A stretch of DNA of 64,000 nucleotides from Bacteroidaceae bacterium (lineage in GTDB: Bacteria; Bacteroidota; Bacteroidia; Bacteroidales; Bacteroidaceae): assembly GCA_017617315.1 (NCBI GenBank), contig JAFZWM010000053.1, forward strand, positions 55,426-119,425, given 5' to 3'. This document shows, one piece after another, positions 1 to 64,000 of the stretch (positions are counted from its first letter, which is position 1; every line of letters begins with the position of its first letter). Position numbers and translations under genes: made by a program. The notes below the pieces were generated by a model. It did no database searches, was not told the origin of the DNA, and saw nothing but the letters and a program-made list of their open reading frames with translations.

Positions 1-268
1 CGGCGACAACTTCAAGAACATGATAGTCTTCAAGAATATTCCAGCCGAAATTCTTGCCGACTATAACGATAACTTTACATATCTCGATCTCTACAAGATT
101 GCGTTCGACTATAGCGATGCCATCATCGAGGCATCTCCAAACATACGTCCTGAGATAAAGGAACTCATTGCCGCATCGGGCAAACCGGTGCTTGCCTATG
201 CCGACAGAGACAACGAGCAGATGGCTAAGGATTATGGCGCATTCTATGACGAGGTTTACGATAAATAA
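1..268 (+). CDS. Glycogen/starch synthase, C-terminal end (partial)
   Basis: The reading frame is open from the window edge (first full codon at base 2) and ends at 268, giving about 88 residues. The tail, with IPAEILADYNDNFTYLDLYK and an ENE-like DRDNEQ segment, resembles the end of the short Bacteroidetes glycogen synthase, which transfers glucose from a nucleotide sugar to growing glycogen. The DUF4270 lipoprotein gene 34 bases downstream is the neighbour I remember for this gene in Bacteroides and Prevotella, and this supports the call. The catalytic part lies outside the window, so the assignment rests on the tail and the context only. Confidence 0.6.
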   Translation, partial: GDNFKNMIVFKNIPAEILADYNDNFTYLDLYKIAFDYSDAIIEASPNIRPEIKELIAASGKPVLAYADRDNEQMAKDYGAFYDEVYDK

Positions 269-302
269 AAGCATTTAACTCTAAACCATTAATTATAAAA
301 AA

Positions 303-1784
303 ATGAAATTACGACTGTTGATGGCGGCAGCCATTGCTGCTCTTGCTATGTCGTGTAGTGAGGATGAACTTGACATGGGTATCGGACTGATGCCTATCGA
401 AGACGGGGTAACAAGTACTTCAGAAACCTATAATGTATCGACAAACTCATACAAGGTAGACGGAAATGAGATAGTGTCGCGTTCGAGCGTGTGTCATATC
501 GGACAGTTTACCGAGCCTGAGACAAACACTTCGCTCAAGTCGGAGTTCCTTGCACAGTTCCACTGCCTGGAGAACTTCTCGATGCCAGAGAAGAGTTCGC
601 TCGTTACTGGCGATGCAATCCAGACCGAGGTGCTTCTGTTCTATTCGGGCTATGTGGGCGACTCGCTCAATGCCAACAAACTGGCTGTATATCCTGTAAA
701 GCAGGGAGTTGACTTCACTACTGCCGACACTTATTCAAGCGGTGTTAGTCTGGAAGACTATTACGACAGTTCTGCAAAGCCTTTCGCTGTTAAGAACTAT
801 TCGGCTGCCGACAGAGTGAAGACGGATTCGGTAAAATCGCAGAGCGATTTCTATCCTAACATCCAGATAATGCTTCCGAATTCTTTCGGAACAAAGCTGA
901 TGAACGAGTATTATCGCGACCCTAATCAGTTTGCAAACAGTGCGGCATTCATCAAGAATGTTCTTCCGGGCTTCGTGTTCAAACACGAGAGCGGCGACGG
1001 AACGATAATGAACATCGATGTTGCACAGATAAACGTCTACTTCAAGTATTATCTTGAAAGAAAGAGTACGGGCATTGTCGATTCGCTTGCAACAGGTGTC
1101 ATCTCGTTTGCTTCTACCGAGGAGGTTATGCAGGTTTCAACTGTCAATCACAAGAATATCGACAATTTGGTGAACGACGAGAGCTGCACTTATCTGAAGA
1201 CTCCTGCCGGAATCTTTACCGAGGTTAAGCTGCCGATGGACGAGATTCTGAACAGTTCTCATGCAAACGATACAATCAATACTGCTCGAATAATCTTTAC
1301 AAGATATAACTCTGAAAACGAGAGCGACGTAACAGTAGGCGCGCCAAAGACTCTGCTGCTTATCCGAAAGCCAGAGTGGAAGAAGTTCTTCAGCGGCTCT
1401 TATGTGCCAGATGAGGTTTCTTCGTTCCTCGCTACGTTGAGCACTTCTACAAATACTTATACGTACAGCAACATTGCCAAGCTTCTGTCTTACAACCGTT
1501 ATCTCAGAAATTCTGGCGCGACTGGCGATGCAACGGGCAAGACCGTTCCTACCGCAGAGCAGTTGGAAGAGTGGTATAAGGAAAATCCTGACTGGGATAA
1601 GGTTCTGCTGATTCCGGTAGAGACAACAACAACGTCTACGTCTTCTTATTATTACGGCACAAGTACGAAGGTTGTTGGTGTGAACCACGACTTCAGCGTA
1701 TCGAGCACTAAGCTTGTAGGCGGCAAGGATAATCCGGTAGAGCTGAAGATTATTTACAGTAAGTTCTACGATGGAAAGAAGTGA
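303..1784 (+). CDS. DUF4270 family outer-membrane lipoprotein
   Basis: 493 residues. The N-terminus is a lipoprotein signal with Cys18 in the lipobox AMSC, followed by SEDELD. An acidic stretch right after the lipidated Cys is the Bacteroidetes signal for export of lipoproteins to the cell surface, so surface exposure is likely. The length and the repeated beta-rich segments fit the DUF4270 family, whose function is unknown. It follows the glycogen synthase end with 34 bases between and ends before a hairpin terminator, so the two genes are probably co-transcribed. The family link to glycogen synthase is positional only. Confidence 0.75.
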   Translation: MKLRLLMAAAIAALAMSCSEDELDMGIGLMPIEDGVTSTSETYNVSTNSYKVDGNEIVSRSSVCHIGQFTEPETNTSLKSEFLAQFHCLENFSMPEKSSLVTGDAIQTEVLLFYSGYVGDSLNANKLAVYPVKQGVDFTTADTYSSGVSLEDYYDSSAKPFAVKNYSAADRVKTDSVKSQSDFYPNIQIMLPNSFGTKLMNEYYRDPNQFANSAAFIKNVLPGFVFKHESGDGTIMNIDVAQINVYFKYYLERKSTGIVDSLATGVISFASTEEVMQVSTVNHKNIDNLVNDESCTYLKTPAGIFTEVKLPMDEILNSSHANDTINTARIIFTRYNSENESDVTVGAPKTLLLIRKPEWKKFFSGSYVPDEVSSFLATLSTSTNTYTYSNIAKLLSYNRYLRNSGATGDATGKTVPTAEQLEEWYKENPDWDKVLLIPVETTTTSTSSYYYGTSTKVVGVNHDFSVSSTKLVGGKDNPVELKIIYSKFYDGKK

Positions 1785-1823
1785 TTTTCATCCTTTAGAT
1801 TAAACGATTTTTGATTACTATAT

Positions 1824-1860
1824 GAGGTGTAGATTCTGAATGGATTTACACCTCTTTTTT
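1824..1860 (+). terminator. Intrinsic terminator after DUF4270 gene
   Basis: GAGGTGTA pairs with TACACCTC across a short loop and is followed by six T. It closes the glycogen synthase/DUF4270 unit. Confidence 0.8.
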
Positions 1861-1993
1861 GTGCGATTTAAGCGCATTTTAGGCTTGCTGGTATGTTGTG
1901 GGCTTGTGGGTTGTTTGATTGCAGAAGATGCTTGCAGTGGCATTTATATTGTTCCTTTTGATAGGTATTTGCCAAAGATGTTGAAGAAAAAAT

Positions 1994-2023
1994 AAAAGGT
2001 CGAATGGGAAATTCGACCTTTTT
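1994..2023. terminator. Bidirectional terminator before the GH105 gene end
   Basis: AAAAGGTCGAAT pairs with ATTCGACCTTTT around a GGGA loop. T runs lie on both sides, so it can end the minus-strand GH105 transcript and any residual plus-strand transcript. Confidence 0.75.
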
Positions 2024-2045
2024 GTTTTTGATATCGTGTTGTGAT

Positions 2046-3299
2046 TTACTTCACTTTCTCATACTCGAGCGAAGCCATGATGAAAGGACCGATAGCCTTT
2101 CCTTCGTTGCTTACCTTCTTGATGTCCGAACCGCAAAGATAGTAGTCTGCCGTTCCGTCGCGCGAAGGGTCTTTTGCAGGACCTAAGCCAGCGCTGCGAC
2201 AAGTTGATGTAAGGTTTATTGTTCCGTCATTGTTCTTTGTAATGAACTGCTCAATCAGGCCGTTGTAAGCCTTCTTTCCTACATTAAGATATTTGTTTGG
2301 CAGAACGCCGATTCGCACGCCCTTCAGATATGCGTATGTGAACATGCTCGATGCAGATGCCTCAAGATAGTTGTATTCGCCGCATTTGCTCTTGAACGTG
2401 TTGTCGTACTGCAAAAGCTGATACCACACGCCAGTCTTGTCCTGCCACCTTTCGAGGCCCGATGCAACCTGCTTTGTTATCTTTACGAGGGTTTTGTAGT
2501 CCTTGTGATTCTTAGGCATGTATTCGAGTACGTCTACGAGCGCAGCAAAGAACCATCCCATGCCTCTTCCCCAGAACTCCTGAGAGCAGCCCTTGAACTC
2601 GCCGTCCTTGCGTGCCCAGAATGAGTTCGCATCCTCTGGAGTGTACGACCATGCGTGATAGTTCAGACCCTTGTGCTTGTCGTAAGTGTGCTTGTTTACG
2701 GTTATGAACTGATGCGCAATGTCGCTCCACGAGTCCATGTTCTCAGGGTCGAAGTTGTGCAGATATTCGGCATAGAAAGCCGCGCCCATATACAATCCGT
2801 CGAGCCACATCTGGTTAGGGTAGATTGCCTTGTGAAAGAAGCAACCCTTGGCGTCGCCGTCCTGAATGCGCGGATATTCGTTCTTAAGATAACCGTGAAG
2901 GAAGTCGGCTGCGTTCTTGTACTTCTGTGCGTTGCTTGAGCCGAAAAGCTCTTCGCGCAGTTTCTCTCTGCGATAAAGGTAGAAGAGAACCTTTCCGGAA
3001 GCGATGTTGTCGATGTTTCCCTTCTTGAAATTCTTGAACGAACCGTCCTCGTTGAGAGCCGTGTTAGCGTAGTTCTCGGCAAACTCGTAGCTTTTGTTCG
3101 TCCATTCGGCAGTAGGATTCTGTTCGTAGGCTTTCAGAAGCGAGAATGCCACAAGTCCGTTTACATAATCCCAGTTTTTTCCTTTAGTCCAGTTAGCGCC
3201 TTGCGATTCAATCATCGCCTTGGCATAAGTTTCCTGTGCTGTGGCTGTGTGCGTAAACAAAAAAGCACCTGCCAAAAGTGTCGTGAGTATTTTTTTCAT
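2046..3299 (-). CDS. GH105-type unsaturated rhamnogalacturonyl hydrolase, secreted
   Basis: 417 residues from ATG at 3299. This start places a clean signal peptide (MKKILTTLLAG to TATA) directly at the N-terminus and lies about 25 bases from a consensus promoter; an upstream in-frame ATG at 3374 would bury the signal. The family is a (alpha/alpha)6 barrel that removes the unsaturated sugar left by pectin lyases. WLDGLYMG (Asp167) and IDNIASGK (Asp97) match the two acidic residues used by GH105/GH88 enzymes, and FWGRGMGWFFAAL is the usual glycine/tryptophan signature. It fits with the pectin enzymes near 45-54 kb although it lies far from them. Confidence 0.85.
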   Translation of the reverse strand: MKKILTTLLAGAFLFTHTATAQETYAKAMIESQGANWTKGKNWDYVNGLVAFSLLKAYEQNPTAEWTNKSYEFAENYANTALNEDGSFKNFKKGNIDNIASGKVLFYLYRREKLREELFGSSNAQKYKNAADFLHGYLKNEYPRIQDGDAKGCFFHKAIYPNQMWLDGLYMGAAFYAEYLHNFDPENMDSWSDIAHQFITVNKHTYDKHKGLNYHAWSYTPEDANSFWARKDGEFKGCSQEFWGRGMGWFFAALVDVLEYMPKNHKDYKTLVKITKQVASGLERWQDKTGVWYQLLQYDNTFKSKCGEYNYLEASASSMFTYAYLKGVRIGVLPNKYLNVGKKAYNGLIEQFITKNNDGTINLTSTCRSAGLGPAKDPSRDGTADYYLCGSDIKKVSNEGKAIGPFIMASLEYEKVK

Positions 3300-3323
3300 C
3301 TGATTTATTTGAAATTTCGCGGT

Positions 3324-3354
3324 CAAATATACGAATTTAATTTGTATTGGCAAA
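3324..3354 (-). promoter_or_regulatory. Bacteroidetes-type promoter of the GH105 gene
   Basis: On the minus strand TTTG (3354-3351) is followed after 19 bp by TATATTTG (3331-3324). Both boxes match the primary sigma factor consensus, and the gene starts at 3299. Confidence 0.8.
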
Positions 3355-3375
3355 ATTTCGGATATCAAACGCAAA

Positions 3376-3418
3376 AAAAGATAAGGCAGCTCAAATAAGT
3401 TGAGACCTTATCTTTTTC
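3376..3418 (-). terminator. Terminator of the TonB receptor gene
   Basis: AAAGATAAGG pairs with CCTTATCTTT, and CTCAA/TTGAG forms an inner helix. A T-rich tract follows on the minus strand. The hairpin overlaps the upstream region of the GH105 gene. Confidence 0.75.
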
Positions 3419-3442
3419 TTTTCGCAATATTTATCTGTTCTA

Positions 3443-6400
3443 TTAGAATTTGTACTTCAAGTTGAAAATTATCTGGTATGTAGATTTCAAATCTTCGTAC
3501 TTACTGAACGTCTTCTTGTTCTCGGTATTGAACGTGTATGCGTTGCTAGCCTTGTGATATGACAGCGGATTTGTTGTGTTTACAACCATGTAGTTGCCCC
3601 ACTTGCTGCAAATCAGGTTCGTGATATTGATGATGTCGAGTCCGAACTCGAAGCACTGAGGACGTTTCTTTATAGAGAAGTTGTATTCCTCGTTGATGTG
3701 AATATCAAACTGATGATGCCAAGGCATTACCGCTCCGTTGCGTCTTGCATACTCGCCCTTGTGCTTGCTCAGGTACGAATCCTGCTCTACGAAATTCCAG
3801 AATGCTTCGCGCTGCTGTTCGGCAGAAATGCCGTTGTTGTCCATGAATGGCAGCTCGTCTTTCGTTGCCGGAATGTACATAAGGTTGCTCGATGCTCTGT
3901 CGTTCACGAAGTTGTCGTTCAGAAGGTATGAGTAGCGCGATGCCATGTAGAATCCCGAGCCGTCGTTAAAGAATCCGAGCTGCGAACCGTCGTAGATGAG
4001 GTTGATGTGCGTTCCCCAAGTCTCGCGCTTGCCGTAGTAGAACTTGTAGCCAACGTTAGCCAGAACGCGGTAAGGACTTATGTAGTTTGCATAGCCCTGC
4101 TCATGCTCATTTACGCCGTTTACCGACGGTGCGCCGAAGTTGTAGAGGGCAGATAGCTGCGTGCTGCTGCCGTCGTTCAGAATCTTTGCATTTGAATATG
4201 TAAAGTTAACGCTCGCATCGAAGTTCTTGTTGAATTCCTTCCTTACGTTGAGGTTTACAGATGCGTAGTATGAGCCGCTTCCTGCATTAGTAAGGTAGAA
4301 ACAGTTTTCATTGTTATATGCACTGTACACCCTTCTGACATCGTTCTTTGACAGTTGGACTGTGCTCTTACCGTCGTAATATATGTTCTTGTTGTCGGCT
4401 ACAAGAGGCTTGTAGTCCTTCTTGTAGATACCTTCGATTGAAATTTCGAACTTGTGCGGTAACTTGAAGTCTACCGCCAACGATGACTTCCAACTGTAAG
4501 GAGCAACGAGATTCTTGTCGATAACGCAAGTGTTTTCGCTTGCTTCAGCTTCTGTAGCGTTGAATGCAGAAGGGTCGGCTTTTCTTAGAATATCCAGCAC
4601 CTCTTCGTAAACGCTGATGTTTTTCTCGAATCTTGGAAATGTTATGCCGTTTGGAACATCGTCGCCCCACTTAGTGTAGATAGTCTGCGAAACGTTGCTG
4701 TTGTTTGGCTGTGAAGCAAGCCATACGTTCGGAATTCGTGCAAAGAATATGCCCGTACCGCCTCGCAGAATTATCTTACGGTCGCCGCTAATGTCCCAGT
4801 TGAAGCCGATTCGCGGACTAAGGTTCAGAGCCATGCTAGGAGTGTTGTCGGTTCTGAAATGCTCGCCTCCAAAATTTAACTTCTCGTAGTTTTTGTTGCT
4901 TTCAACAGACATGTTGTAGTAAAGATATTTGTCAACACGAAGGCCTGCCGTAACCTTGAAGTTCTGGTTTACGTTGAACTGGTCTTGTGCAAACAGACTC
5001 ATTTGCAGGTAATCGAAGCCCGATGTAGGCAACTTGCTGCTTCCGTTGTTGGCAAAGGCAAATCCGAATGCGGCAGGTGTGTCAACTCGGTCTTGGAAGT
5101 CTTTCATTGAGTTGTAGACATAGAATCCTGTGCCGAACTGATGGAAATCGTTCTCGATATTTGCGTATTCGGCAGAGAAACCGAAGATTAGCTTGTGCTT
5201 CTTTATCGATAGGCTGAACTCGTCGGTAAGGTTGTGAATCAATACCTTGCTCGAGTTCTGATATGTGTATTTGTCTGTTCCGAGGCTGATGTACGAAGCA
5301 CCGTCCTTCAGAATATCTACACATGGGAAGAGGGCGCCGATGCTTACGCGCGGCTCATTCTGGTACGAGTTTGTGTATCGCAGCAAGTTGTTCATTGTCT
5401 TGCTGTCGTTCTGTGTTTTCAGCTCGGTTGATATGGTTGAGTAAATCTTTTTTGTATAGAAACAACTGTTTTCGTAATACATGCTGTATTTTGACGAACT
5501 GCGCTGTCCGGCAGGAATGTCGTTGCCGAATTCGTCTGTACCGCCCGGATAGATTTTGTTCTTCTCGAATGGAGAAACCGATGAAGCCGGCTCTTGAGTG
5601 TTCGATCTGGTGCGCGAAAGGGTATATCTGAAGTTCAGACTGTTGCGGTCGTTAATGTTCCAGTCCAGTCGGGCAAGCAGTCTGTAGTCTGGCCATCTGA
5701 AGTTGTATCCCTGATATCTGCCAGTTGAATAGCTGTGCTTTTGTGCCAGACATTCTGAAATCTCCTCCAAATCATCTTTCAGCGTGCGGTGTATGTTATG
5801 CTCGCCGTAAGGCTCGTTTGCGTTGTCTCTTGCCAAAGCCTGCGGACCGCTGGCTGTCTTTCTCTCGTACTCGAAGTTGGCAAAATAGAAGAGTTTGTCT
5901 TTTATAATAGGTCCTCCGATGGTAAATCCCACAATGTTCTTCACCTCGTGATTGCGCTGAATCTTTGAGTCTCCAACTCTGTCTCCCTTCAGACGCTCGT
6001 TGGTGAGGTAGGCATATACGCTTCCGCGATGTTCGTTTGTACCGCTCTTTGTGATGGCGTTTACCTGCGAGCCCGTAAATCCGCTCTGGCGCACGTCGAA
6101 AGGCGCAAGCTGAACGCTTATCTGGTCGATGGCATCGAGGGCGATAGGTGCGCCGTTTGCCGGAAGGTTTCCGTTAAGACCGAAAACGTCGTTGAATCCA
6201 GCACCGTCGATTGTGATGTAAGACTGACGATAGTTACCGCCACCGATTGAGAGGTTTACGTCGTACAAACCGCTCTGAGGCGTTAGCACGATAACGTCGT
6301 TCATGTTGTGGCTGATGGTTGGGGTAGACTCGATTACGTGCGATGTAAACTGTCTGTTAATGCCGTTCTGGTCGATACGCATGTTGTTGTACGCATCGGC

Positions 6401-6769
6401 GGTTACTGTCAATTCGTTGATTTTCAATTCCTTCTCGTCGAGGAATACATCGAACATGAGGTCGCGTCCTACCCTCAGATAAATCTGTTCGAATTTCTCG
6501 GGATAATGGTCTTTGTATGTAACGTATAGCTTATATGGACCGCCAGCCTTAAGGTTATTGAGGTAATAGTTTCCGCTTGCGTTTGTTACTGTTCCGTATC
6601 GTGTGTTTGTAGGCACATGAATAGCCAGCACCTCTGCTCCCGCAAGGCTGAAATATGTATCCATTACATGTCCGCTAATAGATGAAGTTGTTACTTGTGC
6701 TTTTATAGATGCAGGTAACAATAATACTAAAATTAAAGCTAAAGTTCTTAAAGTTCTTAGTGCTTTCAT
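3443..6769 (-). CDS. Oar-like TonB-dependent outer-membrane receptor
   Basis: 1108 residues with a signal peptide ending near Lys24-Ala-Gln. A carboxypeptidase-regulatory-like beta-sandwich (about 28-110, with ISGHVMDTYFSLAGAEV and GNYYLNNLKAGGPY) precedes a plug domain (about 130-245) and a long beta-barrel. The C-terminus IIFNLKYKF ends in an aromatic residue, as outer-membrane barrels do. The domain order and the plug sequence match the Oar family rather than SusC, and no SusD partner follows. Imported substrate is unknown. It has its own terminator and stands alone between unrelated genes. Confidence 0.85.
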   Translation of the reverse strand: MKALRTLRTLALILVLLLPASIKAQVTTSSISGHVMDTYFSLAGAEVLAIHVPTNTRYGTVTNASGNYYLNNLKAGGPYKLYVTYKDHYPEKFEQIYLRVGRDLMFDVFLDEKELKINELTVTADAYNNMRIDQNGINRQFTSHVIESTPTISHNMNDVIVLTPQSGLYDVNLSIGGGNYRQSYITIDGAGFNDVFGLNGNLPANGAPIALDAIDQISVQLAPFDVRQSGFTGSQVNAITKSGTNEHRGSVYAYLTNERLKGDRVGDSKIQRNHEVKNIVGFTIGGPIIKDKLFYFANFEYERKTASGPQALARDNANEPYGEHNIHRTLKDDLEEISECLAQKHSYSTGRYQGYNFRWPDYRLLARLDWNINDRNSLNFRYTLSRTRSNTQEPASSVSPFEKNKIYPGGTDEFGNDIPAGQRSSSKYSMYYENSCFYTKKIYSTISTELKTQNDSKTMNNLLRYTNSYQNEPRVSIGALFPCVDILKDGASYISLGTDKYTYQNSSKVLIHNLTDEFSLSIKKHKLIFGFSAEYANIENDFHQFGTGFYVYNSMKDFQDRVDTPAAFGFAFANNGSSKLPTSGFDYLQMSLFAQDQFNVNQNFKVTAGLRVDKYLYYNMSVESNKNYEKLNFGGEHFRTDNTPSMALNLSPRIGFNWDISGDRKIILRGGTGIFFARIPNVWLASQPNNSNVSQTIYTKWGDDVPNGITFPRFEKNISVYEEVLDILRKADPSAFNATEAEASENTCVIDKNLVAPYSWKSSLAVDFKLPHKFEISIEGIYKKDYKPLVADNKNIYYDGKSTVQLSKNDVRRVYSAYNNENCFYLTNAGSGSYYASVNLNVRKEFNKNFDASVNFTYSNAKILNDGSSTQLSALYNFGAPSVNGVNEHEQGYANYISPYRVLANVGYKFYYGKRETWGTHINLIYDGSQLGFFNDGSGFYMASRYSYLLNDNFVNDRASSNLMYIPATKDELPFMDNNGISAEQQREAFWNFVEQDSYLSKHKGEYARRNGAVMPWHHQFDIHINEEYNFSIKKRPQCFEFGLDIINITNLICSKWGNYMVVNTTNPLSYHKASNAYTFNTENKKTFSKYEDLKSTYQIIFNLKYKF

Positions 6770-6979
6770 TGAATTTTCGGCTATTGATTTGGTGCAAATA
6801 TAAATAAAAAAACATAAAAGTTGTAAATCTTTAAAATAAAATTTTGCTTTTCAGAATATTTTTACTTAAAAAATCTTAAAAGGAATCTTGATTTTGTGGC
6901 AAAATATGGCTTGAAATGAAAGAATTTGTTAATATTGCTTTTATCAGGTAATTGAGGCTTTCGTGTTAGTGAAAAAAGA

Positions 6980-7018
6980 AATCGGTCGACATTCTTTTGT
7001 ATTGATTGCCGACCGATT
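6980..7018 (-). terminator. Terminator of the acyl-CoA synthetase gene
   Basis: AATCGGTCG pairs with CGACCGATT, followed on the minus strand by a T-rich run. The rest of the gap 6770-6979 is AT-rich; a CAAATATA at 6795-6802 is a possible minus-strand -7 box for the TonB receptor. Confidence 0.75.
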
Positions 7019-7027
7019 CTGCTGTTT

Positions 7028-8671
7028 CTAAATGTTTATATCATTATAAACGTATCTCTTGATATTCTTTTTGGCTGTTTTCTGAAACTCTTCGGGCCAG
7101 AGTTTGAACTTGGCAATCTGCGAATATGCTGGTAGTTCCTTGTTTAGTTCCTTAATGGTTGAATCGAGGATTGCCGTGATATTGCTGCGGTCGCCGATGT
7201 CCGAAAGGTCGGGGTGGATAAGTGCAACGAGCTTGCTGTTGTTCATTATCACAACGCTCTCGTTTACGCCCGGCATGTTGTTAAGCTTCGATTCTATTTC
7301 CTCGGGATAGATGTTCTGTCCGCTTGCCGAGAGAAGCATGTTCTTTGAGCGACCTTTTATATATACATATCCGTCGTTGTCGATGGTTGCCATGTCGCCC
7401 GTGCAGAGCCATTCGCCGTCCATCACCTTGTCGGTTGCAGCCTTGTCTTTGTAGTAGCCAAGCATAACGTTCTCGCCGCGCACCCACATCTCGCCCGGAA
7501 TGTTGTGAGGGTCTTTCGAGTCTATTCTCACCTCCATGCGGTCAACCACCTTTCCGCAGCTGCGGTAGCGTGTTTCAGAGCAATGGTCGTTGCAAATCAT
7601 AGGGCCGCACTCGGTCATGCCGTAGGCAATTGTGTATGGGAACTTTATCTGGTCGAGGAACTTCTCTACTTCGGCGTTGAAAGGTGCTCCGCCAATGCAA
7701 ACCTGCATCAGGTTGTTGCCGAAGATGTTCATAGCCTCTTTCTTTGCCTTTGCCTTTATCTTTTCGCTGGTGAGAGGGAAGCGCAAAAGGATTTTTCCGA
7801 GTTTGTTGTCAACCTTCGGGATAACCATCGTCTTGAAAATCTTCTCGATGACAAGTGGCACGCAGGCAATTACCTTTGGCTTTATCTCGGCGGCCGATGT
7901 GGCGATTACCTTTGGCGAAGGCATTCGGTTAAGGAACCACAGGTGTACGCCGTGAGTCATTCCGTAGAGGAAGTCGAAGGTAAGGCCGAAGACGTGTCCC
8001 ATCGGGAGGACGGAAACCACGTCGTCGCCCGGCTTGAGGTTCATCTTGCGATGGATGTGCTCTACGTTCGACATCAGACTTCTGTAAGGCAGCATTACAC
8101 CTTTTGAATATCCGGTTGTGCCCGATGTGTAGTTGATGACAGCCAGAGCGTCTGGTTCGCATTCTTCGTAGTGAACGTGCTCCTTGCGGAAGTATTTCGG
8201 ATATTTCTTTCCGAACATCTCGTTAAGATGGTCGCAGGCGTAGGTAAGCTTCTCGTCGCGCGAAAGGATTATGTCAAGTTCGTCGATAACCACAATGCCG
8301 CGAAGATCTGGCATACTCTGCTCGTTAAGATTTTCCCACACCATAGAGCCTACGAACAGCATTTTGGCCTCGCTGTGGTTTACTATGTTGTGTATGTTGT
8401 CGGGCTTGAATTCGTGCAATATTGGAACGGCAACCGCGCCGTATGTAATGACGGCAAGGAACGTAACGCACCAGTTGGCGTGGTTTCGTCCGCAGATGGC
8501 GATTTTATCGCCTTTTTTGATGCCAGCCTCAGCAAAAACGATGTGAATCTTTTCGATTCTGCGGGCTACATCCTTATATTGTAAGGTTGATCCCTTATAG
8601 TTGGTCAGAGCTTTTAAATCCCAGTTTTCTTGGATACTTTTCTCAATTAGTTTAATTAAATTATTGTCCAT
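7028..8671 (-). CDS. AMP-binding long-chain acyl-CoA synthetase-like enzyme
   Basis: 547 residues from ATG at 8671; the in-frame start 75 bases upstream overlaps the likely promoter and adds an unrelated leader. The protein activates a carboxylic acid with ATP and joins it to CoA. Visible motifs are the P-loop YTSGTTGYSKGV, the GMTECGP motif, the TGD motif (LCTGDMATIDNDGYV) with GRSKNMLL, and the C-terminal catalytic lysine region TAKKNIKR. All core adenylation motifs are intact. Substrate is probably a fatty acid but cannot be fixed from sequence. It is transcribed away from the HAD/panB group. Confidence 0.88.
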   Translation of the reverse strand: MDNNLIKLIEKSIQENWDLKALTNYKGSTLQYKDVARRIEKIHIVFAEAGIKKGDKIAICGRNHANWCVTFLAVITYGAVAVPILHEFKPDNIHNIVNHSEAKMLFVGSMVWENLNEQSMPDLRGIVVIDELDIILSRDEKLTYACDHLNEMFGKKYPKYFRKEHVHYEECEPDALAVINYTSGTTGYSKGVMLPYRSLMSNVEHIHRKMNLKPGDDVVSVLPMGHVFGLTFDFLYGMTHGVHLWFLNRMPSPKVIATSAAEIKPKVIACVPLVIEKIFKTMVIPKVDNKLGKILLRFPLTSEKIKAKAKKEAMNIFGNNLMQVCIGGAPFNAEVEKFLDQIKFPYTIAYGMTECGPMICNDHCSETRYRSCGKVVDRMEVRIDSKDPHNIPGEMWVRGENVMLGYYKDKAATDKVMDGEWLCTGDMATIDNDGYVYIKGRSKNMLLSASGQNIYPEEIESKLNNMPGVNESVVIMNNSKLVALIHPDLSDIGDRSNITAILDSTIKELNKELPAYSQIAKFKLWPEEFQKTAKKNIKRYVYNDINI

Positions 8672-8743
8672 GTTTTGATGTATGGTATGCACAATCTTTT
8701 GTTTTTTGTGCACAAAAATAGTGAATAAGTGTAATACGGACGG

Positions 8744-8803
8744 CAAAGATATCTCTTTTTAAGAAATTTTAACAATTTTCATCGCTAAAAGTGTGTATCT
8801 TTG
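8744..8803. promoter_or_regulatory. Divergent -7 promoter boxes (acyl-CoA synthetase / HAD-panB)
   Basis: CAAAGATA at 8744-8751 is a minus-strand TATCTTTG for the acyl-CoA synthetase. TATCTTTG at 8796-8803 serves the plus-strand HAD gene 30 bases downstream. The -33 boxes are weak in both. Confidence 0.6.
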
Positions 8804-8832
8804 CGCAGAAAAAAATAATAAGGAGTAAAAAT

Positions 8833-9477
8833 ATGCAAAGTAACAAGCCTCTGGCTTCGCTTTTCGATCTTGATGGAGTGGTTCTCGACACCGAGGGACA
8901 GTACTCCGTTTTTTGGGGTAACGTAGGAAGAAAATATACAGATATTGTAGATTTTGAACACAAGATTAAGGGCATGACCCTGACGCAGATTCTCGACGGA
9001 AACTTCAGCGACGAGAACCTGAAGAAGGAAATCGTGGCCCAGTTAGTTGAGTTCGAGAAGAACATGGATTTTCCGTACATCAACGGCGTTGAACAATACA
9101 TAAAGGAGATTAAGCAGAAGGGCGTGAAGCTTGCCGTGGTTACAAGCTCCGACAAGTCGAAGATGGAGAGCGTGTACCGAACGCATCCCGAACTGATGCA
9201 ATACTTCGACCGCATTCTGGTGGCCGAGGATTTTGCACGAAGCAAACCGTTTCCCGACTGCTATCTTCTGGGAGCATCGGTCTTCGATACGGTTATCGAG
9301 AACTGCGTTGTATACGAAGACAGCGTAAACGGACTTAAGGCTGGAAAGAGTGCCAACATGAAGGTTGTCGGACTCTGCACCACAAATCCGACAGAGGTCG
9401 TTGCGCCGTTGTCTGACGTCGTGATTCCCGATTTCACGGACTTCACTTACGAGAAAATGATTGAACTTATCAAATAA
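8833..9477 (+). CDS. HAD-superfamily phosphatase/phosphomutase (beta-PGM-like)
   Basis: 214 residues from ATG at 8833, chosen because an AAGGAG sequence lies 9 bases upstream and the HAD motif I then sits near the N-terminus. Motif I is [11 protein letters not shown] with both aspartates, motif II the SSD segment (VVTSSDKSK), motif III the lysine in [10 protein letters not shown], and motif [11 protein letters not shown] cap domain occupies roughly 20-90. This pattern fits subfamily IA phosphatases and beta-phosphoglucomutases; the exact substrate is not evident. It heads a likely operon with panB 29 bases downstream. Confidence 0.8.
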
Positions 9478-9506
9478 AAAACATTTTAACAAGGAGGAAA
9501 AAGGTT

Positions 9507-10328
9507 ATGTCTGGATATTTGGTTTCAGATACAAGAAAGGTTACAACTCTCCGCTTGAAGGAGATGAAAGAGAAAGGCGAGAAGATTGCAATGCTTACAT
9601 CTTACGACTACTCAATGGCTAAGTTGGTAGATGCGGCAGGTGTTGATTGCATTTTGATTGGCGATTCGGCTTCGAACGTAATGGCCGGAAACACTACTAC
9701 AGTTCCGATGACTATCGACCAGATGATTTATCATTCGCGCTCGGTTGCGCGCGGCGTTAAGCGTGCACTTGTTTTGTGCGACATGCCGTTCGGAACATAT
9801 CAGGTTAACGCTACCGAGGCGGTGAAGAACGCTATACGCATTATGCAGGAGAGCGGATGCGATGCGCTGAAGCTCGAAGGCGGCGTTGAGATTATCGATG
9901 CCGTAAAGAAGATTATCGGTGCAGGAATTCCAATCTGCGGACATCTTGGACTTACTCCGCAGAGCATCAATAAGTTCGGAACATACAGCGTGCGTGCCAA
10001 GGACGAGGCCGAGGCTCAGAAGCTTATCTCTGATGCAAAGCTTCTCGAAGAGGCTGGATGCTTTGCCGTTGTGCTCGAAAAGATTCCGGCTAAGCTTGCA
10101 AAGCTGGTTTCAGAATCACTCTCAATCCCTACAATCGGAATCGGCGCAGGCAATGTGTGCGACGGCCAGGTGCTGGTTGTAAACGATATGCTGGGCATGG
10201 ACAAGGGTTTCTCTCCTAAGTTCCTGCGCAGATATGCCGATCTCAGCACCGTTATTACCGATGCCGTCGGAGCTTATGTTACCGACGTAAAGAATGTTGA
10301 TTTCCCTAACGAAAACGAACAATACTAA
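9507..10328 (+). CDS. panB: 3-methyl-2-oxobutanoate hydroxymethyltransferase
   Basis: 273 residues, the usual PanB length. The enzyme makes ketopantoate from alpha-ketoisovalerate and methylenetetrahydrofolate, the first committed step toward pantothenate and Co[20 protein letters not shown] with the metal/substrate residues, and GHLGLTPQS are conserved PanB segments. A full AAGGAGG ribosome-binding site at 9491-9497 is unusual for Bacteroidetes, where Shine-Dalgarno sites are generally weak. It sits between HAD and YhcH genes with about 29 bases on each side; panC and panD are not in this window. Confidence 0.95.
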
Positions 10329-10357
10329 TTTCACTTCAATATAATTAAAAACCGAAT

Positions 10358-11014
10358 ATGAATAAACTTATACTAAAAGGCGTGGCTGTGCTGATGCTTG
10401 CCTTTGCATGCAGCGGCTCGGCTCTTGCCGGTGGTGATGATGCTTTTCCGCACAAAAAGGTAACCAAGAATGCAAAATTCTTTGCCAAGGATGCCAAGTG
10501 GAAAAACAATTTCGGGGCACTTCCCGATAAGAGCGTTGACATTCAGGAGTTCTACGAGCAGTATCAGATGGATCCTGAGCAGTTTGAGAAGGCTTTCGAG
10601 TGGCTTGCAACCCACAACCTCTACACAATTGAGGCCGGAAAGTACAAAATCGAGGGAACGGACCTCACCGTTTCGGTTGAGGACAGCGAGAACAAGCCTT
10701 TGAGCGAGCGCCGCTCGGAGAGTCACTACAAGCACATCGATTTCCAGTATGTCGTAAAGGGCACGGAAGGATTCCGTCTGCTTAACCATGTTACAAGTCA
10801 GCCAAACTGCAAGTACGATGCCAAGAAGGATGTTATCCACTACGATTTCGAATCGTCAGACCTCAAGGTTATAGAGAGTAAGCCTTTCCGCTTTATGCTC
10901 TTCATGCCAAACGACTGGCACATTGCCAAGGTGATGACCGACAAGGAAGACCAGAACATACGCGTAATCGTAATAAAACTGAAGTATCACGAAGTTTCGA
11001 ACAGCGAAAATTAA
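10358..11014 (+). CDS. YhcH/YjgK/YiaL (DUF386) protein with signal peptide
   Basis: 218 residues. A hydrophobic signal (residues 5-25) ends at SALA before GGDD, so the protein should be exported. Residues from about 70 match the YhcH/EbgC beta-barrel fold, including ESHYKHIDFQYVVKG and the late FMLFMPNDWHIAK, which holds a conserved histidine. Characterised relatives are about 150-residue cytosolic proteins linked to sialic acid or other sugar metabolism; the signal and extra 50-60 residue N-terminal segment here are atypical. The gene lies 13 bases before the SPOR lipoprotein gene and is probably co-transcribed with panB. Confidence 0.8.
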   Translation: MNKLILKGVAVLMLAFACSGSALAGGDDAFPHKKVTKNAKFFAKDAKWKNNFGALPDKSVDIQEFYEQYQMDPEQFEKAFEWLATHNLYTIEAGKYKIEGTDLTVSVEDSENKPLSERRSESHYKHIDFQYVVKGTEGFRLLNHVTSQPNCKYDAKKDVIHYDFESSDLKVIESKPFRFMLFMPNDWHIAKVMTDKEDQNIRVIVIKLKYHEVSNSEN

Positions 11015-11027
11015 AATAAATATTGCC

Positions 11028-11459
11028 ATGAAATACCTGAATATTATTCTCGTTGCCACTCTTATGGTGGCGTGCAAGTCGAGCGAGCAGGCATACCGCA
11101 ACTCGTATCAGAAGATGGTTGGAGCCGAGGGCGCATCTGCCGCAAAGACCGAAACGGTGGTGGTTGCAAATGCCGATGCCGACGGAGTTAGGGCTGAGCG
11201 TGTGAAACTTGTTGAGGGCGAAGGCCTGAAGGCGTACAGCATTGTGTGCGGAAGTTTCTCGCTAAAAGCCAACGCCGAGTATCTGATAGACGACCTTCGC
11301 AGCAAGGGATATTCGCCGCTGCTGGTTCAGACGCTCGACAATCAGAAGATGTTCAGGGTTGTGGCGCAGACGTTCGACAACAGGGCAAAGGCTCTCGAGG
11401 CTCGCCTTCAGTTGCAGAGAAAATATAAGGATGCGTGGATTCTGAACAAGCGTCCTTGA
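11028..11459 (+). CDS. SPOR-domain lipoprotein
   Basis: 143 residues. The signal ends in the lipobox LMVAC, giving a lipidated Cys16-17 position. The C-terminal 75 residues form a SPOR domain (YSIVCGSFSLKANAEYL, then RSKGY, FRVVAQTFDNRAKAL), a fold that binds denuded peptidoglycan at division sites. It ends AWILNKRP, almost the same as the ending AWILINK of the SPOR lipoprotein at 37.3-38.1 kb, so the two are paralogues with different linkers. Likely last gene of the 8.8-11.5 kb operon; a strong hairpin follows. Confidence 0.85.
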   Translation: MKYLNIILVATLMVACKSSEQAYRNSYQKMVGAEGASAAKTETVVVANADADGVRAERVKLVEGEGLKAYSIVCGSFSLKANAEYLIDDLRSKGYSPLLVQTLDNQKMFRVVAQTFDNRAKALEARLQLQRKYKDAWILNKRP

Positions 11460-11463
11460 CTTC

Positions 11464-11533
11464 CTGCCGCGGATTTGGCAGAAAAAACATTCGGGAAGTT
11501 GCATGCCGGAAAATCGGCAGCTGCTTCCCGAAT
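11464..11533. terminator. Two stacked hairpins between convergent genes
   Basis: CTGCC/GGCAG at 11464-11481 has an A6 tract on its right side, giving U6 for the minus strand. ATTCGGGAAG at 11489-11498 pairs with CTTCCCGAAT ending at 11533, with GCCG/CGGC inside. Together they separate the SPOR gene from the WG-repeat gene. Confidence 0.65.
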
Positions 11534-11605
11534 GAGTTTATAGGGTTAATGTTCTGCTGCAATGAAAATAGATTATCTCTATTTAAAGTTGAGGTTCAGG
11601 GCACG

Positions 11606-12694
11606 TTAAAATGGACATTCTACCTCCACTATTGGAATACTTAGTTTTACAACATTGTCGAATTCTGGTGCCTTTATGAATTTGCCTGTTTTGTCAAGGA
11701 TGCCCCATTTACCTTTTGTTTTGGCAAGGATTACATTTTTATAGATTTCTATACCATCGTATTGTGGTTCGATAATTGTCTTGCCTGTTTTATCAATACA
11801 ACCGCCTCTACTGTAATAGTACCCAAAACTACTGGTATGAAAAGAAACACAAGCCAAACCGTTATCTTCAAAATCACTGGCATAATCAAACTGTGGTTCT
11901 ATGACAATTTTACCAGTCTTGTCGATATAGCCGTATTTATCTTCTATCTTGACTACAGCCAAACCGTTAGAAAAACAACTTGCATCTTTAAATTGAGGCT
12001 TTATGACTATTTTACCTGTTTTGTTAATATAGCCGTATTTGTCTTTTATCTTGACAGCAGCCAAACCGTTATAAAAACACATTGCATCTTTGAATTGTGG
12101 TTCTATGACAATTTTACCAGTCTTGTCGATGTAGCCATATTTGTCATTTATCTTTACAGCTGCAAGATTGTTTGATGCAAATTTAAAAGCATAGTCAAAT
12201 TGAGGCTCTATGACAATTTTACCAGTCTTGTCAATATAGCCGTACTTGTCTTTTATCTTGACAGCAGCCAAACCGTTGGCAAAACAACCTGCATGTTTGA
12301 ATTGCGGGTTTATGACTATTTTGCCTGCTTTGTCAATATAGCCATACTTGTCATCTTTTATAATGACAGCCAGGCCGTTGTCTGCAAAGTCTGTATCATA
12401 TTCAAATTTCAATGTTTGTGGAATTTCTTTTCCTGTTTTGTCAATCCAACTATCATGACAGTAAGATCTTCCGTTATTATTAGTTAAGATTATGACATGT
12501 GCTAATCCGTTTTTAGCGAATTTCTCGGCATAATAGTACTTTGGTTGTATTATCCACTTGCCAGTTTGGTCAATGAATCCGCATTTATCATTGACCGCTG
12601 CGGGGATAAGAATTTGTTCTGTCTTGCTGCTCTTTTGAGCATGTAGACTGATTGCTGAAATCAGCAAACCTGCAATTAATAGTCTTACTTTCAT
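11606..12694 (-). CDS. WG-repeat (KWG) protein, exported
   Basis: 362 residues with a signal peptide (MKVRLLIAGLLISAISLHA). The rest consists of about nine repeats built on YGYIDKTGKIVIEPQF followed by a FxNGLAAVK segment, the WG-repeat family of beta-structured, probably propeller-like or solenoid repeats. The five central units are nearly identical at DNA level with a period of 102 bp (one of 105), showing recent tandem amplification. WG-repeat proteins have no single known function. A CAAAGATA at 12784-12791 is a plausible minus-strand -7 box. No linked genes suggest a role. Confidence 0.8.
   Translation of the reverse strand: MKVRLLIAGLLISAISLHAQKSSKTEQILIPAAVNDKCGFIDQTGKWIIQPKYYYAEKFAKNGLAHVIILTNNNGRSYCHDSWIDKTGKEIPQTLKFEYDTDFADNGLAVIIKDDKYGYIDKAGKIVINPQFKHAGCFANGLAAVKIKDKYGYIDKTGKIVIEPQFDYAFKFASNNLAAVKINDKYGYIDKTGKIVIEPQFKDAMCFYNGLAAVKIKDKYGYINKTGKIVIKPQFKDASCFSNGLAVVKIEDKYGYIDKTGKIVIEPQFDYASDFEDNGLACVSFHTSSFGYYYSRGGCIDKTGKTIIEPQYDGIEIYKNVILAKTKGKWGILDKTGKFIKAPEFDNVVKLSIPIVEVECPF
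11870..12380 (-). repeat. Tandem 102-bp coding repeats in WG gene
   Basis: The segment beginning TTGT(C/T)AATATAGCC recurs at about 11919, 12021, 12123, 12228 and 12330. The period is 102 bp with one 105-bp unit, so copies differ by whole codons and keep the reading frame. Confidence 0.8.
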
Positions 12695-12879
12695 TATTTT
12701 AGTTAAGATAATATTTTAGTATGATATCGGTCGAAAGTTTTTGCACTATAATATAGTTAAGGTTCAAACTCGTATATCGATTGCAAAGATACAATTCTTT
12801 TTGTGTTTTATATTGTTCGATTTGTCTTTTTTTTGAAATCTTTTCTCGTTTTTGTCAGATTATACGATGTACTGCGTCT

Positions 12880-13665
12880 TCATTCCTTTAATTCTGAAGT
12901 CTTGGCTTTGTAGAACAAATTCGGTCCATCCCATTTCTTGCACATAAAATAGAAATCGTGATTTTTGCTGAAGAAATAGCTGCCATAAACGCAATAAGCG
13001 TATGTTGAGACAATCTCGGCACATAGCGTTGCGCCTGATGTTGACAGGCGATAGAAGCGAAACCACACAAATTCGTCGGAGTCGAATTCTTCGGAAGCCG
13101 CGCAAAGTGTGCCGTCAAAATTGTAGGAATTAAACATGTCTTGGCTTATGCGCTGAGCCTTTGAGTTGTAAAGGTAGCTTCGGCTTTCCATCGGCATTGG
13201 AATGTGCAGAATGTAGAGTGAGTCGCCTTCGTCGGTTATTATTCTGTGGGCTGTGTTTATTTTTAAATCATCGCAACCTACGGTGAAGAATATTCCGTTT
13301 TGTTTATGGACATCGTAAATTTTCCGAAGCGAGTCCTCCTTGTAAAACTCTCTTGCCAACCGATTCACGAATGCGGTGTTCTGTAGCAGTTCGGGCTGTT
13401 TGAGAGGATGACGGGCGGCTTCTTCGTATTCTTCTTTTGTTATTCTTTCGATTTCTACTCCGGTGACTTTCCTCATCAGTTTGTTGGAAGATGTGGTGGA
13501 TGCGTTGCCGATTGTGTCTGTTGTTACGTTGATTGATTCGGCATCGTATATTGTTTCAGACTTTTCTGTATTGCTATGCGCCTGAGGTGCTATGCGTTTG
13601 CTTCTTGAACACGAAGTTGCTTGCAATAGCATTGCGATTGTTAAGATGTAAAAGAGTGCTTTCAT
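12880..13665 (-). CDS. Hypothetical lipoprotein
   Basis: 261 residues, not recognised. The N-terminus is a lipoprotein signal with lipobox QATSC (Cys20) followed by basic SRSKR rather than the acidic surface-export tag. The middle (about 85-140) is charged and helical, with ITKEEYEEAARHP; the C-terminal half is mixed beta. A TATCTTTG promoter box lies about 100 bases upstream inside a palindrome. It is followed by about 185 bases of AT-rich sequence before the WG-repeat gene and shows no linked function. Confidence 0.6.
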   Translation of the reverse strand: MKALFYILTIAMLLQATSCSRSKRIAPQAHSNTEKSETIYDAESINVTTDTIGNASTTSSNKLMRKVTGVEIERITKEEYEEAARHPLKQPELLQNTAFVNRLAREFYKEDSLRKIYDVHKQNGIFFTVGCDDLKINTAHRIITDEGDSLYILHIPMPMESRSYLYNSKAQRISQDMFNSYNFDGTLCAASEEFDSDEFVWFRFYRLSTSGATLCAEIVSTYAYCVYGSYFFSKNHDFYFMCKKWDGPNLFYKAKTSELKE

Positions 13666-13764
13666 TTTTTTTTGTCAGAATGTTTGTGTTGATAGGCATG
13701 CATATTTTGTATGAGTTGTAAAGGTTTGTTCGATGACGGTAAGGTTCATCGCTTACAAAACACA

Positions 13765-13807
13765 AACAAAGATACAACAATTCTTTGTGATTGGTTGTAT
13801 CTTTGTT
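13765..13807. other. 14-bp perfect palindrome carrying promoter boxes on both strands
   Basis: AACAAAGATACAAC (13765-13778) is repeated inverted at 13794-13807 across a 15-base loop. Each arm contains TATCTTTG read outward on its strand. It lies after the chromate-transport genes and before the lipoprotein gene on the minus strand, so it can act as a terminator for the first and supply the -7 box of the second. Confidence 0.6.
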
Positions 13808-13834
13808 GTTAAAAAGCAGTTTTGATGTTCTTTT

Positions 13835-14410
13835 TTAGTAATAGCAGATGATTCCGGCAAGTGCGCCAGCTGCCAGAACAAGCAGAATGTTAGTCTTGAA
13901 GAAGCGTGTGGCAACGAAGGCAACGGCAAACAGTGCAACGCTCACCACAAACTGGTAGAGGTCGGTCTTTGGGTTGCCAAAGTTCTCCTCCGTCATCAGC
14001 ACGAGGGCGGCCGCAGCAATCAGTCCGACGATGGCAGGGCGCAGTCCGCCGAAAATCGACTTCACAACGTAGCTTTCCTTGTTTCTAATAAGGTAATGGC
14101 TAATCATCAGCATCAGCGTGAACGGAAGCCACACAACCGCCAGCGACGCTAGCACCGAGCCAACGATGCACCATTCGTAAGAATATCCGGCATTCTGCAC
14201 GGCGGTGAATCCGGCGTATGTGGCGGCGTTTATTCCGATAGGGCCGGGAGTCATCTGGCTAACGGCAATCATGTCGGTAAACTCCTGCGGAGTCATCCAA
14301 TGCTCTTTTGTTACCACTTCGTTCTGAATGAGCGAAATCATGGCATATCCGCCTCCGAAGTTGAATATGCCTATCTTGCTGAATATGAGAAACAGTTTCA
14401 GAAAAATCAT
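13835..14410 (-). CDS. Chromate-transporter family half protein (second)
   Basis: 191 residues, one CHR domain with about six hydrophobic segments. The signature FGGGYAMISLIQNEVV and the downstream AVSQMTPGPIGINAATYAGF are the conserved family motifs. Full ChrA proteins contain two such domains in one chain; here the two are separate genes whose ends overlap by four bases, so the products presumably form a heterodimer. Members move chromate or related oxyanions, although physiological substrates in gut bacteria are uncertain. Confidence 0.85.
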   Translation of the reverse strand: MIFLKLFLIFSKIGIFNFGGGYAMISLIQNEVVTKEHWMTPQEFTDMIAVSQMTPGPIGINAATYAGFTAVQNAGYSYEWCIVGSVLASLAVVWLPFTLMLMISHYLIRNKESYVVKSIFGGLRPAIVGLIAAAALVLMTEENFGNPKTDLYQFVVSVALFAVAFVATRFFKTNILLVLAAGALAGIICYY

Positions 14411-14955
14411 TTTACTTCTTTTTTATGTTTGTAAATTCCGTAGATATATCCGCCCAGGGCGGCAATTATTATGATGTAGATTGGCGATACGCCCAGAATC
14501 CATATCAGCAGAGCCGACAGAACAGGAATCCATGCGTTGTGCCACGAGATTTTAGCCGTCTGCATCATCTTGAACACCGGCGATGCGATAAGGGCAACGA
14601 CAACCGGGCGCAGTCCCATAAAGATGCACTGCACAATGTGGTTGTCCTTGAAGTGCTGAAAGAAGAATACGATTAGCAGAATGCACACTATCGACGGCAG
14701 AAGGCTGCCCAGAAGTGCGATTATTCCGCCCTTCAGTCCTGTCAGCTTGTAGCCTATGTGGCTTGCCATGTTGGCTGCAAATATTCCCGGGGTTGCCTGC
14801 GAAACTGCCATTATATCCATAAACTCGCCCCTTTCCAACCATTTGTATTTTTCTACAATCTCCCTTTCCATCATCGGAATCATGGCGTAGCCTCCGCCAA
14901 TGGTTGTAGTTCCAATCTTAAGGAAAGTAAAAAATAATGTTGTGTTTACTCCCAT
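14407..14955 (-). CDS. Chromate-transporter family half protein (first)
   Basis: 182 residues, the first of a translationally coupled pair (ATGA-type overlap at 14407-14410). It carries IGGGYAMIPMMEREIV and AVSQATPGIFAANMASH, the same motifs as its partner with a different spacing, which fits inverted-topology half transporters. It ends with a basic KHKKEVK tail. A CAAAAATA at 14994-15001 is a possible minus-strand -7 box. Transport direction and substrate cannot be read from sequence. Confidence 0.85.
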   Translation of the reverse strand: MGVNTTLFFTFLKIGTTTIGGGYAMIPMMEREIVEKYKWLERGEFMDIMAVSQATPGIFAANMASHIGYKLTGLKGGIIALLGSLLPSIVCILLIVFFFQHFKDNHIVQCIFMGLRPVVVALIASPVFKMMQTAKISWHNAWIPVLSALLIWILGVSPIYIIIIAALGGYIYGIYKHKKEVK

Positions 14956-15257
14956 TTTCTATACCTTATAGTAATGCGTAATGTAATGCTTTGCAAAAAT
15001 ACAACTTTTTTGCTTATTGCACGATTCGTTTGTATCGCTGTTTCTGAAGGGATGGAAACAATTTGAAACTTGCAGTTTTGGCTCTTTTATGTGCATTCTG
15101 AAAGGTTGGAAAATTTAATACTTGAAAAATGTAATTAAATTTATTGTTTTAATAATAAAATGTAAGTGTAAATGTAAAATATCTATCAAATAATAATACT
15201 GTATAAATTTTGACAAATATAATCTTAAAAATATGTTTTATCTATCTAAATGTTATG

Positions 15258-15265
15258 TATCTTTG
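15258..15265 (+). promoter_or_regulatory. Promoter -7 box for PII/amtB; notes on gap 14956-15326
   Basis: TATCTTTG lies 62 bases before the PII start, with a TTTT-rich stretch about 20 bp upstream in place of a clear -33 box. The rest of the 370-base gap is very AT-rich (15100-15250) with no gene and no obvious nitrogen-regulator palindrome. Confidence 0.6.
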
Positions 15266-15326
15266 CAAAAGAAAAATCAAAAAGATATTCTTTTGGAGAA
15301 AAACAAACCATAATGTAATTCAAAGT

Positions 15327-15683
15327 ATGAGAAAAATTGAAGCAATTATCAGGAAGACAAAGTTCGAAGACGTGAAAGAGGCTTTGTTGTCTGCCGACAT
15401 CGAATGGTTTTCTTACTACGATGTTCGAGGCGAGGGTAAGATGCGTCAGGCGCGCATCTATCGCGGAGTTTGTTACGATACAAGCTGCATCGAGCGAGTT
15501 CTGGTTAGCGTGGTGGTGCGCGACAAGAATGTGGAGAAGACAATCAAGGCAATCGAGGATGCCGCAATGACAGGCGAGATTGGCGACGGCAGAATCTTCG
15601 TAATCCCAATCGAGGATGCCATCAGAATAAGAACAGGCGAACGAGGCGATATTGCTCTTTATAATGCCGAGCAGGAGAAATAA
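15327..15683 (+). CDS. glnK: PII nitrogen regulatory protein
   Basis: 118 residues from ATG at 15327; longer in-frame starts add 39 residues of low-complexity sequence before the conserved MRKIEAIIRK. The protein is a trimeric sensor of 2-oxoglutarate and adenylate state. The T-loop retains tyrosines in IYRGVCYD at the equivalents of positions 46 and 51, and the C-terminal signature GDGRIFVIPIEDAIRIRTGE is complete. The ammonium transporter gene follows 87 bases downstream, the usual glnK-amtB pairing, so it probably gates the channel. Confidence 0.93.
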   Translation: MRKIEAIIRKTKFEDVKEALLSADIEWFSYYDVRGEGKMRQARIYRGVCYDTSCIERVLVSVVVRDKNVEKTIKAIEDAAMTGEIGDGRIFVIPIEDAIRIRTGERGDIALYNAEQEK

Positions 15684-15770
15684 TAATAGTTCCTGCCCAA
15701 TTCCCGAAAAGGGCTGATGCCCGCAAAATATTTACATACAACACATACACAAAATAAAAACACTGACATT

Positions 15771-17141
15771 ATGAAAATATTTATGAAATATAGAAAAATG
15801 CTTGCCGTGGTTGCGGCGATAGCATCTTGCACAATGGCTCACGCCGACGAAGTAGCCGCATCTGCAACTCTTGCCGAGGATAACAGCGTTTCTATCAACA
15901 CCGTGTGGATGCTGGTTGCGGCAATGCTCGTATTCTTCATGCAGCCGGGATTTGCCTTGTGCGAGGCTGGATTTACACGTTCAAAGAATACGGCTAACAT
16001 CCTGATGAAGAACTTCTGCGATTTTATAATAGGTACAATAGTTTTCTGGTTTGTGGGTTTTGGATTGATGCACGGAAGCGGTGATTTTGTAGGAATGCCA
16101 AACTTCGGCAGCCTCGATTTCTGGAAATCTGACGACGGACTGCCTGTTGAGGGATTCCTGATTTTCCAGACCGTTTTCTGTGCCACTGCAGCCACCATCG
16201 TTTCGGGCTGTATGGCTGAGAGAACAAAGTTCTCGATGTATCTCGTATATTCGTTCTTTATTTCGCTTATAATATATCCGGTCGAAGGGCACTGGACTTG
16301 GGGCGGCGGATGGCTCTGCAATGATGCTGCCGACGGTTTCATGATGAGTACCTTCGGAGCAGCGTTCCACGACTTTGCAGGCTCAACAATCGTTCATTAT
16401 GTTGGCGGACTCTTGGGACTTGTTGGTGCAGCCTTCCTTGGCGCACGACGCGGAAAGTACACTGCCGATGGCAGAAGCCGTGCCATTCCGGGACATAACC
16501 TTACATACGCAGCACTTGGCGTTTGGATTCTGTGGTTCGGCTGGTTCGGATTCAACCCTGGCTCACAGCTTGCAGCAACAGGCGAGGTTAACCGCTTCGA
16601 GATTTCGCTCGTATTCGTAAACACAAACCTTGCAGCAGCAATGGGCGGACTTGCAACAATCGCTCTTAGCTGGATTAAGTACGGAAAGCCATCGCTTTCA
16701 CTTGCCTGCAACGGCATCTTGGCCGGCTTGGTCGGCATCACGGCAGGTTGCGACTGCGTAAACGAGTGGGGAGCAGCAGTTATCGGTCTTGTAAGCGGTG
16801 TTGCAATGGTTCTTGCAGTCGAGTTCATCGATACAAAGCTGAAGATTGACGACCCAGTTGGTGCGGTATCAGTACACGGCGTTTCAGGTTTCCTCGGAAC
16901 ATTGTGCGTCGGACTCTTCTCAACAGGAGCCAACGGAGTTGCACCCGGCTTGTTCTACGGTGGCGGAGCATCGCTACTTGGCGCAGAGCTTTGCGGGCTT
17001 GTTGCAGTTGGAGCATGGACAGTTTTGACAGGCGTAATATTGTTCTACAGTATAAAGAAGATTCATGGTTTGAGAGTAGATAAGAGGATTGAAGATGAGG
17101 GACTTGATATTTATGAACATGGCGAAGAGGCCTATAACTAA
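15771..17141 (+). CDS. amtB: Ammonium transporter
   Basis: 456 residues from ATG at 15771; the start 54 bases upstream adds a non-hydrophobic leader. A cleavable signal (to AHA) precedes eleven membrane spans. Motifs include FMQPGFALCEAGFTRSKN, the GGWLCND region, FHDFAGSTIVHYVGG containing one of the pore histidines, and a late VSVHGVSGFLG with the second. Twin histidines and the Phe gate region therefore appear intact. It conducts ammonia/ammonium across the inner membrane under PII control. It ends before a GC-rich terminator. Confidence 0.95.
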   Translation: MKIFMKYRKMLAVVAAIASCTMAHADEVAASATLAEDNSVSINTVWMLVAAMLVFFMQPGFALCEAGFTRSKNTANILMKNFCDFIIGTIVFWFVGFGLMHGSGDFVGMPNFGSLDFWKSDDGLPVEGFLIFQTVFCATAATIVSGCMAERTKFSMYLVYSFFISLIIYPVEGHWTWGGGWLCNDAADGFMMSTFGAAFHDFAGSTIVHYVGGLLGLVGAAFLGARRGKYTADGRSRAIPGHNLTYAALGVWILWFGWFGFNPGSQLAATGEVNRFEISLVFVNTNLAAAMGGLATIALSWIKYGKPSLSLACNGILAGLVGITAGCDCVNEWGAAVIGLVSGVAMVLAVEFIDTKLKIDDPVGAVSVHGVSGFLGTLCVGLFSTGANGVAPGLFYGGGASLLGAELCGLVAVGAWTVLTGVILFYSIKKIHGLRVDKRIEDEGLDIYEHGEEAYN

Positions 17142-17212
17142 GTGAAAAGTGAAAGGAGAGGTATAACAAATAAAAGTGAATAGTGTATTGTAGCTATGAA
17201 GAAGACATGGAA

Positions 17213-17247
17213 TAGGGCAGGGCGTTTAGCCTTGCCCTGTTTTTTTT
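17213..17247 (+). terminator. amtB terminator
   Basis: AGGGCAGGGC and GCCTTGCCCT pair with one bulge around GTTTA, followed by eight T. Confidence 0.85.
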
Positions 17248-17335
17248 GTTTCCCGATTGTGCTGGTACACGGCAAAAATACCGCTGGAAATATTCCGCTC
17301 AAATACTGCGAGTTGTAAAATAACTACCCCGAAAA

Positions 17336-17367
17336 GTTGTTTTATAACATATTTTTGACTAACTTTG
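17336..17367 (+). promoter_or_regulatory. Promoter of pflB
   Basis: GTTG at 17336-17339 and TAACTTTG at 17360-17367 are separated by 20 bp, one mismatch from consensus in the -33 box. The pflB start is 57 bases further on. Confidence 0.65.
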
Positions 17368-17423
17368 CCCTGCTTTTCAGAAAGGAGAAAAGTTCCAAAG
17401 TTTAATGCCAAAAGTTTATTTTT

Positions 17424-19661
17424 ATGAAGTTATCTAATTGTATCGAAAGCTTCGAGGGTTACATCTGGAAGCGCGAAATTAACGTGCGGGATTTCATTCA
17501 GCACAATTATACACCGTATTATGGCGACGAGTCGTTTCTGGTCGGTCCTACGGCAAAGACTACGGCCGTGTGGAACAAACTGTCGGAGATGTTCAAGGTA
17601 GAGCGCGAGAAGGGCGTCTACGATGCCGAGCAGAAATATCCGCAGAGCCTTACAACCTACGGCGCCGGATATATCGACAAGGAAAACGAGGTAATCGTCG
17701 GACTACAGACTGATGCTCCGCTAAAGCGCGGAATCTTCCCGAAGGGCGGAATCAGAATGGTGGAGCAGGCGCTCGATTCATACGGCTACAAACTCGATCC
17801 TGAAACTAAGACAATCTACACAAAGTACCGCAAAACTCACAACGAAGGCGTTTTCTCAGCCTACACACGCGACATCCGTGCCGCTCGTCACTCACACATT
17901 ATCACTGGTCTTCCTGATGCTTACGGCCGCGGCCGAATCATTGGCGATTACCGTCGTATTGCTCTTTACGGCGTAGACAATCTGATTGATGAGCGCAAGC
18001 GCTATCTCGACCGTCTCGACATTCAGGAGATGACCGAGGAGTGCATACAGAAGCGCGAGGAGACATCGGAGCAGATTGCTGCCCTGAAGGATTTTGTGAA
18101 GATGTGTGCAAACTACGGTTTCGACGTAACCCGTCCTGCGCAGAATGCTCGCGAGGCTGTTCAGTTCGTTTACTTCGGATATCTTGGCGCGGTTAAGGAT
18201 CAGGACGGCGCAGCAATGTCGCTCGGCCGTGTTTCTACGTTCCTCGACATCTTCATCGAGCGCGATATCAAGGAGGGCAGACTCACCGAGGCTGAGGCTC
18301 AGGAACTTGTAGACCAGCTCATCATCAAGCTTCGTATCGTGCGTTTCCTCCGCACTCCGGAGTACAACGATTTGTTCTCTGGCGACCCTGTATGGGTTAC
18401 TGAATCGCTCGGCGGTGCTGGCGTAGACGGTCGTCCTTTGGTAACAAAGACAAGCTACCGTTTCTTGCACACACTCGAGAACCTCGGCCCAGCACCAGAG
18501 CCAAACTTGACTGTTCTGTGGTTCAATGCCGCTCCTGAAAACTGGAAGAACTATTGCGCAAAGATGTCTATCAAGACATCGGCAATCCAGTATGAGAACG
18601 ATGACCTTATGCGTCCTGACTACGGCGACGACTACGGAATTGCCTGCTGTGTTTCTCCGATGAAGATTGGCAAGCAGATGCAGTTCTTCGGCGCGCGTGC
18701 AAATCTTGCAAAGTGCTTGCTCTACGCAATAAACGGCGGTAGAGATGAGATTTCGGGCGAGCAGGTTGGTCCTGACTTTGAGCCAATCAGAGGCGAGTAT
18801 CTTGAGTACGAAGAACTTATGTCTAAGTTCGAGAACATGATGCGCTGGCTTGCGAAGACTTATGTCAACGCCCTTAAGATTATTCACTACATGCACGATA
18901 AGTACGACTACGAGGCTTATCAGATGTCGCTTATCGACGGCGATGTAGAGCGTACCAGAGCAACTGGAATCGCAGGTCTTTCAATCGTAACAGACTCGCT
19001 CGCAGCCGTTAAGTTCGGCAAGGTTAAGGTTATTCGCGACGAGCGCGGCATTGCCGTAGACTTTGAGCGCGAGGGCGAATATGTTCCTTACGGAAACAAC
19101 GACGAGAATACCGACAAGATTGCTCTCATGGTTACTGAGAAGTTCATGGAATACATGCGTCAGCACGAGACATACCGCAACGCCACTCCAACGCAGAGCA
19201 TCCTTACAATCACGTCAAACGTGGTTTACGGAAAGCGTACTGGTGCAACTCCTGACGGCCGTCCATCGGGCGTTCCTTTCGCTCCGGGTGCAAACCCAAT
19301 GAACGGACGCGACACCAAGGGTGCGGTTGCAGCTCTTGCATCTGTTGCAAAACTTCCGTTCCAGCATGCACACGACGGAATTTCTTACACATTTGCCATC
19401 TCGCCATCAACTCTTGGCAAGGACGATGCAACAAAGGTGGGCAACCTCGTGAATCTGCTCGACGGCTACTTCACTCCAGACGGCGGCCATCACCTCAACG
19501 TGAATGTGTTCGACCGCGAGCTTCTTGTCGATGCAATGGAGCATCCAGAGAAGTATCCGCAGCTTACAATCCGCGTTTCGGGCTATGCCGTAAACTTTGT
19601 TAAGCTTACACGCGAGCAGCAGCTTGATGTACTCAGCCGTACAATCAACAAGAGCTTGTAA
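17424..19661 (+). CDS. pflB: Formate acetyltransferase (pyruvate formate-lyase)
   Basis: 745 residues, full length. The glycyl-radical enzyme converts pyruvate and CoA to acetyl-CoA and formate under anaerobic conditions. The catalytic cysteine pair is Cys408-Cys409 in [14 protein letters not shown], and the radical glycine is Gly720 in RVSGYAVNF, 25 residues from the end. The gene has its own promoter and a strong terminator. The activating enzyme gene pflA lies 1.2 kb downstream, with an unrelated nuclease gene between them. Confidence 0.97.
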
Positions 19662-19672
19662 TAAGAAAAATT

Positions 19673-19723
19673 ATACAGATTCTTGCATGTATTTTATAAG
19701 AATGCAGGAATCTGTATTTTTTT
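19673..19723 (+). terminator. pflB terminator
   Basis: ATACAGATTC and GAATCTGTAT pair, with TGCAT/ATGCA continuing the helix, then seven T. It cuts pflB from the genes that follow, so pflA needs another promoter; TATCTTCG at 19728-19735 is a weak candidate. Confidence 0.85.
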
Positions 19724-19803
19724 ATTGTATCTTCGCAAGGTTAAAACGTGGTTATTAACGAGAACTCGTTTTTTTATATAATTTGATGCTATAACCAAAT
19801 AAT

Positions 19804-20841
19804 ATGAACACAGAGAAAAATACCACCATTTCTTCTGCCTCGACCATCGTCGATGATATAAAAACAATCATCAACAACGGTCGCGCTGCGGCATATTCCG
19901 CTGTGAATTCTGTTATGATTTCCACTTATTGGAATATCGGCCGGCGAATTGTGGAAGAGGAACAGCATGGCAACCAACGTGCGGAGTATGGGAAAGAACT
20001 TATAAAAATGCTCGCGAAAGAATTGACTTACGAGTATGGAAGCGGATACAGCGAAAGATACTTGGCGTATTTTCGCAAATTTTATATCACAGTTCCTGAT
20101 TTGAAGATTTTGCAAACATGTTTGCAAAATCTAAAATGGTCGCATATCTTGATGGCTTTGCGCGTTGATGACGAAACAGCAAGACGGTGGTATCTCGAAA
20201 CAGCTTCTCGCGAAATGTGGACAGTAAGGACATTGGACAGGAACATCAGCACACAATACTACGAACGGTATTTTCAGCAACCTGCACTACCTTCACAATC
20301 CGATGAACAGGGCATTAGTGCCAACGAACTGATAAAAAGTCCCATTGTCGCCGAATTTTTGGGATTGAAACAAGACGTGCATTATTCTGAATCCGACCTC
20401 GAATCGGCAATCATTGAACATATCCAAGAATTTATAATGGAAATTGGGCGTGGATTCGCTTTTGTGAAACGTCAGCAGTTGATTCGCACCGATGCACAGG
20501 ATTATTTCATCGACTTGGTGTTCTACAACGTTGTGTTGAAATGCTATGTGCTTGTTGATCTTAAAGTTGGCAAGATTACCCATCAAGACGTGGGGCAGAT
20601 GGATATGTATGTCCGTATGTACGACGAATTGAAACGCACCGAGGGCGACAATCCAACAATCGGCATCGTGCTTTGCTCCGAAACAGACGCCGACATTGCC
20701 CGCTATTCCATTCTGAAAGGCAACGAACAAATATTCGCAACAAAATACAAATTATATTTGCCGACAGAAGAACAGCTGCGCAACGAAATCGAGAAACAGA
20801 AGGAAATTTTTATGCTTCAACATAAAACCAACAACGAATAA
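19804..20841 (+). CDS. YhcG-type (DUF1016) PD-(D/E)XK nuclease
   Basis: 345 residues. The N-terminal half (about 10-165) is the DUF1016 helical/winged-helix part with YWNIGRRIVEEEQ and YGSGYSERYLAYFRKFY. The C-terminal half is a PD-(D/E)XK nuclease fold: DYFIDLVFYN supplies the first acid and YVLVDLKVGK the D-x-K pair, followed by the family's HQDVGQMDMYVRMYDELKR. All predicted catalytic residues are present. The cellular role of the family is not settled; many copies neighbour restriction systems. It stops two bases before pflA, so pflA is probably translationally coupled to it. Base composition looks lower in GC than pflB and pflA, suggesting acquisition. Confidence 0.88.
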   Translation: MNTEKNTTISSASTIVDDIKTIINNGRAAAYSAVNSVMISTYWNIGRRIVEEEQHGNQRAEYGKELIKMLAKELTYEYGSGYSERYLAYFRKFYITVPDLKILQTCLQNLKWSHILMALRVDDETARRWYLETASREMWTVRTLDRNISTQYYERYFQQPALPSQSDEQGISANELIKSPIVAEFLGLKQDVHYSESDLESAIIEHIQEFIMEIGRGFAFVKRQQLIRTDAQDYFIDLVFYNVVLKCYVLVDLKVGKITHQDVGQMDMYVRMYDELKRTEGDNPTIGIVLCSETDADIARYSILKGNEQIFATKYKLYLPTEEQLRNEIEKQKEIFMLQHKTNNE

Positions 20842-20843
20842 TT

Positions 20844-21575
20844 ATGCTTGGCAGAATACATAGTCTTGAGAGTTTCGGCACGGTCGACGGACCGGGCATC
20901 CGTTTCCTTGTCTTTCTTCAGGGATGTCCGATGCGATGCCTCTTTTGTCATAACCCCGATACGTGGGACATCAACGCGCCTGTGCAGTATGAGATGACAC
21001 CCCAGCAGCTTCTCGACGAAGTAATGAAGTACAAGAACTTTATCCGTACGGGCGGAGTAACGGCAACAGGCGGCGAGCCTCTGATGCAGGCTGATTTCGT
21101 TGCTGAGTTCTTCGAACTCTGTAAGCAGAATGGCTTGCACACGGCGCTCGATACATCGGGCGTGGTGTTCTCGGACAAGGCGAAGCGCGTGCTTCAGCAT
21201 ACCGACCTCGTTCTGCTCGACATAAAGACCGTTGACGACACCCTTCATCCGCGCCTTACAGGATGCGAGCGCGCCAACAACGACCGCTTCATGCACTATC
21301 TTCAGGAAATTGGAAAGCCGGTGTGGATTCGCCACGTCGTAACGCCCACGATAAACGATGATGACGAGCATCTGCAAGCCGTGGCCGACTATCTGGCGCA
21401 GTTTTCAGTCATCGAACAAGTCGAGATTCTGCCGTATCACACGATGGGAAAATACAAGTATGAGAATCTTGGAATAGACTACAAACTCAAGAATCTCGAC
21501 GATCTCGACGGCGAAAGAGCCAAGCAGGCAGCCGAGATCTTCCGTCGCACCCTGACCTGCAAGGTGATTGTTTAG
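20844..21575 (+). CDS. pflA: Pyruvate formate-lyase activating enzyme
   Basis: 243 residues. A radical-SAM enzyme that abstracts hydrogen from the PflB glycine. The 4Fe-4S motif C-x3-C-x2-C is CPMRCLFC near residue 29, followed by HNPDTWD; GGVTATGGEPLMQ is the SAM-binding GGE motif. Length and the GVDGPGIR-like start SFGTVDGPGIRF are standard. Its partner pflB is upstream, but the terminator after pflB and the intervening nuclease gene mean that expression may now depend on the nuclease gene's promoter. Confidence 0.96.
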   Translation: MLGRIHSLESFGTVDGPGIRFLVFLQGCPMRCLFCHNPDTWDINAPVQYEMTPQQLLDEVMKYKNFIRTGGVTATGGEPLMQADFVAEFFELCKQNGLHTALDTSGVVFSDKAKRVLQHTDLVLLDIKTVDDTLHPRLTGCERANNDRFMHYLQEIGKPVWIRHVVTPTINDDDEHLQAVADYLAQFSVIEQVEILPYHTMGKYKYENLGIDYKLKNLDDLDGERAKQAAEIFRRTLTCKVIV

Positions 21576-21668
21576 CTCCGTTTGCGCAAAAAAATGCTTA
21601 ACTAATTGTTTCTATGAATAATAAGTGCGAAAAATTTAGCGCTTTTTAACAAAAATTAATACTTGTTT

Positions 21669-21700
21669 CTTGTTATTGTAGAAATATATATGTACATTTG
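21669..21700 (+). promoter_or_regulatory. Promoter of the 61-residue protein gene
   Basis: CTTG at 21669-21672 (one mismatch to TTTG) and TACATTTG at 21693-21700 are 20 bp apart. An AT-rich leader of about 80 bases leads to the ATG at 21790. Confidence 0.7.
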
Positions 21701-21789
21701 CAACAGATAAAAAAGAGAAGAACTTTTTAGAATTATATAAACCGAGAAATTTAAAAGAAAACTTTTTTTAATTTAAATGTTTTTGCGCT

Positions 21790-21975
21790 ATGAACAATCG
21801 TAATTATTTCGCTGTTTGGAACACAGCCGACATTAATGGAAACATTGTAGTGTTTGACGAGTTGAGGAGCGGAGACAACCTCAGTTCTGTTGAAATGGAT
21901 TGTGGTGTTGGCAGTCAGGTAATTGATCAGGAGGAGGATATCCGTCCGGAAAAGTTTCAGGAGTTGTATTACTAA
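21790..21975 (+). CDS. Small hypothetical protein (61 residues)
   Basis: Not recognised. The product is acidic and soluble, with a beta-like first half (FAVWNTADINGNIVVF) and an acidic tail (DQEEDIRPEKFQELYY), no signal and no membrane span. It is a self-contained transcription unit: consensus promoter before it, strong terminator after it. This supports a real gene despite its size. It lies between pflA and two minus-strand small genes. Confidence 0.55.
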   Translation: MNNRNYFAVWNTADINGNIVVFDELRSGDNLSSVEMDCGVGSQVIDQEEDIRPEKFQELYY

Positions 21976-22013
21976 CATTGCAATATTATTTTATCTGTTT
22001 TATTGTATAGGGT

Positions 22014-22062
22014 AAAAAGAGGGGCATCTTTTAATATAGTGAAAGATGCCCCCCTTTTTTTT
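22014..22062. terminator. Strong terminator between convergent small genes
   Basis: AGGGGCATCTTT pairs with AAAGATGCCCCCCT, followed by nine T on the plus strand and preceded by an A-rich run that serves the minus strand. Confidence 0.9.
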
Positions 22063-22064
22063 TG

Positions 22065-22316
22065 TTATAATCCAAGCATTTTTTCCATTGTGCCTACGGC
22101 CTTTGCCATGTCTTCGCTAAACCGTGTGTGGTCGAGCAGGAAGTTCGGCGTGCCGTCCGAAATTTCGGCATACAGTTCCTTGTCCATATCCTCGATGTAC
22201 GACGAGATGGCATATTCAATGTCGTCCTTCTGCCAGTCGAGGTTTGAGTACTGATAAACCCTCAGCTTCTGGTGAAAGAAACTGTATGCCGTTTCTATGT
22301 TGTGCCGCGTAATCAT
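22065..22316 (-). CDS. Conserved hypothetical protein, 83 residues
   Basis: A small soluble helical protein. MITRHNIETAYSFFHQKLRV and the motif WQKDDIEYAISSYIEDM resemble an uncharacterised Bacteroidales family that I know only as hypothetical. No signal, metal-binding or enzymatic motif is visible. Its ATG at 22316 directly follows the stop codon of the DUF4250 gene, so the two are coupled. Confidence 0.65.
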   Translation of the reverse strand: MITRHNIETAYSFFHQKLRVYQYSNLDWQKDDIEYAISSYIEDMDKELYAEISDGTPNFLLDHTRFSEDMAKAVGTMEKMLGL

Positions 22317-22517
22317 CTAAGCCTCGATGCCCACAGGACGCATTTGCTTTTGCGATTCGTTGTATTCATATCCGTTCTCGAACAGATATTTCTTCAGCTC
22401 GTCTATTTCGCGGTCGAAGTAGCAACAGAGCGATTCGAGTGAGTCGAACTCATCGTCGCGCAGAAGCATGTTGATGCTTGAAACCAGCATGGCTGGGTCG
22501 TTTGGTAAATATTCCAT
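22317..22517 (-). CDS. DUF4250 domain protein
   Basis: 66 residues covering essentially the whole DUF4250 domain: LPNDPAMLVSSINMLLRDD, then SLESLCCYFDREIDELKKYL and a C-terminal GYEYNESQKQMRP. The pattern of a short helix-turn-helix-like core is typical for the family, whose function is unknown. It is the upstream member of a two-gene unit and diverges from the DnaJ-type gene. Confidence 0.8.
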   Translation of the reverse strand: MEYLPNDPAMLVSSINMLLRDDEFDSLESLCCYFDREIDELKKYLFENGYEYNESQKQMRPVGIEA

Positions 22518-22690
22518 AATATGTGTTTGAAAATTTCGGTTGCAAAGTTATGAAGATTCGGCGAGATAACCGAATTAATCGGTTTATTTCTGTACTAAAC
22601 CGAATGATGCGCAAATTTTACGCCTTAAACGCTTGCAAATAACAATTATTTTTTTGTATATTCGCAGCAAACGTAAAAAGATTTTGGACT

Positions 22691-23500
22691 ATGGCGAAAG
22701 GTAAGTGGATTGGTTTATTGGCAGGAAGTTTTCTTGGCGGACCGGTAGGTGCATTGGCAGGGTTTGTTTTGGGTTATTTGTTCGACGATGAGTCGTCGGC
22801 AGGAGAGAGTAGTGCTTTTGGCGGAAGAACAGGCGGAGACGGCGGAAAACGGTCGGCGTTTGGCGGCGAGGAGCGCCCCCAGCAGTCCGAGGAACGCAAC
22901 GGCTTCCTCTTTTCTCTCATGATTCTCGCAGCCCACGTTATAGCGGCCGATGGCAAGATAATGCACAGCGAGATGGAATACGTGCGAGGATTCCTCAAGC
23001 ACACGTTTGGCGAGGACGCGAGCAGAGAGGGCGACGAGATTCTGAAAAAACTCTTCGAACAGAAAAGACAGATTGGCGATTACAACTGGCAGAACCAGAC
23101 AACGCAGTGCTGCATGCAGATGGCAGGCGTCATGACCGTTGAGCAGCGCACCCAGCTTATGGCTTTCCTCGTTGAGATTAGCAAGGCCGACGGCAAGGTG
23201 ACAGACGACGAGATAGATGCTCTCCGCATGATTGCCGTGAGCATGAATCTGAATATAAACATCGTGAGCCAGCTGCTTAATCTTGGCGGCTCCTCGCTCG
23301 ACGAGGCTTACAAGGTGCTCGGCGTTTCGCCCGATGCTTCAGACGACGAGGTGCGCAGGGCATACAAGAAGATGGTGCTCCAGCATCACCCCGACAGAGT
23401 GGCTACCTTGGGCGACGACATCAAGGCGGCAGCCGAGAAGAAGTTCAAGGAGATTGCTGAGGCAAAAGACCGCATTTACGCTGCCCGAGGCATGAAATAA
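22691..23500 (+). CDS. TerB/DnaJ-domain membrane-associated protein (DjlA-like)
   Basis: 269 residues. A glycine-rich hydrophobic N-terminus (GLLAGSFLGGPVGALAGFVLGYLF) anchors it to the membrane, a Gly/Ser linker follows, then a TerB-like helical domain (about 70-190, LMILAAHVIAADGKIMHSE and EISKADGKVTDDE) and a C-terminal J domain (about 203-269) with the HPD tripeptide in LQHHPDRV. This is the DjlA order of domains; such proteins recruit DnaK at the membrane. It is divergent from the DUF4250 gene; TATATTCG at about 22656 is a possible -7 box. Confidence 0.88.
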   Translation: MAKGKWIGLLAGSFLGGPVGALAGFVLGYLFDDESSAGESSAFGGRTGGDGGKRSAFGGEERPQQSEERNGFLFSLMILAAHVIAADGKIMHSEMEYVRGFLKHTFGEDASREGDEILKKLFEQKRQIGDYNWQNQTTQCCMQMAGVMTVEQRTQLMAFLVEISKADGKVTDDEIDALRMIAVSMNLNINIVSQLLNLGGSSLDEAYKVLGVSPDASDDEVRRAYKKMVLQHHPDRVATLGDDIKAAAEKKFKEIAEAKDRIYAARGMK

Positions 23501-23541
23501 CTGCGAATTTTTAATTTTTCTGCAAAAAAATCCGGAAAAAG

Positions 23542-23572
23542 TTTGGAGATTCAGATAAAAGCAGTATCTTTG
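23542..23572 (+). promoter_or_regulatory. Consensus promoter of tRNA-Lys
   Basis: TTTG at 23542-23545 and TATCTTTG at 23565-23572 are separated by exactly 19 bp, a textbook Bacteroidetes promoter. The tRNA begins 51 bases after the -7 box. Confidence 0.9.
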
Positions 23573-23622
23573 CACCGCAATTCAGCAGTAAGGTTGTTGA
23601 AACTGAATGTTGAAAATATGAT

Positions 23623-23695
23623 GCGTTCTTAGCTCAGTTGGTAGAGCAACTGACTCTTAATCAGTGGGTCCAGGGTTCGATCCCCTGAGAGCGTA
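23623..23695 (+). tRNA. tRNA-Lys (anticodon CTT)
   Basis: 73 nt fold into a cloverleaf. The acceptor GCGTTCT pairs with AGAGCGT using wobbles, the D arm is GCTC/GAGC, the anticodon stem ACTGA/TCAGT encloses CTCTTAA with anticodon CTT at 23656-23658, and the T arm is CAGGG/CCCTG with loop TTCGATC. The discriminator is A and the CCA end is not encoded. Confidence 0.95.
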
Positions 23696-23696
23696 C

Positions 23697-23731
23697 AAAA
23701 AGGCTATCGGATTTATCCGCTGGCCTTTTTT
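23697..23731 (+). terminator. Terminator after tRNA-Lys
   Basis: AAAAAGGC pairs with GGCCTTTTT, with CGGA/TCCG inside, followed by T-rich sequence. Confidence 0.75.
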
Positions 23732-23754
23732 CTTTTTCTGTAATTAGGGTAAAA

Positions 23755-24528
23755 ATGATTCATTCTATTTTCTTTGACATCGACGGCACGTTGGTTTCGT
23801 TCAAGACGCACACCATTCCCGAAAGCACTCTGGCTGCCATCAGGCGCGCCCGAAAGAAGGGCATCAGGATTTTTATAGCCACGGGCAGACCTCAGTATTT
23901 CATCAACAATCTCGACGGACTCGAGTACGACGGCATCGTGATGGTGAACGGCGCGGTTTGCAAGGACTCCGAGGGCAATGTGCTTTATAGCGACTATGTC
24001 AGTCAGAATGATTTGCAGAGCTTGGTTGAATATCACAAGTCGAACCCTTTCCCCATAACGTTTGCCACATCCGAGGGGCTTTTTGCCACCACTTTCAGCA
24101 AGGAGACCGACGAGGTCTTTACTCTTCTCAACGTAAGTGTAAAGGAGGTGAGGCCGATAGAGCATGTCCTCGGCAAGAATGTTGAGCAGATTATCGCCTT
24201 CTTTCCCGAAGAGCGTCAGCAGGAGATAATGTCGGAGGCGCTTCCGGGCTGCGACACAATGCGCTGGCATCCGTTCTTTACCGATATCATAGCGCGCAAC
24301 AACAGCAAGAGCCACGGCATACAGATGATGCTCGACCATTACGGTCTGCCGCTCGAAGGCACGGTAGCCTTTGGCGACGGCGGAAACGACATAAACATGC
24401 TGCGCTATGTGCCAATGGGAATAGCCATGGGCAATGCCACCGACGAGGTGAAGTCTGCCGCCAATTATGTAACCGACACGGTAGACAACGACGGCGTAGA
24501 AAAGGCCTTCAGATATTTGGGTATTTAA
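23755..24528 (+). CDS. Cof-type HAD-IIB phosphatase
   Basis: 257 residues. HAD motif I is FFDIDGTLVSF, motif II FIATGRPQ, and motif IV GDGGNDINML with the catalytic metal-binding aspartates; a type IIB cap lies in the middle (about 85-185). Enzymes of this group remove phosphate from sugar phosphates, FMN or pyridoxal phosphate, often broadly. The gene stands alone after tRNA-Lys and ends before a strong terminator. Confidence 0.88.
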   Translation: MIHSIFFDIDGTLVSFKTHTIPESTLAAIRRARKKGIRIFIATGRPQYFINNLDGLEYDGIVMVNGAVCKDSEGNVLYSDYVSQNDLQSLVEYHKSNPFPITFATSEGLFATTFSKETDEVFTLLNVSVKEVRPIEHVLGKNVEQIIAFFPEERQQEIMSEALPGCDTMRWHPFFTDIIARNNSKSHGIQMMLDHYGLPLEGTVAFGDGGNDINMLRYVPMGIAMGNATDEVKSAANYVTDTVDNDGVEKAFRYLGI

Positions 24529-24560
24529 ACGGCGTTATAATGGTGTTTAAACGAATATTG

Positions 24561-24607
24561 AAAAAGTCCGCAATGCAGTTATAAATGCATTGCGGACTTT
24601 TTTTGTA
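24561..24607 (+). terminator. Terminator after the Cof-type phosphatase
   Basis: A long perfect stem, AAAGTCCGCAATGCA with TGCATTGCGGACTTT, around GTTATAAA, followed by T7. Confidence 0.92.
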
Positions 24608-24824
24608 AATGGACTTGTATTTTATTTACAATCAGATTGTTATGCTTTGTGGTTGAAAACTTTCGAGCCGTTTTGGTACATAAATGGAAAACATTTACTA
24701 TCTTTACACAAAATTTAAAATTTGTAAAAAATGACAAAAAGCAGCGGACAACCGCCTGCGAAATAGAGAATTAACATAATAAAGAATATTTTAGCGTTTG
24801 CCGCTATTCTGAAATCATTCCAAA

Positions 24825-25022
24825 GCTTGGCCGCAAAGGAATCAATCACAGAAGAAAAGTTGCGAACGTCTGCGTGTAATAGCGTGGACGTTCCTTGTCT
24901 GTGATTGAGGGTCAGGCCAAGCACCCGGAATGTGGATGAGGAATTGTTCACGTTCCTTTTTTCGGGTGCTTAATGCCAGACCAATAGTGTTTTTAGATTG
25001 AAAGGCAACGCAGTCTAAAAAC
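24825..25022 (+). promoter_or_regulatory. Highly structured leader before the restriction-modification operon
   Basis: Five inverted repeats are visible. P1: GCTTGGCC (24825-24832) with GGCCAAGC (24915-24922). P2, nested: CAATCACAGA (24843-24852) with TCTGTGATTG (24898-24907). P3, nested: GAACGTC (24864-24870) with GACGTTC (24887-24893). P4: AAGCACCCG (24919-24927) with CGGGTGCTT (24963-24971), extended inward by GGAATGTG with CACGTTCC. P5: GTTTTTAGATTG (24989-25000) with CAGTCTAAAAAC (25011-25022), eight bases before the methylase ATG. P1 and P4 share the bases AAGC at 24919-24922 and cannot form together. Possible transcription start from a TATCTTTA at 24699-24706. It may be a cis-acting RNA, a separate small RNA or a mobile-element relic; no family was recognised. 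The region 24608-24824 holds no gene. Confidence 0.55.
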
Positions 25023-25029
25023 AAAAACA

Positions 25030-27006
25030 ATGAAATTATCCGAAATTCTTAAAGGCTCGGAGTATAGCCTTGTGCAGTTTTCTGATGATATAGTTAATGA
25101 GTTGGAGAACCGTATTTTTGAGAAAACATCAGGTAGTAAAACGGCTTATTATGTAGAGTGTCTTGTTCGTGGCAAGGCAATAAAACTAACACCCGAAGAG
25201 TGTGTTAGGCAGATGTTTTTGCTAAAGCTAAACAAAGAATATCTTTATCCGTTCAGCCGAATGGAATTGGAATATGTCGTTTCTTTTGGAAGGGAAAAGA
25301 AGCGTGCCGACATTGTTATTTTCGATAAAGACCAAAAAACATCGCCGTATATTATTGTCGAACTGAAAAGTCCGAAACTAAAAGATGGAAAAGAGCAACT
25401 GAAAAGTTATTGCAACGGAACTGGCGCACCAATCGGCGTGTGGACTAATGGCGAAAGTATTTCGTACTATCACCGCAAAGACCCTAATTTTTTTGAAGAT
25501 ATTCCTACAATTCCAAAGTCAAGCGAGAAGTTGTCTAATATATTGAGTGAGCGTTGGACAATTGAAGATTTGATAGCAAAAGACAAGTTGGTAAATGAGT
25601 GTAAGTCGTTGAAAGATTTGATTCTGGAAATGGAGGACGAAGTTCTGGCAAACGCTGGCGTTGATGTCTTTGAAGAAGTCTTTAAACTGATTTTCATTAA
25701 GTTGTACGACGAAATGGAAAGTGGCAGAAAGAAAGACCGCCATTTGGAGTTTCGCAACTATGGTGATACGGAAACCGAACTCCGGGACAAACTTCAGAAT
25801 CTTTTTAATGAGGCAAAAGAAAAGTGGGCTGGTGTATTTTCCGAAGATGCAAAAATTGTTTTAACCCCATCGCATTTATCGGTATGCGTAAGTTCGTTGC
25901 AAGATGTAAAACTGTTTAATTCAAATCTTGATGTTGTAGATGAAGCCTTTGAGTATCTGATAAACAAAAGTAGCAAAGGCGAAAAGGGACAGTATTTTAC
26001 GCCACGCTATGTAATTGATATGTGCGTCAAAATGCTCAATCCGTCCGAGAATGAAACAATGATTGACACCGCTGCTGGAAGTTGCGGTTTCCCTGTACAC
26101 ACAATTTTTTATGTATGGCAAAAAATATTGGAGAGCAAAGGCTTGAAAAAGAGCCATTTGTTTACATTGGAGGAAAAACCGCAAGAGTGTACGGATTATG
26201 TTAAAAACAATGTCTTTGCCATTGATTTTGACGAGAAAGCGGTGCGTGTGGCGCGTACCCTCAATCTTATTGCCGGCGATGGGCAGACCAACGTAATGCA
26301 CTTGAACACATTGGATTACGAGCGTTGGGAAGATAATACCAATGATGAAATTTGGCAAGAAACATATTTCAATGGATGGTTGAAATTGAAAAAAATGCGT
26401 GCAGAGAAAAACAGCAATCGTGATTTCAAGTTTGACATCTTGATGGCGAATCCGCCATTTGCTGGCGACATAAAGGAAAGCCGAATACTCTCAAAATACG
26501 AACTCAGCAAAAACTCTGCTGGCAAAATGGCATCAAAAGTCGGGCGAGATATTCTTTTCATCGAGCGCAATCTCGATTTTCTGAAGTCTGGCGGAAGAAT
26601 GGCAATCGTCTTGCCACAGGGGCGTTTCAACAATAGTAGCGACAAATACATTCGCGATTACATCGCCGAGCGATGCAGGATTTTGGCGGTGGTTGGTCTT
26701 CACGGTAATGTTTTCAAACCTCACACAGGAACGAAGACAAGTGTACTTTTTGTGCAGAAGTGGGACGATGTGTTGTGTCCTAAGAAGGACGATTATCCAA
26801 TTTTCTTTGCCACAATGCAAGAACCGAGCAAAGACAATTCTGGAGAAAAGATTTTTGTAAAAAAGGAGAACAATGATTTCCTTTTGGATTCGCACGGACA
26901 TCTGATTGTAAAACACGACCTTTTCAATCACGACGGTCTGACAAAGGACGGTATAGCCGAAGCCTTTGCCGAATTTGCTAAAAAAGAGCATCTGAGTTTT
27001 TTTTAG
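25030..27006 (+). CDS. Fused nuclease-methyltransferase subunit of a Type I/IIB-like restriction system
   Basis: 658 residues. The N-terminal 150 residues are an HsdR-type nuclease domain: Asp94 in RADIVIF, Glu111-x-Lys113 in IIVELKSPK, and the HsdR QxxxY motif Gln123-Tyr127 (QLKSY). After a helical region, an N6-adenine methyltransferase follows with motif I at Asp346 (DTAAGSCGF) and catalytic motif IV NPPF at 474-477. No helicase/translocase motifs occur here or in neighbouring genes. Size and order resemble the A subunit of BcgI, where cleavage and methylation are in one chain and specificity in another. Alternatively it is an HsdM variant with an inactive or accessory HsdR-like domain. 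Confidence 0.85.
   Translation: MKLSEILKGSEYSLVQFSDDIVNELENRIFEKTSGSKTAYYVECLVRGKAIKLTPEECVRQMFLLKLNKEYLYPFSRMELEYVVSFGREKKRADIVIFDKDQKTSPYIIVELKSPKLKDGKEQLKSYCNGTGAPIGVWTNGESISYYHRKDPNFFEDIPTIPKSSEKLSNILSERWTIEDLIAKDKLVNECKSLKDLILEMEDEVLANAGVDVFEEVFKLIFIKLYDEMESGRKKDRHLEFRNYGDTETELRDKLQNLFNEAKEKWAGVFSEDAKIVLTPSHLSVCVSSLQDVKLFNSNLDVVDEAFEYLINKSSKGEKGQYFTPRYVIDMCVKMLNPSENETMIDTAAGSCGFPVHTIFYVWQKILESKGLKKSHLFTLEEKPQECTDYVKNNVFAIDFDEKAVRVARTLNLIAGDGQTNVMHLNTLDYERWEDNTNDEIWQETYFNGWLKLKKMRAEKNSNRDFKFDILMANPPFAGDIKESRILSKYELSKNSAGKMASKVGRDILFIERNLDFLKSGGRMAIVLPQGRFNNSSDKYIRDYIAERCRILAVVGLHGNVFKPHTGTKTSVLFVQKWDDVLCPKKDDYPIFFATMQEPSKDNSGEKIFVKKENNDFLLDSHGHLIVKHDLFNHDGLTKDGIAEAFAEFAKKEHLSFF
26997..27004 (+). 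other. T8 homopolymer at the methylase/specificity junction
   Basis: Eight T lie in the last codons of the methylase (Ser-Phe-Phe-stop). The sequence reads T TTT TTT in the methylase frame, the form of a -1 slippery heptamer. A -1 shift, or one extra T, removes the stop and enters the specificity-subunit frame at LDSPFNKERYDELLKG. Confidence 0.6.
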
Positions 27007-27038
27007 ATAGCCCTTTCAACAAGGAAAGATATGATGAA

Positions 27039-28415
27039 TTGTTGAAAGGGTTGGAGGTGAGTGAAGTAAATTATTCGGAAACAACAAATAATAAAGACTT
27101 TAGAATTGATAGCCAATTTTACACAAATGTACCAATTAAGAATCCCAATTTACTATATAAGAAAATTGGAGAATTGTTAAAACAAACACAATATGGAATT
27201 TCTATTGAAATGAATGAAGCTAACATTGGTTATCCTATATATCGAATGAATGAAATTCACGATATGTTGTGCGATGTTGAGGTTGGTAAATGTGCTGATA
27301 TTACTCAAGATGAATATTCGCGATTTGCTCTATATAATCGTGATGTTTTATTCAATAGGACAAATTCTTTTGAGTGGGTTGGTAGGACTGGTATGTATTA
27401 TCAAAATGATAATACAAAAAGAACGTTTGCGTCGTATTTGGTAAAACTTGTTCCAAATACAAACGAGATATTGCCGGAATATCTATGTACGTTTCTTAAT
27501 TCTAAATTTGGAGTTTGTGATATTAAACGTAGAGCGCGTCAATCAATAAATCAGACAAATGTAAATCCGGAGGAGGTTAAAGAAATTGAGATTCCAATTT
27601 TAAACATGAAGTTGCAAGAACATATACAAAAGTTATTTGATTTAGCAAATGAAAAAAGGTTGGAATCTAAACGACTTTACACCGCAGCCGAAAAACTTCT
27701 TTTAGACGAACTCGGTTTAAAAGATTGGCATCCAGAAAATCGGAATGTCAATATAAAGACGCTGAAAGATTCTTTTTTGAGTTCGGGACGGTTGGATGCG
27801 GAGTATTATCAAAGCAAGTATGATGAAATTGAGCAAAAATTGATGTTGTCAAATAATGTTGATGTGCTTGGTAATGTGTGTTGGATAAATACAGAAAATG
27901 TTATTCCGCAAACGGGTATATCACATAAATACATAGAATTAGCCAATATAAAACAAAATGGCGAAATATCGGGTTGTACTTTCGATTTAGGAGAAAATCT
28001 ACCAACGCGCGCACGTCAAGTTGTAAAAGAAAATCAAGTAATGGTTTCTTCTGTTGAGGGATCTTTGCAAAGTTGTGCATTGGTTTCCAAAGAATATGAT
28101 GGAGCATTTTGTTCGACTGGTTTTTATGTTGTGAAATCTGATTTGATTAATAGTGAAACACTTCTTGTTTTGTTAAAACTTGAGCCAATACAACAATTAT
28201 TCAAAAAAGTTTGTTCTGGCACGATTTTAACCGCAATGAATATTGAGCAGTTTAGAAATGTATTGTTGCCAATTCCTAACAGAGAAATTCAATCTGAAAT
28301 CTCTTCAAAAATCCAAAAATCCTTTGCCTTGAAAGCCGAAAGCAAACGACTTTTAGAAGAGGCAAAATTGATGGTTGAAAAAGAAATAGAAAAAACTGGA
28401 GAAATATCTGAATAA
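27039..28415 (+). CDS. Specificity (S) subunit of the restriction system
   Basis: 458 residues from a TTG at 27039. Two target-recognition domains are visible (about 10-190 and 245-430), each ending in a helical spacer (LFDLANEKRLESKRLYTAAE and ALKAESKRLLEEAKLMVEK), as in HsdS proteins, so the recognised site should be bipartite. No ATG or GTG exists in frame upstream before the stop at 26979, yet the frame stays open and codes for SPFNKERYDELLKGLE, which looks like genuine HsdS-type N-terminus. Translation may therefore start at TTG or depend on frameshifting from the methylase gene. Base composition is clearly more AT-rich than surrounding genes. Confidence 0.85.
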   Translation: MLKGLEVSEVNYSETTNNKDFRIDSQFYTNVPIKNPNLLYKKIGELLKQTQYGISIEMNEANIGYPIYRMNEIHDMLCDVEVGKCADITQDEYSRFALYNRDVLFNRTNSFEWVGRTGMYYQNDNTKRTFASYLVKLVPNTNEILPEYLCTFLNSKFGVCDIKRRARQSINQTNVNPEEVKEIEIPILNMKLQEHIQKLFDLANEKRLESKRLYTAAEKLLLDELGLKDWHPENRNVNIKTLKDSFLSSGRLDAEYYQSKYDEIEQKLMLSNNVDVLGNVCWINTENVIPQTGISHKYIELANIKQNGEISGCTFDLGENLPTRARQVVKENQVMVSSVEGSLQSCALVSKEYDGAFCSTGFYVVKSDLINSETLLVLLKLEPIQQLFKKVCSGTILTAMNIEQFRNVLLPIPNREIQSEISSKIQKSFALKAESKRLLEEAKLMVEKEIEKTGEISE

Positions 28416-28456
28416 AAAACTCCTCCGTTCATGAGAACAGAACGGAGGAGTTTTAA
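28416..28456. terminator. Bidirectional terminator after the S subunit
   Basis: AAACTCCTCCGTTC pairs perfectly with GAACGGAGGAGTTT around ATGAGAACA, with A and T runs on either side, serving both the plus-strand restriction genes and the minus-strand flavoprotein gene. Confidence 0.9.
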
Positions 28457-28462
28457 CTTCTA

Positions 28463-29233
28463 TTATCTTATAAAATTCGTGTACTTACCGCGCTCTCTTT
28501 CTGGGCGTTTGGCTGAGCCGGAGGCAAACTGCTTGAGCATATAAGCCATGTTGTCGGCAAGCGTGCGCATGGTCTGCAAGCCCTCTTCGTCTTGTGATGC
28601 CTCGCCCTCGGCCGTGCCGTAGCCGATGTTCCAGTATTGCGAAGTAACGATTGGCATGTTAAGCATCTGGAAAGGCATTTGCAGAGTCTGGAAGGCCGCC
28701 GTTGCACCGCCGCGACGGCATACCGTTACGGCTGCGGCTGGCTTGCCTTGCAATTTTGCTCCGCCCGAGTAGCACATTCTTTGCAGCACGGCGAGAACCT
28801 GTCCGGCTGGCTGACCGTAATAGACTGGCGAGCCGACGATTATGCCGTCGCATTCTGCCATCTTATCGATAAACTTGTTGCAGACATCATCGTCGAACAC
28901 ACATTTGCCAAGGTGCTCGGCATGGCATCGTCCGCAGGCAATGCAACCGTGAACCGGAAGGCTTCCGATGTTTACAATCTCGCTGTCTATCGAATTCTTG
29001 TTCAGCTGACCGGCAATCTCGGAGAGTAGGGTGAAGGTGTTGCCCTTTCGTCGTGCGCTGCCATTGATTAGCAGCACTTTAAGATTCTTCTTTGCCTCTC
29101 CCGACGAGCCGACGGTCGAAGCCAAGGCCTCTACTCCCGACATGCTTATGGCTGCCGTTGCCGTGAGTGCGCCCATCTTCTTCAGGGCATCGCGGCGCGA
29201 AATGTTCTGATTTTTGTCTGTTTTGTCGTTCAT
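28463..29233 (-). CDS. Tat-exported NADPH-dependent FMN reductase-like flavoprotein
   Basis: 256 residues from ATG at 29233. The N-terminus NISRRDALKKMGALTATAA is a twin-arginine signal, so a folded cofactor-bearing protein is exported. The flavodoxin-like core follows: VLLINGSARRKGNTFTLL binds the FMN phosphate, CIACGRCHAEHLGKC is a cysteine cluster as in iron-sulfur flavoproteins, and GIIVGSPVYYGQPAGQV is the second flavin loop. Redox partner and substrate are unknown. It ends against the terminator shared with the restriction genes. Confidence 0.82.
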   Translation of the reverse strand: MNDKTDKNQNISRRDALKKMGALTATAAISMSGVEALASTVGSSGEAKKNLKVLLINGSARRKGNTFTLLSEIAGQLNKNSIDSEIVNIGSLPVHGCIACGRCHAEHLGKCVFDDDVCNKFIDKMAECDGIIVGSPVYYGQPAGQVLAVLQRMCYSGGAKLQGKPAAAVTVCRRGGATAAFQTLQMPFQMLNMPIVTSQYWNIGYGTAEGEASQDEEGLQTMRTLADNMAYMLKQFASGSAKRPERERGKYTNFIR

Positions 29234-29379
29234 AATCATATGTTTTTATGCTATTTTATTTGCTGTTATCAAATTTTTGAATTGCCAATTGCCAAATCGA
29301 GGAGTTGAGAGCAGAACGAACCTTGCCCGTAGCTACTCCGTATCTCCTCCGTACCTTTTGGCTTGCCTTCGGCTTACTT

Positions 29380-29489
29380 CCACGAACCCTGAACGAACCC
29401 TGAACGAACCCTGAACGTACCTTGAACGTATCTTGAACGTATCTTAAACGTACCTTGAACGTACCTTCCCCGTACCTACCCCGAACCTT
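29380..29489. repeat. Tandem array of about ten 11-bp repeats; notes on gap 29240-29767
   Basis: Units follow the pattern GAACG(A/T)ACC(C/T)T: GAACGAACCCT twice, GAACGTACCTT, GAACGTATCTT twice, AAACGTACCTT, GAACGTACCTT, then CCCCGTACCTA and CCCCGAACCTT. The 11-bp period is one helical turn. The rest of the gap holds AT-rich degenerate repeats such as CAATTGTCCATTG (29560-29640) and no convincing gene. Confidence 0.8.
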
Positions 29490-29708
29490 CCGTCTTGCTT
29501 GCGTCTATGTTGAATCTTACTTGACACAATTTTTCAACTATCAATTTTCAATGTTAAAAAACAATTGTCCATTGGTAATAGGGGCTTTTCAACTATTTTC
29601 AACTTTCAAGTTACCATTGTCAATTGTCCATTGTCAACTGTTAATTAGTTAAAGTTCATTGTGCGAATATAGCAAAAAAACGGAAAAGCGCTCTGTTTCA
29701 TGTAAAAA

Positions 29709-29745
29709 AAAATCCTCGATGCCAAGGAATGACACCGAGGATTTT
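29709..29745 (-). terminator. metH terminator
   Basis: AATCCTCG and CGAGGATT form the stem and an A9 tract on the left gives a U run for the minus-strand transcript. Confidence 0.85.
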
Positions 29746-29767
29746 AGATTCTGATATGTTTGAAATA

Positions 29768-32700
29768 TTAGTGCTTTACGCTGAAATATTCGGCCTCCTC
29801 GTAAGGTATGTACAGACCGCAGACCGATGCTTGCGGATACATCGCGCCGTTCTCTGTAAGGCTGATGCCCACGCTGCCGAAGTCGATAAGCTTTTCAATC
29901 TGGAAGATGCTTTTCTGGTCGGGCAGCGAAGGATATCCCACGGCAGGACGGATTCCGCCCCAGTCGAATTTCTCCTTCAGCTCGCGGCTTAGATATTCGG
30001 CGGCAGCCTCTGCCAGACGGTCGCCAACCGTTTGCAGTAGAAGAGCGTCGTAGTCGCTCGCGCCCTGTTCTTTCTTAAGCTTTTCAAGACGGTCAACGAA
30101 TGCTTGGCTAACGGTGCAGGCAAATGCGCCCACGCAGTTGTTTATGTAGTCGCACAATGAAAGGCAAGTGCCTTCGTTGCGGTTCTGTCGTGGAGTGGCA
30201 AGGTCTATGCTCTGGTTGCAGCAAGGGCAGTTGCTGTCGTGCTCGCTCTTTCTGAGCGTTATGTGTATGTGGTCGTCGAGTCCTTCGGCTGGGTAGAACG
30301 CCTGAATCACTCGGGCGGCGTAAGCCTTGTCGTCAGCCAGTTCGGCAAGCAGGGCAAGAGCCTCTTCTTTTAACTGGCGAGCCTCTTCCGTGCCGTCCTT
30401 AACCTTCCACGGCCAGTAGAAATAGTTCCAGTCGATAAGTGGAATGAGGTCGCGAACCATGATGCCTTCGTGCAGCCTTGCCCCGAAGAACGGCGGCGTG
30501 TGAGGCTTCTGTTTGCTCCAGTCTACCGCAAGACGGCGTTCAAGAGGCGATGTCTCGCCAAGGCTCTTGCGCGTCTGCGAGCATACTTGTTCGCGCAGCT
30601 GCTTCTGTTCCTGCTGCTTGCGTATGCGTTCCTGCTCCGTTCGGTTTTCCTCTACCACGGCATCGTGCTGAGCCTCGTCGAGCAGACGCATGGCTATTCC
30701 CGGATTGCTTGCCGCGTCTCTTACATGGAACACAGGACCGTCGTAGCAAGGCGCAATCTTCATGGCCGTGTGTACGGCTGATGTGGTTGCACCGCCCACC
30801 ATCAGCGGAATCTTCATTCCGGCTTCTTGCATGGCTGTGGCAACGGTGCACATCTCTTCGAGGCTCGGAGTGATGAGGCCGGAGAGACACACGATGTCGA
30901 TGTTCTGCTCCTTTACGGTTTGTATAATCGTCTCAGTCGGAACCATTACGCCAAGGTCGATAACGTCGAATCCGTTGCACGAAAGGATTACTCCGACGAT
31001 GTTTTTGCCAATGTCGTGAACATCGCCCTTTACGGTTGCAATCAGAATCTTTCCGCATCCGGCGCTATTGGTATCCTGTCCTTTCTCGATGTAAGGCTGA
31101 AGTATTCCGATGGATTTCTTCATGTCGCGCGCAGCCTTTACCACCTGCGGAAGAAACATTTTTCCTGCGCCGAAGAGTTCGCCCACGCGGTTCATTCTGT
31201 CCATCAGCGGACCAGAGATTATTTCGAGCGGCGGCATTCCCTTGTCGAGAAGAGCCTGAACGTCAACATCGGGCACTTCGTTTTCGGGCGCAGCCTTCTT
31301 CACAACTTCCTTTTTCTTCTCGGCCGGAACGATTGTCGGCGCCATCTCTATCAGCTTGTCGCTCGCCTCGGGATAGGTGTTCAGGATAACCTCGGTGATG
31401 GCAAGGGCAAGATTCGGTTCGATGCTGAAATAGTCTACTTCGGTTGCCGGATTCATTATGGCCATGCCCATGCCGTTTGGAATGGCGTGGTGAAGGAAGA
31501 CTGAGTGCATGGATTCGCGCAGATAGTTGTTTCCGCGGAAGGCAAACGAAAGGTTGGAGAGTCCGCCCGAGACGCGCGCCCCGTGCAGATTGTCCTTTAC
31601 CCATCGGGTGGCGCGTATGAAATCGGCGGCGTATGCGGCGTGCTCGGCCATTCCGGTGGCGATGGTCAGCACGTTAGGGTCGAAAATTATATCTTCGGGA
31701 AGGAAGCCGGCCTTCTCGGTAAGCAGACTGTACATTCTGCTGCATATCCGCACGCGGCTGTCGTAGTCGGTTGCCTGTCCGTTCTCGTCGAAACACATGG
31801 CAATTACGGCCGCTCCGAGTCGCTTTACAACCTTTGCGTGCTCCAGAAAATCCTCCTCGCCAAGTTTCAGGCTTATCGAGTTTACGATGCACTTTCCCTG
31901 ACAGCACTTCAGACCTTGCTCGATGACCTCGAAGCGCGATGAATCGACCATTATCGGCACGCGGCTGATTGAAGGGTCGGATGCCAGAAGATTCAGGAAT
32001 TTCTTCATCTCCTCGCCGGCCTCCAGAAGTCCGTCGTCCATATTTATGTCTATTACCATCGCGCCGTCTTCAATCTGCTTTCGGGCTATGGTAAGAGCCT
32101 CGTCGTAGTTCTTCTCGCCAATCAGACGGAGGAACTTGCGGCTTCCGGCAACGTTGCATCGCTCGCCAACCTTTACGAAGGTTTTGGCATCGGCAACGAG
32201 TGGCTCGAGTCCGGCCAGATGCAGCGCGCCGTCGTGCGGCTTAGGCTGTCGGTGCTGATAGTCGGCTGGAAGGGCGTCGATCATCTGGCGCATTGCGGCG
32301 GTGTGTTCGGGCGTTGTTCCGCAGCAGCCGCCAATCATGTTTACAAGATGCTCGCCAAAGTATGGCTGCATCTGCGAAACCATGTCTTCGGGCGTGTCGT
32401 CGTATCCGCCAAACTGGTTTGGCAGGCCGGCATTTGGATGGCAGCTGATGTAGCAAGGCGCACAGTCTGCCATCTGGCGCAGATAAGGAATCATTCCGTC
32501 GGCTCCCAGACCGCAGTTCAGGCCGACGCATAGCGGATTTGCATGTGCCACGGATGTTACGAAGGCCTCGACAGTCTGACCGCTAAGCGTTCTGCCCGAG
32601 GCATCGCTCACTGTCATAGAAAGCAGGATTTCGGGCTCGGCATCGTTTGGCGACAGATGCTTGCATTTAAGAAATGCGCTGATGGCAGCCTTGGCGTTGA

Positions 32701-33169
32701 GCGTGTCGAAAATTGTCTCGACAAGAATGCCGTCGACGCCTTCTTCAATAAGAGCCTTTATCTGTTCAAGATACGCATCTTCGAGTTCGTCGAAGGTGAT
32801 GGCGCGTGCCGACGGGTCGTTCACGTCGTCGCTCATCGAAAGCATCTTGCTCGTAGGACCTACATCGCCGAGCACGAAGACCTTTCGTCCTTCGGCTTCT
32901 GATGCGGCTTTCAGGGCGAGTCGGGCAGCGGCGCGGTTCAGTTCGTCAATCTTGTCTTCGAGATGATACTCGTGCTGCGAAACGCGCTGCGATGAGAATG
33001 TGTTTGTCGTTATTACGTCGGCTCCTGCCGCAACGTAGCGGCGGTGAATGTCAAGAATCAGTTCGGGCTGCGCGATGGACAGCTGGTCGTTGTTTCCCTT
33101 CATCAGCAACGAGCCCATACCGCCGTCGAGCAGCATTATTTTTTCAGAAAAGGCTTCTCTTAATGTCAT
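29768..33169 (-). CDS. metH: Cobalamin-dependent methionine synthase
   Basis: 1133 residues from ATG at 33169, where MTLREAFSEKIMLLDGGMGS starts the conserved homocysteine domain; the longer frame overlaps metF. Domains in order: homocysteine-binding (1-320, zinc cysteines in GLNCGLG and IGGCCGTTPEH), pterin-binding (about 350-600), cobalamin cap and B12-binding (about 650-880, DVHDIGKN supplies the axial histidine), and the SAM-binding reactivation domain (about 890-1133, RPAVGYPSLPDQKS). All four modules are present, so the enzyme should be self-reactivating. It transfers methyl from methyltetrahydrofolate to homocysteine and sits 32 bases after metF, which supplies that substrate. No cobalamin riboswitch was seen. 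Confidence 0.96.
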   Translation of the reverse strand: MTLREAFSEKIMLLDGGMGSLLMKGNNDQLSIAQPELILDIHRRYVAAGADVITTNTFSSQRVSQHEYHLEDKIDELNRAAARLALKAASEAEGRKVFVLGDVGPTSKMLSMSDDVNDPSARAITFDELEDAYLEQIKALIEEGVDGILVETIFDTLNAKAAISAFLKCKHLSPNDAEPEILLSMTVSDASGRTLSGQTVEAFVTSVAHANPLCVGLNCGLGADGMIPYLRQMADCAPCYISCHPNAGLPNQFGGYDDTPEDMVSQMQPYFGEHLVNMIGGCCGTTPEHTAAMRQMIDALPADYQHRQPKPHDGALHLAGLEPLVADAKTFVKVGERCNVAGSRKFLRLIGEKNYDEALTIARKQIEDGAMVIDINMDDGLLEAGEEMKKFLNLLASDPSISRVPIMVDSSRFEVIEQGLKCCQGKCIVNSISLKLGEEDFLEHAKVVKRLGAAVIAMCFDENGQATDYDSRVRICSRMYSLLTEKAGFLPEDIIFDPNVLTIATGMAEHAAYAADFIRATRWVKDNLHGARVSGGLSNLSFAFRGNNYLRESMHSVFLHHAIPNGMGMAIMNPATEVDYFSIEPNLALAITEVILNTYPEASDKLIEMAPTIVPAEKKKEVVKKAAPENEVPDVDVQALLDKGMPPLEIISGPLMDRMNRVGELFGAGKMFLPQVVKAARDMKKSIGILQPYIEKGQDTNSAGCGKILIATVKGDVHDIGKNIVGVILSCNGFDVIDLGVMVPTETIIQTVKEQNIDIVCLSGLITPSLEEMCTVATAMQEAGMKIPLMVGGATTSAVHTAMKIAPCYDGPVFHVRDAASNPGIAMRLLDEAQHDAVVEENRTEQERIRKQQEQKQLREQVCSQTRKSLGETSPLERRLAVDWSKQKPHTPPFFGARLHEGIMVRDLIPLIDWNYFYWPWKVKDGTEEARQLKEEALALLAELADDKAYAARVIQAFYPAEGLDDHIHITLRKSEHDSNCPCCNQSIDLATPRQNRNEGTCLSLCDYINNCVGAFACTVSQAFVDRLEKLKKEQGASDYDALLLQTVGDRLAEAAAEYLSRELKEKFDWGGIRPAVGYPSLPDQKSIFQIEKLIDFGSVGISLTENGAMYPQASVCGLYIPYEEAEYFSVKH

Positions 33170-33201
33170 TATTTTCTTTTGCGTGTTGTTTTTTTTTGTG
33201 G

Positions 33202-34149
33202 TTACAGATTTTTCATGATGGTTTCTATCTGAGCCGCCGCGTTCATTGTGTAGAAGTGCAGCGACGGAACATCGTGCTCGCGCAGTTCGCGGCATTGCTC
33301 TATGCACCACTCAATTCCAACCTCCTTAACCTCGTCGTTGTTCTGGCATTTTGCCAGTTTCTGCGACAGCTTTTCGGGGAAATCGATGTGGAATGTTCGA
33401 GGAAGCATCGTTAGATGGTTTATCGTGCTCAATGGCTTCAGACCGGGAACGATTGGCACGTTTATGCCAACCTCGCGGCATTGCTTCACGAAGTCGAAGT
33501 ATTTCTGATTGTCGAAGAACATCTGCGTAACGATGTAGCCTGCGCCGAGTTCAACCTTCTTCTTCAGGGCTTGAATGTCGGCCGTCATGTTCATCGCCTC
33601 CTCGTGCTTCTCCGGATATCCGGCAACGCCGTAAGAGAACTGGTGTGGAAGTTCGTGCTGACCGCCGTAGACCAGCTTGCCTTTGTTAAAGTCGTTTATC
33701 TGCTGGCACAGCTCGCTTGCGTATTGCAGACCGCCTTCTTTCGGGATGAAGCGGCTGTCTTGTTTCGACTTGTCGCCTCGCAGAACCAGAAGGTCGAGAA
33801 TGTCGAGGAACGAGAGGTCGAACAGTTCGTTCTCGGTTTCCTGCTGCGAATATCCCGAGCAGATGATGTGCGGCACTACCAGAATGTTGTATTTCTGCTT
33901 TATTGCGTAGGCAATGGCTACGGTTCCCGGGCGCAGACGCTCTTCCACTCGCTTGAAAATGTCTTTCTTTACCTCTTTGTACACATAGTCGTTACGGTGG
34001 GTAGTAATCTCGATGAATGCCGGATTGAAATCAATCAGACGGTCTATCGTCTTGTAAATCTGGTCGATACTCTTGCCTCGCAGAGGCGGCAACACCTCGA
34101 ACGAGAATAGTGTTTTGTTTGTGTTTCGTAAAATTTCTGTAACAGTCAT
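33202..34149 (-). CDS. metF: Methylenetetrahydrofolate reductase
   Basis: 315 residues, TIM barrel. It reduces methylenetetrahydrofolate to methyltetrahydrofolate for MetH. FSFEVLPPLRGKS is the N-terminal signature with the catalytic glutamate, and LVLRGDK, GGQHELPHQFSYGVAGYPEKH and the late VPGLKPLSTINHL are conserved. Its ATG overlaps the fbp stop by one base (TAATG), so it is translationally coupled to fructose bisphosphatase. The unit fbp-metF-metH links a carbohydrate gene with one-carbon metabolism. Confidence 0.95.
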   Translation of the reverse strand: MTVTEILRNTNKTLFSFEVLPPLRGKSIDQIYKTIDRLIDFNPAFIEITTHRNDYVYKEVKKDIFKRVEERLRPGTVAIAYAIKQKYNILVVPHIICSGYSQQETENELFDLSFLDILDLLVLRGDKSKQDSRFIPKEGGLQYASELCQQINDFNKGKLVYGGQHELPHQFSYGVAGYPEKHEEAMNMTADIQALKKKVELGAGYIVTQMFFDNQKYFDFVKQCREVGINVPIVPGLKPLSTINHLTMLPRTFHIDFPEKLSQKLAKCQNNDEVKEVGIEWCIEQCRELREHDVPSLHFYTMNAAAQIETIMKNL

Positions 34150-36140
34150 TATTTGATTTTTTCTTTTATGAATCCGTTTCTGTAGGCGTACAGAAGTTTG
34201 TAGAGCTCGTTTATCTGCTCAACGAGTTCTGCGCCCTTGTCGGTGTCGCGCACCATCATGCGGTGGCTGTTCATCTCCACAATTTGCCTTGTAGAGCGGA
34301 TGTCTGTTCCGGTCTTTATAGCATCTTCTGTTGATGTGAATGGCTGATGCTGAACCAGTTCGAGTCCGCGAGAGTGGTACACAAGAGTGTATCCGGCGAT
34401 GCCAGTCTCTGGCTGGTAGGCCTTAGAGAATCCGCCGTCGATGACAAGCAGTTTGCCGTTGGCCTTTACCGGACATTCGCCCGAGCCTGCCTTAACCGGA
34501 ACGTGTCCGTTTATGATGTGGCGGTGCTTGCCCTTCACTCCGAACTCGTTCAGAATCATGTCGACGATTTCCTCTTTGTTGCGCAGGGCGTAGTATGCGC
34601 CTTTCTCTTCCTTGTAAAGTTCCTTGTCGCTCACGAAATAGCGCTCAAAGGTCGTCATCTTCTCCTTGTCGAACAGCGGAGAATCCTTTCCGCACCACAA
34701 GTAGTACATGTAGTCGATGTCGTATTTCTTCTGCTCAATGTCGGTATCGTTGTTGAATGCCGAGCGTACAAGCTGGTCAATCTTCTCCAGGAGAGCCTTG
34801 CCGTGGTAGCGCTTGTCCTCAACAAAAACGTCCTTGAACGTTCCGTCGGCGTTCATCGGGATTGAGGCGTGGAACAGAAGGTTGCTGTTGCATATTGTGA
34901 ACATTGCACCGTGGTGGAACATGCAGCGGACGTGCTGTTTCAGTTTCTCGCTCACGCGGAATGAGTGGTGAATTCGGTTCACCACGTCCTTTTCCTCTTC
35001 TGTCAGTTCGTAAGGATTTGCCGGGTCGATGGTAGGGAAGAACGAGTCTTTCATCTCGTATTCCTTTCCGGCTATGGTTATCACGCCGCGCTCAAAGTCG
35101 ATGTGGTGCAGAAGCTTGCGGTCGTCCATCTTCCATTCGGGATGGCGGTCAATCAGCTTTGCCTCGAGCTTGAACTGGATGATGCTTGCCGCCTTGTGCA
35201 TCTTTGCAATCAGCTGGCGGGTCTTCTCGTCGTGCGTATCTTCTTGGCTTACTTTTGGATAGAAAACCTTGCAGTCGTCGTCCTTGTAGGCATCGAGGGC
35301 GAATGTTGCAAGCGGCAGAAGGTTGATTCCGTAGCCGTCTTCGAGAGTTGCAAGATTGGCATATCTGAGACTCAGACGTAGCACGTTGAAGATGTTGCAG
35401 TCGTTTCCGGCGGCTGCTCCAATCCATGCAATGTCGTGGTTTCCCCACTGGATGTCGAAGTTGTGATACTTGCACAGAACGTCCATTATGATGTGCGCTC
35501 CCGGACCGCGGTCGTAAATGTCGCCCACAAGATGGAGCTTGTCTATTGCCAGACGCTGTATCAGTCGGCACATGGCAATGATGAAATCGTCGGCACGGCC
35601 TGTCTTCACAATCGTGCTGATGATTACGTTCACATAGTCGTGCTTGTTCTTCTCTTCGAGGCTCTCGTGCAGAAGTTCCTCGATGATGTACGAGAACTCG
35701 TCGGGTAGCGACTTTCTCACCTTTGAGCGTGTATATTTGCTCGAAACATTCTGGCACACCTTCACAAGCATGTTCAGCGTTGTGAGATACCAGTCGTTTA
35801 TGTTCGGGTCTTCAATCTTCACGAGTTCGAGTTTCTTTGCCGGATAGTAAATCAGCGTGCACAGTTCTTTCTTCTCGCTCTCGCGTATTGAGTTGCCGAA
35901 CAGTTCGTTAACCTTTCTCTTTATGTTTCCCGAAGCATTTTTCAGCACATGCTTGAAGGCCTCGTATTCTCCGTGCGGATCGGCTATGAAATGCTCGGTA
36001 GGCTTCGGTAAATTAAGAATTGCTTCAAGATTTATAATCTCGGTGCTTGCGTCGGCAATGGTCGGAAAATTCTGTGCCAACAGGTTTAAGTATCTAATGT
36101 CTTCGGTGATTTCCGTGGATGTCGTTGTTGCTTTAACCAT
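34149..36140 (-). CDS. fbp: Fructose-1,6-bisphosphatase class III
   Basis: 663 residues, the length of Firmicutes/Bacteroidetes class III enzymes. It hydrolyses fructose-1,6-bisphosphate in gluconeogenesis. The metallophosphatase motifs are present: FIADPHGEYEAF, LVGDIYDRGPG, WGNHDIAWIGAA, and HIINGHVPVK with the metal-binding histidines. The gene overlaps the metF start and follows the 87-residue gene by 15 bases, so it may be part of a longer minus-strand transcript from 37.1 kb. Confidence 0.95.
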   Translation of the reverse strand: MVKATTTSTEITEDIRYLNLLAQNFPTIADASTEIINLEAILNLPKPTEHFIADPHGEYEAFKHVLKNASGNIKRKVNELFGNSIRESEKKELCTLIYYPAKKLELVKIEDPNINDWYLTTLNMLVKVCQNVSSKYTRSKVRKSLPDEFSYIIEELLHESLEEKNKHDYVNVIISTIVKTGRADDFIIAMCRLIQRLAIDKLHLVGDIYDRGPGAHIIMDVLCKYHNFDIQWGNHDIAWIGAAAGNDCNIFNVLRLSLRYANLATLEDGYGINLLPLATFALDAYKDDDCKVFYPKVSQEDTHDEKTRQLIAKMHKAASIIQFKLEAKLIDRHPEWKMDDRKLLHHIDFERGVITIAGKEYEMKDSFFPTIDPANPYELTEEEKDVVNRIHHSFRVSEKLKQHVRCMFHHGAMFTICNSNLLFHASIPMNADGTFKDVFVEDKRYHGKALLEKIDQLVRSAFNNDTDIEQKKYDIDYMYYLWCGKDSPLFDKEKMTTFERYFVSDKELYKEEKGAYYALRNKEEIVDMILNEFGVKGKHRHIINGHVPVKAGSGECPVKANGKLLVIDGGFSKAYQPETGIAGYTLVYHSRGLELVQHQPFTSTEDAIKTGTDIRSTRQIVEMNSHRMMVRDTDKGAELVEQINELYKLLYAYRNGFIKEKIK

Positions 36141-36155
36141 GGTGAAATGTTTTTT

Positions 36156-36419
36156 TTAACCTCTTTTCTTGCCGAAAAGGCTTCGTAAACGTTGTGTAAC
36201 CTTTATGCCAATCATCACGCCGTCGAAAATTGTGAAGGCGTTGCCAACGAGCGCAGCCACCTGCTCGCGCTTGTCCTTGGGCTTTGGCGGCGATACCAGT
36301 CTCTGGCTGATGTCCTTCAGCCTGTCCTGCGATTTGTCGAGCAAGGCTTTCACCCGCTCTTTTTCTTGCTGAATGTATTCGAGTGATATCTCTTTAGTCT
36401 CTTTGTTTTTTTCCGTCAT
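36156..36419 (-). CDS. Small hypothetical envelope-associated protein
   Basis: 87 residues. The first 50 are highly charged and coiled-coil-like (YIQQEKERVKALLDKSQDRL); the C-terminal part is more hydrophobic (LVGNAFTIFDGVMIGIKVTQ) and ends basic (FGKKRG). It overlaps the start-stop region of the holin-like gene by four bases. I recognise the arrangement of YtxH, holin-like and a small protein as a common Bacteroidetes stress/envelope trio but cannot assign a function. Confidence 0.65.
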   Translation of the reverse strand: MTEKNKETKEISLEYIQQEKERVKALLDKSQDRLKDISQRLVSPPKPKDKREQVAALVGNAFTIFDGVMIGIKVTQRLRSLFGKKRG

Positions 36420-36790
36420 GACTTATCCTCTTCTTCGTTAGATGAAAGCAGAATGTTGGCAAGTATTCGCGTTACCGGTCTGATTATCAGCCTCTGCTTG
36501 TTGAAGAAAACCAGCAGAAGAAGCAGCAGTAGCGCAAGCGTTATGATGCCGAATGCCATGGCAAGTCCGCCAACAAGCGGAGCTACCATGTAGGCTACGG
36601 TAAACGACATGTAGAACAGCACGCACAGCACGAGCACAAGCACGATTGTACCAGTTATGAGTGCCGACAGCAGAAGCGTCAGCTTTTCGACCAGCTGCAG
36701 TTGGGTGTATTGTTTGTACAACTTGAGATAGTTCTTCAGTTCCTCTACAAGTTGTTGCAGATTATCAACAGTATTATCGTATTTCGACAT
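36416..36790 (-). CDS. Holin-like small membrane protein (DUF1469/Actinobacteria holin X type)
   Basis: 124 residues. An N-terminal helical segment (LQQLVEELKNYLKLYKQYTQ) precedes two long membrane spans (about 40-65 and 70-97), then a basic cytosolic tail. This topology matches the phage_holin_3_6 family, which despite its name is mostly chromosomal. No phage genes are nearby. Its stop overlaps the next start by four bases, so it is coupled to the 87-residue gene. Confidence 0.8.
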   Translation of the reverse strand: MSKYDNTVDNLQQLVEELKNYLKLYKQYTQLQLVEKLTLLLSALITGTIVLVLVLCVLFYMSFTVAYMVAPLVGGLAMAFGIITLALLLLLLLVFFNKQRLIIRPVTRILANILLSSNEEEDKS

Positions 36791-36825
36791 AATGATAAAT
36801 TTAGGGTTCAGCAGTTAAATATAAT

Positions 36826-36852
36826 AGCACCTAAACGTTCTATTCAGGTGCT
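36826..36852. terminator. Hairpin between YtxH and holin-like genes
   Basis: AGCACCT and AGGTGCT pair across 13 bases. The U-run on the minus strand is interrupted, so it may attenuate rather than stop transcription after the YtxH gene. Confidence 0.5.
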
Positions 36853-36870
36853 AAAATATGTGTGTTAATC

Positions 36871-37089
36871 TTATGCCAAATCCTCTTCGGGCTCTTTGTC
36901 AAACTTTTTCTTGATGTCCGAAACCAAGTCTTCGAAGTCTTCCTTGCTCAGCTTGATGCCTCTCTTGCGCAAAGCCTCTGCAATCTTCTCGCGAGTGTCA
37001 GAACCTTTCTCTGGAGCAAAAAGCACTCCAAGTGCTGCGCCTACGGCAGCGCCGCCTATGAAGGCAGCCAGTACATTTAATGCTTTCAT
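36871..37089 (-). CDS. YtxH-domain protein
   Basis: 72 residues. The glycine/alanine-rich hydrophobic start (LAAFIGGAAVGAALGVLFAPEKG) with the APxKG ending is the YtxH signature, followed by an amphipathic helical region (TREKIAEALRKRGIKLSKED). Family members are small, membrane-bound, often stress-induced proteins. It is the first gene of a cluster with the holin-like and 87-residue proteins. Confidence 0.85.
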   Translation of the reverse strand: MKALNVLAAFIGGAAVGAALGVLFAPEKGSDTREKIAEALRKRGIKLSKEDFEDLVSDIKKKFDKEPEEDLA

Positions 37090-37271
37090 ATTTATTATTT
37101 TTTATGTTCGTTTAGCAAAAGTAGTTTTTTTTTTGAATAGGATGATATTTTTGCTGATATTTTTTCGTTATTAGTGAAAAATAGCGAATTTTATTCGGAA
37201 TTTATTCGTTTGAACCGTTTTGTTGAGTTATTTTTGCAAATGGCTTTATAAATACATTGTTTTTTATAATT

Positions 37272-38078
37272 ATGAACAAATATTGGTCGATAGGTTGTAC
37301 TTTTTGTATCGTGCTGGGACTTACCGCGTGTAACTCTCAGAAAATAGCGTATAAGAAAGCATACGAAAAAGCAAAGGAGCGCGAAGTGGCTGAGCAGAAA
37401 AGGGAATACAATTCGTATACCCAGACTCCAGTCGTTACGCAGACACCGGTGGTAACTACTCCGGTTGTTACAACTCCTGTGGTTACCGAAACTAAGCCTG
37501 TGCAACAGACTTACCAGCAGCCGGCTCAGCAGCAGGTTTATCAGCAGCCTGTTCAGCAGCAAGCGTATCAGCAACCGGCACAGCAACAGGTATATCAGCA
37601 GCCTGTTCAACAGCAAACGTATCAGCAGACTGCCCAGCAGATGGCATATCAACAGCCTGCGCAGCCGCCGCAGAATTATCAGCAGCCGGCTCAAAGACAG
37701 GCGGTTGCAACACCTCCTACGCCTCCAACTCCAACGGCACAGAGCTACAGCGCACCTCAGCCAGCAAAACCGGCGGTTGCGCAGACTCAGCAGCCTACTA
37801 CTCCAATCGTTTCGGGCAATGGCAAGTATCAGCTTGTCGATGGCACTCCGCTGAAGATGTATAGCGTGGCTTGTGGCGCATTCGGCAGTCAGGCTAACGC
37901 TCAGAATCTGTTCCGCGAACTGTCGCAGTACGGATATGCGGCAACCATCGTCCTCGACTTGTCAAAGAACATGTATCGTGTTCTTGCCATGACATCAGAC
38001 AACCGTGCCGATGCCGATCAAGCCAAGGCAAGTTTGGCCGACAAGTATCCAACGGCGTGGATTCTTATAAACAAATAA
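37272..38078 (+). CDS. SPOR-domain lipoprotein with Gln/Pro-rich repeat linker
   Basis: 268 residues from ATG at 37272; the start 15 bases upstream only adds MFFII. Lipobox LTAC gives a lipidated cysteine at about residue 20. A Thr/Val-Pro segment and then eight-residue repeats of the form YQQPAQQQ (about residues 75-145) make a flexible linker, and the last 75 residues form a SPOR peptidoglycan-binding domain (MYSVACGAFGSQANAQNLF). It is a paralogue of the 11.0-kb lipoprotein: both have a tyrosine/lysine-rich post-Cys segment and similar SPOR endings. ruvX follows after three bases. Confidence 0.85.
   Translation: MNKYWSIGCTFCIVLGLTACNSQKIAYKKAYEKAKEREVAEQKREYNSYTQTPVVTQTPVVTTPVVTTPVVTETKPVQQTYQQPAQQQVYQQPVQQQAYQQPAQQQVYQQPVQQQTYQQTAQQMAYQQPAQPPQNYQQPAQRQAVATPPTPPTPTAQSYSAPQPAKPAVAQTQQPTTPIVSGNGKYQLVDGTPLKMYSVACGAFGSQANAQNLFRELSQYGYAATIVLDLSKNMYRVLAMTSDNRADADQAKASLADKYPTAWILINK
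37500..37700 (+). repeat. 24-bp coding repeats (YQQPxQQQ)
   Basis: Near-identical units around TATCAGCAGCCTG recur about every 24 bp, keeping frame. Such arrays change copy number easily, so linker length may vary between strains. Confidence 0.75.
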
Positions 38079-38081
38079 CCG

Positions 38082-38525
38082 ATGGGACGCATTCTTTCTA
38101 TCGACTTTGGCAAGAAACGCACGGGCATTGCCGTTACCGATACGCTAAAGCTGATTGCTAACGGATTGTGTACGGTCGAGACGAGCACTCTGTTCGACTT
38201 TCTTGCTGATTACATGAAGAAGGAGGAGGTAGAGCGCATAGTTGTAGGACTGCCAAAGCAGACAAACGGCGAACTTTCGGAAAACATGAAGAGGATAGAG
38301 CCTTTCGTAAACCGTCTGAAAAAGCTCTATCCGAATATTCCGATTGAGTATTTCGACGAGCGGTTTACGTCGGTTCTTGCGCATCAGGCAATGCTCGACG
38401 GCGGTCTGAAGAAAAAACAAAGACAGAACAAAGGGCTGGTTGATGAAATCAGCGCAACAATAATTTTGCAGGGGTATATGGAGAGCAAACGCTTCTCCGG
38501 ATTAGATTTTTCAGGTTTAAAATAA
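38082..38525 (+). CDS. ruvX: Putative pre-16S rRNA nuclease / Holliday junction resolvase YqgF
   Basis: 147 residues, RNase H-like fold. The first acid is in LSIDFGKKRTGIAVTD, the second in RIVVGLPKQTNGE, and the third region is FDERFTS. All three active-site segments are intact. In E. coli the family processes the 16S rRNA 5' end; a recombination role is also proposed. It is tightly packed between the SPOR gene (3 bases) and def (13 bases). Confidence 0.93.
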   Translation: MGRILSIDFGKKRTGIAVTDTLKLIANGLCTVETSTLFDFLADYMKKEEVERIVVGLPKQTNGELSENMKRIEPFVNRLKKLYPNIPIEYFDERFTSVLAHQAMLDGGLKKKQRQNKGLVDEISATIILQGYMESKRFSGLDFSGLK

Positions 38526-38538
38526 TTAGCATACAAAA

Positions 38539-39096
38539 ATGATATTACCGATTTATGTATTAGGTCAGCCGGTTCTTCGTAAAGAGGCTGAGGAGATTAC
38601 AACTGAATATCCTGATTTGCAGGAACTGATAAAGAACATGTACGAGACAGTAAGACATGCCGATGGTGTTGGCTTGGCTGCGCCTCAGGTGGGACTGGAT
38701 ATCCGCCTTGCTGTAATCGATCTTGATATTATATCTGAGGATTATCCTGAATACAAGGATTTTATACACGCTTATATAAACCCGGAGATTATCGAGACAA
38801 ACGACGAGATGGAATCGATGGAGGAAGGTTGCTTGAGTCTGCCGGGAATCCATGAGTCGGTAAAACGCCCGACAAAGATTCACGTTAAATATATCGACGA
38901 GAATTACAAGGAACACGATGAGTGGGTTGGCGGCTTCCTTGCAAGAGTGATGCAGCACGAGTTCGACCATCTCGACGGAAAAGTCTTCATCGACCATCTT
39001 TCTGGCTTGAGAAAGCAGATGATAAAGAGCAAGGTGCAGAATCTTGTTAAAGGAAAAGTCCACTGCAACTACAAGACTGTCCATAACAGAAAATAG
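38539..39096 (+). CDS. def: Peptide deformylase
   Basis: 185 residues. Removes the formyl group from nascent proteins using a bound metal. Motif 1 GVGLAAPQVG, motif 2 EGCLSLPG with the metal cysteine and motif 3 QHEFDHLDG with the two histidines and glutamate are complete. It lies downstream of ruvX and 35 bases before the TPR gene, in one probable operon. Confidence 0.97.
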   Translation: MILPIYVLGQPVLRKEAEEITTEYPDLQELIKNMYETVRHADGVGLAAPQVGLDIRLAVIDLDIISEDYPEYKDFIHAYINPEIIETNDEMESMEEGCLSLPGIHESVKRPTKIHVKYIDENYKEHDEWVGGFLARVMQHEFDHLDGKVFIDHLSGLRKQMIKSKVQNLVKGKVHCNYKTVHNRK

Positions 39097-39131
39097 CCTA
39101 TACCTTCAATATACAATTTAGAAAAAATCTG

Positions 39132-41120
39132 ATGTTCAGAAGATACATATCCTTCGTAGCATTGTTTCTGTATATGTCTGTCGTCTCCGTGGCGCAGATA
39201 AATACAGAGCGTGTTACGCGCATGGGGCAGAATGCCATGTATTACGAGGACTATGTGGTTTCAATTCAATATTTCAATCAGGTGATAAGTGCCAAGCCGT
39301 ATCTTTACGAGCCGTATTACCTGAGAGGGCTTGCCAAGTTTTATCTGGGCGACTATAAGGGAGCCGAGGCTGACTGTACGATGGCGATAGACCGTAATCC
39401 GTTCGTGGTTACGACCTACAACATCAGAGGTTTGGCGCGAATCAACATGAATAATTTCGACGGGGCGGCGCAGGATTACTCGAACATAATCCGTAACGAT
39501 CCCGACAATCAGACAATCTGGCACGACTTGGTTATCTGCTATCTCAATGCAAAACAGTACAGCCGTGCCGATTCAACTCTCGATGTCATCATCGGAAGAT
39601 GGCCAAAATATTCGAAGGCCTTCACGCTCAAGGCGCAGCTTGCCTTGCAGCAGAAAGATACCATCAAGGCCGAAGAAAACCTCGGCAAATCGCTCGAACT
39701 GAATCCTTACGACGCTGATGCGTGGAGCGTTCGCGGAGCACTCCGTCTTGCACGAAAAAAATACAAGGAAGGCGAGGCTGATTTCGACCAGGCAATCCAT
39801 CTGAACTCGAAAAATGCAAACAACTACATCGACCGCGCGCTTTGCCGTTACTATCAGGATAACTACCGCGGAGCGATGGAAGATTACGATATTGCTCTCG
39901 ACATCGACCCGAAGAACTTTCTCGGACACTATAACCGAGGAATGTTGAGGGCTTATGTGGGCGATGACAACAGAGCTATCGAAGATTTCAACTACGTCCT
40001 TCAGATTGAGCCCGACAATATGTTCGCGCTCTTCAACCGTGCGCGACTGCTAGATGCTACGGGCGATTATCATGCCGCTATTCGCGACTATTCAAAGGTA
40101 CTGAAAGAATATCCTAACTTCTGGGAAGGCTATCACATGCGTGCGCAAGCCCGAAAGAAGATAGGCGACACAAAGGGCGCGGCTGCCGATGAATTCAAGC
40201 TTGTGAAGTATAACTTCAACATGATGTACGGCGGCAACAATGTGAGAGTTAAGACAAAGACCAGAAAGAAATCGTCGCGCAATCTTAATGAATACGAACA
40301 GCTTGTCGAAGACGACAGCGACGAGACGATTCAGCATTATGCCAGCGCATATCGCGGAAGGGTTCAGGAAAACAAGGCAAATTCAAGCTATATGCCAATG
40401 TTCGTCCTTACGTTCTACCCGAAGAAATCCGAAGTGCATAATTCCATCTATTACAATAGCGTTGTCGATGCTCTGAATGCTCTTCGAATTCTTCCCGAGA
40501 AAATGTACATCTCTGGCGATGAGGCCAATATGACCGAAGAACAACTCGCCTTGCATCAGAAAGATGTTGATGTGCAGACAAAGGCTATTCAGAAGAATGG
40601 TAACAACGCGATGCTGTACTTTGCCCGTGCCGCCGACTATGCGCAGCTTATGGATTTTGAGAGTGCAATGGCCGATGCCGACAGTTGCATTGCTCGCGAC
40701 AACCGAAATCTTCTCGGATATTTCATGAGAGCAGCAGTCCGATTCAAGAAGATGAAGAGTTCCGCTCCAGAACAGGCAAAAGAGCAGAGCGCGATAGCTC
40801 AGCTTGAATATAAACTCATTCTGAAGGATTTGGACGAGGCTATCCGTCTTTCTCCGACATTTGCCTACACCTATTATAATAGAGGCAATGTCTTGGCTGA
40901 GATGCAGAACTATTCGGCTGCCATTGCCGACTACGATCACGCCATCGCCCTCGACCGTAACTTAGCCGAGGCTTATTACAACCGAGGTCTGGCATATATC
41001 AAGACAAAGCACATCGAAAAGGGTGTTGCCGACCTTAGTAAGGCCGGTGAAATGGGCTTGTATTCGGCGTACAGCCTTATAAAAAAGTATAATATCGAAA
41101 TGAAGAAGAAACAAAATTAA
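39132..41120 (+). CDS. Exported TPR-repeat protein
   Basis: 662 residues with an N-terminal signal (FVALFLYMSVVSVAQ). About seven TPR units fill 25-355 and three or more return at 480-655, with typical pieces such as GDYKGAEADCTMAIDRNP and YYNRGNVLAEMQNYSAAIAD. Between them a basic linker (KTKTRKKSSRN, about 375-385) and a beta-like segment separate the two arrays. TPRs are protein-binding scaffolds; the partner is unknown. The gene is the last before thrS, from which it is separated by a weak hairpin. Confidence 0.85.
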   Translation: MFRRYISFVALFLYMSVVSVAQINTERVTRMGQNAMYYEDYVVSIQYFNQVISAKPYLYEPYYLRGLAKFYLGDYKGAEADCTMAIDRNPFVVTTYNIRGLARINMNNFDGAAQDYSNIIRNDPDNQTIWHDLVICYLNAKQYSRADSTLDVIIGRWPKYSKAFTLKAQLALQQKDTIKAEENLGKSLELNPYDADAWSVRGALRLARKKYKEGEADFDQAIHLNSKNANNYIDRALCRYYQDNYRGAMEDYDIALDIDPKNFLGHYNRGMLRAYVGDDNRAIEDFNYVLQIEPDNMFALFNRARLLDATGDYHAAIRDYSKVLKEYPNFWEGYHMRAQARKKIGDTKGAAADEFKLVKYNFNMMYGGNNVRVKTKTRKKSSRNLNEYEQLVEDDSDETIQHYASAYRGRVQENKANSSYMPMFVLTFYPKKSEVHNSIYYNSVVDALNALRILPEKMYISGDEANMTEEQLALHQKDVDVQTKAIQKNGNNAMLYFARAADYAQLMDFESAMADADSCIARDNRNLLGYFMRAAVRFKKMKSSAPEQAKEQSAIAQLEYKLILKDLDEAIRLSPTFAYTYYNRGNVLAEMQNYSAAIADYDHAIALDRNLAEAYYNRGLAYIKTKHIEKGVADLSKAGEMGLYSAYSLIKKYNIEMKKKQN

Positions 41121-41133
41121 CGTCAAAAATGTT

Positions 41134-41160
41134 TTTTTACACTAAAAAAGCGTGTAAAAA
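41134..41160. terminator. Weak hairpin between TPR gene and thrS
   Basis: TTTTTACAC pairs with GTGTAAAAA around a nine-base loop. The stem is AT-rich and lacks a clear following T run. Confidence 0.4.
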
Positions 41161-41172
41161 CGAAAAGTTCGT

Positions 41173-41180
41173 TAATTTTG
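41173..41180 (+). promoter_or_regulatory. Likely thrS -7 box
   Basis: TAATTTTG fits TAnnTTTG and lies 30 bases before the thrS ATG; no good -33 box is visible. Confidence 0.5.
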
Positions 41181-41210
41181 CGAATTGAATTTGAGAATAT
41201 AAATATAATT

Positions 41211-43154
41211 ATGATAAAAATTACATTTCCAGACGGATCTGTTCGCTCGTATGAGCAGGGCGTAACTGGACTTCAGATTGCCGAGAGCATTTCGCCAGCT
41301 CTGGCACGCAGCGTAGTAGCTTGCGGTGTGAATGGCGAAACGGTGGAGTTGAACCGTCCTATCAACGAGGACGCAAAGATTGAGCTCTATAAGTTCGAGG
41401 ACGAGCAGGGTAAGCACACATTCTGGCACACCTCTGCCCACCTGCTGGCTGAAGCACTCCAGGAATTGTATCCTGGCATTCAGTTTGGTTTCGGTCCTGC
41501 TGTAGAGAGCGGTTTCTTCTATGATGTGTTGCTGCCAAATGGCGAGAGCATCAAGGAGAGCGATTTCACCACCATTGAGAACAAAATGCGTGAACTGGCC
41601 TCTAAGAAGGAGCCTGTGGTTCGCAAGGAAGTGGCTAAGGCCGATGCTCTGAAGGAGTTTGCTGCCGATGGCCAGACTTACAAGTGCGAGCACATTGAAC
41701 AGGACCTCGAGGATGGCACTATCACCACTTATACCCAGGGTAACTTCACCGACCTCTGCCGTGGTCCGCACCTCGTGGATACCGGCGAGATCAAGGCCAT
41801 CAAGTTGACCAGCGTTGCAGGTGCTTTCTGGCGTGGCGATGCAACTCGTGAGCAGATGCAGCGTCTGTATGGTATCTCGTTCCCAAAGAAGAAGATGCTC
41901 GACGAGTATCTTGTAATGCTGGAGGAAGCCAAGAAGCGCGACCACCGCAAGATTGGTAAGGAGATGGAACTCTTCATGTTCTCTGAAAAAGTAGGTAAGG
42001 GGCTGCCTATCTGGTTGCCAAAGGGCACAGATATGCGTCTGCGTTTGCAGGACCACCTGCGCAAGGTTCAGAAGCGTTACGGCTATCAGGAGGTTATTAC
42101 CCCACATATCGGCTCAAAGAACCTCTACGTTACCTCTGGTCACTGGGATCACTATGGCAAAGACTCGTTCCAGCCAATCAACACCCCTGAGGAGGGCGAA
42201 GAGTATCTGTTGAAGCCTATGAACTGTCCTCACCACTGCGAGATTTTCGCTTCGAAGCCTCGTTCATATAAGGATCTGCCTCTGCGTATTGCAGAGTTCG
42301 GTACTGTGTATCGCTATGAGCAGAGTGGTGAGTTGCACGGCTTGACTCGTGTACGTTCGTTCACTCAGGATGATGCTCACTTGTTCTGCCGTCCAGACCA
42401 GGTGAAGCAGGAGTTCCTCAACGTGATGGACATCATCAACGTTGTTCTCTCAGCTTTCGGTTTCAACTTCGAGGCACAGATTTCACTCCGCGATCCAAAC
42501 AACCACGAGAAGTATGTTGGTAGCGATGAGGATTGGGCATTGGCAGAGAAAGCCATCCAGGAAGCTTGCGCAGAGAAGGGCTTGGCCGCAAAGGTAGAAT
42601 ACGGCGAGGCTGCCTTCTATGGTCCTAAACTCGACTTCATGATTAAGGATGCCATCGGCCGTCGTTGGCAGTTGGGTACTATTCAGGTGGACTACAATTT
42701 GCCTAAGCGATTCCAGTTGGAGTATACCGACGAGGACAACCAGAAGAAGACTCCTGTGATGATTCACCGTGCGCCATTCGGCTCATTGGAGCGATTCACA
42801 GCTGTTCTTATCGAACACACAGCTGGTCACTTCCCATTGTGGTTGACTCCAAATCAGGTTTCAATCCTGCCAATCTCAGAGAAGTTCAACGATTACGCAC
42901 AGAAACTTCAGGAGTATTTTGCTCAGTATGATGTCCGTGCCGTTATCGACGACCGTAACGAGAAGATTGGACGTAAGGTTCGTGACAACGAGATGAAGCG
43001 CATCCCTTACATGCTTATTGTTGGTGAGAAGGAAGTTGCTGAGGGTAAGGTTTCTGTGAGAAAACAGGGCGGAGAAGACCTCGGTTCAATGAAATATGAA
43101 GATTTTGCAAAGAAAATCTGCGAAGAAGTTCGTGAAATGACAAAAAATTTCTAA
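41211..43154 (+). CDS. thrS: Threonyl-tRNA synthetase
   Basis: 647 residues from ATG at 41211, where the TGS domain ([17 protein letters not shown]) starts. Domains: TGS (1-60), editing domain with [12 protein letters not shown] and the RGPHL region (about 70-240), class II catalytic core with [13 protein letters not shown] (zinc cysteine and histidine), [13 protein letters not shown] and [12 protein letters not shown], and an anticodon-binding domain (about 540-647). Complete and full length. Codon choice is visibly smoother than in neighbours, as expected for a highly expressed gene. It leads the conserved thrS-infC-rpmI-rplT block. Confidence 0.97.
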
Positions 43155-43159
43155 CTTTG
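43152..43159 (+). promoter_or_regulatory. Possible infC operon -7 box overlapping thrS stop
   Basis: TAACTTTG overlaps the thrS stop codon and lies 60 bases before infC. It has no good -33 partner, so read-through from thrS is equally possible. Confidence 0.45.
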
Positions 43160-43218
43160 CAGCTCAAAATAATTGATTAACTAATAACAGAGCAAATTAA
43201 GGTTCAAAAAACCATTTA

Positions 43219-43869
43219 ATGAAGAAAGACGAAAAAAAACAGGAATATCGAATCAACGAACAGATTCGTGTCCGTGAAGTCCGCATTGTGGGCGATAATA
43301 CAGAGCCAGTTGTCGTGCCTACATTCAAGGCAATCCAAATGGCAGAGCAGCAGGGTGTAGACCTCGTAGAGATCTCTCCAAACGCTAACCCACCTGTTTG
43401 TAAGTTGATTGATTATTCGAAGTTCCTTTATCAGCTTAAGAAGAAGGCTAAGGAGCAGAAAGCTAAGCAGGTGAAGATGGAAGTTAAGGAAATCCGATTC
43501 GGGCCTCAGACCGACGATCACGACTACAACTTCAAGCTTAAGCATGCTCAGGAATTCTTGGCAGACGGAAACAAAGTCAAGGCCTATGTTTTCTTCCGTG
43601 GCCGTTCAATCCTCTTTAAGGAGCAGGGGGAGGTTCTTCTCCTTCGCTTTGCAAACGACCTTGAGGAGTATGGAAAGGTTGAGCAGATGCCTATTCTCGA
43701 AGGTAAGAGAATGATTCTCTTCATCGCACCTAAGAAGGATGCGGGAAAGAAGAAGCAGGCAGACAAGCCAGCAGCCGATGCTGCCGCACCAAAGGCAGAG
43801 AAGGTTGCTCCAAAGGTGAAGGAACGCAAGGAGTATACCGGACCAAAGGTCGAGGGTGAAGACTTCTAA
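43219..43869 (+). CDS. infC: Translation initiation factor IF-3
   Basis: 216 residues. The N-terminal domain ([18 protein letters not shown]), linker helix and C-terminal domain ([27 protein letters not shown]) are complete. A lysine/alanine-rich tail of about 35 residues after [13 protein letters not shown] extends beyond the usual end, a feature also seen in relatives. The start is ATG rather than the rare AUU used for autoregulation in E. coli. It binds the 30S subunit and checks start-codon selection. Confidence 0.96.
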
Positions 43870-43948
43870 GCAAAAGCAGAAAGAAAATGCGTAACGTTTG
43901 GTATATACGTTGCCATTCATTATTAATAATTAAAATAAAATTAAAAAA

Positions 43949-44146
43949 ATGCCAAAAGTTAAGACTAACTCCGGTGCTAAAAAAAGATTCGTTCTTACCG
44001 GATCAGGTAAAGTGAAGAGACAGCATGCTTATCACAGTCACATCTTGACTAAGAAGACTAAGAAGCAGAAGAGAAACCTTGACCACTCAGGTCTTGTTGT
44101 TACAAGCGACATGAATCAGGTTCGCCTACTTCTTAACTTGAAGTAA
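43949..44146 (+). CDS. rpmI: Ribosomal protein L35
   Basis: 65 residues: [20 protein letters not shown] is the standard start, and the basic composition and length match L35. It lies 79 bases after infC and 104 before rplT, in the universal infC-rpmI-rplT order. It binds 23S rRNA in the large subunit. Confidence 0.97.
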
Positions 44147-44250
44147 TTTTCAATTCACTTTTTAACTAACAAAATTTTATTAACCGAGTGTTTAGCCCCA
44201 AGATCGTTTCATTTATCGGAGCGACGCTAACATTCAAAAAGAATTAAATT

Positions 44251-44595
44251 ATGCCAAGATCAGTTAATCACGTTGCATCAAGAGCAAAGAGAAAGAAAAT
44301 TTTAGGTCTTACCAGAGGTTACTTTGGTGCTAGAAAGAATGTTTGGACTGTAGCCAAGAATACTTGGGAGAAGGGTCTTACATACGCTTTCCGCGACCGT
44401 CGTAACAAGAAGCGTACATTCCGTGCATTGTGGATTCAGCGTATCAACGCTGCTGCACGTCTTGAGGGAATGTCATACTCACAGTTGATGGGTGGTCTTC
44501 ACAAGGCAGGTATCGAGATTAACCGCAAGGTTCTCGCTGACCTCGCTCTTAACAACCCAGAGGCTTTCAAGGCTATCGTAGCTAAGGTTAAGTAA
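44251..44595 (+). CDS. rplT: Ribosomal protein L20
   Basis: 114 residues. [20 protein letters not shown], the [15 protein letters not shown] segment and [14 protein letters not shown] are standard L20. It is needed for early 50S assembly and often represses its own operon by binding the mRNA. The 104-base spacer before it could hold such a site, but no clear L20-binding structure was identified. Confidence 0.97.
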
Positions 44596-44623
44596 TCAAA
44601 GCCCCGAAAGGCTAAGATATAAT

Positions 44624-44657
44624 GGGATGATTCTTTTTAGAGTCATCCCGTTTTTTT
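44624..44657 (+). terminator. rplT terminator
   Basis: GGGATGA pairs with TCATCCC around TTCTTTTTAGAG, followed by seven T. Confidence 0.9.
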
Positions 44658-44702
44658 ATGTTAGCAAGCATGTGGGTGATGTGCAAAATCTTTTGCTCTT
44701 TT

Positions 44703-44734
44703 CTTGGTTTTATGAAATATTATACTTATATTTG
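44703..44734 (+). promoter_or_regulatory. Promoter of the structured RNA downstream of rplT
   Basis: CTTG at 44703-44706 and TATATTTG at 44727-44734 are 20 bp apart. Transcription would begin near 44741. Confidence 0.75.
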
Positions 44735-44740
44735 CATTAT

Positions 44741-44991
44741 CAATAAACAACAATATTGAAGCAGAAAAAACAGCTGCGCTGGGCTAGATCGGGAAACTCA
44801 TCAAATTTTTATGAATAACCGAGACAGCTTCTTCTTCCGATGGCGTGCCGCCCCCTTTCGGGTACACTACGTTAGCGGATTACAAAGGAAGCAGGGCCCT
44901 CAAATCTTGTATTTACTCGGAGATTTCATCACATCACCAGTGCGGCTTTACTATAAGCTATGGTTATGCTTAGCATCGCCATAGCTTTTTT
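44741..44991 (+). ncRNA. ssrS: Structured RNA, probably 6S-type (Bacteroidales-1) RNA
   Basis: There is no coding gene, but there is a dedicated promoter and a perfect terminator (AAGCTATGG at 44955-44963 with CCATAGCTT at 44979-44987, then T5). The body closes with a ten-pair stem, GCTGCGCTGG (44773-44782) with CCAGTGCGGC (44937-44946), around a long rod with further short helices (for example GCTTC near 44823 with GAAGC near 44888). The position after rplT and this long-hairpin form match what I recall for the Bacteroidales-1 motif, regarded as the local 6S RNA that binds RNA polymerase. I cannot run a covariance search, so the family name is inference. Confidence 0.65.
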
Positions 44992-45019
44992 ACTTTACGA
45001 ATACTTTAATACATATACG

Positions 45020-47626
45020 ATGAATCTTAAAAACCTATTTTTTGCATTTGGCATTGTCTTTTTAGGCGCTGTTCCTGTGGGGGCGCAGACGTTCCCGTAT
45101 CAGGACAGACAATTATCTTCGCAGGAAAGAGCGGAGGACTTGGTTTCGAGGCTGACCCTCGAAGAAAAAGCGAGACTTATGATGGATAACTCGGCTGCTG
45201 TTGAACGTCTTGGCATAAAGAGTTATTGCTGGTGGAACGAGGCTCTGCACGGAGTGGCGCGTGCCGGACTGGCAACCGTTTTTCCGCAGCCTATAGGAAT
45301 GGCGGCCTCTTTTAACCCCGATTTGCTGAATCGCGTTTATACAACGGTGAGCGACGAGGCGCGTGCCAAGTATGCTTATCAGGCAAGTCGCGGAAGTCGT
45401 GAAAGATATCAGGGTGTAACAATGTGGACTCCGACTGTAAATATTTTTCGCGACCCTCGCTGGGGTAGAGGCATCGAGACATACGGCGAAGACCCTTATT
45501 TGACGAGCATGATGGGACTTCAGGTTGTGAAGGGACTTCAGGGATATAAGAAAGGTGGATACGACAAGCTTCACGCTTGCGCAAAGCATCTGGCTGTTCA
45601 TTCAGGACCTGAGTGGAACAGACATTCGTTCGATATACAGAATCTGCCTGCGCGCGATTTGTACGAGACTTATCTGCCAGCCTTCGAGACTCTTGTAAAA
45701 GAAGGTGGCGTGCGTGAGGTTATGTGTGCCTACAATCGTTTCGAAGGCTCTCCTTGTTGCGGAAACAACAAACTTGAGGTTCAGATTTTGAGAAACGACT
45801 GGGGGTACAAGGGCATCATCGTTGCCGATTGTGGTGCGGTTGCCGACTTCTATAACGAGGGTTCGCATCATGTGTTTCCTGATGCGGCACAGGGTTCGGC
45901 TTCTGCCGTGCGTCACGGAACTGACTTGGACTGCGGTTCGAGCTATACAGCTCTTGTGGAGAGTGTGAAGAAAGGATATGTAAGCGAGAAGGAGATTGAT
46001 GTTTGCGTAACCCGACTTATGCGCGACCGTTTCGACATTGGCGAGATGGATCCGCTTGAGTGCAACCCGTGGAACAACATCCCTTATTCTGTCGTTGCAT
46101 CGGACGAGCACAAGGCTGTTGCCAACGAGATGGCGCACCAGTGCATGACTTTGCTTCTGAATAAGAACAATACGCTTCCGTTGCCAAAGAATCTGAAGAA
46201 GATTGCCGTTGTTGGTCCTAATGCCAACGACTCGGTTATGATGTGGGGTAACTACAATGGTATGCCACGACATACAATCACGATGCTCGAAGGTATCAAG
46301 AATATCGTATCGGCGATAACCGATGTGACTTACGAGCAAGGTTCAACATGTACCGACAGTGAGTTGGTGTTCAGCGTGTTTAATCAGTGTACGTCAAACG
46401 GTAAGAAAGGCTTCACGGCGTATTATTGGAACAATCTGAAGCAGGAAGGCGAGCCTGTTGCAACTATGCAGATGACAACGCCTTTCCAGCTCTGTACATC
46501 TGGTGCAACGGTATTTGCTCCGGGAGTAAATCTGACGGATTTCTCGGCCAAGTATGTCGGAACGCTGAAGCCTGAAAAGGACGGCGAGATTGTTATCGAC
46601 AGCTACGTTTACGGCGCAGGTCGCGTTTTGGTTAACGGCAAGGAACTGAAGAAGTATTCGAACACACACGGCGGTCGTCCGTTGGTATGCAGTTTTCAGG
46701 CAAAGGCAGGAAAGACTTACGACATTCAGCTCGATTTTGCATATACTCGTACTGATGCTCAGTTGAACTTCGACCTTGGTTACAAGAAGAATGTTTCTAT
46801 CGAAAGCGTGGTTGATAAGGTTAGGGATGCCGAGGTCGTTATATATATAGGTGGAATCTCGCCACGTCTCGAAGGTGAGGAGATGGGCGTGAATATTCCA
46901 GGATTCAAGGGAGGCGACAGAACAGACATCGAACTTCCGAAGATTCAGCGCGAGACTCTTGCTGCATTGAAGAAGGCTGGCAAGAAGATTGTATATGTGA
47001 ACTGCTCTGGCTCGCCAATCGGACTGATTCCGGAGTTGGAGACATGCGATGCTATTTTGCAGGCTTGGTATCCGGGACAGGAAGGCGGCGAGGCGGTTGC
47101 CGATGTCCTCTTTGGAGAATACAATCCTTCGGGAAAACTTCCTGTTACATTCTACAAGAGCGTAAATCAGCTTCCTGATTTCGAGGATTATCGCATGGCA
47201 AACCGCACATATCGCTACATGAAGGAAGAGCCGCTGTTCCCATTCGGCTACGGATTGAGCTACACGACTTTCAAGATTGGCGCAGCAAAACTTTCGTCAA
47301 ACAAGATAAATATGGAAGATTCGCTCACCGTTTCGTTCTGTGTTCATAATACCGGAAAGATGGATGGTGCAGAAGTCTGCCAGATTTATCTTCGCAAGGA
47401 AGGCGATGAGAACGGTCCTTTGAAGGCTCTGCGCGGATTCAAGCGCGTTGAACTTAAGGCCGGCGAGAAGAAGAACGTTAGCATCACTCTTGGCAAAAAA
47501 GAACTTGAGTGGTGGAACGAGGAAGTGAACAGCATGACCATTGTTCCGGGAACATATCATCTGATGCTCGGAAACAGCTCGGACAGCAAGGCTTTGAAAA
47601 CGTATAAGTTTACAATTACCAAATAA
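45020..47626 (+). CDS. GH3 beta-glycosidase (beta-xylosidase/glucosidase type) with PA14 insert
   Basis: 868 residues from ATG at 45020, which gives a direct signal peptide (MNLKNLFFAFGIVFLGAVPV); an upstream in-frame start overlaps the RNA terminator. Domains: GH3 barrel (about 25-350) with the nucleophile Asp in GIIVADCGAVADF, the alpha/beta sandwich, an inserted PA14-like sandwich (about 455-585, KKGFTAYYWNNLK onward), and a C-terminal fibronectin-III-like domain. CxWWNEALHGVAR is typical of xylan- or glucan-active GH3 enzymes from Prevotella. It removes terminal sugars from plant oligosaccharides, probably in the periplasm. PL1 follows 14 bases downstream. Confidence 0.9.
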   Translation: MNLKNLFFAFGIVFLGAVPVGAQTFPYQDRQLSSQERAEDLVSRLTLEEKARLMMDNSAAVERLGIKSYCWWNEALHGVARAGLATVFPQPIGMAASFNPDLLNRVYTTVSDEARAKYAYQASRGSRERYQGVTMWTPTVNIFRDPRWGRGIETYGEDPYLTSMMGLQVVKGLQGYKKGGYDKLHACAKHLAVHSGPEWNRHSFDIQNLPARDLYETYLPAFETLVKEGGVREVMCAYNRFEGSPCCGNNKLEVQILRNDWGYKGIIVADCGAVADFYNEGSHHVFPDAAQGSASAVRHGTDLDCGSSYTALVESVKKGYVSEKEIDVCVTRLMRDRFDIGEMDPLECNPWNNIPYSVVASDEHKAVANEMAHQCMTLLLNKNNTLPLPKNLKKIAVVGPNANDSVMMWGNYNGMPRHTITMLEGIKNIVSAITDVTYEQGSTCTDSELVFSVFNQCTSNGKKGFTAYYWNNLKQEGEPVATMQMTTPFQLCTSGATVFAPGVNLTDFSAKYVGTLKPEKDGEIVIDSYVYGAGRVLVNGKELKKYSNTHGGRPLVCSFQAKAGKTYDIQLDFAYTRTDAQLNFDLGYKKNVSIESVVDKVRDAEVVIYIGGISPRLEGEEMGVNIPGFKGGDRTDIELPKIQRETLAALKKAGKKIVYVNCSGSPIGLIPELETCDAILQAWYPGQEGGEAVADVLFGEYNPSGKLPVTFYKSVNQLPDFEDYRMANRTYRYMKEEPLFPFGYGLSYTTFKIGAAKLSSNKINMEDSLTVSFCVHNTGKMDGAEVCQIYLRKEGDENGPLKALRGFKRVELKAGEKKNVSITLGKKELEWWNEEVNSMTIVPGTYHLMLGNSSDSKALKTYKFTITK

Positions 47627-47640
47627 CAAACAAAAAAATC

Positions 47641-49356
47641 ATGAAACTTTTGTCACTAAAAACATTATTTATGGCAGTCTTCAGCACCTCCTTTTTGATG
47701 GCAGGTGCTGAAGACTTGCCTGCTTTTCCGGGTGCTGAAGGATTTGGTAGATACACCACGGGAGGCCGTGGTGGAGCGGTTTATCACGTTACGTCGCTCG
47801 AAGATACCAACACGAAGGGTACGCTGAGATGGGCGTTGAACCGAAACGAAAGGCGGACTATCGTGTTTGATGTAAGCGGAACGATTCATCTAACATCGGC
47901 AATGGATTTGAAGTACGGCAACGTAACGATTGCCGGTCAGACAGCGCCGGGCGATGGCATCTGCATTGCCGACTATCCGTTTACAATTAAGGCGAGCAAT
48001 GTTATTATCCGATTCATGCGCTTCCGCCTTGGAAACAAGAATGTTGACAAGCACGAAGGCGACGGACTTGGCGCGATGGATCAGAAAAACATCATCGTAG
48101 ACCATTGTTCGGTTAGTTGGAGCGTTGACGAGTGCCTTTCAATCTACGGAAACCACAACACAACGGTACAATGGTGCATCGTGTCGCAGAGCATGAACAA
48201 CAGCGGACACTCAAAGGGTGCGCACGGCTACGGCGGAAACTGGGGCGGCGCAGGTGCAACGTATCACCACAATCTGATGGCGCATCATGCAAGCCGCGTG
48301 CCTCGCCTTGGTCCGCGTGCCTCTACTCAGACCGATGAGCGTCTCGACCTTCGCAACAATGTGTTCTACAATTGGGCTGGAAACGGCTGCTATGGTGGCG
48401 AAGGCATGAAAGTGAACATCGTAAACAATTATTACAAGCCGGGTCCCGGAACGGCTACGCGAAATTCAACAATTCAGCGGCGCATAGCATCGGTAAATAT
48501 CAGAACAACAGAATATTGCAAACGCATAGTTAATGCAGACGGAACTGTTTCGGGCAACGATTGGCTGCCGATGTGGCATGTGTGGGGTAAGTATTATGTT
48601 GACGGGAACGTAAATCCGAACTTCAGCGATGTTACAAACGACAACTGGACTTACGGAATGTACAATCAGATTGATGCGTCGGGCAACGACGGCACTTACG
48701 ACAGTTACGTTAAGGATTCGATAAAACTTGTCGAGCCTATTCCGTATTATTTTGTTACCACTCACACCGCCGAGAAGGCTTACGAAAAGGTTCTTCTGTA
48801 TGCCGGTGCATCGCTTGCTCGCGACAGTCACGATGCCTTGATGGTGAGCGACACACGCAATGGCGTTGCCACATATACGGGCACAAACGGCTCAAAAGTG
48901 CCGGGCATTATCGACTCGCAAGAGGATAACCGACCTGCCGATGCGCCCGCCGACTGGAGCGCGTGGCCAACGCTAAACAGCAAGGAATGTCCGGCAGATG
49001 CCGACGGCGACGGAATGCCTGACGCATGGGAACAGGCAAACGGTCTTAATCCGAACGATGCCTCGGATAGAAACACGACAAATGCTGAGGGTTATACAAT
49101 GCTCGAAGTCTATATGAACAGTATCGTTGCCGACATTATGGCAAACGAAGTTGCCGACGGTGTGGCTGACGGCATTCGTCAGGGAGATCAGACAGCCGAT
49201 GTCTCTTCGGTAATCAAAAGCGTGGCTAAGGCTGAGAATGTTGATGTCTATTCATGTACAGGATTACTGTTGAAGAAAGGCATGAGTCGCAACGAGGCTA
49301 AAAATCTGCCTAAGGGCGTTTATGTTATTGACGGCGAAAAAGTTTATATAAACTGA
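47641..49356 (+). CDS. Pectate lyase family 1 (PL1) enzyme with C-terminal tail domain
   Basis: 571 residues with a signal peptide ending near MAGAEDLPAF. The parallel beta-helix spans about 25-370; GGRGGAVYHVTSL, TIAGQTAPGDGI, VIIRFMRFRLGN, DHCSVSWSVDE and RVPRLGP are PL1 segments including the calcium aspartates and catalytic arginine. After about 440 there is a calcium-binding DADGDGMPDAWEQANGL motif, and the last 35 residues (VDVYSCTGLLLKKGMS to KGVYVIDGEKVYIN) resemble a type IX secretion sorting domain. It cleaves polygalacturonan by elimination, producing ends that the GH105 enzyme at 2-3.3 kb could remove. Co-transcribed with GH3. Confidence 0.88.
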   Translation: MKLLSLKTLFMAVFSTSFLMAGAEDLPAFPGAEGFGRYTTGGRGGAVYHVTSLEDTNTKGTLRWALNRNERRTIVFDVSGTIHLTSAMDLKYGNVTIAGQTAPGDGICIADYPFTIKASNVIIRFMRFRLGNKNVDKHEGDGLGAMDQKNIIVDHCSVSWSVDECLSIYGNHNTTVQWCIVSQSMNNSGHSKGAHGYGGNWGGAGATYHHNLMAHHASRVPRLGPRASTQTDERLDLRNNVFYNWAGNGCYGGEGMKVNIVNNYYKPGPGTATRNSTIQRRIASVNIRTTEYCKRIVNADGTVSGNDWLPMWHVWGKYYVDGNVNPNFSDVTNDNWTYGMYNQIDASGNDGTYDSYVKDSIKLVEPIPYYFVTTHTAEKAYEKVLLYAGASLARDSHDALMVSDTRNGVATYTGTNGSKVPGIIDSQEDNRPADAPADWSAWPTLNSKECPADADGDGMPDAWEQANGLNPNDASDRNTTNAEGYTMLEVYMNSIVADIMANEVADGVADGIRQGDQTADVSSVIKSVAKAENVDVYSCTGLLLKKGMSRNEAKNLPKGVYVIDGEKVYIN

Positions 49357-49386
49357 TTGTCTATCAGACGTCAATAGCTTGAAAAA

Positions 49387-49423
49387 AATGTCCGCACAAA
49401 CCGAAAAGGTTTGTGCGGACATT
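49387..49423. terminator. Bidirectional terminator after PL1
   Basis: AATGTCCGCACAAACC pairs perfectly with GGTTTGTGCGGACATT around GAAAA, a very strong stem with an A7 run to its left. Confidence 0.9.
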
Positions 49424-49447
49424 GTCGTTTTATCAGTAGAACTGAAT

Positions 49448-49885
49448 TTACTTGTTCTGTGTCGGATTCATGTTTGATAATCTTGTCGATTCCAGAATTG
49501 GAAGGTTTGATTCTGTTGGAACGTAGATTACAGTTTTGTTGCTCAGGTCTGACTGCTGGCGAACCCACAGATACTGGATGTAAGTAGGAGTGATGCTTCC
49601 GTTTTCGATTCTGATGGCTTCGGCTGCACCTTTGGCGCGTTCAATTTCGGCCTGTGCATTCAGTTTTTCGGCCTCAAGATTTGCCTTTGCCTCTTCAATC
49701 TTGATTTTTCGGTTCTGCTCGGCCTTGGCAAACTCTGCCTTACCTGCCATTTCCTGCTCCCAAACATTGTACCAAGGGCGGATGAAAGACATTGCTACGA
49801 ATACAGCAACGATGGCGAAAACGTAAAAGAAAATTTTGTTTAGGTTGATTTTGCTGAAATCAACACTCTGGTGATTGTTGTTCAT
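49448..49885 (-). CDS. Single-span membrane protein resembling an SPFH-family tail
   Basis: 145 residues. One membrane span (about 19-40, FFYVFAIVAVFVAMSFI) is followed by a long charged helix (about 48-90, EAKANLEAEKLNAQAEIERA) and a segment TPTYIQYLWVRQQSDL that looks like the end of prohibitin/HflK-like proteins. The beta-rich SPFH core that normally lies between span and coiled coil is absent, so this is either a reduced relative or an independent family. Not otherwise recognised. It stands alone between PL1 and the beta-helix gene. Confidence 0.65.
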   Translation of the reverse strand: MNNNHQSVDFSKINLNKIFFYVFAIVAVFVAMSFIRPWYNVWEQEMAGKAEFAKAEQNRKIKIEEAKANLEAEKLNAQAEIERAKGAAEAIRIENGSITPTYIQYLWVRQQSDLSNKTVIYVPTESNLPILESTRLSNMNPTQNK

Positions 49886-49978
49886 GAAAATTTTAGTTAT
49901 TGATTATTATTGTATGTTATTTAGATGTGCAAAGGTCTGCAAAATTGTTTAATTTTACAAACATTTGCTCTTGAAATA

Positions 49979-52462
49979 TCAGTGATTTTGTTTCCAGTCT
50001 ATTTTTAGATTGCGGATTATGCAGCTGCCGTTGGCAACCGTTCCGGTGTGCTGAATGCCGAATCCGCCGAATTTGTTAGGCTTTATGGTGGCCGACAGTT
50101 CGGCATTTACAGGCAAGCCCTTGTCGTGAGGGTCGCCGGCGGTATTGTTGGTTATCGATGCCGTGAAAATCTTGCCCTTTATCTTCAGACTGATGGTGCA
50201 TCCGGTGCGGAATCCGGTGGCAGAGACGGGCGCGCCAAGTTCTTCGGCTGTGCCGTTGCTGAAGTGCATCAGCTGATAGTCTACCGCCGAGTTGAATCTT
50301 TTTGTGCGTATAATCCGCAGGCCGTAGCCAGTTTGTGTGGCAGGGTCGAACTTTATGTAAACGTCCATGTACTGCATGTTGCTTCCTGAAAAGCCCTGAC
50401 CTGCATTCTTGCAAGGCGCAACCTCCATTGTTACGTCCATTTCGGCGTATTTTGCCTCCATCGGAGTGTACATCATTCGTGCTCCGCGATGCGCCTGATT
50501 AAAGCCTATGATACCAGATGCGCCGTCAATTCCGTATTCGTAGCGGTAAACATCGTTGTCCTTCTTCTCGAAAGCCCACTTGTATTCGTTGGTATCCTCG
50601 GGCTTGTTTATCGTCATAGTCCACAAGCCGCCGGCAATATCGGGCTGAATTGTTCCCGGCATGTCGCTGAAGTCGGTGCTTAGCGTCAGCGTCTTCTCCT
50701 CGCAGCTGACGGGCGACGGCGTTATCACTTTGACTATGCTTTCGCTTGCCTCGCACCTCTGATGCCTTGTGGCTATGGTGGCCATTACAAAACATCCGTC
50801 GTCCTCTTGGGTTATGCGATACGTTTTCAGAGGCTCGTTGCGCGAACATCTTATTTTGTACCATTTTGTGGTGTCGGGCTTTCCTGTGGCGTCTCGTCCG
50901 CATCTGTACCAGTCGACAACCGACATGTCGCGCAGGTTGCCGTCCATATTCAAGGCATACTGAAGGCTCAGCTCGCTGCCGTTCTGGATTATCGACGGAG
51001 TGCCGATTATTGCCGGCGGAGGAAGTTGCTTTGGAATGAGGTTAACGCGGCAGGCCGTCTCGAGTCCGCTTGATGTTCTAGCCGTTACAATTACCGTGTG
51101 TGGCTGGTCGTCGGTAGAGATGCCCTTTACAACGCACTTGCTGCCGTCCTCGTTGGGGCGCAGGCTTACAAGCTTGGCTTTCTCCTTGTTGTCTACGCAC
51201 CACGTTACCTTGTACGGATTTTCGGGTTTCTCGTTATTTCCGTAATAATATTGGTGTGCAGAAAGAGTGTACTCGTCAACCTCGCTCTCTATGGTTATGT
51301 TGCGCTGCGAAGCCACAATCATCGACGGCTCGTGATGCACGGCGAGATAGTTCTTCATCTGCGGATTCCACCCGTCATCGCCCGAGATAAGGTTGTAGAT
51401 GTTGTATGTTCCGTTTGGATTTTTGAATGCCGAAAGAATTTTCTTTCCGGTCATGTCAATCGTGAACCACGGCTCTTCTCTCTGCCATTCAATGTTCTTG
51501 TTGTCGTTTCCAGTAACATTGTAGATGTAGTTCCGCTGGTCTGTTATCGGCTTCAGAGCCCATCGGTATGTAGGCTTTACGCTGATGTTGTCCCAATGAC
51601 AGTCTACCATCACCACCGAGCCGCCCGACCGTGTTATGTACTGCTCCCTCATCACGGCGTAGAACGTGCAGTTCAGGAACACCACGCCCGAGCTGATTGT
51701 GCTGTGCAGAGGCTTGTTGCTGTAAAGGCTTATCTTGCAGTTTTCGTAAACCGCCATGCTGTTAAGTCCGTTCTCGCTACATTCCATCTCGCAGTTTTCG
51801 TAGAGAGTGCGGTATGCGCCGACGAAAGGCGACATGAGTGCCCTTCCGATGAAGCGGCAGTTCTTGAAGTAGAATCTGTCGCCCTTTGCTATTCCGATGG
51901 ATGCCTGAACATTGGTGTTGGTGCGCCTTTTGCGGCTCAGTTCGGGTTTTAGCTGATAAACGAGGTCGGTTGAGCAATAGTTTCCGAAGGTGATATTCTC
52001 GGCCGTAACGTCTTCGCCAATCCAGTAGAACATACAGAAGTTCTTGTTTGCTCCGAAGCCGTTTCCGCGGTTGCATGCCAGAACCACGTTGTGAGGGTCG
52101 GCACTCAGTCCTATGAGCCTGACTTTACTCAGCTTAACCGTCATTCCAACGGCCGGCATCGACTTTGCGCTGTTTTTTCTTATGGCAGAGTCGTCGGGAT
52201 CGTCAATCCAGTAAACGTTTGGTGTAATGTATATGTCAATCGTGCCCAGTTCCCTAATCTTGCGGTTCTGTGCCGACTTTATGGCATCGTTCACGTTGTT
52301 GTAAACGTGTTCAATCTCGATGGGTGTTCTGCTTGGGTCTACAAGATACACGCTCATGCCCGTGGTAAGGGTTTTACCTTGGTACATGAACTTTTGCTGC
52401 GCCGTGGCATTCAGGCAAAAGACAAAAATGGTAAAGAATGTCAAAAGTCCCTGTTTCATCAT
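49979..52462 (-). CDS. Pectin-esterase-like parallel beta-helix protein with C-terminal sandwich domains
   Basis: 827 residues with a signal peptide (LLTFFTIFVFCLNATA). The first 350 residues show pectinesterase/pectin-lyase beta-helix features: an early YNNVNDAIKSAQNRK segment as in pectinesterases, AENITFGNY, FYFKNCRFIGRAL and YRTLYENCEMECS. The later part contains Ig-like/bacterial stretches (about 420-620) and a C-terminal concanavalin-like sandwich. I cannot confirm the pectinesterase catalytic aspartates, so activity is uncertain. The neighbourhood of PL1 and DUF4861 genes supports a role on pectin. A CAAATATA at 52481-52488 is its likely -7 box. Confidence 0.7.
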   Translation of the reverse strand: MMKQGLLTFFTIFVFCLNATAQQKFMYQGKTLTTGMSVYLVDPSRTPIEIEHVYNNVNDAIKSAQNRKIRELGTIDIYITPNVYWIDDPDDSAIRKNSAKSMPAVGMTVKLSKVRLIGLSADPHNVVLACNRGNGFGANKNFCMFYWIGEDVTAENITFGNYCSTDLVYQLKPELSRKRRTNTNVQASIGIAKGDRFYFKNCRFIGRALMSPFVGAYRTLYENCEMECSENGLNSMAVYENCKISLYSNKPLHSTISSGVVFLNCTFYAVMREQYITRSGGSVVMVDCHWDNISVKPTYRWALKPITDQRNYIYNVTGNDNKNIEWQREEPWFTIDMTGKKILSAFKNPNGTYNIYNLISGDDGWNPQMKNYLAVHHEPSMIVASQRNITIESEVDEYTLSAHQYYYGNNEKPENPYKVTWCVDNKEKAKLVSLRPNEDGSKCVVKGISTDDQPHTVIVTARTSSGLETACRVNLIPKQLPPPAIIGTPSIIQNGSELSLQYALNMDGNLRDMSVVDWYRCGRDATGKPDTTKWYKIRCSRNEPLKTYRITQEDDGCFVMATIATRHQRCEASESIVKVITPSPVSCEEKTLTLSTDFSDMPGTIQPDIAGGLWTMTINKPEDTNEYKWAFEKKDNDVYRYEYGIDGASGIIGFNQAHRGARMMYTPMEAKYAEMDVTMEVAPCKNAGQGFSGSNMQYMDVYIKFDPATQTGYGLRIIRTKRFNSAVDYQLMHFSNGTAEELGAPVSATGFRTGCTISLKIKGKIFTASITNNTAGDPHDKGLPVNAELSATIKPNKFGGFGIQHTGTVANGSCIIRNLKIDWKQNH

Positions 52463-52613
52463 ATCTTGTCTTTAATGCAACAAATATACAAGAAATGTTT
52501 AATATAAAAGTGCTGTTTTGGAATTTGTTTTTTACAAAATGACATGAATTTTGTTTCTTTTTCTTGGAGTGTGAATTTTTTTTGCATTTTGAATCAATTT
52601 TTCTGCCGAAATA

Positions 52614-52644
52614 TTTGGAATTTAAAAATAAACCCTTATCTTTG
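52614..52644 (+). promoter_or_regulatory. Consensus promoter of a short RNA
   Basis: TTTG at 52614-52617 and TATCTTTG at 52637-52644 are exactly 19 bp apart, as good as the tRNA promoters in this window. Confidence 0.8.
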
Positions 52645-52650
52645 CAATGT

Positions 52651-52710
52651 GTTTTTCATAGTATTAGATTTAAGGTTAACAAGGTTGGGTGCAGGCGTGC
52701 ACCCTTTTTT
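52651..52710 (+). ncRNA. Candidate small RNA (about 60 nt) or short attenuated leader
   Basis: A consensus promoter is followed within about 60 bases by an intrinsic terminator: GGGTGCA (52687-52693), loop GGCG, TGCACCC (52698-52704), then T6. No reading frame of note lies inside. The DUF4861 gene starts about 150 bases later with its own TATTTTTG box at 52828-52835, so the unit looks independent. The rest of the gap 52463-52858 holds AT-rich sequence and the promoter of the minus-strand gene. Confidence 0.55.
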
Positions 52711-52858
52711 CGTTTTATGCCCTTGCTGATGCTCAATCTTCTGAAAAACTGACGGAAAATCCTTCGGGCGAATCATTTAAATGACAGATTTTTAGCGCTT
52801 GCCGCGCCGAAAGTCATTTTTTTTGTCTATTTTTGCACCTCAACTGAAAGATTATAAC

Positions 52859-54094
52859 ATGAAAGTAAGAAAATTATTTCTTTTTGTTTCTGCCATGTTC
52901 ATGGTTTGTTCTGTCGAAGCCAAGGATGTGATTGTTGAAATGCAGAACAATGTCAGTATGATTCGCGAGAATGAGATTGTTGAAATTCCTCTTGAACGCA
53001 TTAGCGCAACTCTCGGACTGAAGGCGGGCGACCGCATATCGGTGATGGATGCCTTTCACAAAGAGGTGCCTACTCAGATAACTTACGACCGCAAGCTTAT
53101 CTTCCCGGCAAATGTTGGAGCCGGAACTCGCGCTGTGTATACAATCCGCTTGGCATCGGGCGTTCCTGCGCCGGAACAGGCAGTTTTCGTATCGCAGTAT
53201 ACAAAGCATCAGGGCGATGTGGTTTGGGAGAACGACAAGATGGCTTATCGCCTTTACGGCCCAAACAACAGCCGAATTGGACTGAGCGAGTGGGGCAACG
53301 ACGTGTGGCTCAAGCGAGTGCCTGAACTGGTGGTTGATGCCCGCATGTCGAACGTTCTGAGCGACGATAACCGAAACAAAGTGCGCACGCTTTCTGCCAT
53401 CGACGGATTGGTGGGCGAGCAGTATGCCGCATCGTTCGACCTTGAGCACGATCACGGAAACGGAATGGACTGCTACAGCGTGGGAGCATCGCTCGGATGT
53501 GCTGGAACGGCTCTGGTTGACAATGCCGGCAGAATCCTTTTCTCTGGCTACTACAAGAGTTTCAAGATTCTCGACAACGGTCCTCTCCGCCTCACATTTC
53601 AGGTGGTTATGAATCCTGTTACGGTAAACGGCAGCGTGGTTACGGAAACTCGCACGATTCAGTTAGACCGCAACAGCCAGTTTAACAAGACAACCATTTC
53701 TTACACCGGACTTGGCAAGGCTGCAAGCGTAATTACAGGCTTGGTTATGCACAAGGACAACACTACAAGATACGGCATTGCAGCCGACAAGTCGTACATG
53801 ACTTATGAGGACTTGACTTGCAATCCGCAGAACAACAACGGCAAGATTTTCGTTGCTGCAATGTTCCCTCAGACTCCGGTAAAGATTGAGCCTCAGATGC
53901 TTGCCGTTGCCGAATCGCAGGGCGGTGTTGGCCATGTGGCAGCCTTCAGCACAATAAACGGCTCGGCGGCATACACTTATTATTGGGGCGCAGGCTGGAC
54001 AAAGTTCGGATTCCCAACCCTCGAGGTGTGGAACAACTTTGTGCGCGACTTTGCTGCCAAGGTTAAGAAGCCAATCATTATAACGCTGAAATAA
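52859..54094 (+). CDS. DUF4861 family protein, exported
   Basis: 411 residues from ATG at 52859, giving a signal peptide (LFLFVSAMFMVCSVEA); the upstream in-frame start lacks a signal. The remainder is beta-rich and matches DUF4861: RLYGPNNSRIGLSEWGNDVWLKR, LEHDHGNGMDCYSVGASLGCAG, and the late YTYYWGAGWTKFGF. Members occur beside rhamnogalacturonan and other pectin genes, which fits the two preceding genes, but no catalytic role is established to my knowledge. It ends before a terminator and tRNA-Ser. Confidence 0.8.
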   Translation: MKVRKLFLFVSAMFMVCSVEAKDVIVEMQNNVSMIRENEIVEIPLERISATLGLKAGDRISVMDAFHKEVPTQITYDRKLIFPANVGAGTRAVYTIRLASGVPAPEQAVFVSQYTKHQGDVVWENDKMAYRLYGPNNSRIGLSEWGNDVWLKRVPELVVDARMSNVLSDDNRNKVRTLSAIDGLVGEQYAASFDLEHDHGNGMDCYSVGASLGCAGTALVDNAGRILFSGYYKSFKILDNGPLRLTFQVVMNPVTVNGSVVTETRTIQLDRNSQFNKTTISYTGLGKAASVITGLVMHKDNTTRYGIAADKSYMTYEDLTCNPQNNNGKIFVAAMFPQTPVKIEPQMLAVAESQGGVGHVAAFSTINGSAAYTYYWGAGWTKFGFPTLEVWNNFVRDFAAKVKKPIIITLK

Positions 54095-54117
54095 TTTTTC
54101 ATTTTGATAGTTTTTGC

Positions 54118-54160
54118 AAATCCTGCGAGTGCTGAGTATCACGCATTTGCAGGATTTTTT
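54118..54160 (+). terminator. Terminator of the DUF4861 gene
   Basis: AAATCCTGC pairs with GCAGGATTT, with GTG/CAC inside, followed by T6. Confidence 0.85.
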
Positions 54161-54226
54161 GTGTCTTGAGGTGATGGGCTTTCCCGAGGTGATGTGAATT
54201 TTTCTGATAAAAAACTTTACAAAATG

Positions 54227-54257
54227 TTTGTAGGTATTGGAAAAAGTTGTATCTTTG
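54227..54257 (+). promoter_or_regulatory. Consensus promoter of tRNA-Ser
   Basis: TTTG at 54227-54230 and TATCTTTG at 54250-54257 are 19 bp apart, the same architecture as at tRNA-Lys. Confidence 0.9.
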
Positions 54258-54295
54258 CATCGCTTTTCGAACGAAAGCACTTCTCAATGAAGTTT

Positions 54296-54380
54296 GGAGA
54301 GGTGGTAGAGTGGTCGATTACAGCGGTCTTGAAAACCGCCGAACGGCGACGTTCCGGGGGTTCGAATCCCTCCCTCTCCG
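54296..54380 (+). tRNA. tRNA-Ser (anticodon TGA)
   Basis: 85 nt with the long variable arm of serine tRNAs. The acceptor is GGAGAGG/CCTCTCC, the anticodon stem GCGGT/ACCGC encloses CTTGAAA with anticodon TGA at 54330-54332, and the T arm contains GGTTCGAATCC. The discriminator is G and CCA is not encoded. Confidence 0.95.
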
Positions 54381-54390
54381 CAATTTAATG

Positions 54391-54432
54391 TCAAGCGTCA
54401 GTTCCTTAAAAAGGATTGACGCTTTCTTTTTA
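54391..54432 (+). terminator. Terminator after tRNA-Ser
   Basis: AAGCGTCA pairs with TTGACGCTT, with TCCTT/AAGGA inside, followed by a T-rich run. Confidence 0.8.
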
Positions 54433-54464
54433 TATAACTTTTCAAAAAGCTTACTTCAAAGAAA

Positions 54465-54854
54465 GTGAAAGAAATCATTATCAGATTCTGGCTTCGGCTT
54501 ACCGTGCTTTTGTGCTTGTTTATGTTCTTTCTGCTATGGCTGGATAATGTTGCTGATTTTTTGGATAAATTCTACGGGTGTGAAATTTTGTGCATTCTGA
54601 CGTTTTTTTCATTTCTTTTTATCTGGATTGTTTTGCTTTTCAATAAGTTTTGGCTGAAATGTTTTATATCTGTTCTTATTTTTGTTTTGTTTTTCTGTCT
54701 TTGGGTGTTTGTTATTTTGGTTTTAGCTTTTTCCCATATGCCTCGTAGTGATAAATTTGGAAGTAGGCATCCGGTTCCCGACGGATTGGAATCCAGTTTG
54801 CCGCTCGATTCTGATTCTTGCTCTATTTCTGCCGATTCTATATCAAAAAAATGA
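54465..54854 (+). CDS. Small hypothetical membrane protein
   Basis: 129 residues from a GTG at 54465 (no better start nearby). Three hydrophobic segments (about 10-30, 40-60 and 66-90) are followed by a polar serine-rich tail. Not recognised. The very hydrophobic, T-rich coding sequence differs in composition from the genes outside 54.4-57.2 kb. A strong terminator follows at 54869-54908, supporting a real unit. It opens a cluster of tiny membrane proteins around a DUF4253 gene. Confidence 0.55.
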   Translation: MKEIIIRFWLRLTVLLCLFMFFLLWLDNVADFLDKFYGCEILCILTFFSFLFIWIVLLFNKFWLKCFISVLIFVLFFCLWVFVILVLAFSHMPRSDKFGSRHPVPDGLESSLPLDSDSCSISADSISKK

Positions 54855-54868
54855 ATTGCCCGAATAAG

Positions 54869-54908
54869 AAGGCTGGCAGAGATTGGTTTTCTCTGCCGCC
54901 TTTTTTTT
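54869..54908 (+). terminator. Terminator of the 129-residue membrane protein gene
   Basis: GGCTGGCAGAG pairs with CTCTGCCGCC around ATTGGTTTT, followed by T8. Confidence 0.88.
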
Positions 54909-54921
54909 CTAGGATATAACA

Positions 54922-54966
54922 TCAGTCCCACCAGAAATGCCATACGGTTGATTTGCGCAGGCTGTC
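54922..54966 (-). pseudogene. Remnant of a second DUF4253 gene (last 14 codons)
   Basis: Read on the minus strand, the segment encodes DSLRKSTVWHFWWD and a stop. The intact DUF4253 protein at 56.3-57.2 kb ends DCLRKSTVWYFWWD, 12 of 14 residues identical. Nothing upstream of it matches the rest of the gene, so this is a truncated duplicate left at the end of the cluster. Confidence 0.75.
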
Positions 54967-54974
54967 TATATTTT

Positions 54975-55151
54975 TTAAGAAAACTCATTGTCGTCGCTGG
55001 TGGCTTTGTCTATTACGAAGCCTATTAAAATGATGACAATTATTGTTAGTGCGATAGATCTTCCGCTCACGCTAGAACCATGTGGTAAGAATTTTAAAGC
55101 CAGTTCTATTACTACAAAAATTATGAGTACGATATACTTGCCTTTTTTCAT
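54975..55151 (-). CDS. Very small two-span membrane protein (58 residues)
   Basis: From ATG at 55151, MKKGKYIVLIIFVVIELALK starts a first span, a short loop contains HGSSVSGRS, and a second span (IALTIIVIILIGFVI) leads to an acidic end DDNEFS. A longer frame exists upstream but crosses the duplicated hairpin element. The leader (TTCAAAATCAAACATT before ATG) is nearly the same as that of the 98-residue gene at 55.3-55.6 kb, suggesting duplication. No function recognised. Confidence 0.5.
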   Translation of the reverse strand: MKKGKYIVLIIFVVIELALKFLPHGSSVSGRSIALTIIVIILIGFVIDKATSDDNEFS

Positions 55152-55173
55152 AATGTTTGATTTTGAAAAATAA

Positions 55174-55233
55174 TTCTCTCTTTGTTGTCGAGGCATCCGA
55201 ACCGATGTGTTTTCAATGATTCGGACGCTGTTT
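55174..55233. repeat. Duplicated hairpin element, copy A
   Basis: About 60 bases are shared with 56198-56254: CTCTTTGTTG, then TCCGAACCGATGTGTTTTC, then TGATTCGGACGCTGTT. The element contains the inverted repeat TCCGAA/TTCGGA. It lies upstream of the 58-residue protein gene on the minus strand. Confidence 0.75.
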
Positions 55234-55342
55234 TTGTGGATTCTTTTTCTTTGTGGCATCGGCTTTCTGATAGAATGTACTTCTTACAGTTGCTCATTTG
55301 CTGTCTGGGGAAAATCTTCGGTAAATCCGTTTGGTTTCCTTG

Positions 55343-55639
55343 TCATTGGCTGCTATCTTGCCGTCTCTGCTGTTCCGTGTTTCCTGTCGGCTCATATTTT
55401 TTGTAATTTTTTTTACAGTGATTTATAAAAAGTATTATTCCGACAATTAGAGTAATGATAATGGTTATTTGGAAAGTATAATAGAAGACATAAAAAGAGT
55501 CGCATATTAACCCCATAATAAATGAAACTAAGAAAAGAGAGCTACCCCATAAAGTAAATTTGCGCAGTGTCGCAAGAATTATAAATGGGGCATAAAGACA
55601 TCCTTTTTTTGTGTCGTTTTGTTCCATATTTTCTTCCAT
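55343..55639 (-). CDS. Small hypothetical membrane protein (98 residues)
   Basis: Polar start MEENMEQNDTKKG, two membrane segments (about 24-46 and 52-72) and a basic polar tail with HCKKNYKKYEPTG. Not recognised. It shares its upstream leader sequence with the 58-residue gene and lies just downstream of the 159-residue gene, all on the minus strand, so they may form one transcript with the DUF4253 lipoprotein. Confidence 0.5.
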   Translation of the reverse strand: MEENMEQNDTKKGCLYAPFIILATLRKFTLWGSSLFLVSFIMGLICDSFYVFYYTFQITIIITLIVGIILFINHCKKNYKKYEPTGNTEQQRRQDSSQ

Positions 55640-55680
55640 AATGTTTGGTTTTGATTATTACATCAGGTGTTGGATTATTC

Positions 55681-56160
55681 TTACTTCGTGGTCTTATCAG
55701 ATGTGTTGTCCTGTGTGTGTGAGCTATTAGCTTTTTTCATACGGGCTTCGTAACCGGTTGGGTCATCGTCATCTTCGCCTCTTTTCATTGCGTTATATAC
55801 TTTGTAACCGATGATGCCTGCAATGACAAGGGTTATGACAATATAGAGTACCGGATTTCCTGATTCTATTGCTGCCTGAAATATGAGGTAGAAAATAGTT
55901 AATACTATTACGGCTATGAAGGCATAGATTATATATTTTGAAATTATATTTATAATCTTCATAAAACCGCTTTCTTGTGTGTCGTTTTGCTTCTTGTTGC
56001 AAGATTTTGCTGCGAGTGTAAAACCTACAACGGTTATTACTGTTGCCCAGATGCCGGAATATACTCTTCCGTGTGTAACTGCATATGTTAGATACGAAAG
56101 TCCCGCAATAATGATAATGAGACTTAAAAGACAACCGCTTGCTGAATTGTTTTGTGCCAT
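55681..56160 (-). CDS. Small hypothetical membrane protein (159 residues)
   Basis: From ATG at 56160 (MAQNNSASGCLLSL); the longer frame would run through the duplicated hairpin element. Four hydrophobic segments are seen (about 10-28, 33-52, 72-98 and 101-120), then an acidic patch EDDDDPTGYEARMKKANSS. Not recognised as a named family. It is downstream of the DUF4253 gene by 110 bases and upstream of the 98-residue gene. Confidence 0.6.
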   Translation of the reverse strand: MAQNNSASGCLLSLIIIIAGLSYLTYAVTHGRVYSGIWATVITVVGFTLAAKSCNKKQNDTQESGFMKIINIISKYIIYAFIAVIVLTIFYLIFQAAIESGNPVLYIVITLVIAGIIGYKVYNAMKRGEDDDDPTGYEARMKKANSSHTQDNTSDKTTK

Positions 56161-56197
56161 AATAATGATTTTATTGTTTGTTATTAAAAAAATGATT

Positions 56198-56254
56198 TTC
56201 TCTTTGTTGCCGATGCGTCCGAACCGATGTGTTTTCGGTGATTCGGACGCTGTT
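56198..56254. repeat. Duplicated hairpin element, copy B
   Basis: This copy has a perfect nine-base inverted repeat GCGTCCGAA/TTCGGACGC around CCGATGTGTTTTCGGTGA, itself able to pair CCGA/TCGG. It lies between the DUF4253 gene and the 159-residue gene. Confidence 0.75.
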
Positions 56255-56270
56255 AATGTGGAAATTCGGT

Positions 56271-57152
56271 TTAATCCCACCAGAAATACCAGACTGTTGA
56301 TTTGCGCAGACAATCAGCCAAGGTATTTACATAGCCTACTCCTTGAGAAACAATGTCTGTGCAGAACGCGTATTGTTCTTCGGCAAGTTCGAGGCTTTGA
56401 TTGTTGCTTACAGGCTTTGAAACGGTCATCTCTAGAGTGTCGTAGGTGATAAGCGAAGGGACTGCGCCATATTTCTCGTACCAATATTTGCATACGTTTA
56501 CAAGCTCCTTCTTCTCTGGGCATGCATTCCAGTTGCCAAATGGGAACCATGCTATTACTTGCCAAGGTTCTTTCACCGGAACTTCAACGATGAGCATTGG
56601 AGGAGTTTTCTCTTGGCTGAAAATAGATAGTTCTTTCATTCCTTGCTGGTCGTTTACCGGTTCGCCCAAAACCTCATTGTATGAATCGTCTTTCAGGTCT
56701 TTCAACTCTTTTTGCAGCCATTTCTTTCCCTCTTCGGCAGATGCTTCGGCAATCAGTTTTTTGCGTGTCGAACGTATTGTCTGAATATCAATCTTGTTTT
56801 CATCCTCCAAGCCTAATTCAGAACTGATAGCCGTGTATAGTATGTCGTTTGCATATATAAGCAATGGCACGAATCCTTCTTTCTTTCCTCGTGCAATGGC
56901 GTTGTTGTAATGGCGCAAAAACTCGCTTCCCGATGTTGGAGGATAGTAAGTGCATTTGCAGTCGGCTATTTCCTTGAATTTCGCAACCAGTTCGGTGTTG
57001 TCTTTCTCCGAATCGTTTTTCATTATCTCTTTCTTGATGAGTTCGTCTGTGAGAATTTGAGTGTTGTTCGAGTTTTTGCAAGACTGTAAGGTTGTTGATG
57101 CGACCAAAATGGCGCATAGAGTAAAGTTCGCTTTAAAGTTGAAATTAGTCAT
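56271..57152 (-). CDS. DUF4253 domain lipoprotein
   Basis: 293 residues. The signal ends in LQSC (Cys25). The C-terminal 110 residues are the DUF4253 domain: VIAWFPFGNWNACP, VCKYWYEKYGAVPSLITYDTLEM, EEQYAFCTDIVSQGV and the invariant-looking ending LRKSTVWYFWWD. The N-terminal half is lysine- and glutamate-rich. DUF4253 has no known biochemical function; I recall it as typically cytosolic, so a lipidated form is notable. A truncated second copy at 54922-54966 shows that the gene was duplicated together with neighbouring sequence. Confidence 0.8.
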   Translation of the reverse strand: MTNFNFKANFTLCAILVASTTLQSCKNSNNTQILTDELIKKEIMKNDSEKDNTELVAKFKEIADCKCTYYPPTSGSEFLRHYNNAIARGKKEGFVPLLIYANDILYTAISSELGLEDENKIDIQTIRSTRKKLIAEASAEEGKKWLQKELKDLKDDSYNEVLGEPVNDQQGMKELSIFSQEKTPPMLIVEVPVKEPWQVIAWFPFGNWNACPEKKELVNVCKYWYEKYGAVPSLITYDTLEMTVSKPVSNNQSLELAEEQYAFCTDIVSQGVGYVNTLADCLRKSTVWYFWWD

Positions 57153-57169
57153 AAAGATTTGTCTTTTAA

Positions 57170-58030
57170 TTATTTAAAATGATTTTCTCTGTATTGTTGA
57201 GGCGTTACGCCGATGTTTTTCCTGAACGCGCGGATAAAGTACGAATAATCGTCGTAGCCGAGCGATGTGGCGATGCTCTTTATTGGCTTGTTGGTCGTTA
57301 CCAAGGCAAGTTCGGCAAGCTCGAGTTTGCGCTTGGTTACAAACTGGTTGGGCGTCTCGCCGGTATGCTCCTTGAACGTGCGGAAGAAATGCCCCTTCGA
57401 CATGCAAGCCAAGTCGGCAAGATGGTCGAAGTCTATGGTCTTGTCGATGTTCTTGCGGATGTAGGTGAGTGTCTGCTGAATGCGATTGTCCTTCACATCG
57501 GTCTTTGCGCTCGCCAGCTTGAGAAAGCGCGACAGAAGGATTAGCATGATGCCGTATGATTCGGCTTTGTTGTGAAAAGCGCTCTGCTGATTCTTCAGAT
57601 AATTGTCAACGAGAGTCTGATGGTTGTCGTAGGTGCTCGGGTTCGATGCCGGAATTTTCAGCTCCGGATTTATCTCGCACAGCCGCTTTATCAACTCAAG
57701 GTCGCCGGGCTGTGCATCAACCTCAACGGGCATTTCCAAGTCCTCCAGAATGGCTGGTTCGTTCTGTACATCTTCGAAAATATGAATGTAGAAATGTACG
57801 AAATGCGAGTTGCAGAAGCAGTTGTGAACCGTGTATGCCGGAATCATGTAAAGATGATGCGGCGTTAGTCTGAATCTGCCCGAAGGCAGTTCTACTTCGG
57901 CCGTGCCCTCGGTAACGTAATATAGTCGCAGGAATGGGCTTCGCACATTCTTCCAGTTCCAGTCGCCGTTGTGGTAGCAGCATCCGGCGTTTAGGGCAAG
58001 CAAGTGAAGGCGTTCGACAGGAATATTCAT
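57170..58030 (-). CDS. AraC-family transcriptional regulator
   Basis: 286 residues from ATG at 58030; earlier in-frame starts precede a low-complexity leader. The N-terminal half is a cupin-like sensor domain (SPFLRLYYVTEGTAEVELPSGRF, PHHLYMIPAYTVHNC). The C-terminal 100 residues form the double helix-turn-helix: FDHLADLACMSKGHFFRTFK and IKSIATSLGYDDYSYFIRAF with GVTPQQYR. It is divergent from the beta-propeller/DUF362 gene 175 bases away, which together with the TonB receptor gene beyond it is the most likely target. Confidence 0.9.
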   Translation of the reverse strand: MNIPVERLHLLALNAGCCYHNGDWNWKNVRSPFLRLYYVTEGTAEVELPSGRFRLTPHHLYMIPAYTVHNCFCNSHFVHFYIHIFEDVQNEPAILEDLEMPVEVDAQPGDLELIKRLCEINPELKIPASNPSTYDNHQTLVDNYLKNQQSAFHNKAESYGIMLILLSRFLKLASAKTDVKDNRIQQTLTYIRKNIDKTIDFDHLADLACMSKGHFFRTFKEHTGETPNQFVTKRKLELAELALVTTNKPIKSIATSLGYDDYSYFIRAFRKNIGVTPQQYRENHFK

Positions 58031-58173
58031 TTTTGTGTTTATTCGTAAAAACATCTGCAAAGAAACAAAAAAAGACAAAATGACAAGGCATTCGCGCCGT
58101 TTTTTCTTTCAAAATGTTAAGATTGTCCTATTCTTTGCACTTTTTGTCTTAACGCGATTCTGCCGTAAATACA

Positions 58174-58181
58174 TATCTTTG
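58174..58181 (+). promoter_or_regulatory. -7 box of the beta-propeller/DUF362 gene
   Basis: TATCTTTG lies 24 bases before the start codon. The -33 position has no TTTG at the normal distance, as expected where an activator such as the divergent AraC protein is needed. Confidence 0.55.
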
Positions 58182-58205
58182 TGGCAGAAATAATATTTCC
58201 TGTAT

Positions 58206-60368
58206 ATGACGATTTTTAGTAGAATGATAGTTGTGTTGTGCGCCGCTTTTGCCGTTTGTGGCAAGGCGGTCGCGCAAAAAGTTGTGGATGAGAGCCTTTC
58301 TCGCCACAACTTTTTCTATGCCGGCCAGAGCAAGCGCCTGAGGATGTTCAAGGTGCAGGATGGAACGGTGGTGTGGACTTACGACAATGCCCTTCGTCCG
58401 GAGTCAGAAAGGCTGAAAGGCGAGATTAGCGATGCCATCCTGATGAGTGATGGACACATCTTGATGGCTCATCAGTTTGGAATAACCGAGATAGATGCCG
58501 ACGGAAAGGCCGTATGGCACTACGATGCGCCTCAGGGATGCGAGATTCACACCGTGCAGCCGATAGGCACGACGCACGTTGTTTTTGTGCAGAACGGAAA
58601 GCCGGCAAAAATCGTTGTGATGGAGATTCCGTCTAAGCGCATCGTGCGCGAGTTCGGGGTGGAGACAAACGCGAAAGGCTCGGTTCACGGACAGTTCCGC
58701 AACGCCCGACTGACATCGCGCGGCACTCTGCTCGTTGCCAACATGGGACTTGGCTGCATAAGCGAGTACAACTGCGAGGGCAAGGAACTCGAACGCTGGA
58801 GCGGATTCAAGCCGTGGTCTGTTCAGGAACTCCCGAAGGGCAACATCTTGATAACTGGCAGAAAGGGCGAAATTCAGGAGATAAACCGACAGGGACACAC
58901 CGTCTGGCAGACGAACGTTGCACAGATTGGTGTTACCCAGCCGCAGAAAACCGTCAGACTGAAGAACGGCAACCATATTGTAAACAACTGGTACAACGAG
59001 TGGAACAAGACTCCGATGGATACGGCAAACGCGCCCGTTCAGGCCATTGAGATTGATCGCAGCGGAAAGGTTGTGTGGCAGCTCCGCGCATGGAAGATGC
59101 CCGATTTAGGACCATCAACCACCATTCAGTTGCTGGGCGAGGCGGTAAATCGCAAGCGGATGTTTTTCGGCGAGTTTAACGCGGTTCATCCTAAGCTTTT
59201 CGTCGCGCCAAACCAGCCGCTGGGCGAGGGCAAGGGCATCAATCCCGGCAGAGTGGCATGGGTTCACAATCCCGGCGTGGCAAAGTGGGATGGTCGCACC
59301 GGACTTTGGGTTGAAGACCGATGGAACAATCAGCAGAAGGCCGATGACATGGTTCGCGAAGCCATTATCCAGCTTACCGGCGAACCTACGGCGCAGAAGG
59401 CTTGGAAAGCTCTGTTCTGCCACTTCAACAAAGAGCATGGACGCGGCAACCGTGGCTACAAGAAAGGCGAGAAAATTGCCGTGAAGCTGAACATGAACAA
59501 CGCCATCACACACCACGACACCATCGAGTTGAACTCGTCGCCGTTCGTAACGCTGGCTCTCGTGCGCTCGATGGTCCGCGACGGCCGAATCCGTGAGCAG
59601 GACATCGTTTTGTGCGAGCCGAGCCGTGCCATAACCGACAGTATCTACAACAAGGTTCACCGCGAGTTTCCGAAGGTTGTCTTTATCGACAATATCGGCG
59701 GCGACGGCAGGCAGAAATGCGAATATTATCCCGAGCAGATAACCTATTCGGCTGATAACGGCAAGCTGGCGCGAGGATTGGCAAAGTGCATCGTCGATGC
59801 CGACTATCTGATAAACAGCGCGTTGCTGAAAACCCATTCGGGCCCCGGCGTAACTCTGACGACGAAAAACTGGTACGGCGCAACCGACATCTCGCTTATA
59901 TGGCGACGCAACGCGCACAGCAACTTCAGCGCCGACAAACGCCACGGAAAGCCCGGCTACAAGACGTTTGTAGATTTTATCTCGCACAAGAATCTGGGGC
60001 AGAAATGTATGCTCTTCATCATCGACGGAACGTACGGCTCGCGCGATGTGAACGGTGCGCCAAATCCGAAGTGGCAGAAAGAGCCGTTCTGCGGCGACTG
60101 GGCTTGCTCGCTCATTGTGTCGCAGGACGAGGTGGCTTGCGATGCCGTGGGAGCAGACATCCTGATAGGCGAGTGGCCGGAGTTCGGAAGTCTGAACTAC
60201 TGCGACGAGTATCTTCGTGAGGCTGCCATGATTCCGAACGCGCCGAGCGGAACGGTTTACAAGCAGGACGGAAAGCCGCTCTCTGCGCCTCTCGGCCTGA
60301 TGGAGCACTGGAACAATCCGCAGGAAAAGAAATACAAGAAAATTGATTTGAAATACAAGAAATTGTAA
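58206..60368 (+). CDS. Beta-propeller / DUF362 fusion protein, exported
   Basis: 720 residues with a signal peptide (VVLCAAFAVCGKAVA). Residues about 40-330 are propeller-like repeats with WTYDNA, AVWHYDAPQG, LERWSG, TVWQTN and VVWQLRAW, each closing with a W-containing strand as in PQQ-like or arylsulfotransferase-type propellers. Residues about 365-700 match DUF362: KIAVKLNMNNA, LINSALLKTHSGPGVTLTTKNWYG. Typical DUF362 proteins carry extra iron-sulfur cysteines, not evident here. The combination in one chain is unusual. TonB receptor gene follows 66 bases downstream and is probably co-transcribed. Confidence 0.75.
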   Translation: MTIFSRMIVVLCAAFAVCGKAVAQKVVDESLSRHNFFYAGQSKRLRMFKVQDGTVVWTYDNALRPESERLKGEISDAILMSDGHILMAHQFGITEIDADGKAVWHYDAPQGCEIHTVQPIGTTHVVFVQNGKPAKIVVMEIPSKRIVREFGVETNAKGSVHGQFRNARLTSRGTLLVANMGLGCISEYNCEGKELERWSGFKPWSVQELPKGNILITGRKGEIQEINRQGHTVWQTNVAQIGVTQPQKTVRLKNGNHIVNNWYNEWNKTPMDTANAPVQAIEIDRSGKVVWQLRAWKMPDLGPSTTIQLLGEAVNRKRMFFGEFNAVHPKLFVAPNQPLGEGKGINPGRVAWVHNPGVAKWDGRTGLWVEDRWNNQQKADDMVREAIIQLTGEPTAQKAWKALFCHFNKEHGRGNRGYKKGEKIAVKLNMNNAITHHDTIELNSSPFVTLALVRSMVRDGRIREQDIVLCEPSRAITDSIYNKVHREFPKVVFIDNIGGDGRQKCEYYPEQITYSADNGKLARGLAKCIVDADYLINSALLKTHSGPGVTLTTKNWYGATDISLIWRRNAHSNFSADKRHGKPGYKTFVDFISHKNLGQKCMLFIIDGTYGSRDVNGAPNPKWQKEPFCGDWACSLIVSQDEVACDAVGADILIGEWPEFGSLNYCDEYLREAAMIPNAPSGTVYKQDGKPLSAPLGLMEHWNNPQEKKYKKIDLKYKKL

Positions 60369-60434
60369 GGAATAATGTATATTTGCGGACTAATGTCTTT
60401 GAAAATCTTCTTTATAAAACACAAAACATTATTT

Positions 60435-62342
60435 ATGACAAACTCAAGATTTATTGCTGGCTTGCTGTGCTTTGTCTGCACAACTGCTGTTTTTGCTGAC
60501 GAGAACGACAACCCAGCACAGATTGTAGACAGCATATCAGAAGTAAAGGTAACGGCTGCGCGAATAAGAAGCAACAGCAGTCATGTGCCGCTTAACATCT
60601 CGGTTGTGGGAAATCACACGCTTAACCGACAGCACAGAACAAACATTCTGCCAACACTCAACGAGCAGATTCCGGGACTGATGATTAACGGCCGCGGAGT
60701 TATGGGCTATGGCGTTAGCACTGGCGGAACGGGCGGCATGATGATGCGAGGCATCTCGTCGGCTGCCGGACAGGTGATGGTTCTCATCGACGGACATCCG
60801 CAGTACAACGGAATCTATGGCCATTCCATTGCCGACAGCTATCATACTCTCGGGGCTGAAAAGGTCGAGGTAATCAGCGGTCCGGCAAGTATTCTGTACG
60901 GCTCTAACGCCATGGGCGGTGTTATTAACATCATCACGCGCGAGGCTGGAGATAACCGCAGCGCATGGGGTACGACACGCATCAACATCGGCGGCGGAAC
61001 TTACGGCACTCTGATGAGCGATGCATCTCACCAGTACAAGAACGACAGATTCTCGAGCAACGTGGCCGTTCAGTATAATCGCTCGGACAATCACCGTCCA
61101 AACATGGGGTTTGAGCAGTACGGCGGACTGGCAAACCTCAAATATAAGCTCTGCGAGAGCTGGAATGTTTACGGAAATGCCGACATCACGCACTTCAACG
61201 CATCATATCCCGGCACGGTGCAGAGCCCTATGCTCGAGGCCGACCAGTGGATTACACGCGGTGCGGTGAATATGGGCGTAGAGAACAACTACAATAGCAC
61301 GAGCGGACGCATAAGCATATACGACAACTTCGGTCGCCACAAGATAAACGATGGTTACGCCAACGCCGCCGGAGCAACTCCGCAGACACGCTTTTTCCGC
61401 TCGCGCGACCATCTCTTCGGCATCAATGCCTATCAGAGTGCAAGCCTTTGGAAGGGCGGAAAGGTGAGCGTAGGTGCTGACTATCAGCGCATCTACGGAA
61501 AGGCGTTCTACACAAGCCGCGAGACTGGCGAGGTGCTCGAAACGCAGAACAAGCAGTCGGGCAAGGAAAACATGTACGAACTGGGTGTTTATGGCGAGGT
61601 TAGTCAGGAAATAAGCCAGTGGCTCACGCTTGATGCCGGTCTGCGATACGACCGCCATTCGGTAAGCGGTTCTGAAGTCATTCCGCAGGGAGGAATCGTT
61701 GTGCGCCCTATGAAGAACGGCGAGCTGAAGGCTCTTGCCGGCAAGGGATTCCGCAACCCGACGATGCGCGAGATGTACCTCTATCCGCCGTCAAATACCG
61801 ATCTCAAGCCTGAGCGACTTTACAACTACGAACTGTCGTGGAGTCAGCGCATAGACAACGGCGGATATCCTTTCTTCGACTATAAGGTTTGCGGCTATTA
61901 CATCAAGGCCGACAACATAATCCAGACTGTAAACCGCAAGAACATCAACACGGGCGAACTTACAAACAAGGGCGTTGAACTCAGCCTGAGAGCCGGCCTA
62001 AACAGCCACTGGAATCTTGTTTCTAACTACAGCTATCTCAACATGAAGAACGCTATTGTAGGCGCGCCGGAGCACAAAGGCTATTTCGGAGCAGAGACAA
62101 GTTACGGCAAGTTTAGCGCAACAGTCGGAATGATGGTTGTAAACGGACTCTACACAGCGGTGGGCGAGAGCGAGAAAACCGAAAACTTCGCGCTTCTCAA
62201 CGCTTGCGTAAACTACGCGGTTACGTCGTCTGTCAAGTTGTGGATTAACGGCGATAATCTTCTTGGCCAGAACTACGAGTATGTGCTTGGCAACCCAATG
62301 CCAAAGGCAACGTTTATGGCTGGCGTAAGTCTTGAATTTTAA
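60435..62342 (+). CDS. TonB-dependent receptor (BtuB/CirA-like)
   Basis: 635 residues from ATG at 60435, which gives a direct signal peptide (FIAGLLCFVCTTAVFA). The plug (about 35-150) includes EVKVTAARI as a TonB-box-like start, GVSTGGTGGMMMRGISSAAG and EVISGPASILYGSNAMGGVINI. A 22-strand barrel follows, with FRNPTMREMYLYPPSNTDLKPE near the middle of the barrel and a terminal aromatic (GVSLEF). This size and plug fit receptors for cobalamin, iron complexes or colicin-type ligands rather than SusC. The substrate may be linked to the upstream DUF362 protein. Confidence 0.9.
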   Translation: MTNSRFIAGLLCFVCTTAVFADENDNPAQIVDSISEVKVTAARIRSNSSHVPLNISVVGNHTLNRQHRTNILPTLNEQIPGLMINGRGVMGYGVSTGGTGGMMMRGISSAAGQVMVLIDGHPQYNGIYGHSIADSYHTLGAEKVEVISGPASILYGSNAMGGVINIITREAGDNRSAWGTTRINIGGGTYGTLMSDASHQYKNDRFSSNVAVQYNRSDNHRPNMGFEQYGGLANLKYKLCESWNVYGNADITHFNASYPGTVQSPMLEADQWITRGAVNMGVENNYNSTSGRISIYDNFGRHKINDGYANAAGATPQTRFFRSRDHLFGINAYQSASLWKGGKVSVGADYQRIYGKAFYTSRETGEVLETQNKQSGKENMYELGVYGEVSQEISQWLTLDAGLRYDRHSVSGSEVIPQGGIVVRPMKNGELKALAGKGFRNPTMREMYLYPPSNTDLKPERLYNYELSWSQRIDNGGYPFFDYKVCGYYIKADNIIQTVNRKNINTGELTNKGVELSLRAGLNSHWNLVSNYSYLNMKNAIVGAPEHKGYFGAETSYGKFSATVGMMVVNGLYTAVGESEKTENFALLNACVNYAVTSSVKLWINGDNLLGQNYEYVLGNPMPKATFMAGVSLEF

Positions 62343-62367
62343 TAATCAGACAGATAGATTTCAAATG

Positions 62368-62403
62368 ACGGGAGTGGGGCGTAAAGTCTTGCTCCCGTTT
62401 TTT
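62368..62403 (+). terminator. Terminator of the TonB receptor gene
   Basis: ACGGGAG pairs with CTCCCGT across a 17-base loop, followed by T6. Confidence 0.8.
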
Positions 62404-62408
62404 GGTGT

Positions 62409-63026
62409 TTAAAGCCAAAACTTGTAGCCAAGAGTAATCTGTACGACTCGGTTTTTTGCATCGCCAGATTCCGTGTATTTGTCGTGCGTTGCATTTGTTA
62501 TTCCGATGTTGTAGCGGATGTCAAACTGAAGGTCGCTGAACTCGTACGACACACCGAGCGGAATGGCAAGGTCTAAGTCGCGAGCTAAATCGCCAGTCTT
62601 TGACGTAAAGCCGTCGGATGTTGTCTTGAATCTGCTTCTTACCAGAAATCCTGGCTGGATGCCGGCTTTCACGGCAAAACCGTTCGATGCGTAAAGGTTT
62701 GCCATTATCGGGATGTTTATGTAGTCAAGAATGAATTTGCAGTCAGCCTCAGGTGCGCTTAAATCAGTGATGCCGACTGTTTTACTGTCTCTCACTCCTT
62801 GCTGCGAGTACATTGCGCCGACTGAAAGCGATAGGTGCTGATGTACGAAATATTCGGCTTCAACGCCTGCGGTAAAGGCTTTGCGCGACTTGGCATCGTA
62901 TGCCGTCAGCGTTGCGATGTTAAGTCCGATTTTAGGCTGAATGTTGAGGCTTCCAACCTCGTTTTGTGCATGCAACATCAACGGCATCAAGGCCGCGATT
63001 GTCAGAAAAAGATGCTTGTTCTTCAT
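62409..63026 (-). CDS. Outer-membrane beta-barrel protein (PorT/porin-like family)
   Basis: 205 residues with a signal peptide (HLFLTIAALMPLMLHAQ). The remainder alternates as amphipathic strands, with QPKIGLNIATLTAYD, LSLSVGAMYSQQGV, IPIMANLYASNGFAVKAGIQPGFLV and VQITLGYKFWL at the C-terminus, an eight-strand OmpA-like barrel pattern. Such small barrels are common in Bacteroidetes and rarely have assigned functions. It stands between convergent TonB receptor and GH31 genes. Confidence 0.8.
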   Translation of the reverse strand: MKNKHLFLTIAALMPLMLHAQNEVGSLNIQPKIGLNIATLTAYDAKSRKAFTAGVEAEYFVHQHLSLSVGAMYSQQGVRDSKTVGITDLSAPEADCKFILDYINIPIMANLYASNGFAVKAGIQPGFLVRSRFKTTSDGFTSKTGDLARDLDLAIPLGVSYEFSDLQFDIRYNIGITNATHDKYTESGDAKNRVVQITLGYKFWL

Positions 63027-63120
63027 GAATTTTAATCTGTAAAAAACTTATTTATGATTGGAACGAAAAAAATCTATATTTCGTGTGCCGTGAGTATATA
63101 ATTTGATTTTGAAAAGAAAA

Positions 63121-63158
63121 ACTCGTGCAGAAAGTCATGAAAATCTTTCTGCACGAGT
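63121..63158 (-). terminator. Terminator of the GH31 gene
   Basis: ACTCGTGCAGAAAG pairs perfectly with CTTTCTGCACGAGT, followed on the minus strand by a U-rich run. Confidence 0.9.
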
Positions 63159-63184
63159 GCTTGTTCTGTAAGGCAACAGAATGT

Positions 63185-64000
63185 TTACAATTTCACTTCC
63201 ACTTTCTTTCCGCTGTATTCCACGACTTTGCTCTTGCCGTCGGGTAATACAACATTGAACGTCCTATTCTTCAACATTCCGTCAAAACTTCCCTTTACAT
63301 CGTTAATAATCAGAGTATTGGCTGCGTTTTTCCAAGTGAAAAGGATTTCGGAATATTTGCCGTTTTCGTAGTTGTAATTGTCTCCCTCGTCCTCGTAAAG
63401 CGTAAAACTGCCGTCCTTGCCAGGATAAACGCGGATTTCGAGGTTGCTCCAATCTTTTTCGGCAACGTACTGCATTTCAGGGCCTAACGGAAGGATGCCG
63501 CCAGCCTTGATGAACATCGGAGTTTTGTCAAATGTCGTGGTCAATGTAACCTTCTGACCGCCCTTGTAACGCTGTCCAGTGTGAAAATCGTACCAGTCGC
63601 TGCCTTTTGGCAGATACTTGACGGTCTGTTTCGATTGAGTGAAATCAACATTTGCAACTTGCTTGCTGTCAGCGTTGTTTCTGTCCCAACCTGACATTTC
63701 GTCGGTCTTGATAATCTTTTCTTCGGTGTACTGAGCCTCCACAATCGGGGTGGCGAGGATGATGTCGCCGAGCATAAATTCGTCAGCCATATCCCAGACA
63801 TTCTTGTCGGCGGCAAAATCGCAAATCAAGGGGCGCAAGTAGCTGCCGTTGTTGTTGGTAACCTGCCAAGCCGTGCTGTAAAAATATGGTATCATTCTGT
63901 ACCTCAGACGGATGCATTTTTCGATGGCGTCATACACGGGCGTGCCCTTCTCGCCAAACTGCCAAATCTCCCTCGGAGCGTCTGCGCCGTGGCTGCGGAA
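63185..64000 (-). CDS. GH31 glycosidase, C-terminal part (partial)
   Basis: About 271 residues; the frame is open to the window edge, so the start and catalytic nucleophile are outside. The segment FRSHGADAPREIWQFGE is the GH31 barrel-end motif, followed by RLRYRMIPYFYSTAWQV and MADEFMLGDIILATPIVE, then the distal beta-sandwich domains (PKGSDWYDFHTGQRYKGGQ, GGILPLGPEMQY, YPGKDGSFTLYEDEGDNYNYE). The family includes alpha-glucosidases and alpha-xylosidases; the visible part does not distinguish them. It fits the plant-glycan theme of the window. Confidence 0.9.
   Translation of the reverse strand, partial: FRSHGADAPREIWQFGEKGTPVYDAIEKCIRLRYRMIPYFYSTAWQVTNNNGSYLRPLICDFAADKNVWDMADEFMLGDIILATPIVEAQYTEEKIIKTDEMSGWDRNNADSKQVANVDFTQSKQTVKYLPKGSDWYDFHTGQRYKGGQKVTLTTTFDKTPMFIKAGGILPLGPEMQYVAEKDWSNLEIRVYPGKDGSFTLYEDEGDNYNYENGKYSEILFTWKNAANTLIINDVKGSFDGMLKNRTFNVVLPDGKSKVVEYSGKKVEVKL

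Follow-up and report, generated by a model that had tools for sequence, protein, structure and literature searches.

The stretch upstream of a restriction operon in a Bacteroidaceae genome belongs, judged from its sequence, to a covarying structure family that has no match in Rfam. This family almost certainly represents structured cis-leaders distributed across Bacteroidota. The leader is likely transcribed and, from its pairing pattern, probably works as a transcription terminator/antiterminator switch, i.e. by attenuation. The window, the whole stretch of DNA that was analysed, comprises 64,000 nucleotides; the parts of the element and its operon given below lie on its plus strand.

Positions 24825-25022 (198 nt) yielded a predicted folding energy of -82.8 kcal/mol, compared with -51.5 ± 4.0 kcal/mol for 200 shuffled sequences, none of which folded as well (0/200; z = -7.76). 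All five helices (P1-P5) proposed for this stretch in the first-pass annotation are present in the sequence. The element core spans 175 nt (24792-24966) and starts with a hairpin seen in the fold, P0 (24792-24796/24802-24806), which in the family consensus is followed by a conserved box with (U)AUUC. P1, apparent from both sequence and covariation, pairs GCTTGGCC (24825-24832) with GGCCAAGC (24915-24922) and is lengthened by pairing of the alpha strand CATTCC (24816-24821) with its partner gamma (24927-24932). P2 (24842-24852/24898-24908; 11 perfect pairs) is the arm bearing P3 (24864-24875/24882-24893; 12 pairs). Instead of the P3 5' strand, the P3 3' strand (CGTGGAC, 24883-24889) has delta (GTTCACG, 24946-24952) as an alternative partner. 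A pseudoknot stem between GGGT (24909-24912) and ACCC (24923-24926) spans the P1 3' strand (24915-24922). The fold further contains a terminator hairpin formed by gamma (24927-24939) and delta (24944-24956), with a U-run of six T at 24957-24962. P4 (24919-24930/24960-24971; 11 of 12 pairs) excludes P1, and the previously reported overlap of the two helices by AAGC maps to 24919-24922. P5 (24988-25000/25011-25023) is a hairpin just 5' of the start codon; the 12 pairs attributed to it were found (12 of 13), but its distance to the ATG at 25030 is six bases, not eight. The terminator hairpin, the alpha:gamma helix, the GGGT/ACCC stem and P0 had not been listed.

The promoter-like sequence TATCTTTA (24699-24706), 93 nt upstream of the core, is one base off TAnnTTTG, the Bacteroidota -7 promoter consensus. 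Farther upstream, a strong palindrome with a T-run behind it (24561-24602) is likely the terminator of the preceding HAD hydrolase gene. Elsewhere in the window, an Rfam search located a 6S-like Bacteroidales-1 RNA (44772-44953) and a FopS sRNA (52649-52714).

Downstream of the leader, Pfam and PADLOC assigned a methyltransferase subunit of 658 aa with HSDR_N_2 and N6_Mtase domains (25030-27006) and a specificity subunit (Methylase_S, 27039-28415). The N-terminal position of HSDR_N_2 and the absence of a separate R subunit alongside give a layout that we take to recall BcgI-like enzymes. A DNA-level search of the host genome found a single close copy of the element, and covariance-model searches found six copies of the same form (model R2, see below) and one of a second variant. 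These seven copies precede six restriction-type genes and one gene for an apparently secreted protein.

Of 301 same-family genomes searched initially at the DNA level, ten gave matches, the host included. The genes behind the DNA-matched elements differ and encode a methylase homologue, a ResIII protein, an MmeI-type enzyme, an EcoRI-type methylase and a WYL regulator. A covariance model built from eight of these elements (R1; E ≤ 0.1) matched 191 of 399 same-family genomes; 60 hit regions were retrieved, and a model search over 72 sources in all gave a match in every one (72/72). The second model, R2, was built on those 72 elements and matched 72 of 198 genomes of the order and 14 of 198 of the phylum (E ≤ 0.001; host counted in each). 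We also scanned 84,980 species with a sequence pattern restricted to P0, the UUAUUC box and a portion of P3, which yielded at least 119 stretches. All 80 pattern matches examined carry a full-length R2 match; 79 are named as Bacteroidota (three less familiar names were checked) and one is labelled only as an uncultured bacterium. The pooled set comprised 197 elements with 187 unique sequences.

A search of Rfam 15 (4227 families) gave no match to the element at gathering score and no plausible one at E ≤ 10, and likewise no match at related elements in loci L003-L009; on these searches, membership of a known Rfam family was ruled out. DNA searches of plasmids and of phages did not match the element. 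In viral contigs, seven pattern matches resolved into four strong model matches, one weak one and two without a match. Four viral-labelled contigs (L310, L312, L313 and L314) bear the leader, followed, by eye, by an HSDR_N-type-like protein in L310 and an RteC-like protein in L313. A simple helix descriptor recovered 160 of the 187 known elements, the window's copy being among the 27 missed, and found 11 of 30 regions upstream of EcoRI_methylase genes, one of 30 upstream of recA, and none and two of 30 shuffled sequences. The second variant has longer linkers than the form covered by this descriptor.

The first-pass annotation had proposed a covariance search for compensatory changes; the search bore this out for P1, P2 and P3, and in addition for alpha:gamma and the pseudoknot. 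In a swapped-partner test, each strand was paired with its own partner and with partners taken from other elements, using representatives below 85% identity (57 of 72 in the host family, 44 of 44 in the wider set); an element counted if its own partner was better than the mean of the swaps, a score that is free of column choice. The own partner was better in 57/57 and 44/44 elements for both P1 and alpha:gamma, in 55/57 and 44/44 for P3, and in 49/57 and 40/44 for the alternative pairing P3-3':delta. The gamma:delta pairing scored in 52/57 elements of the host family but in only 24/44 of the wider set. For alpha:beta the counts were 43/57 and 32/44, with about one third of the swaps equally good; for the P4 region with the downstream strand epsilon, 40/57, with 30% of swapped partners equally good. 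The pseudoknot stem b:b' reached 32/57 because its sequence is nearly invariant. No excess over swaps was seen for the control pairings b:gamma, beta:gamma, P1-5':gamma and alpha:epsilon, nor for P3-5':delta.

An alignment of 80 distinct rows fitted to R2 (A5) gave a consistent picture. For the full structure of alpha:gamma, P1, P2, P3 and the pseudoknot, 93.2% of cells were paired; shuffles gave 67.7%, and sliding the structure gave 30-42%. Doubly changed cells numbered 749 versus 236 in shuffles. The R2 structure includes P1, P2 and P3. It leaves out alpha:gamma and b:b', which are hence unfitted in A5, but whose columns were picked by scanning A5 itself, a bias in the opposite direction. 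Changes on both sides were found in 8/8 pairs of P1, 9/9 of P2, 4/8 of P3 and every one of the five pairs of alpha:gamma. The pseudoknot, GGGU/ACCU in the family, has four pairs with 92.1% of cells paired, three of which are changed on both sides. P3-3':delta was paired in 95.7% of cells (93.1% in shuffles), with 15 doubly changed cells against 2.5. The sequences of P3 and of the boxes are strongly conserved in the family consensus. Covariation thus establishes P1, P2, P3, alpha:gamma and the GGGU/ACCU stem as elements of the predicted structure. With 2-3 nt separating b from the P1 3' strand and about none between that strand and b', the pseudoknot geometry would fit a permuted H-type.

In the host family, gamma is common to alpha:gamma, which extends P1, and to the gamma:delta terminator with its U-run, and the two folds are therefore mutually exclusive. 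At least three gamma bases are used in both pairings in 51 of 72 elements. When either pairing was enforced, the energies differed by a median of 0.1 kcal/mol (interquartile range -1.4 to 2.3; 72 elements, not deduplicated), with alpha:gamma the more stable fold in 33 of 72; in the window copy the balance lies about 4 kcal/mol towards the terminator fold. The terminator hairpin has z < -2 in 46/57 elements of the host family versus 12/44 outside it, and U makes up 57% of the last 12 nt in the host family. There, an intrinsic terminator hairpin with a U-run lies between the putative promoter and the gene, as in an attenuator, and alpha:gamma is the conserved pairing that excludes it (57/57; 44/44 in the wider set). 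Outside the host family gamma:delta fails by both measures (24/44; z < -2 in 12/44), and it was rejected as a universal terminator. Since gamma:delta is unsupported there, a terminator would depend on P3-3':delta, since delta also matches the P3 3' strand; the alignment supports this pairing only modestly. A conserved, predicted aptamer-like fold 5' of genes, as expected of a riboswitch, is present; inspection of the leader by eye revealed no conserved short ORF of the kind that a leader-peptide attenuator would have.

A switchable leader before the restriction operon, as the first-pass annotation had proposed, is upheld by covarying exclusive helices, but not in its form of P1 against P4: the counts for the P4 region (40/57; 30% of swaps equal) fall behind those for alpha:gamma/P1 against gamma:delta, and P1/P4 was discarded as the main switch. 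The alpha:beta hairpin was likewise discarded as the main off state, given 43/57 and 32/44 with about one third of swaps as good. In the switch that we propose, transcription would start some 60-120 nt upstream of the core. With the core folded and pseudoknotted, alpha would occupy gamma and the P3 5' strand would occupy the P3 3' strand; delta would be left without a partner, and the polymerase would continue into the operon (ON). With the core open, delta would take gamma or the P3 3' strand and transcription would stop at the U-run (OFF). We infer this ON/OFF assignment by reasoning: the folded core would tie up both candidate partners of delta, from which read-through is expected.

The position of the leader relative to genes is steady. 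In 173 of 187 elements, an ORF on the same strand, at least 70 aa long (40 aa where the locus end truncates it), starts -25 to +260 nt from the element end, at a median of 55 nt. Ten of the 14 exceptions have fewer than 370 bases of locus remaining; the four with room are L173, L175, L177 and L258. TAnnTTTG occurs 60-125 nt 5' of the core, a range fixed after viewing the sequences, in 122 of 182 members, compared with 6.7 expected from shuffles.

First genes were grouped by BLASTP, and 40 proteins from the clusters were scanned with Pfam, unscanned members being assigned by cluster only. Restriction-type clusters account for 79 of the 187 first genes, a number that falls to 69 if the helicase and small clusters are set aside: EcoRI_methylase (31), type III Mod (16), N6_Mtase type I/IIG (14), MmeI (5), SNF2/PLD helicase (5), a small cluster (5), and one each of ResIII, D12 and C5 methylase. 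Four members of the small cluster were scanned; L127 and L137 match MmeI_Mtase just below the cut-off, and L111 and L156 gave no match. By set, the restriction-type share was 46/69 in A3, which is biased because it consists of the best R1 matches, 8/44 in A4, hand-picked from listings, and 25/74 in A5, from the pattern scan. Other first genes encode acyltransferases, DUF6056 cassettes, PAP2, WYL, PKD, SprB, BACON and Fib_succ_major proteins, and many small first-gene proteins look exported by eye. The leader stands before DUF6056/glycosyltransferase cassettes (L089, L101, L113), in which GtrB/GtrA-like genes, named by eye, follow DUF6056, before membrane acyltransferases (L057, L082, L084, L102, L114) and before PAP2 phosphatases (L086, L107, L119, L129). 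Based on one or two Pfam-scanned members each, these three groups look like surface-modifying genes. No single common pathway is evident among the first genes.

In the reciprocal direction, R2 finds the leader at 10 of 30 EcoRI_methylase loci. Many of the remaining loci show, by eye, a second variant of the same architecture (L317, L318, L320, L324, L328, L330, L334, L339, L341, L342 and others). Variant 2 lies mostly before EcoRI-type methylases; it has extra hairpins between P1 and P2, and 3' of the leader a hairpin, TGATTGATAGT...ACTATCAATCA, at the start codon. With a covariance model from eight variant-2 leaders (R3) added to R2, the leader is found at 21 of 30 EcoRI_methylase loci, a count that includes all eight R3 training sequences and some of those of R2. 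R3 matches 52 of 151 same-family genomes, and the 28 first genes behind its best matches comprise 19 of the EcoRI_methylase cluster, two of other clusters and seven of none. RNAalifold, run unaided on variant 2, recovered alpha:gamma and P1, and R3 weakly detects variant-1 copies at full length, which supports a single family.

As a control, 30 recA genes were searched with R2 and R3, and neither model placed a leader upstream of any of them. Two matches in this set are restriction leaders of the host genus, in which one leader and its type I operon lie directly downstream of recA (L368, 2796-2976; L369, 820-994), and R3 gave one weak match on the opposite strand beside a third recA (L357, E 0.007). 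A TypeIII_RM_meth family search returned three loci, none with an R2 or R3 match (0/3). Among 30 homologue loci of the window methylase, searched with 1.5-kb flanks and with some matches beginning inside the gene, 28 lack a model match, including three at 74-79% identity; the two with the leader are the window and G047. The leader is accordingly not tied to this methylase family. The first-pass annotation had regarded leaderless methylase homologues as evidence against it; such loci prevail, but the RNA family itself stands, because the same RNA precedes many other gene families. Of 17 loci without a model match that were checked, eight have a small HTH ORF (XRE/HTH_3-like) right before the restriction gene, the place of a controller protein. 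In L013, L015, L332, L345, L346, L020 and L021 an HTH_3/HTH_26 ORF of 59-83 aa ends 10-123 nt upstream of the matched gene start, and in L017 an HTH ORF of 140 aa lies 130 nt upstream; for L017-L022 the distance was measured to the match start, which is possibly inside the gene. The other nine loci have none or other genes. This distribution suggests that the RNA leader and the HTH regulator may substitute for each other as controllers.

Several other explanations have to be weighed against attenuation. A protein-binding leader or processive antitermination element, whose pseudoknotted core is recognised by a trans-acting protein or by RNA polymerase, which then passes terminators, is possible although we doubt it. 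One factor would in that case govern many accessory operons, as put and EAR elements act by processive antitermination, and the highly diverse downstream genes speak for a general factor and against a pathway metabolite; the strong conservation of P3 and the boxes fits as well. Against this, host-family elements themselves include a terminator that is mutually exclusive with the other fold. Mainly translational control, with the downstream strand and a start-codon hairpin masking the ribosome site and the U-run playing a minor part, could draw on P5-like hairpins, which the window and, by eye, many members have at the start codon, and on the weakness of the terminator outside the host family. 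We nevertheless judge it very unlikely, as the strongest covariation lies upstream and gamma is common to the terminator in the host family.

The upstream promoter motif (122/182) and a 3' end that resembles a terminator in 46/57 host-family elements would also suit a free-standing small RNA that ends at the U-run, acts in trans and is merely adjacent to genes. This is unlikely: rather than being independent of the gene behind it, the element has a same-strand gene start near its end in 173/187 cases (median 55 nt), 10 of the 14 exceptions have fewer than 370 bases of locus left, and no independent function was seen. The remains of a mobile element, raised in the first-pass annotation, would account for nested inverted repeats and for the many unrelated accessory genes downstream of such a relic, e.g. 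of a miniature transposon. The host genome contains one DNA-level copy instead of several near-identical ones, the genes at the model matches differ, members are alike in fold more than in sequence, with compensatory and G-U changes, and orientation and distance to the gene are steady. We rejected a mobile origin on the single copy and the differing gene contexts and regard it as extremely improbable.

The attenuation switch that we favour resembles riboswitches and attenuators, e.g. the preQ1 riboswitch classes, which are pseudoknotted, in having a structured covarying leader, a pseudoknot and an alternative terminator pairing. It differs from them in being without an Rfam match or known ligand, and its genes are restriction systems and genes for surface or secreted proteins instead of one metabolic pathway. 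With put and EAR, which are processive antitermination RNAs, and with the JUMPstart/ops element, it has in common that a single class of element precedes operons for surface polysaccharides and other accessory functions; in contrast, it has no sequence in common with them and no Rfam match, and it has its own mutually exclusive terminator pairing.

The accessible text of two reviews of restriction-modification control describes protein controllers, promoter methylation, antisense RNA and start-site hairpins (PMC3874152, PMC12707154). In EcoRI and Eco29kI, according to the same text, antisense RNA from reverse promoters inside the genes exerts control (PMC3874152, PMC12707154). This is likewise RNA-based regulation of restriction-modification, but by antisense transcripts, whereas the element here would be a sense-strand leader common to unrelated systems. 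C (controller) proteins, which regulate type II systems (PMC12707154, accessible text), are comparable in their position just before restriction genes, where candidate small HTH ORFs occur at 8 of 17 leaderless loci; they are protein controllers, unlike the putative RNA described here. By word search of the accessible text, 'riboswitch' is absent from both reviews (PMC3874152, PMC12707154), and attenuation and antitermination are absent from the 2025 review, the 2013 review having one 'attenuat' passage. A description of the family was not found in the accessible literature searched, supplementary tables of large RNA surveys aside, nor by word search in the accessible text of PMC8040213, PMC2864571, PMC10994844, PMC7366714, PMC11109978, PMC8632094, PMC6429828, PMC3874152 and PMC12707154. 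As PMC8040213, in its accessible text, gives thousands of candidate structured RNAs, an unnamed entry for the family may exist there.

We tentatively put forward, as a conjecture more open to doubt than the switch itself, that the family is a phylum-wide RNA controller: a near-bistable, pseudoknotted leader before unrelated restriction-modification and surface genes that would replace protein controllers and switch DNA defence and surface coat together on one common signal. With the competing strands named and the compensating pairs mapped, the switch is directly testable, and natural comparisons are offered by restriction loci that have the leader and by others that lack it, in some of which an HTH regulator takes its place. 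A structured leader common to systems of types I, II and III would mean a further layer in their control and would hint at one signal by which Bacteroidota set both defence and surface genes.
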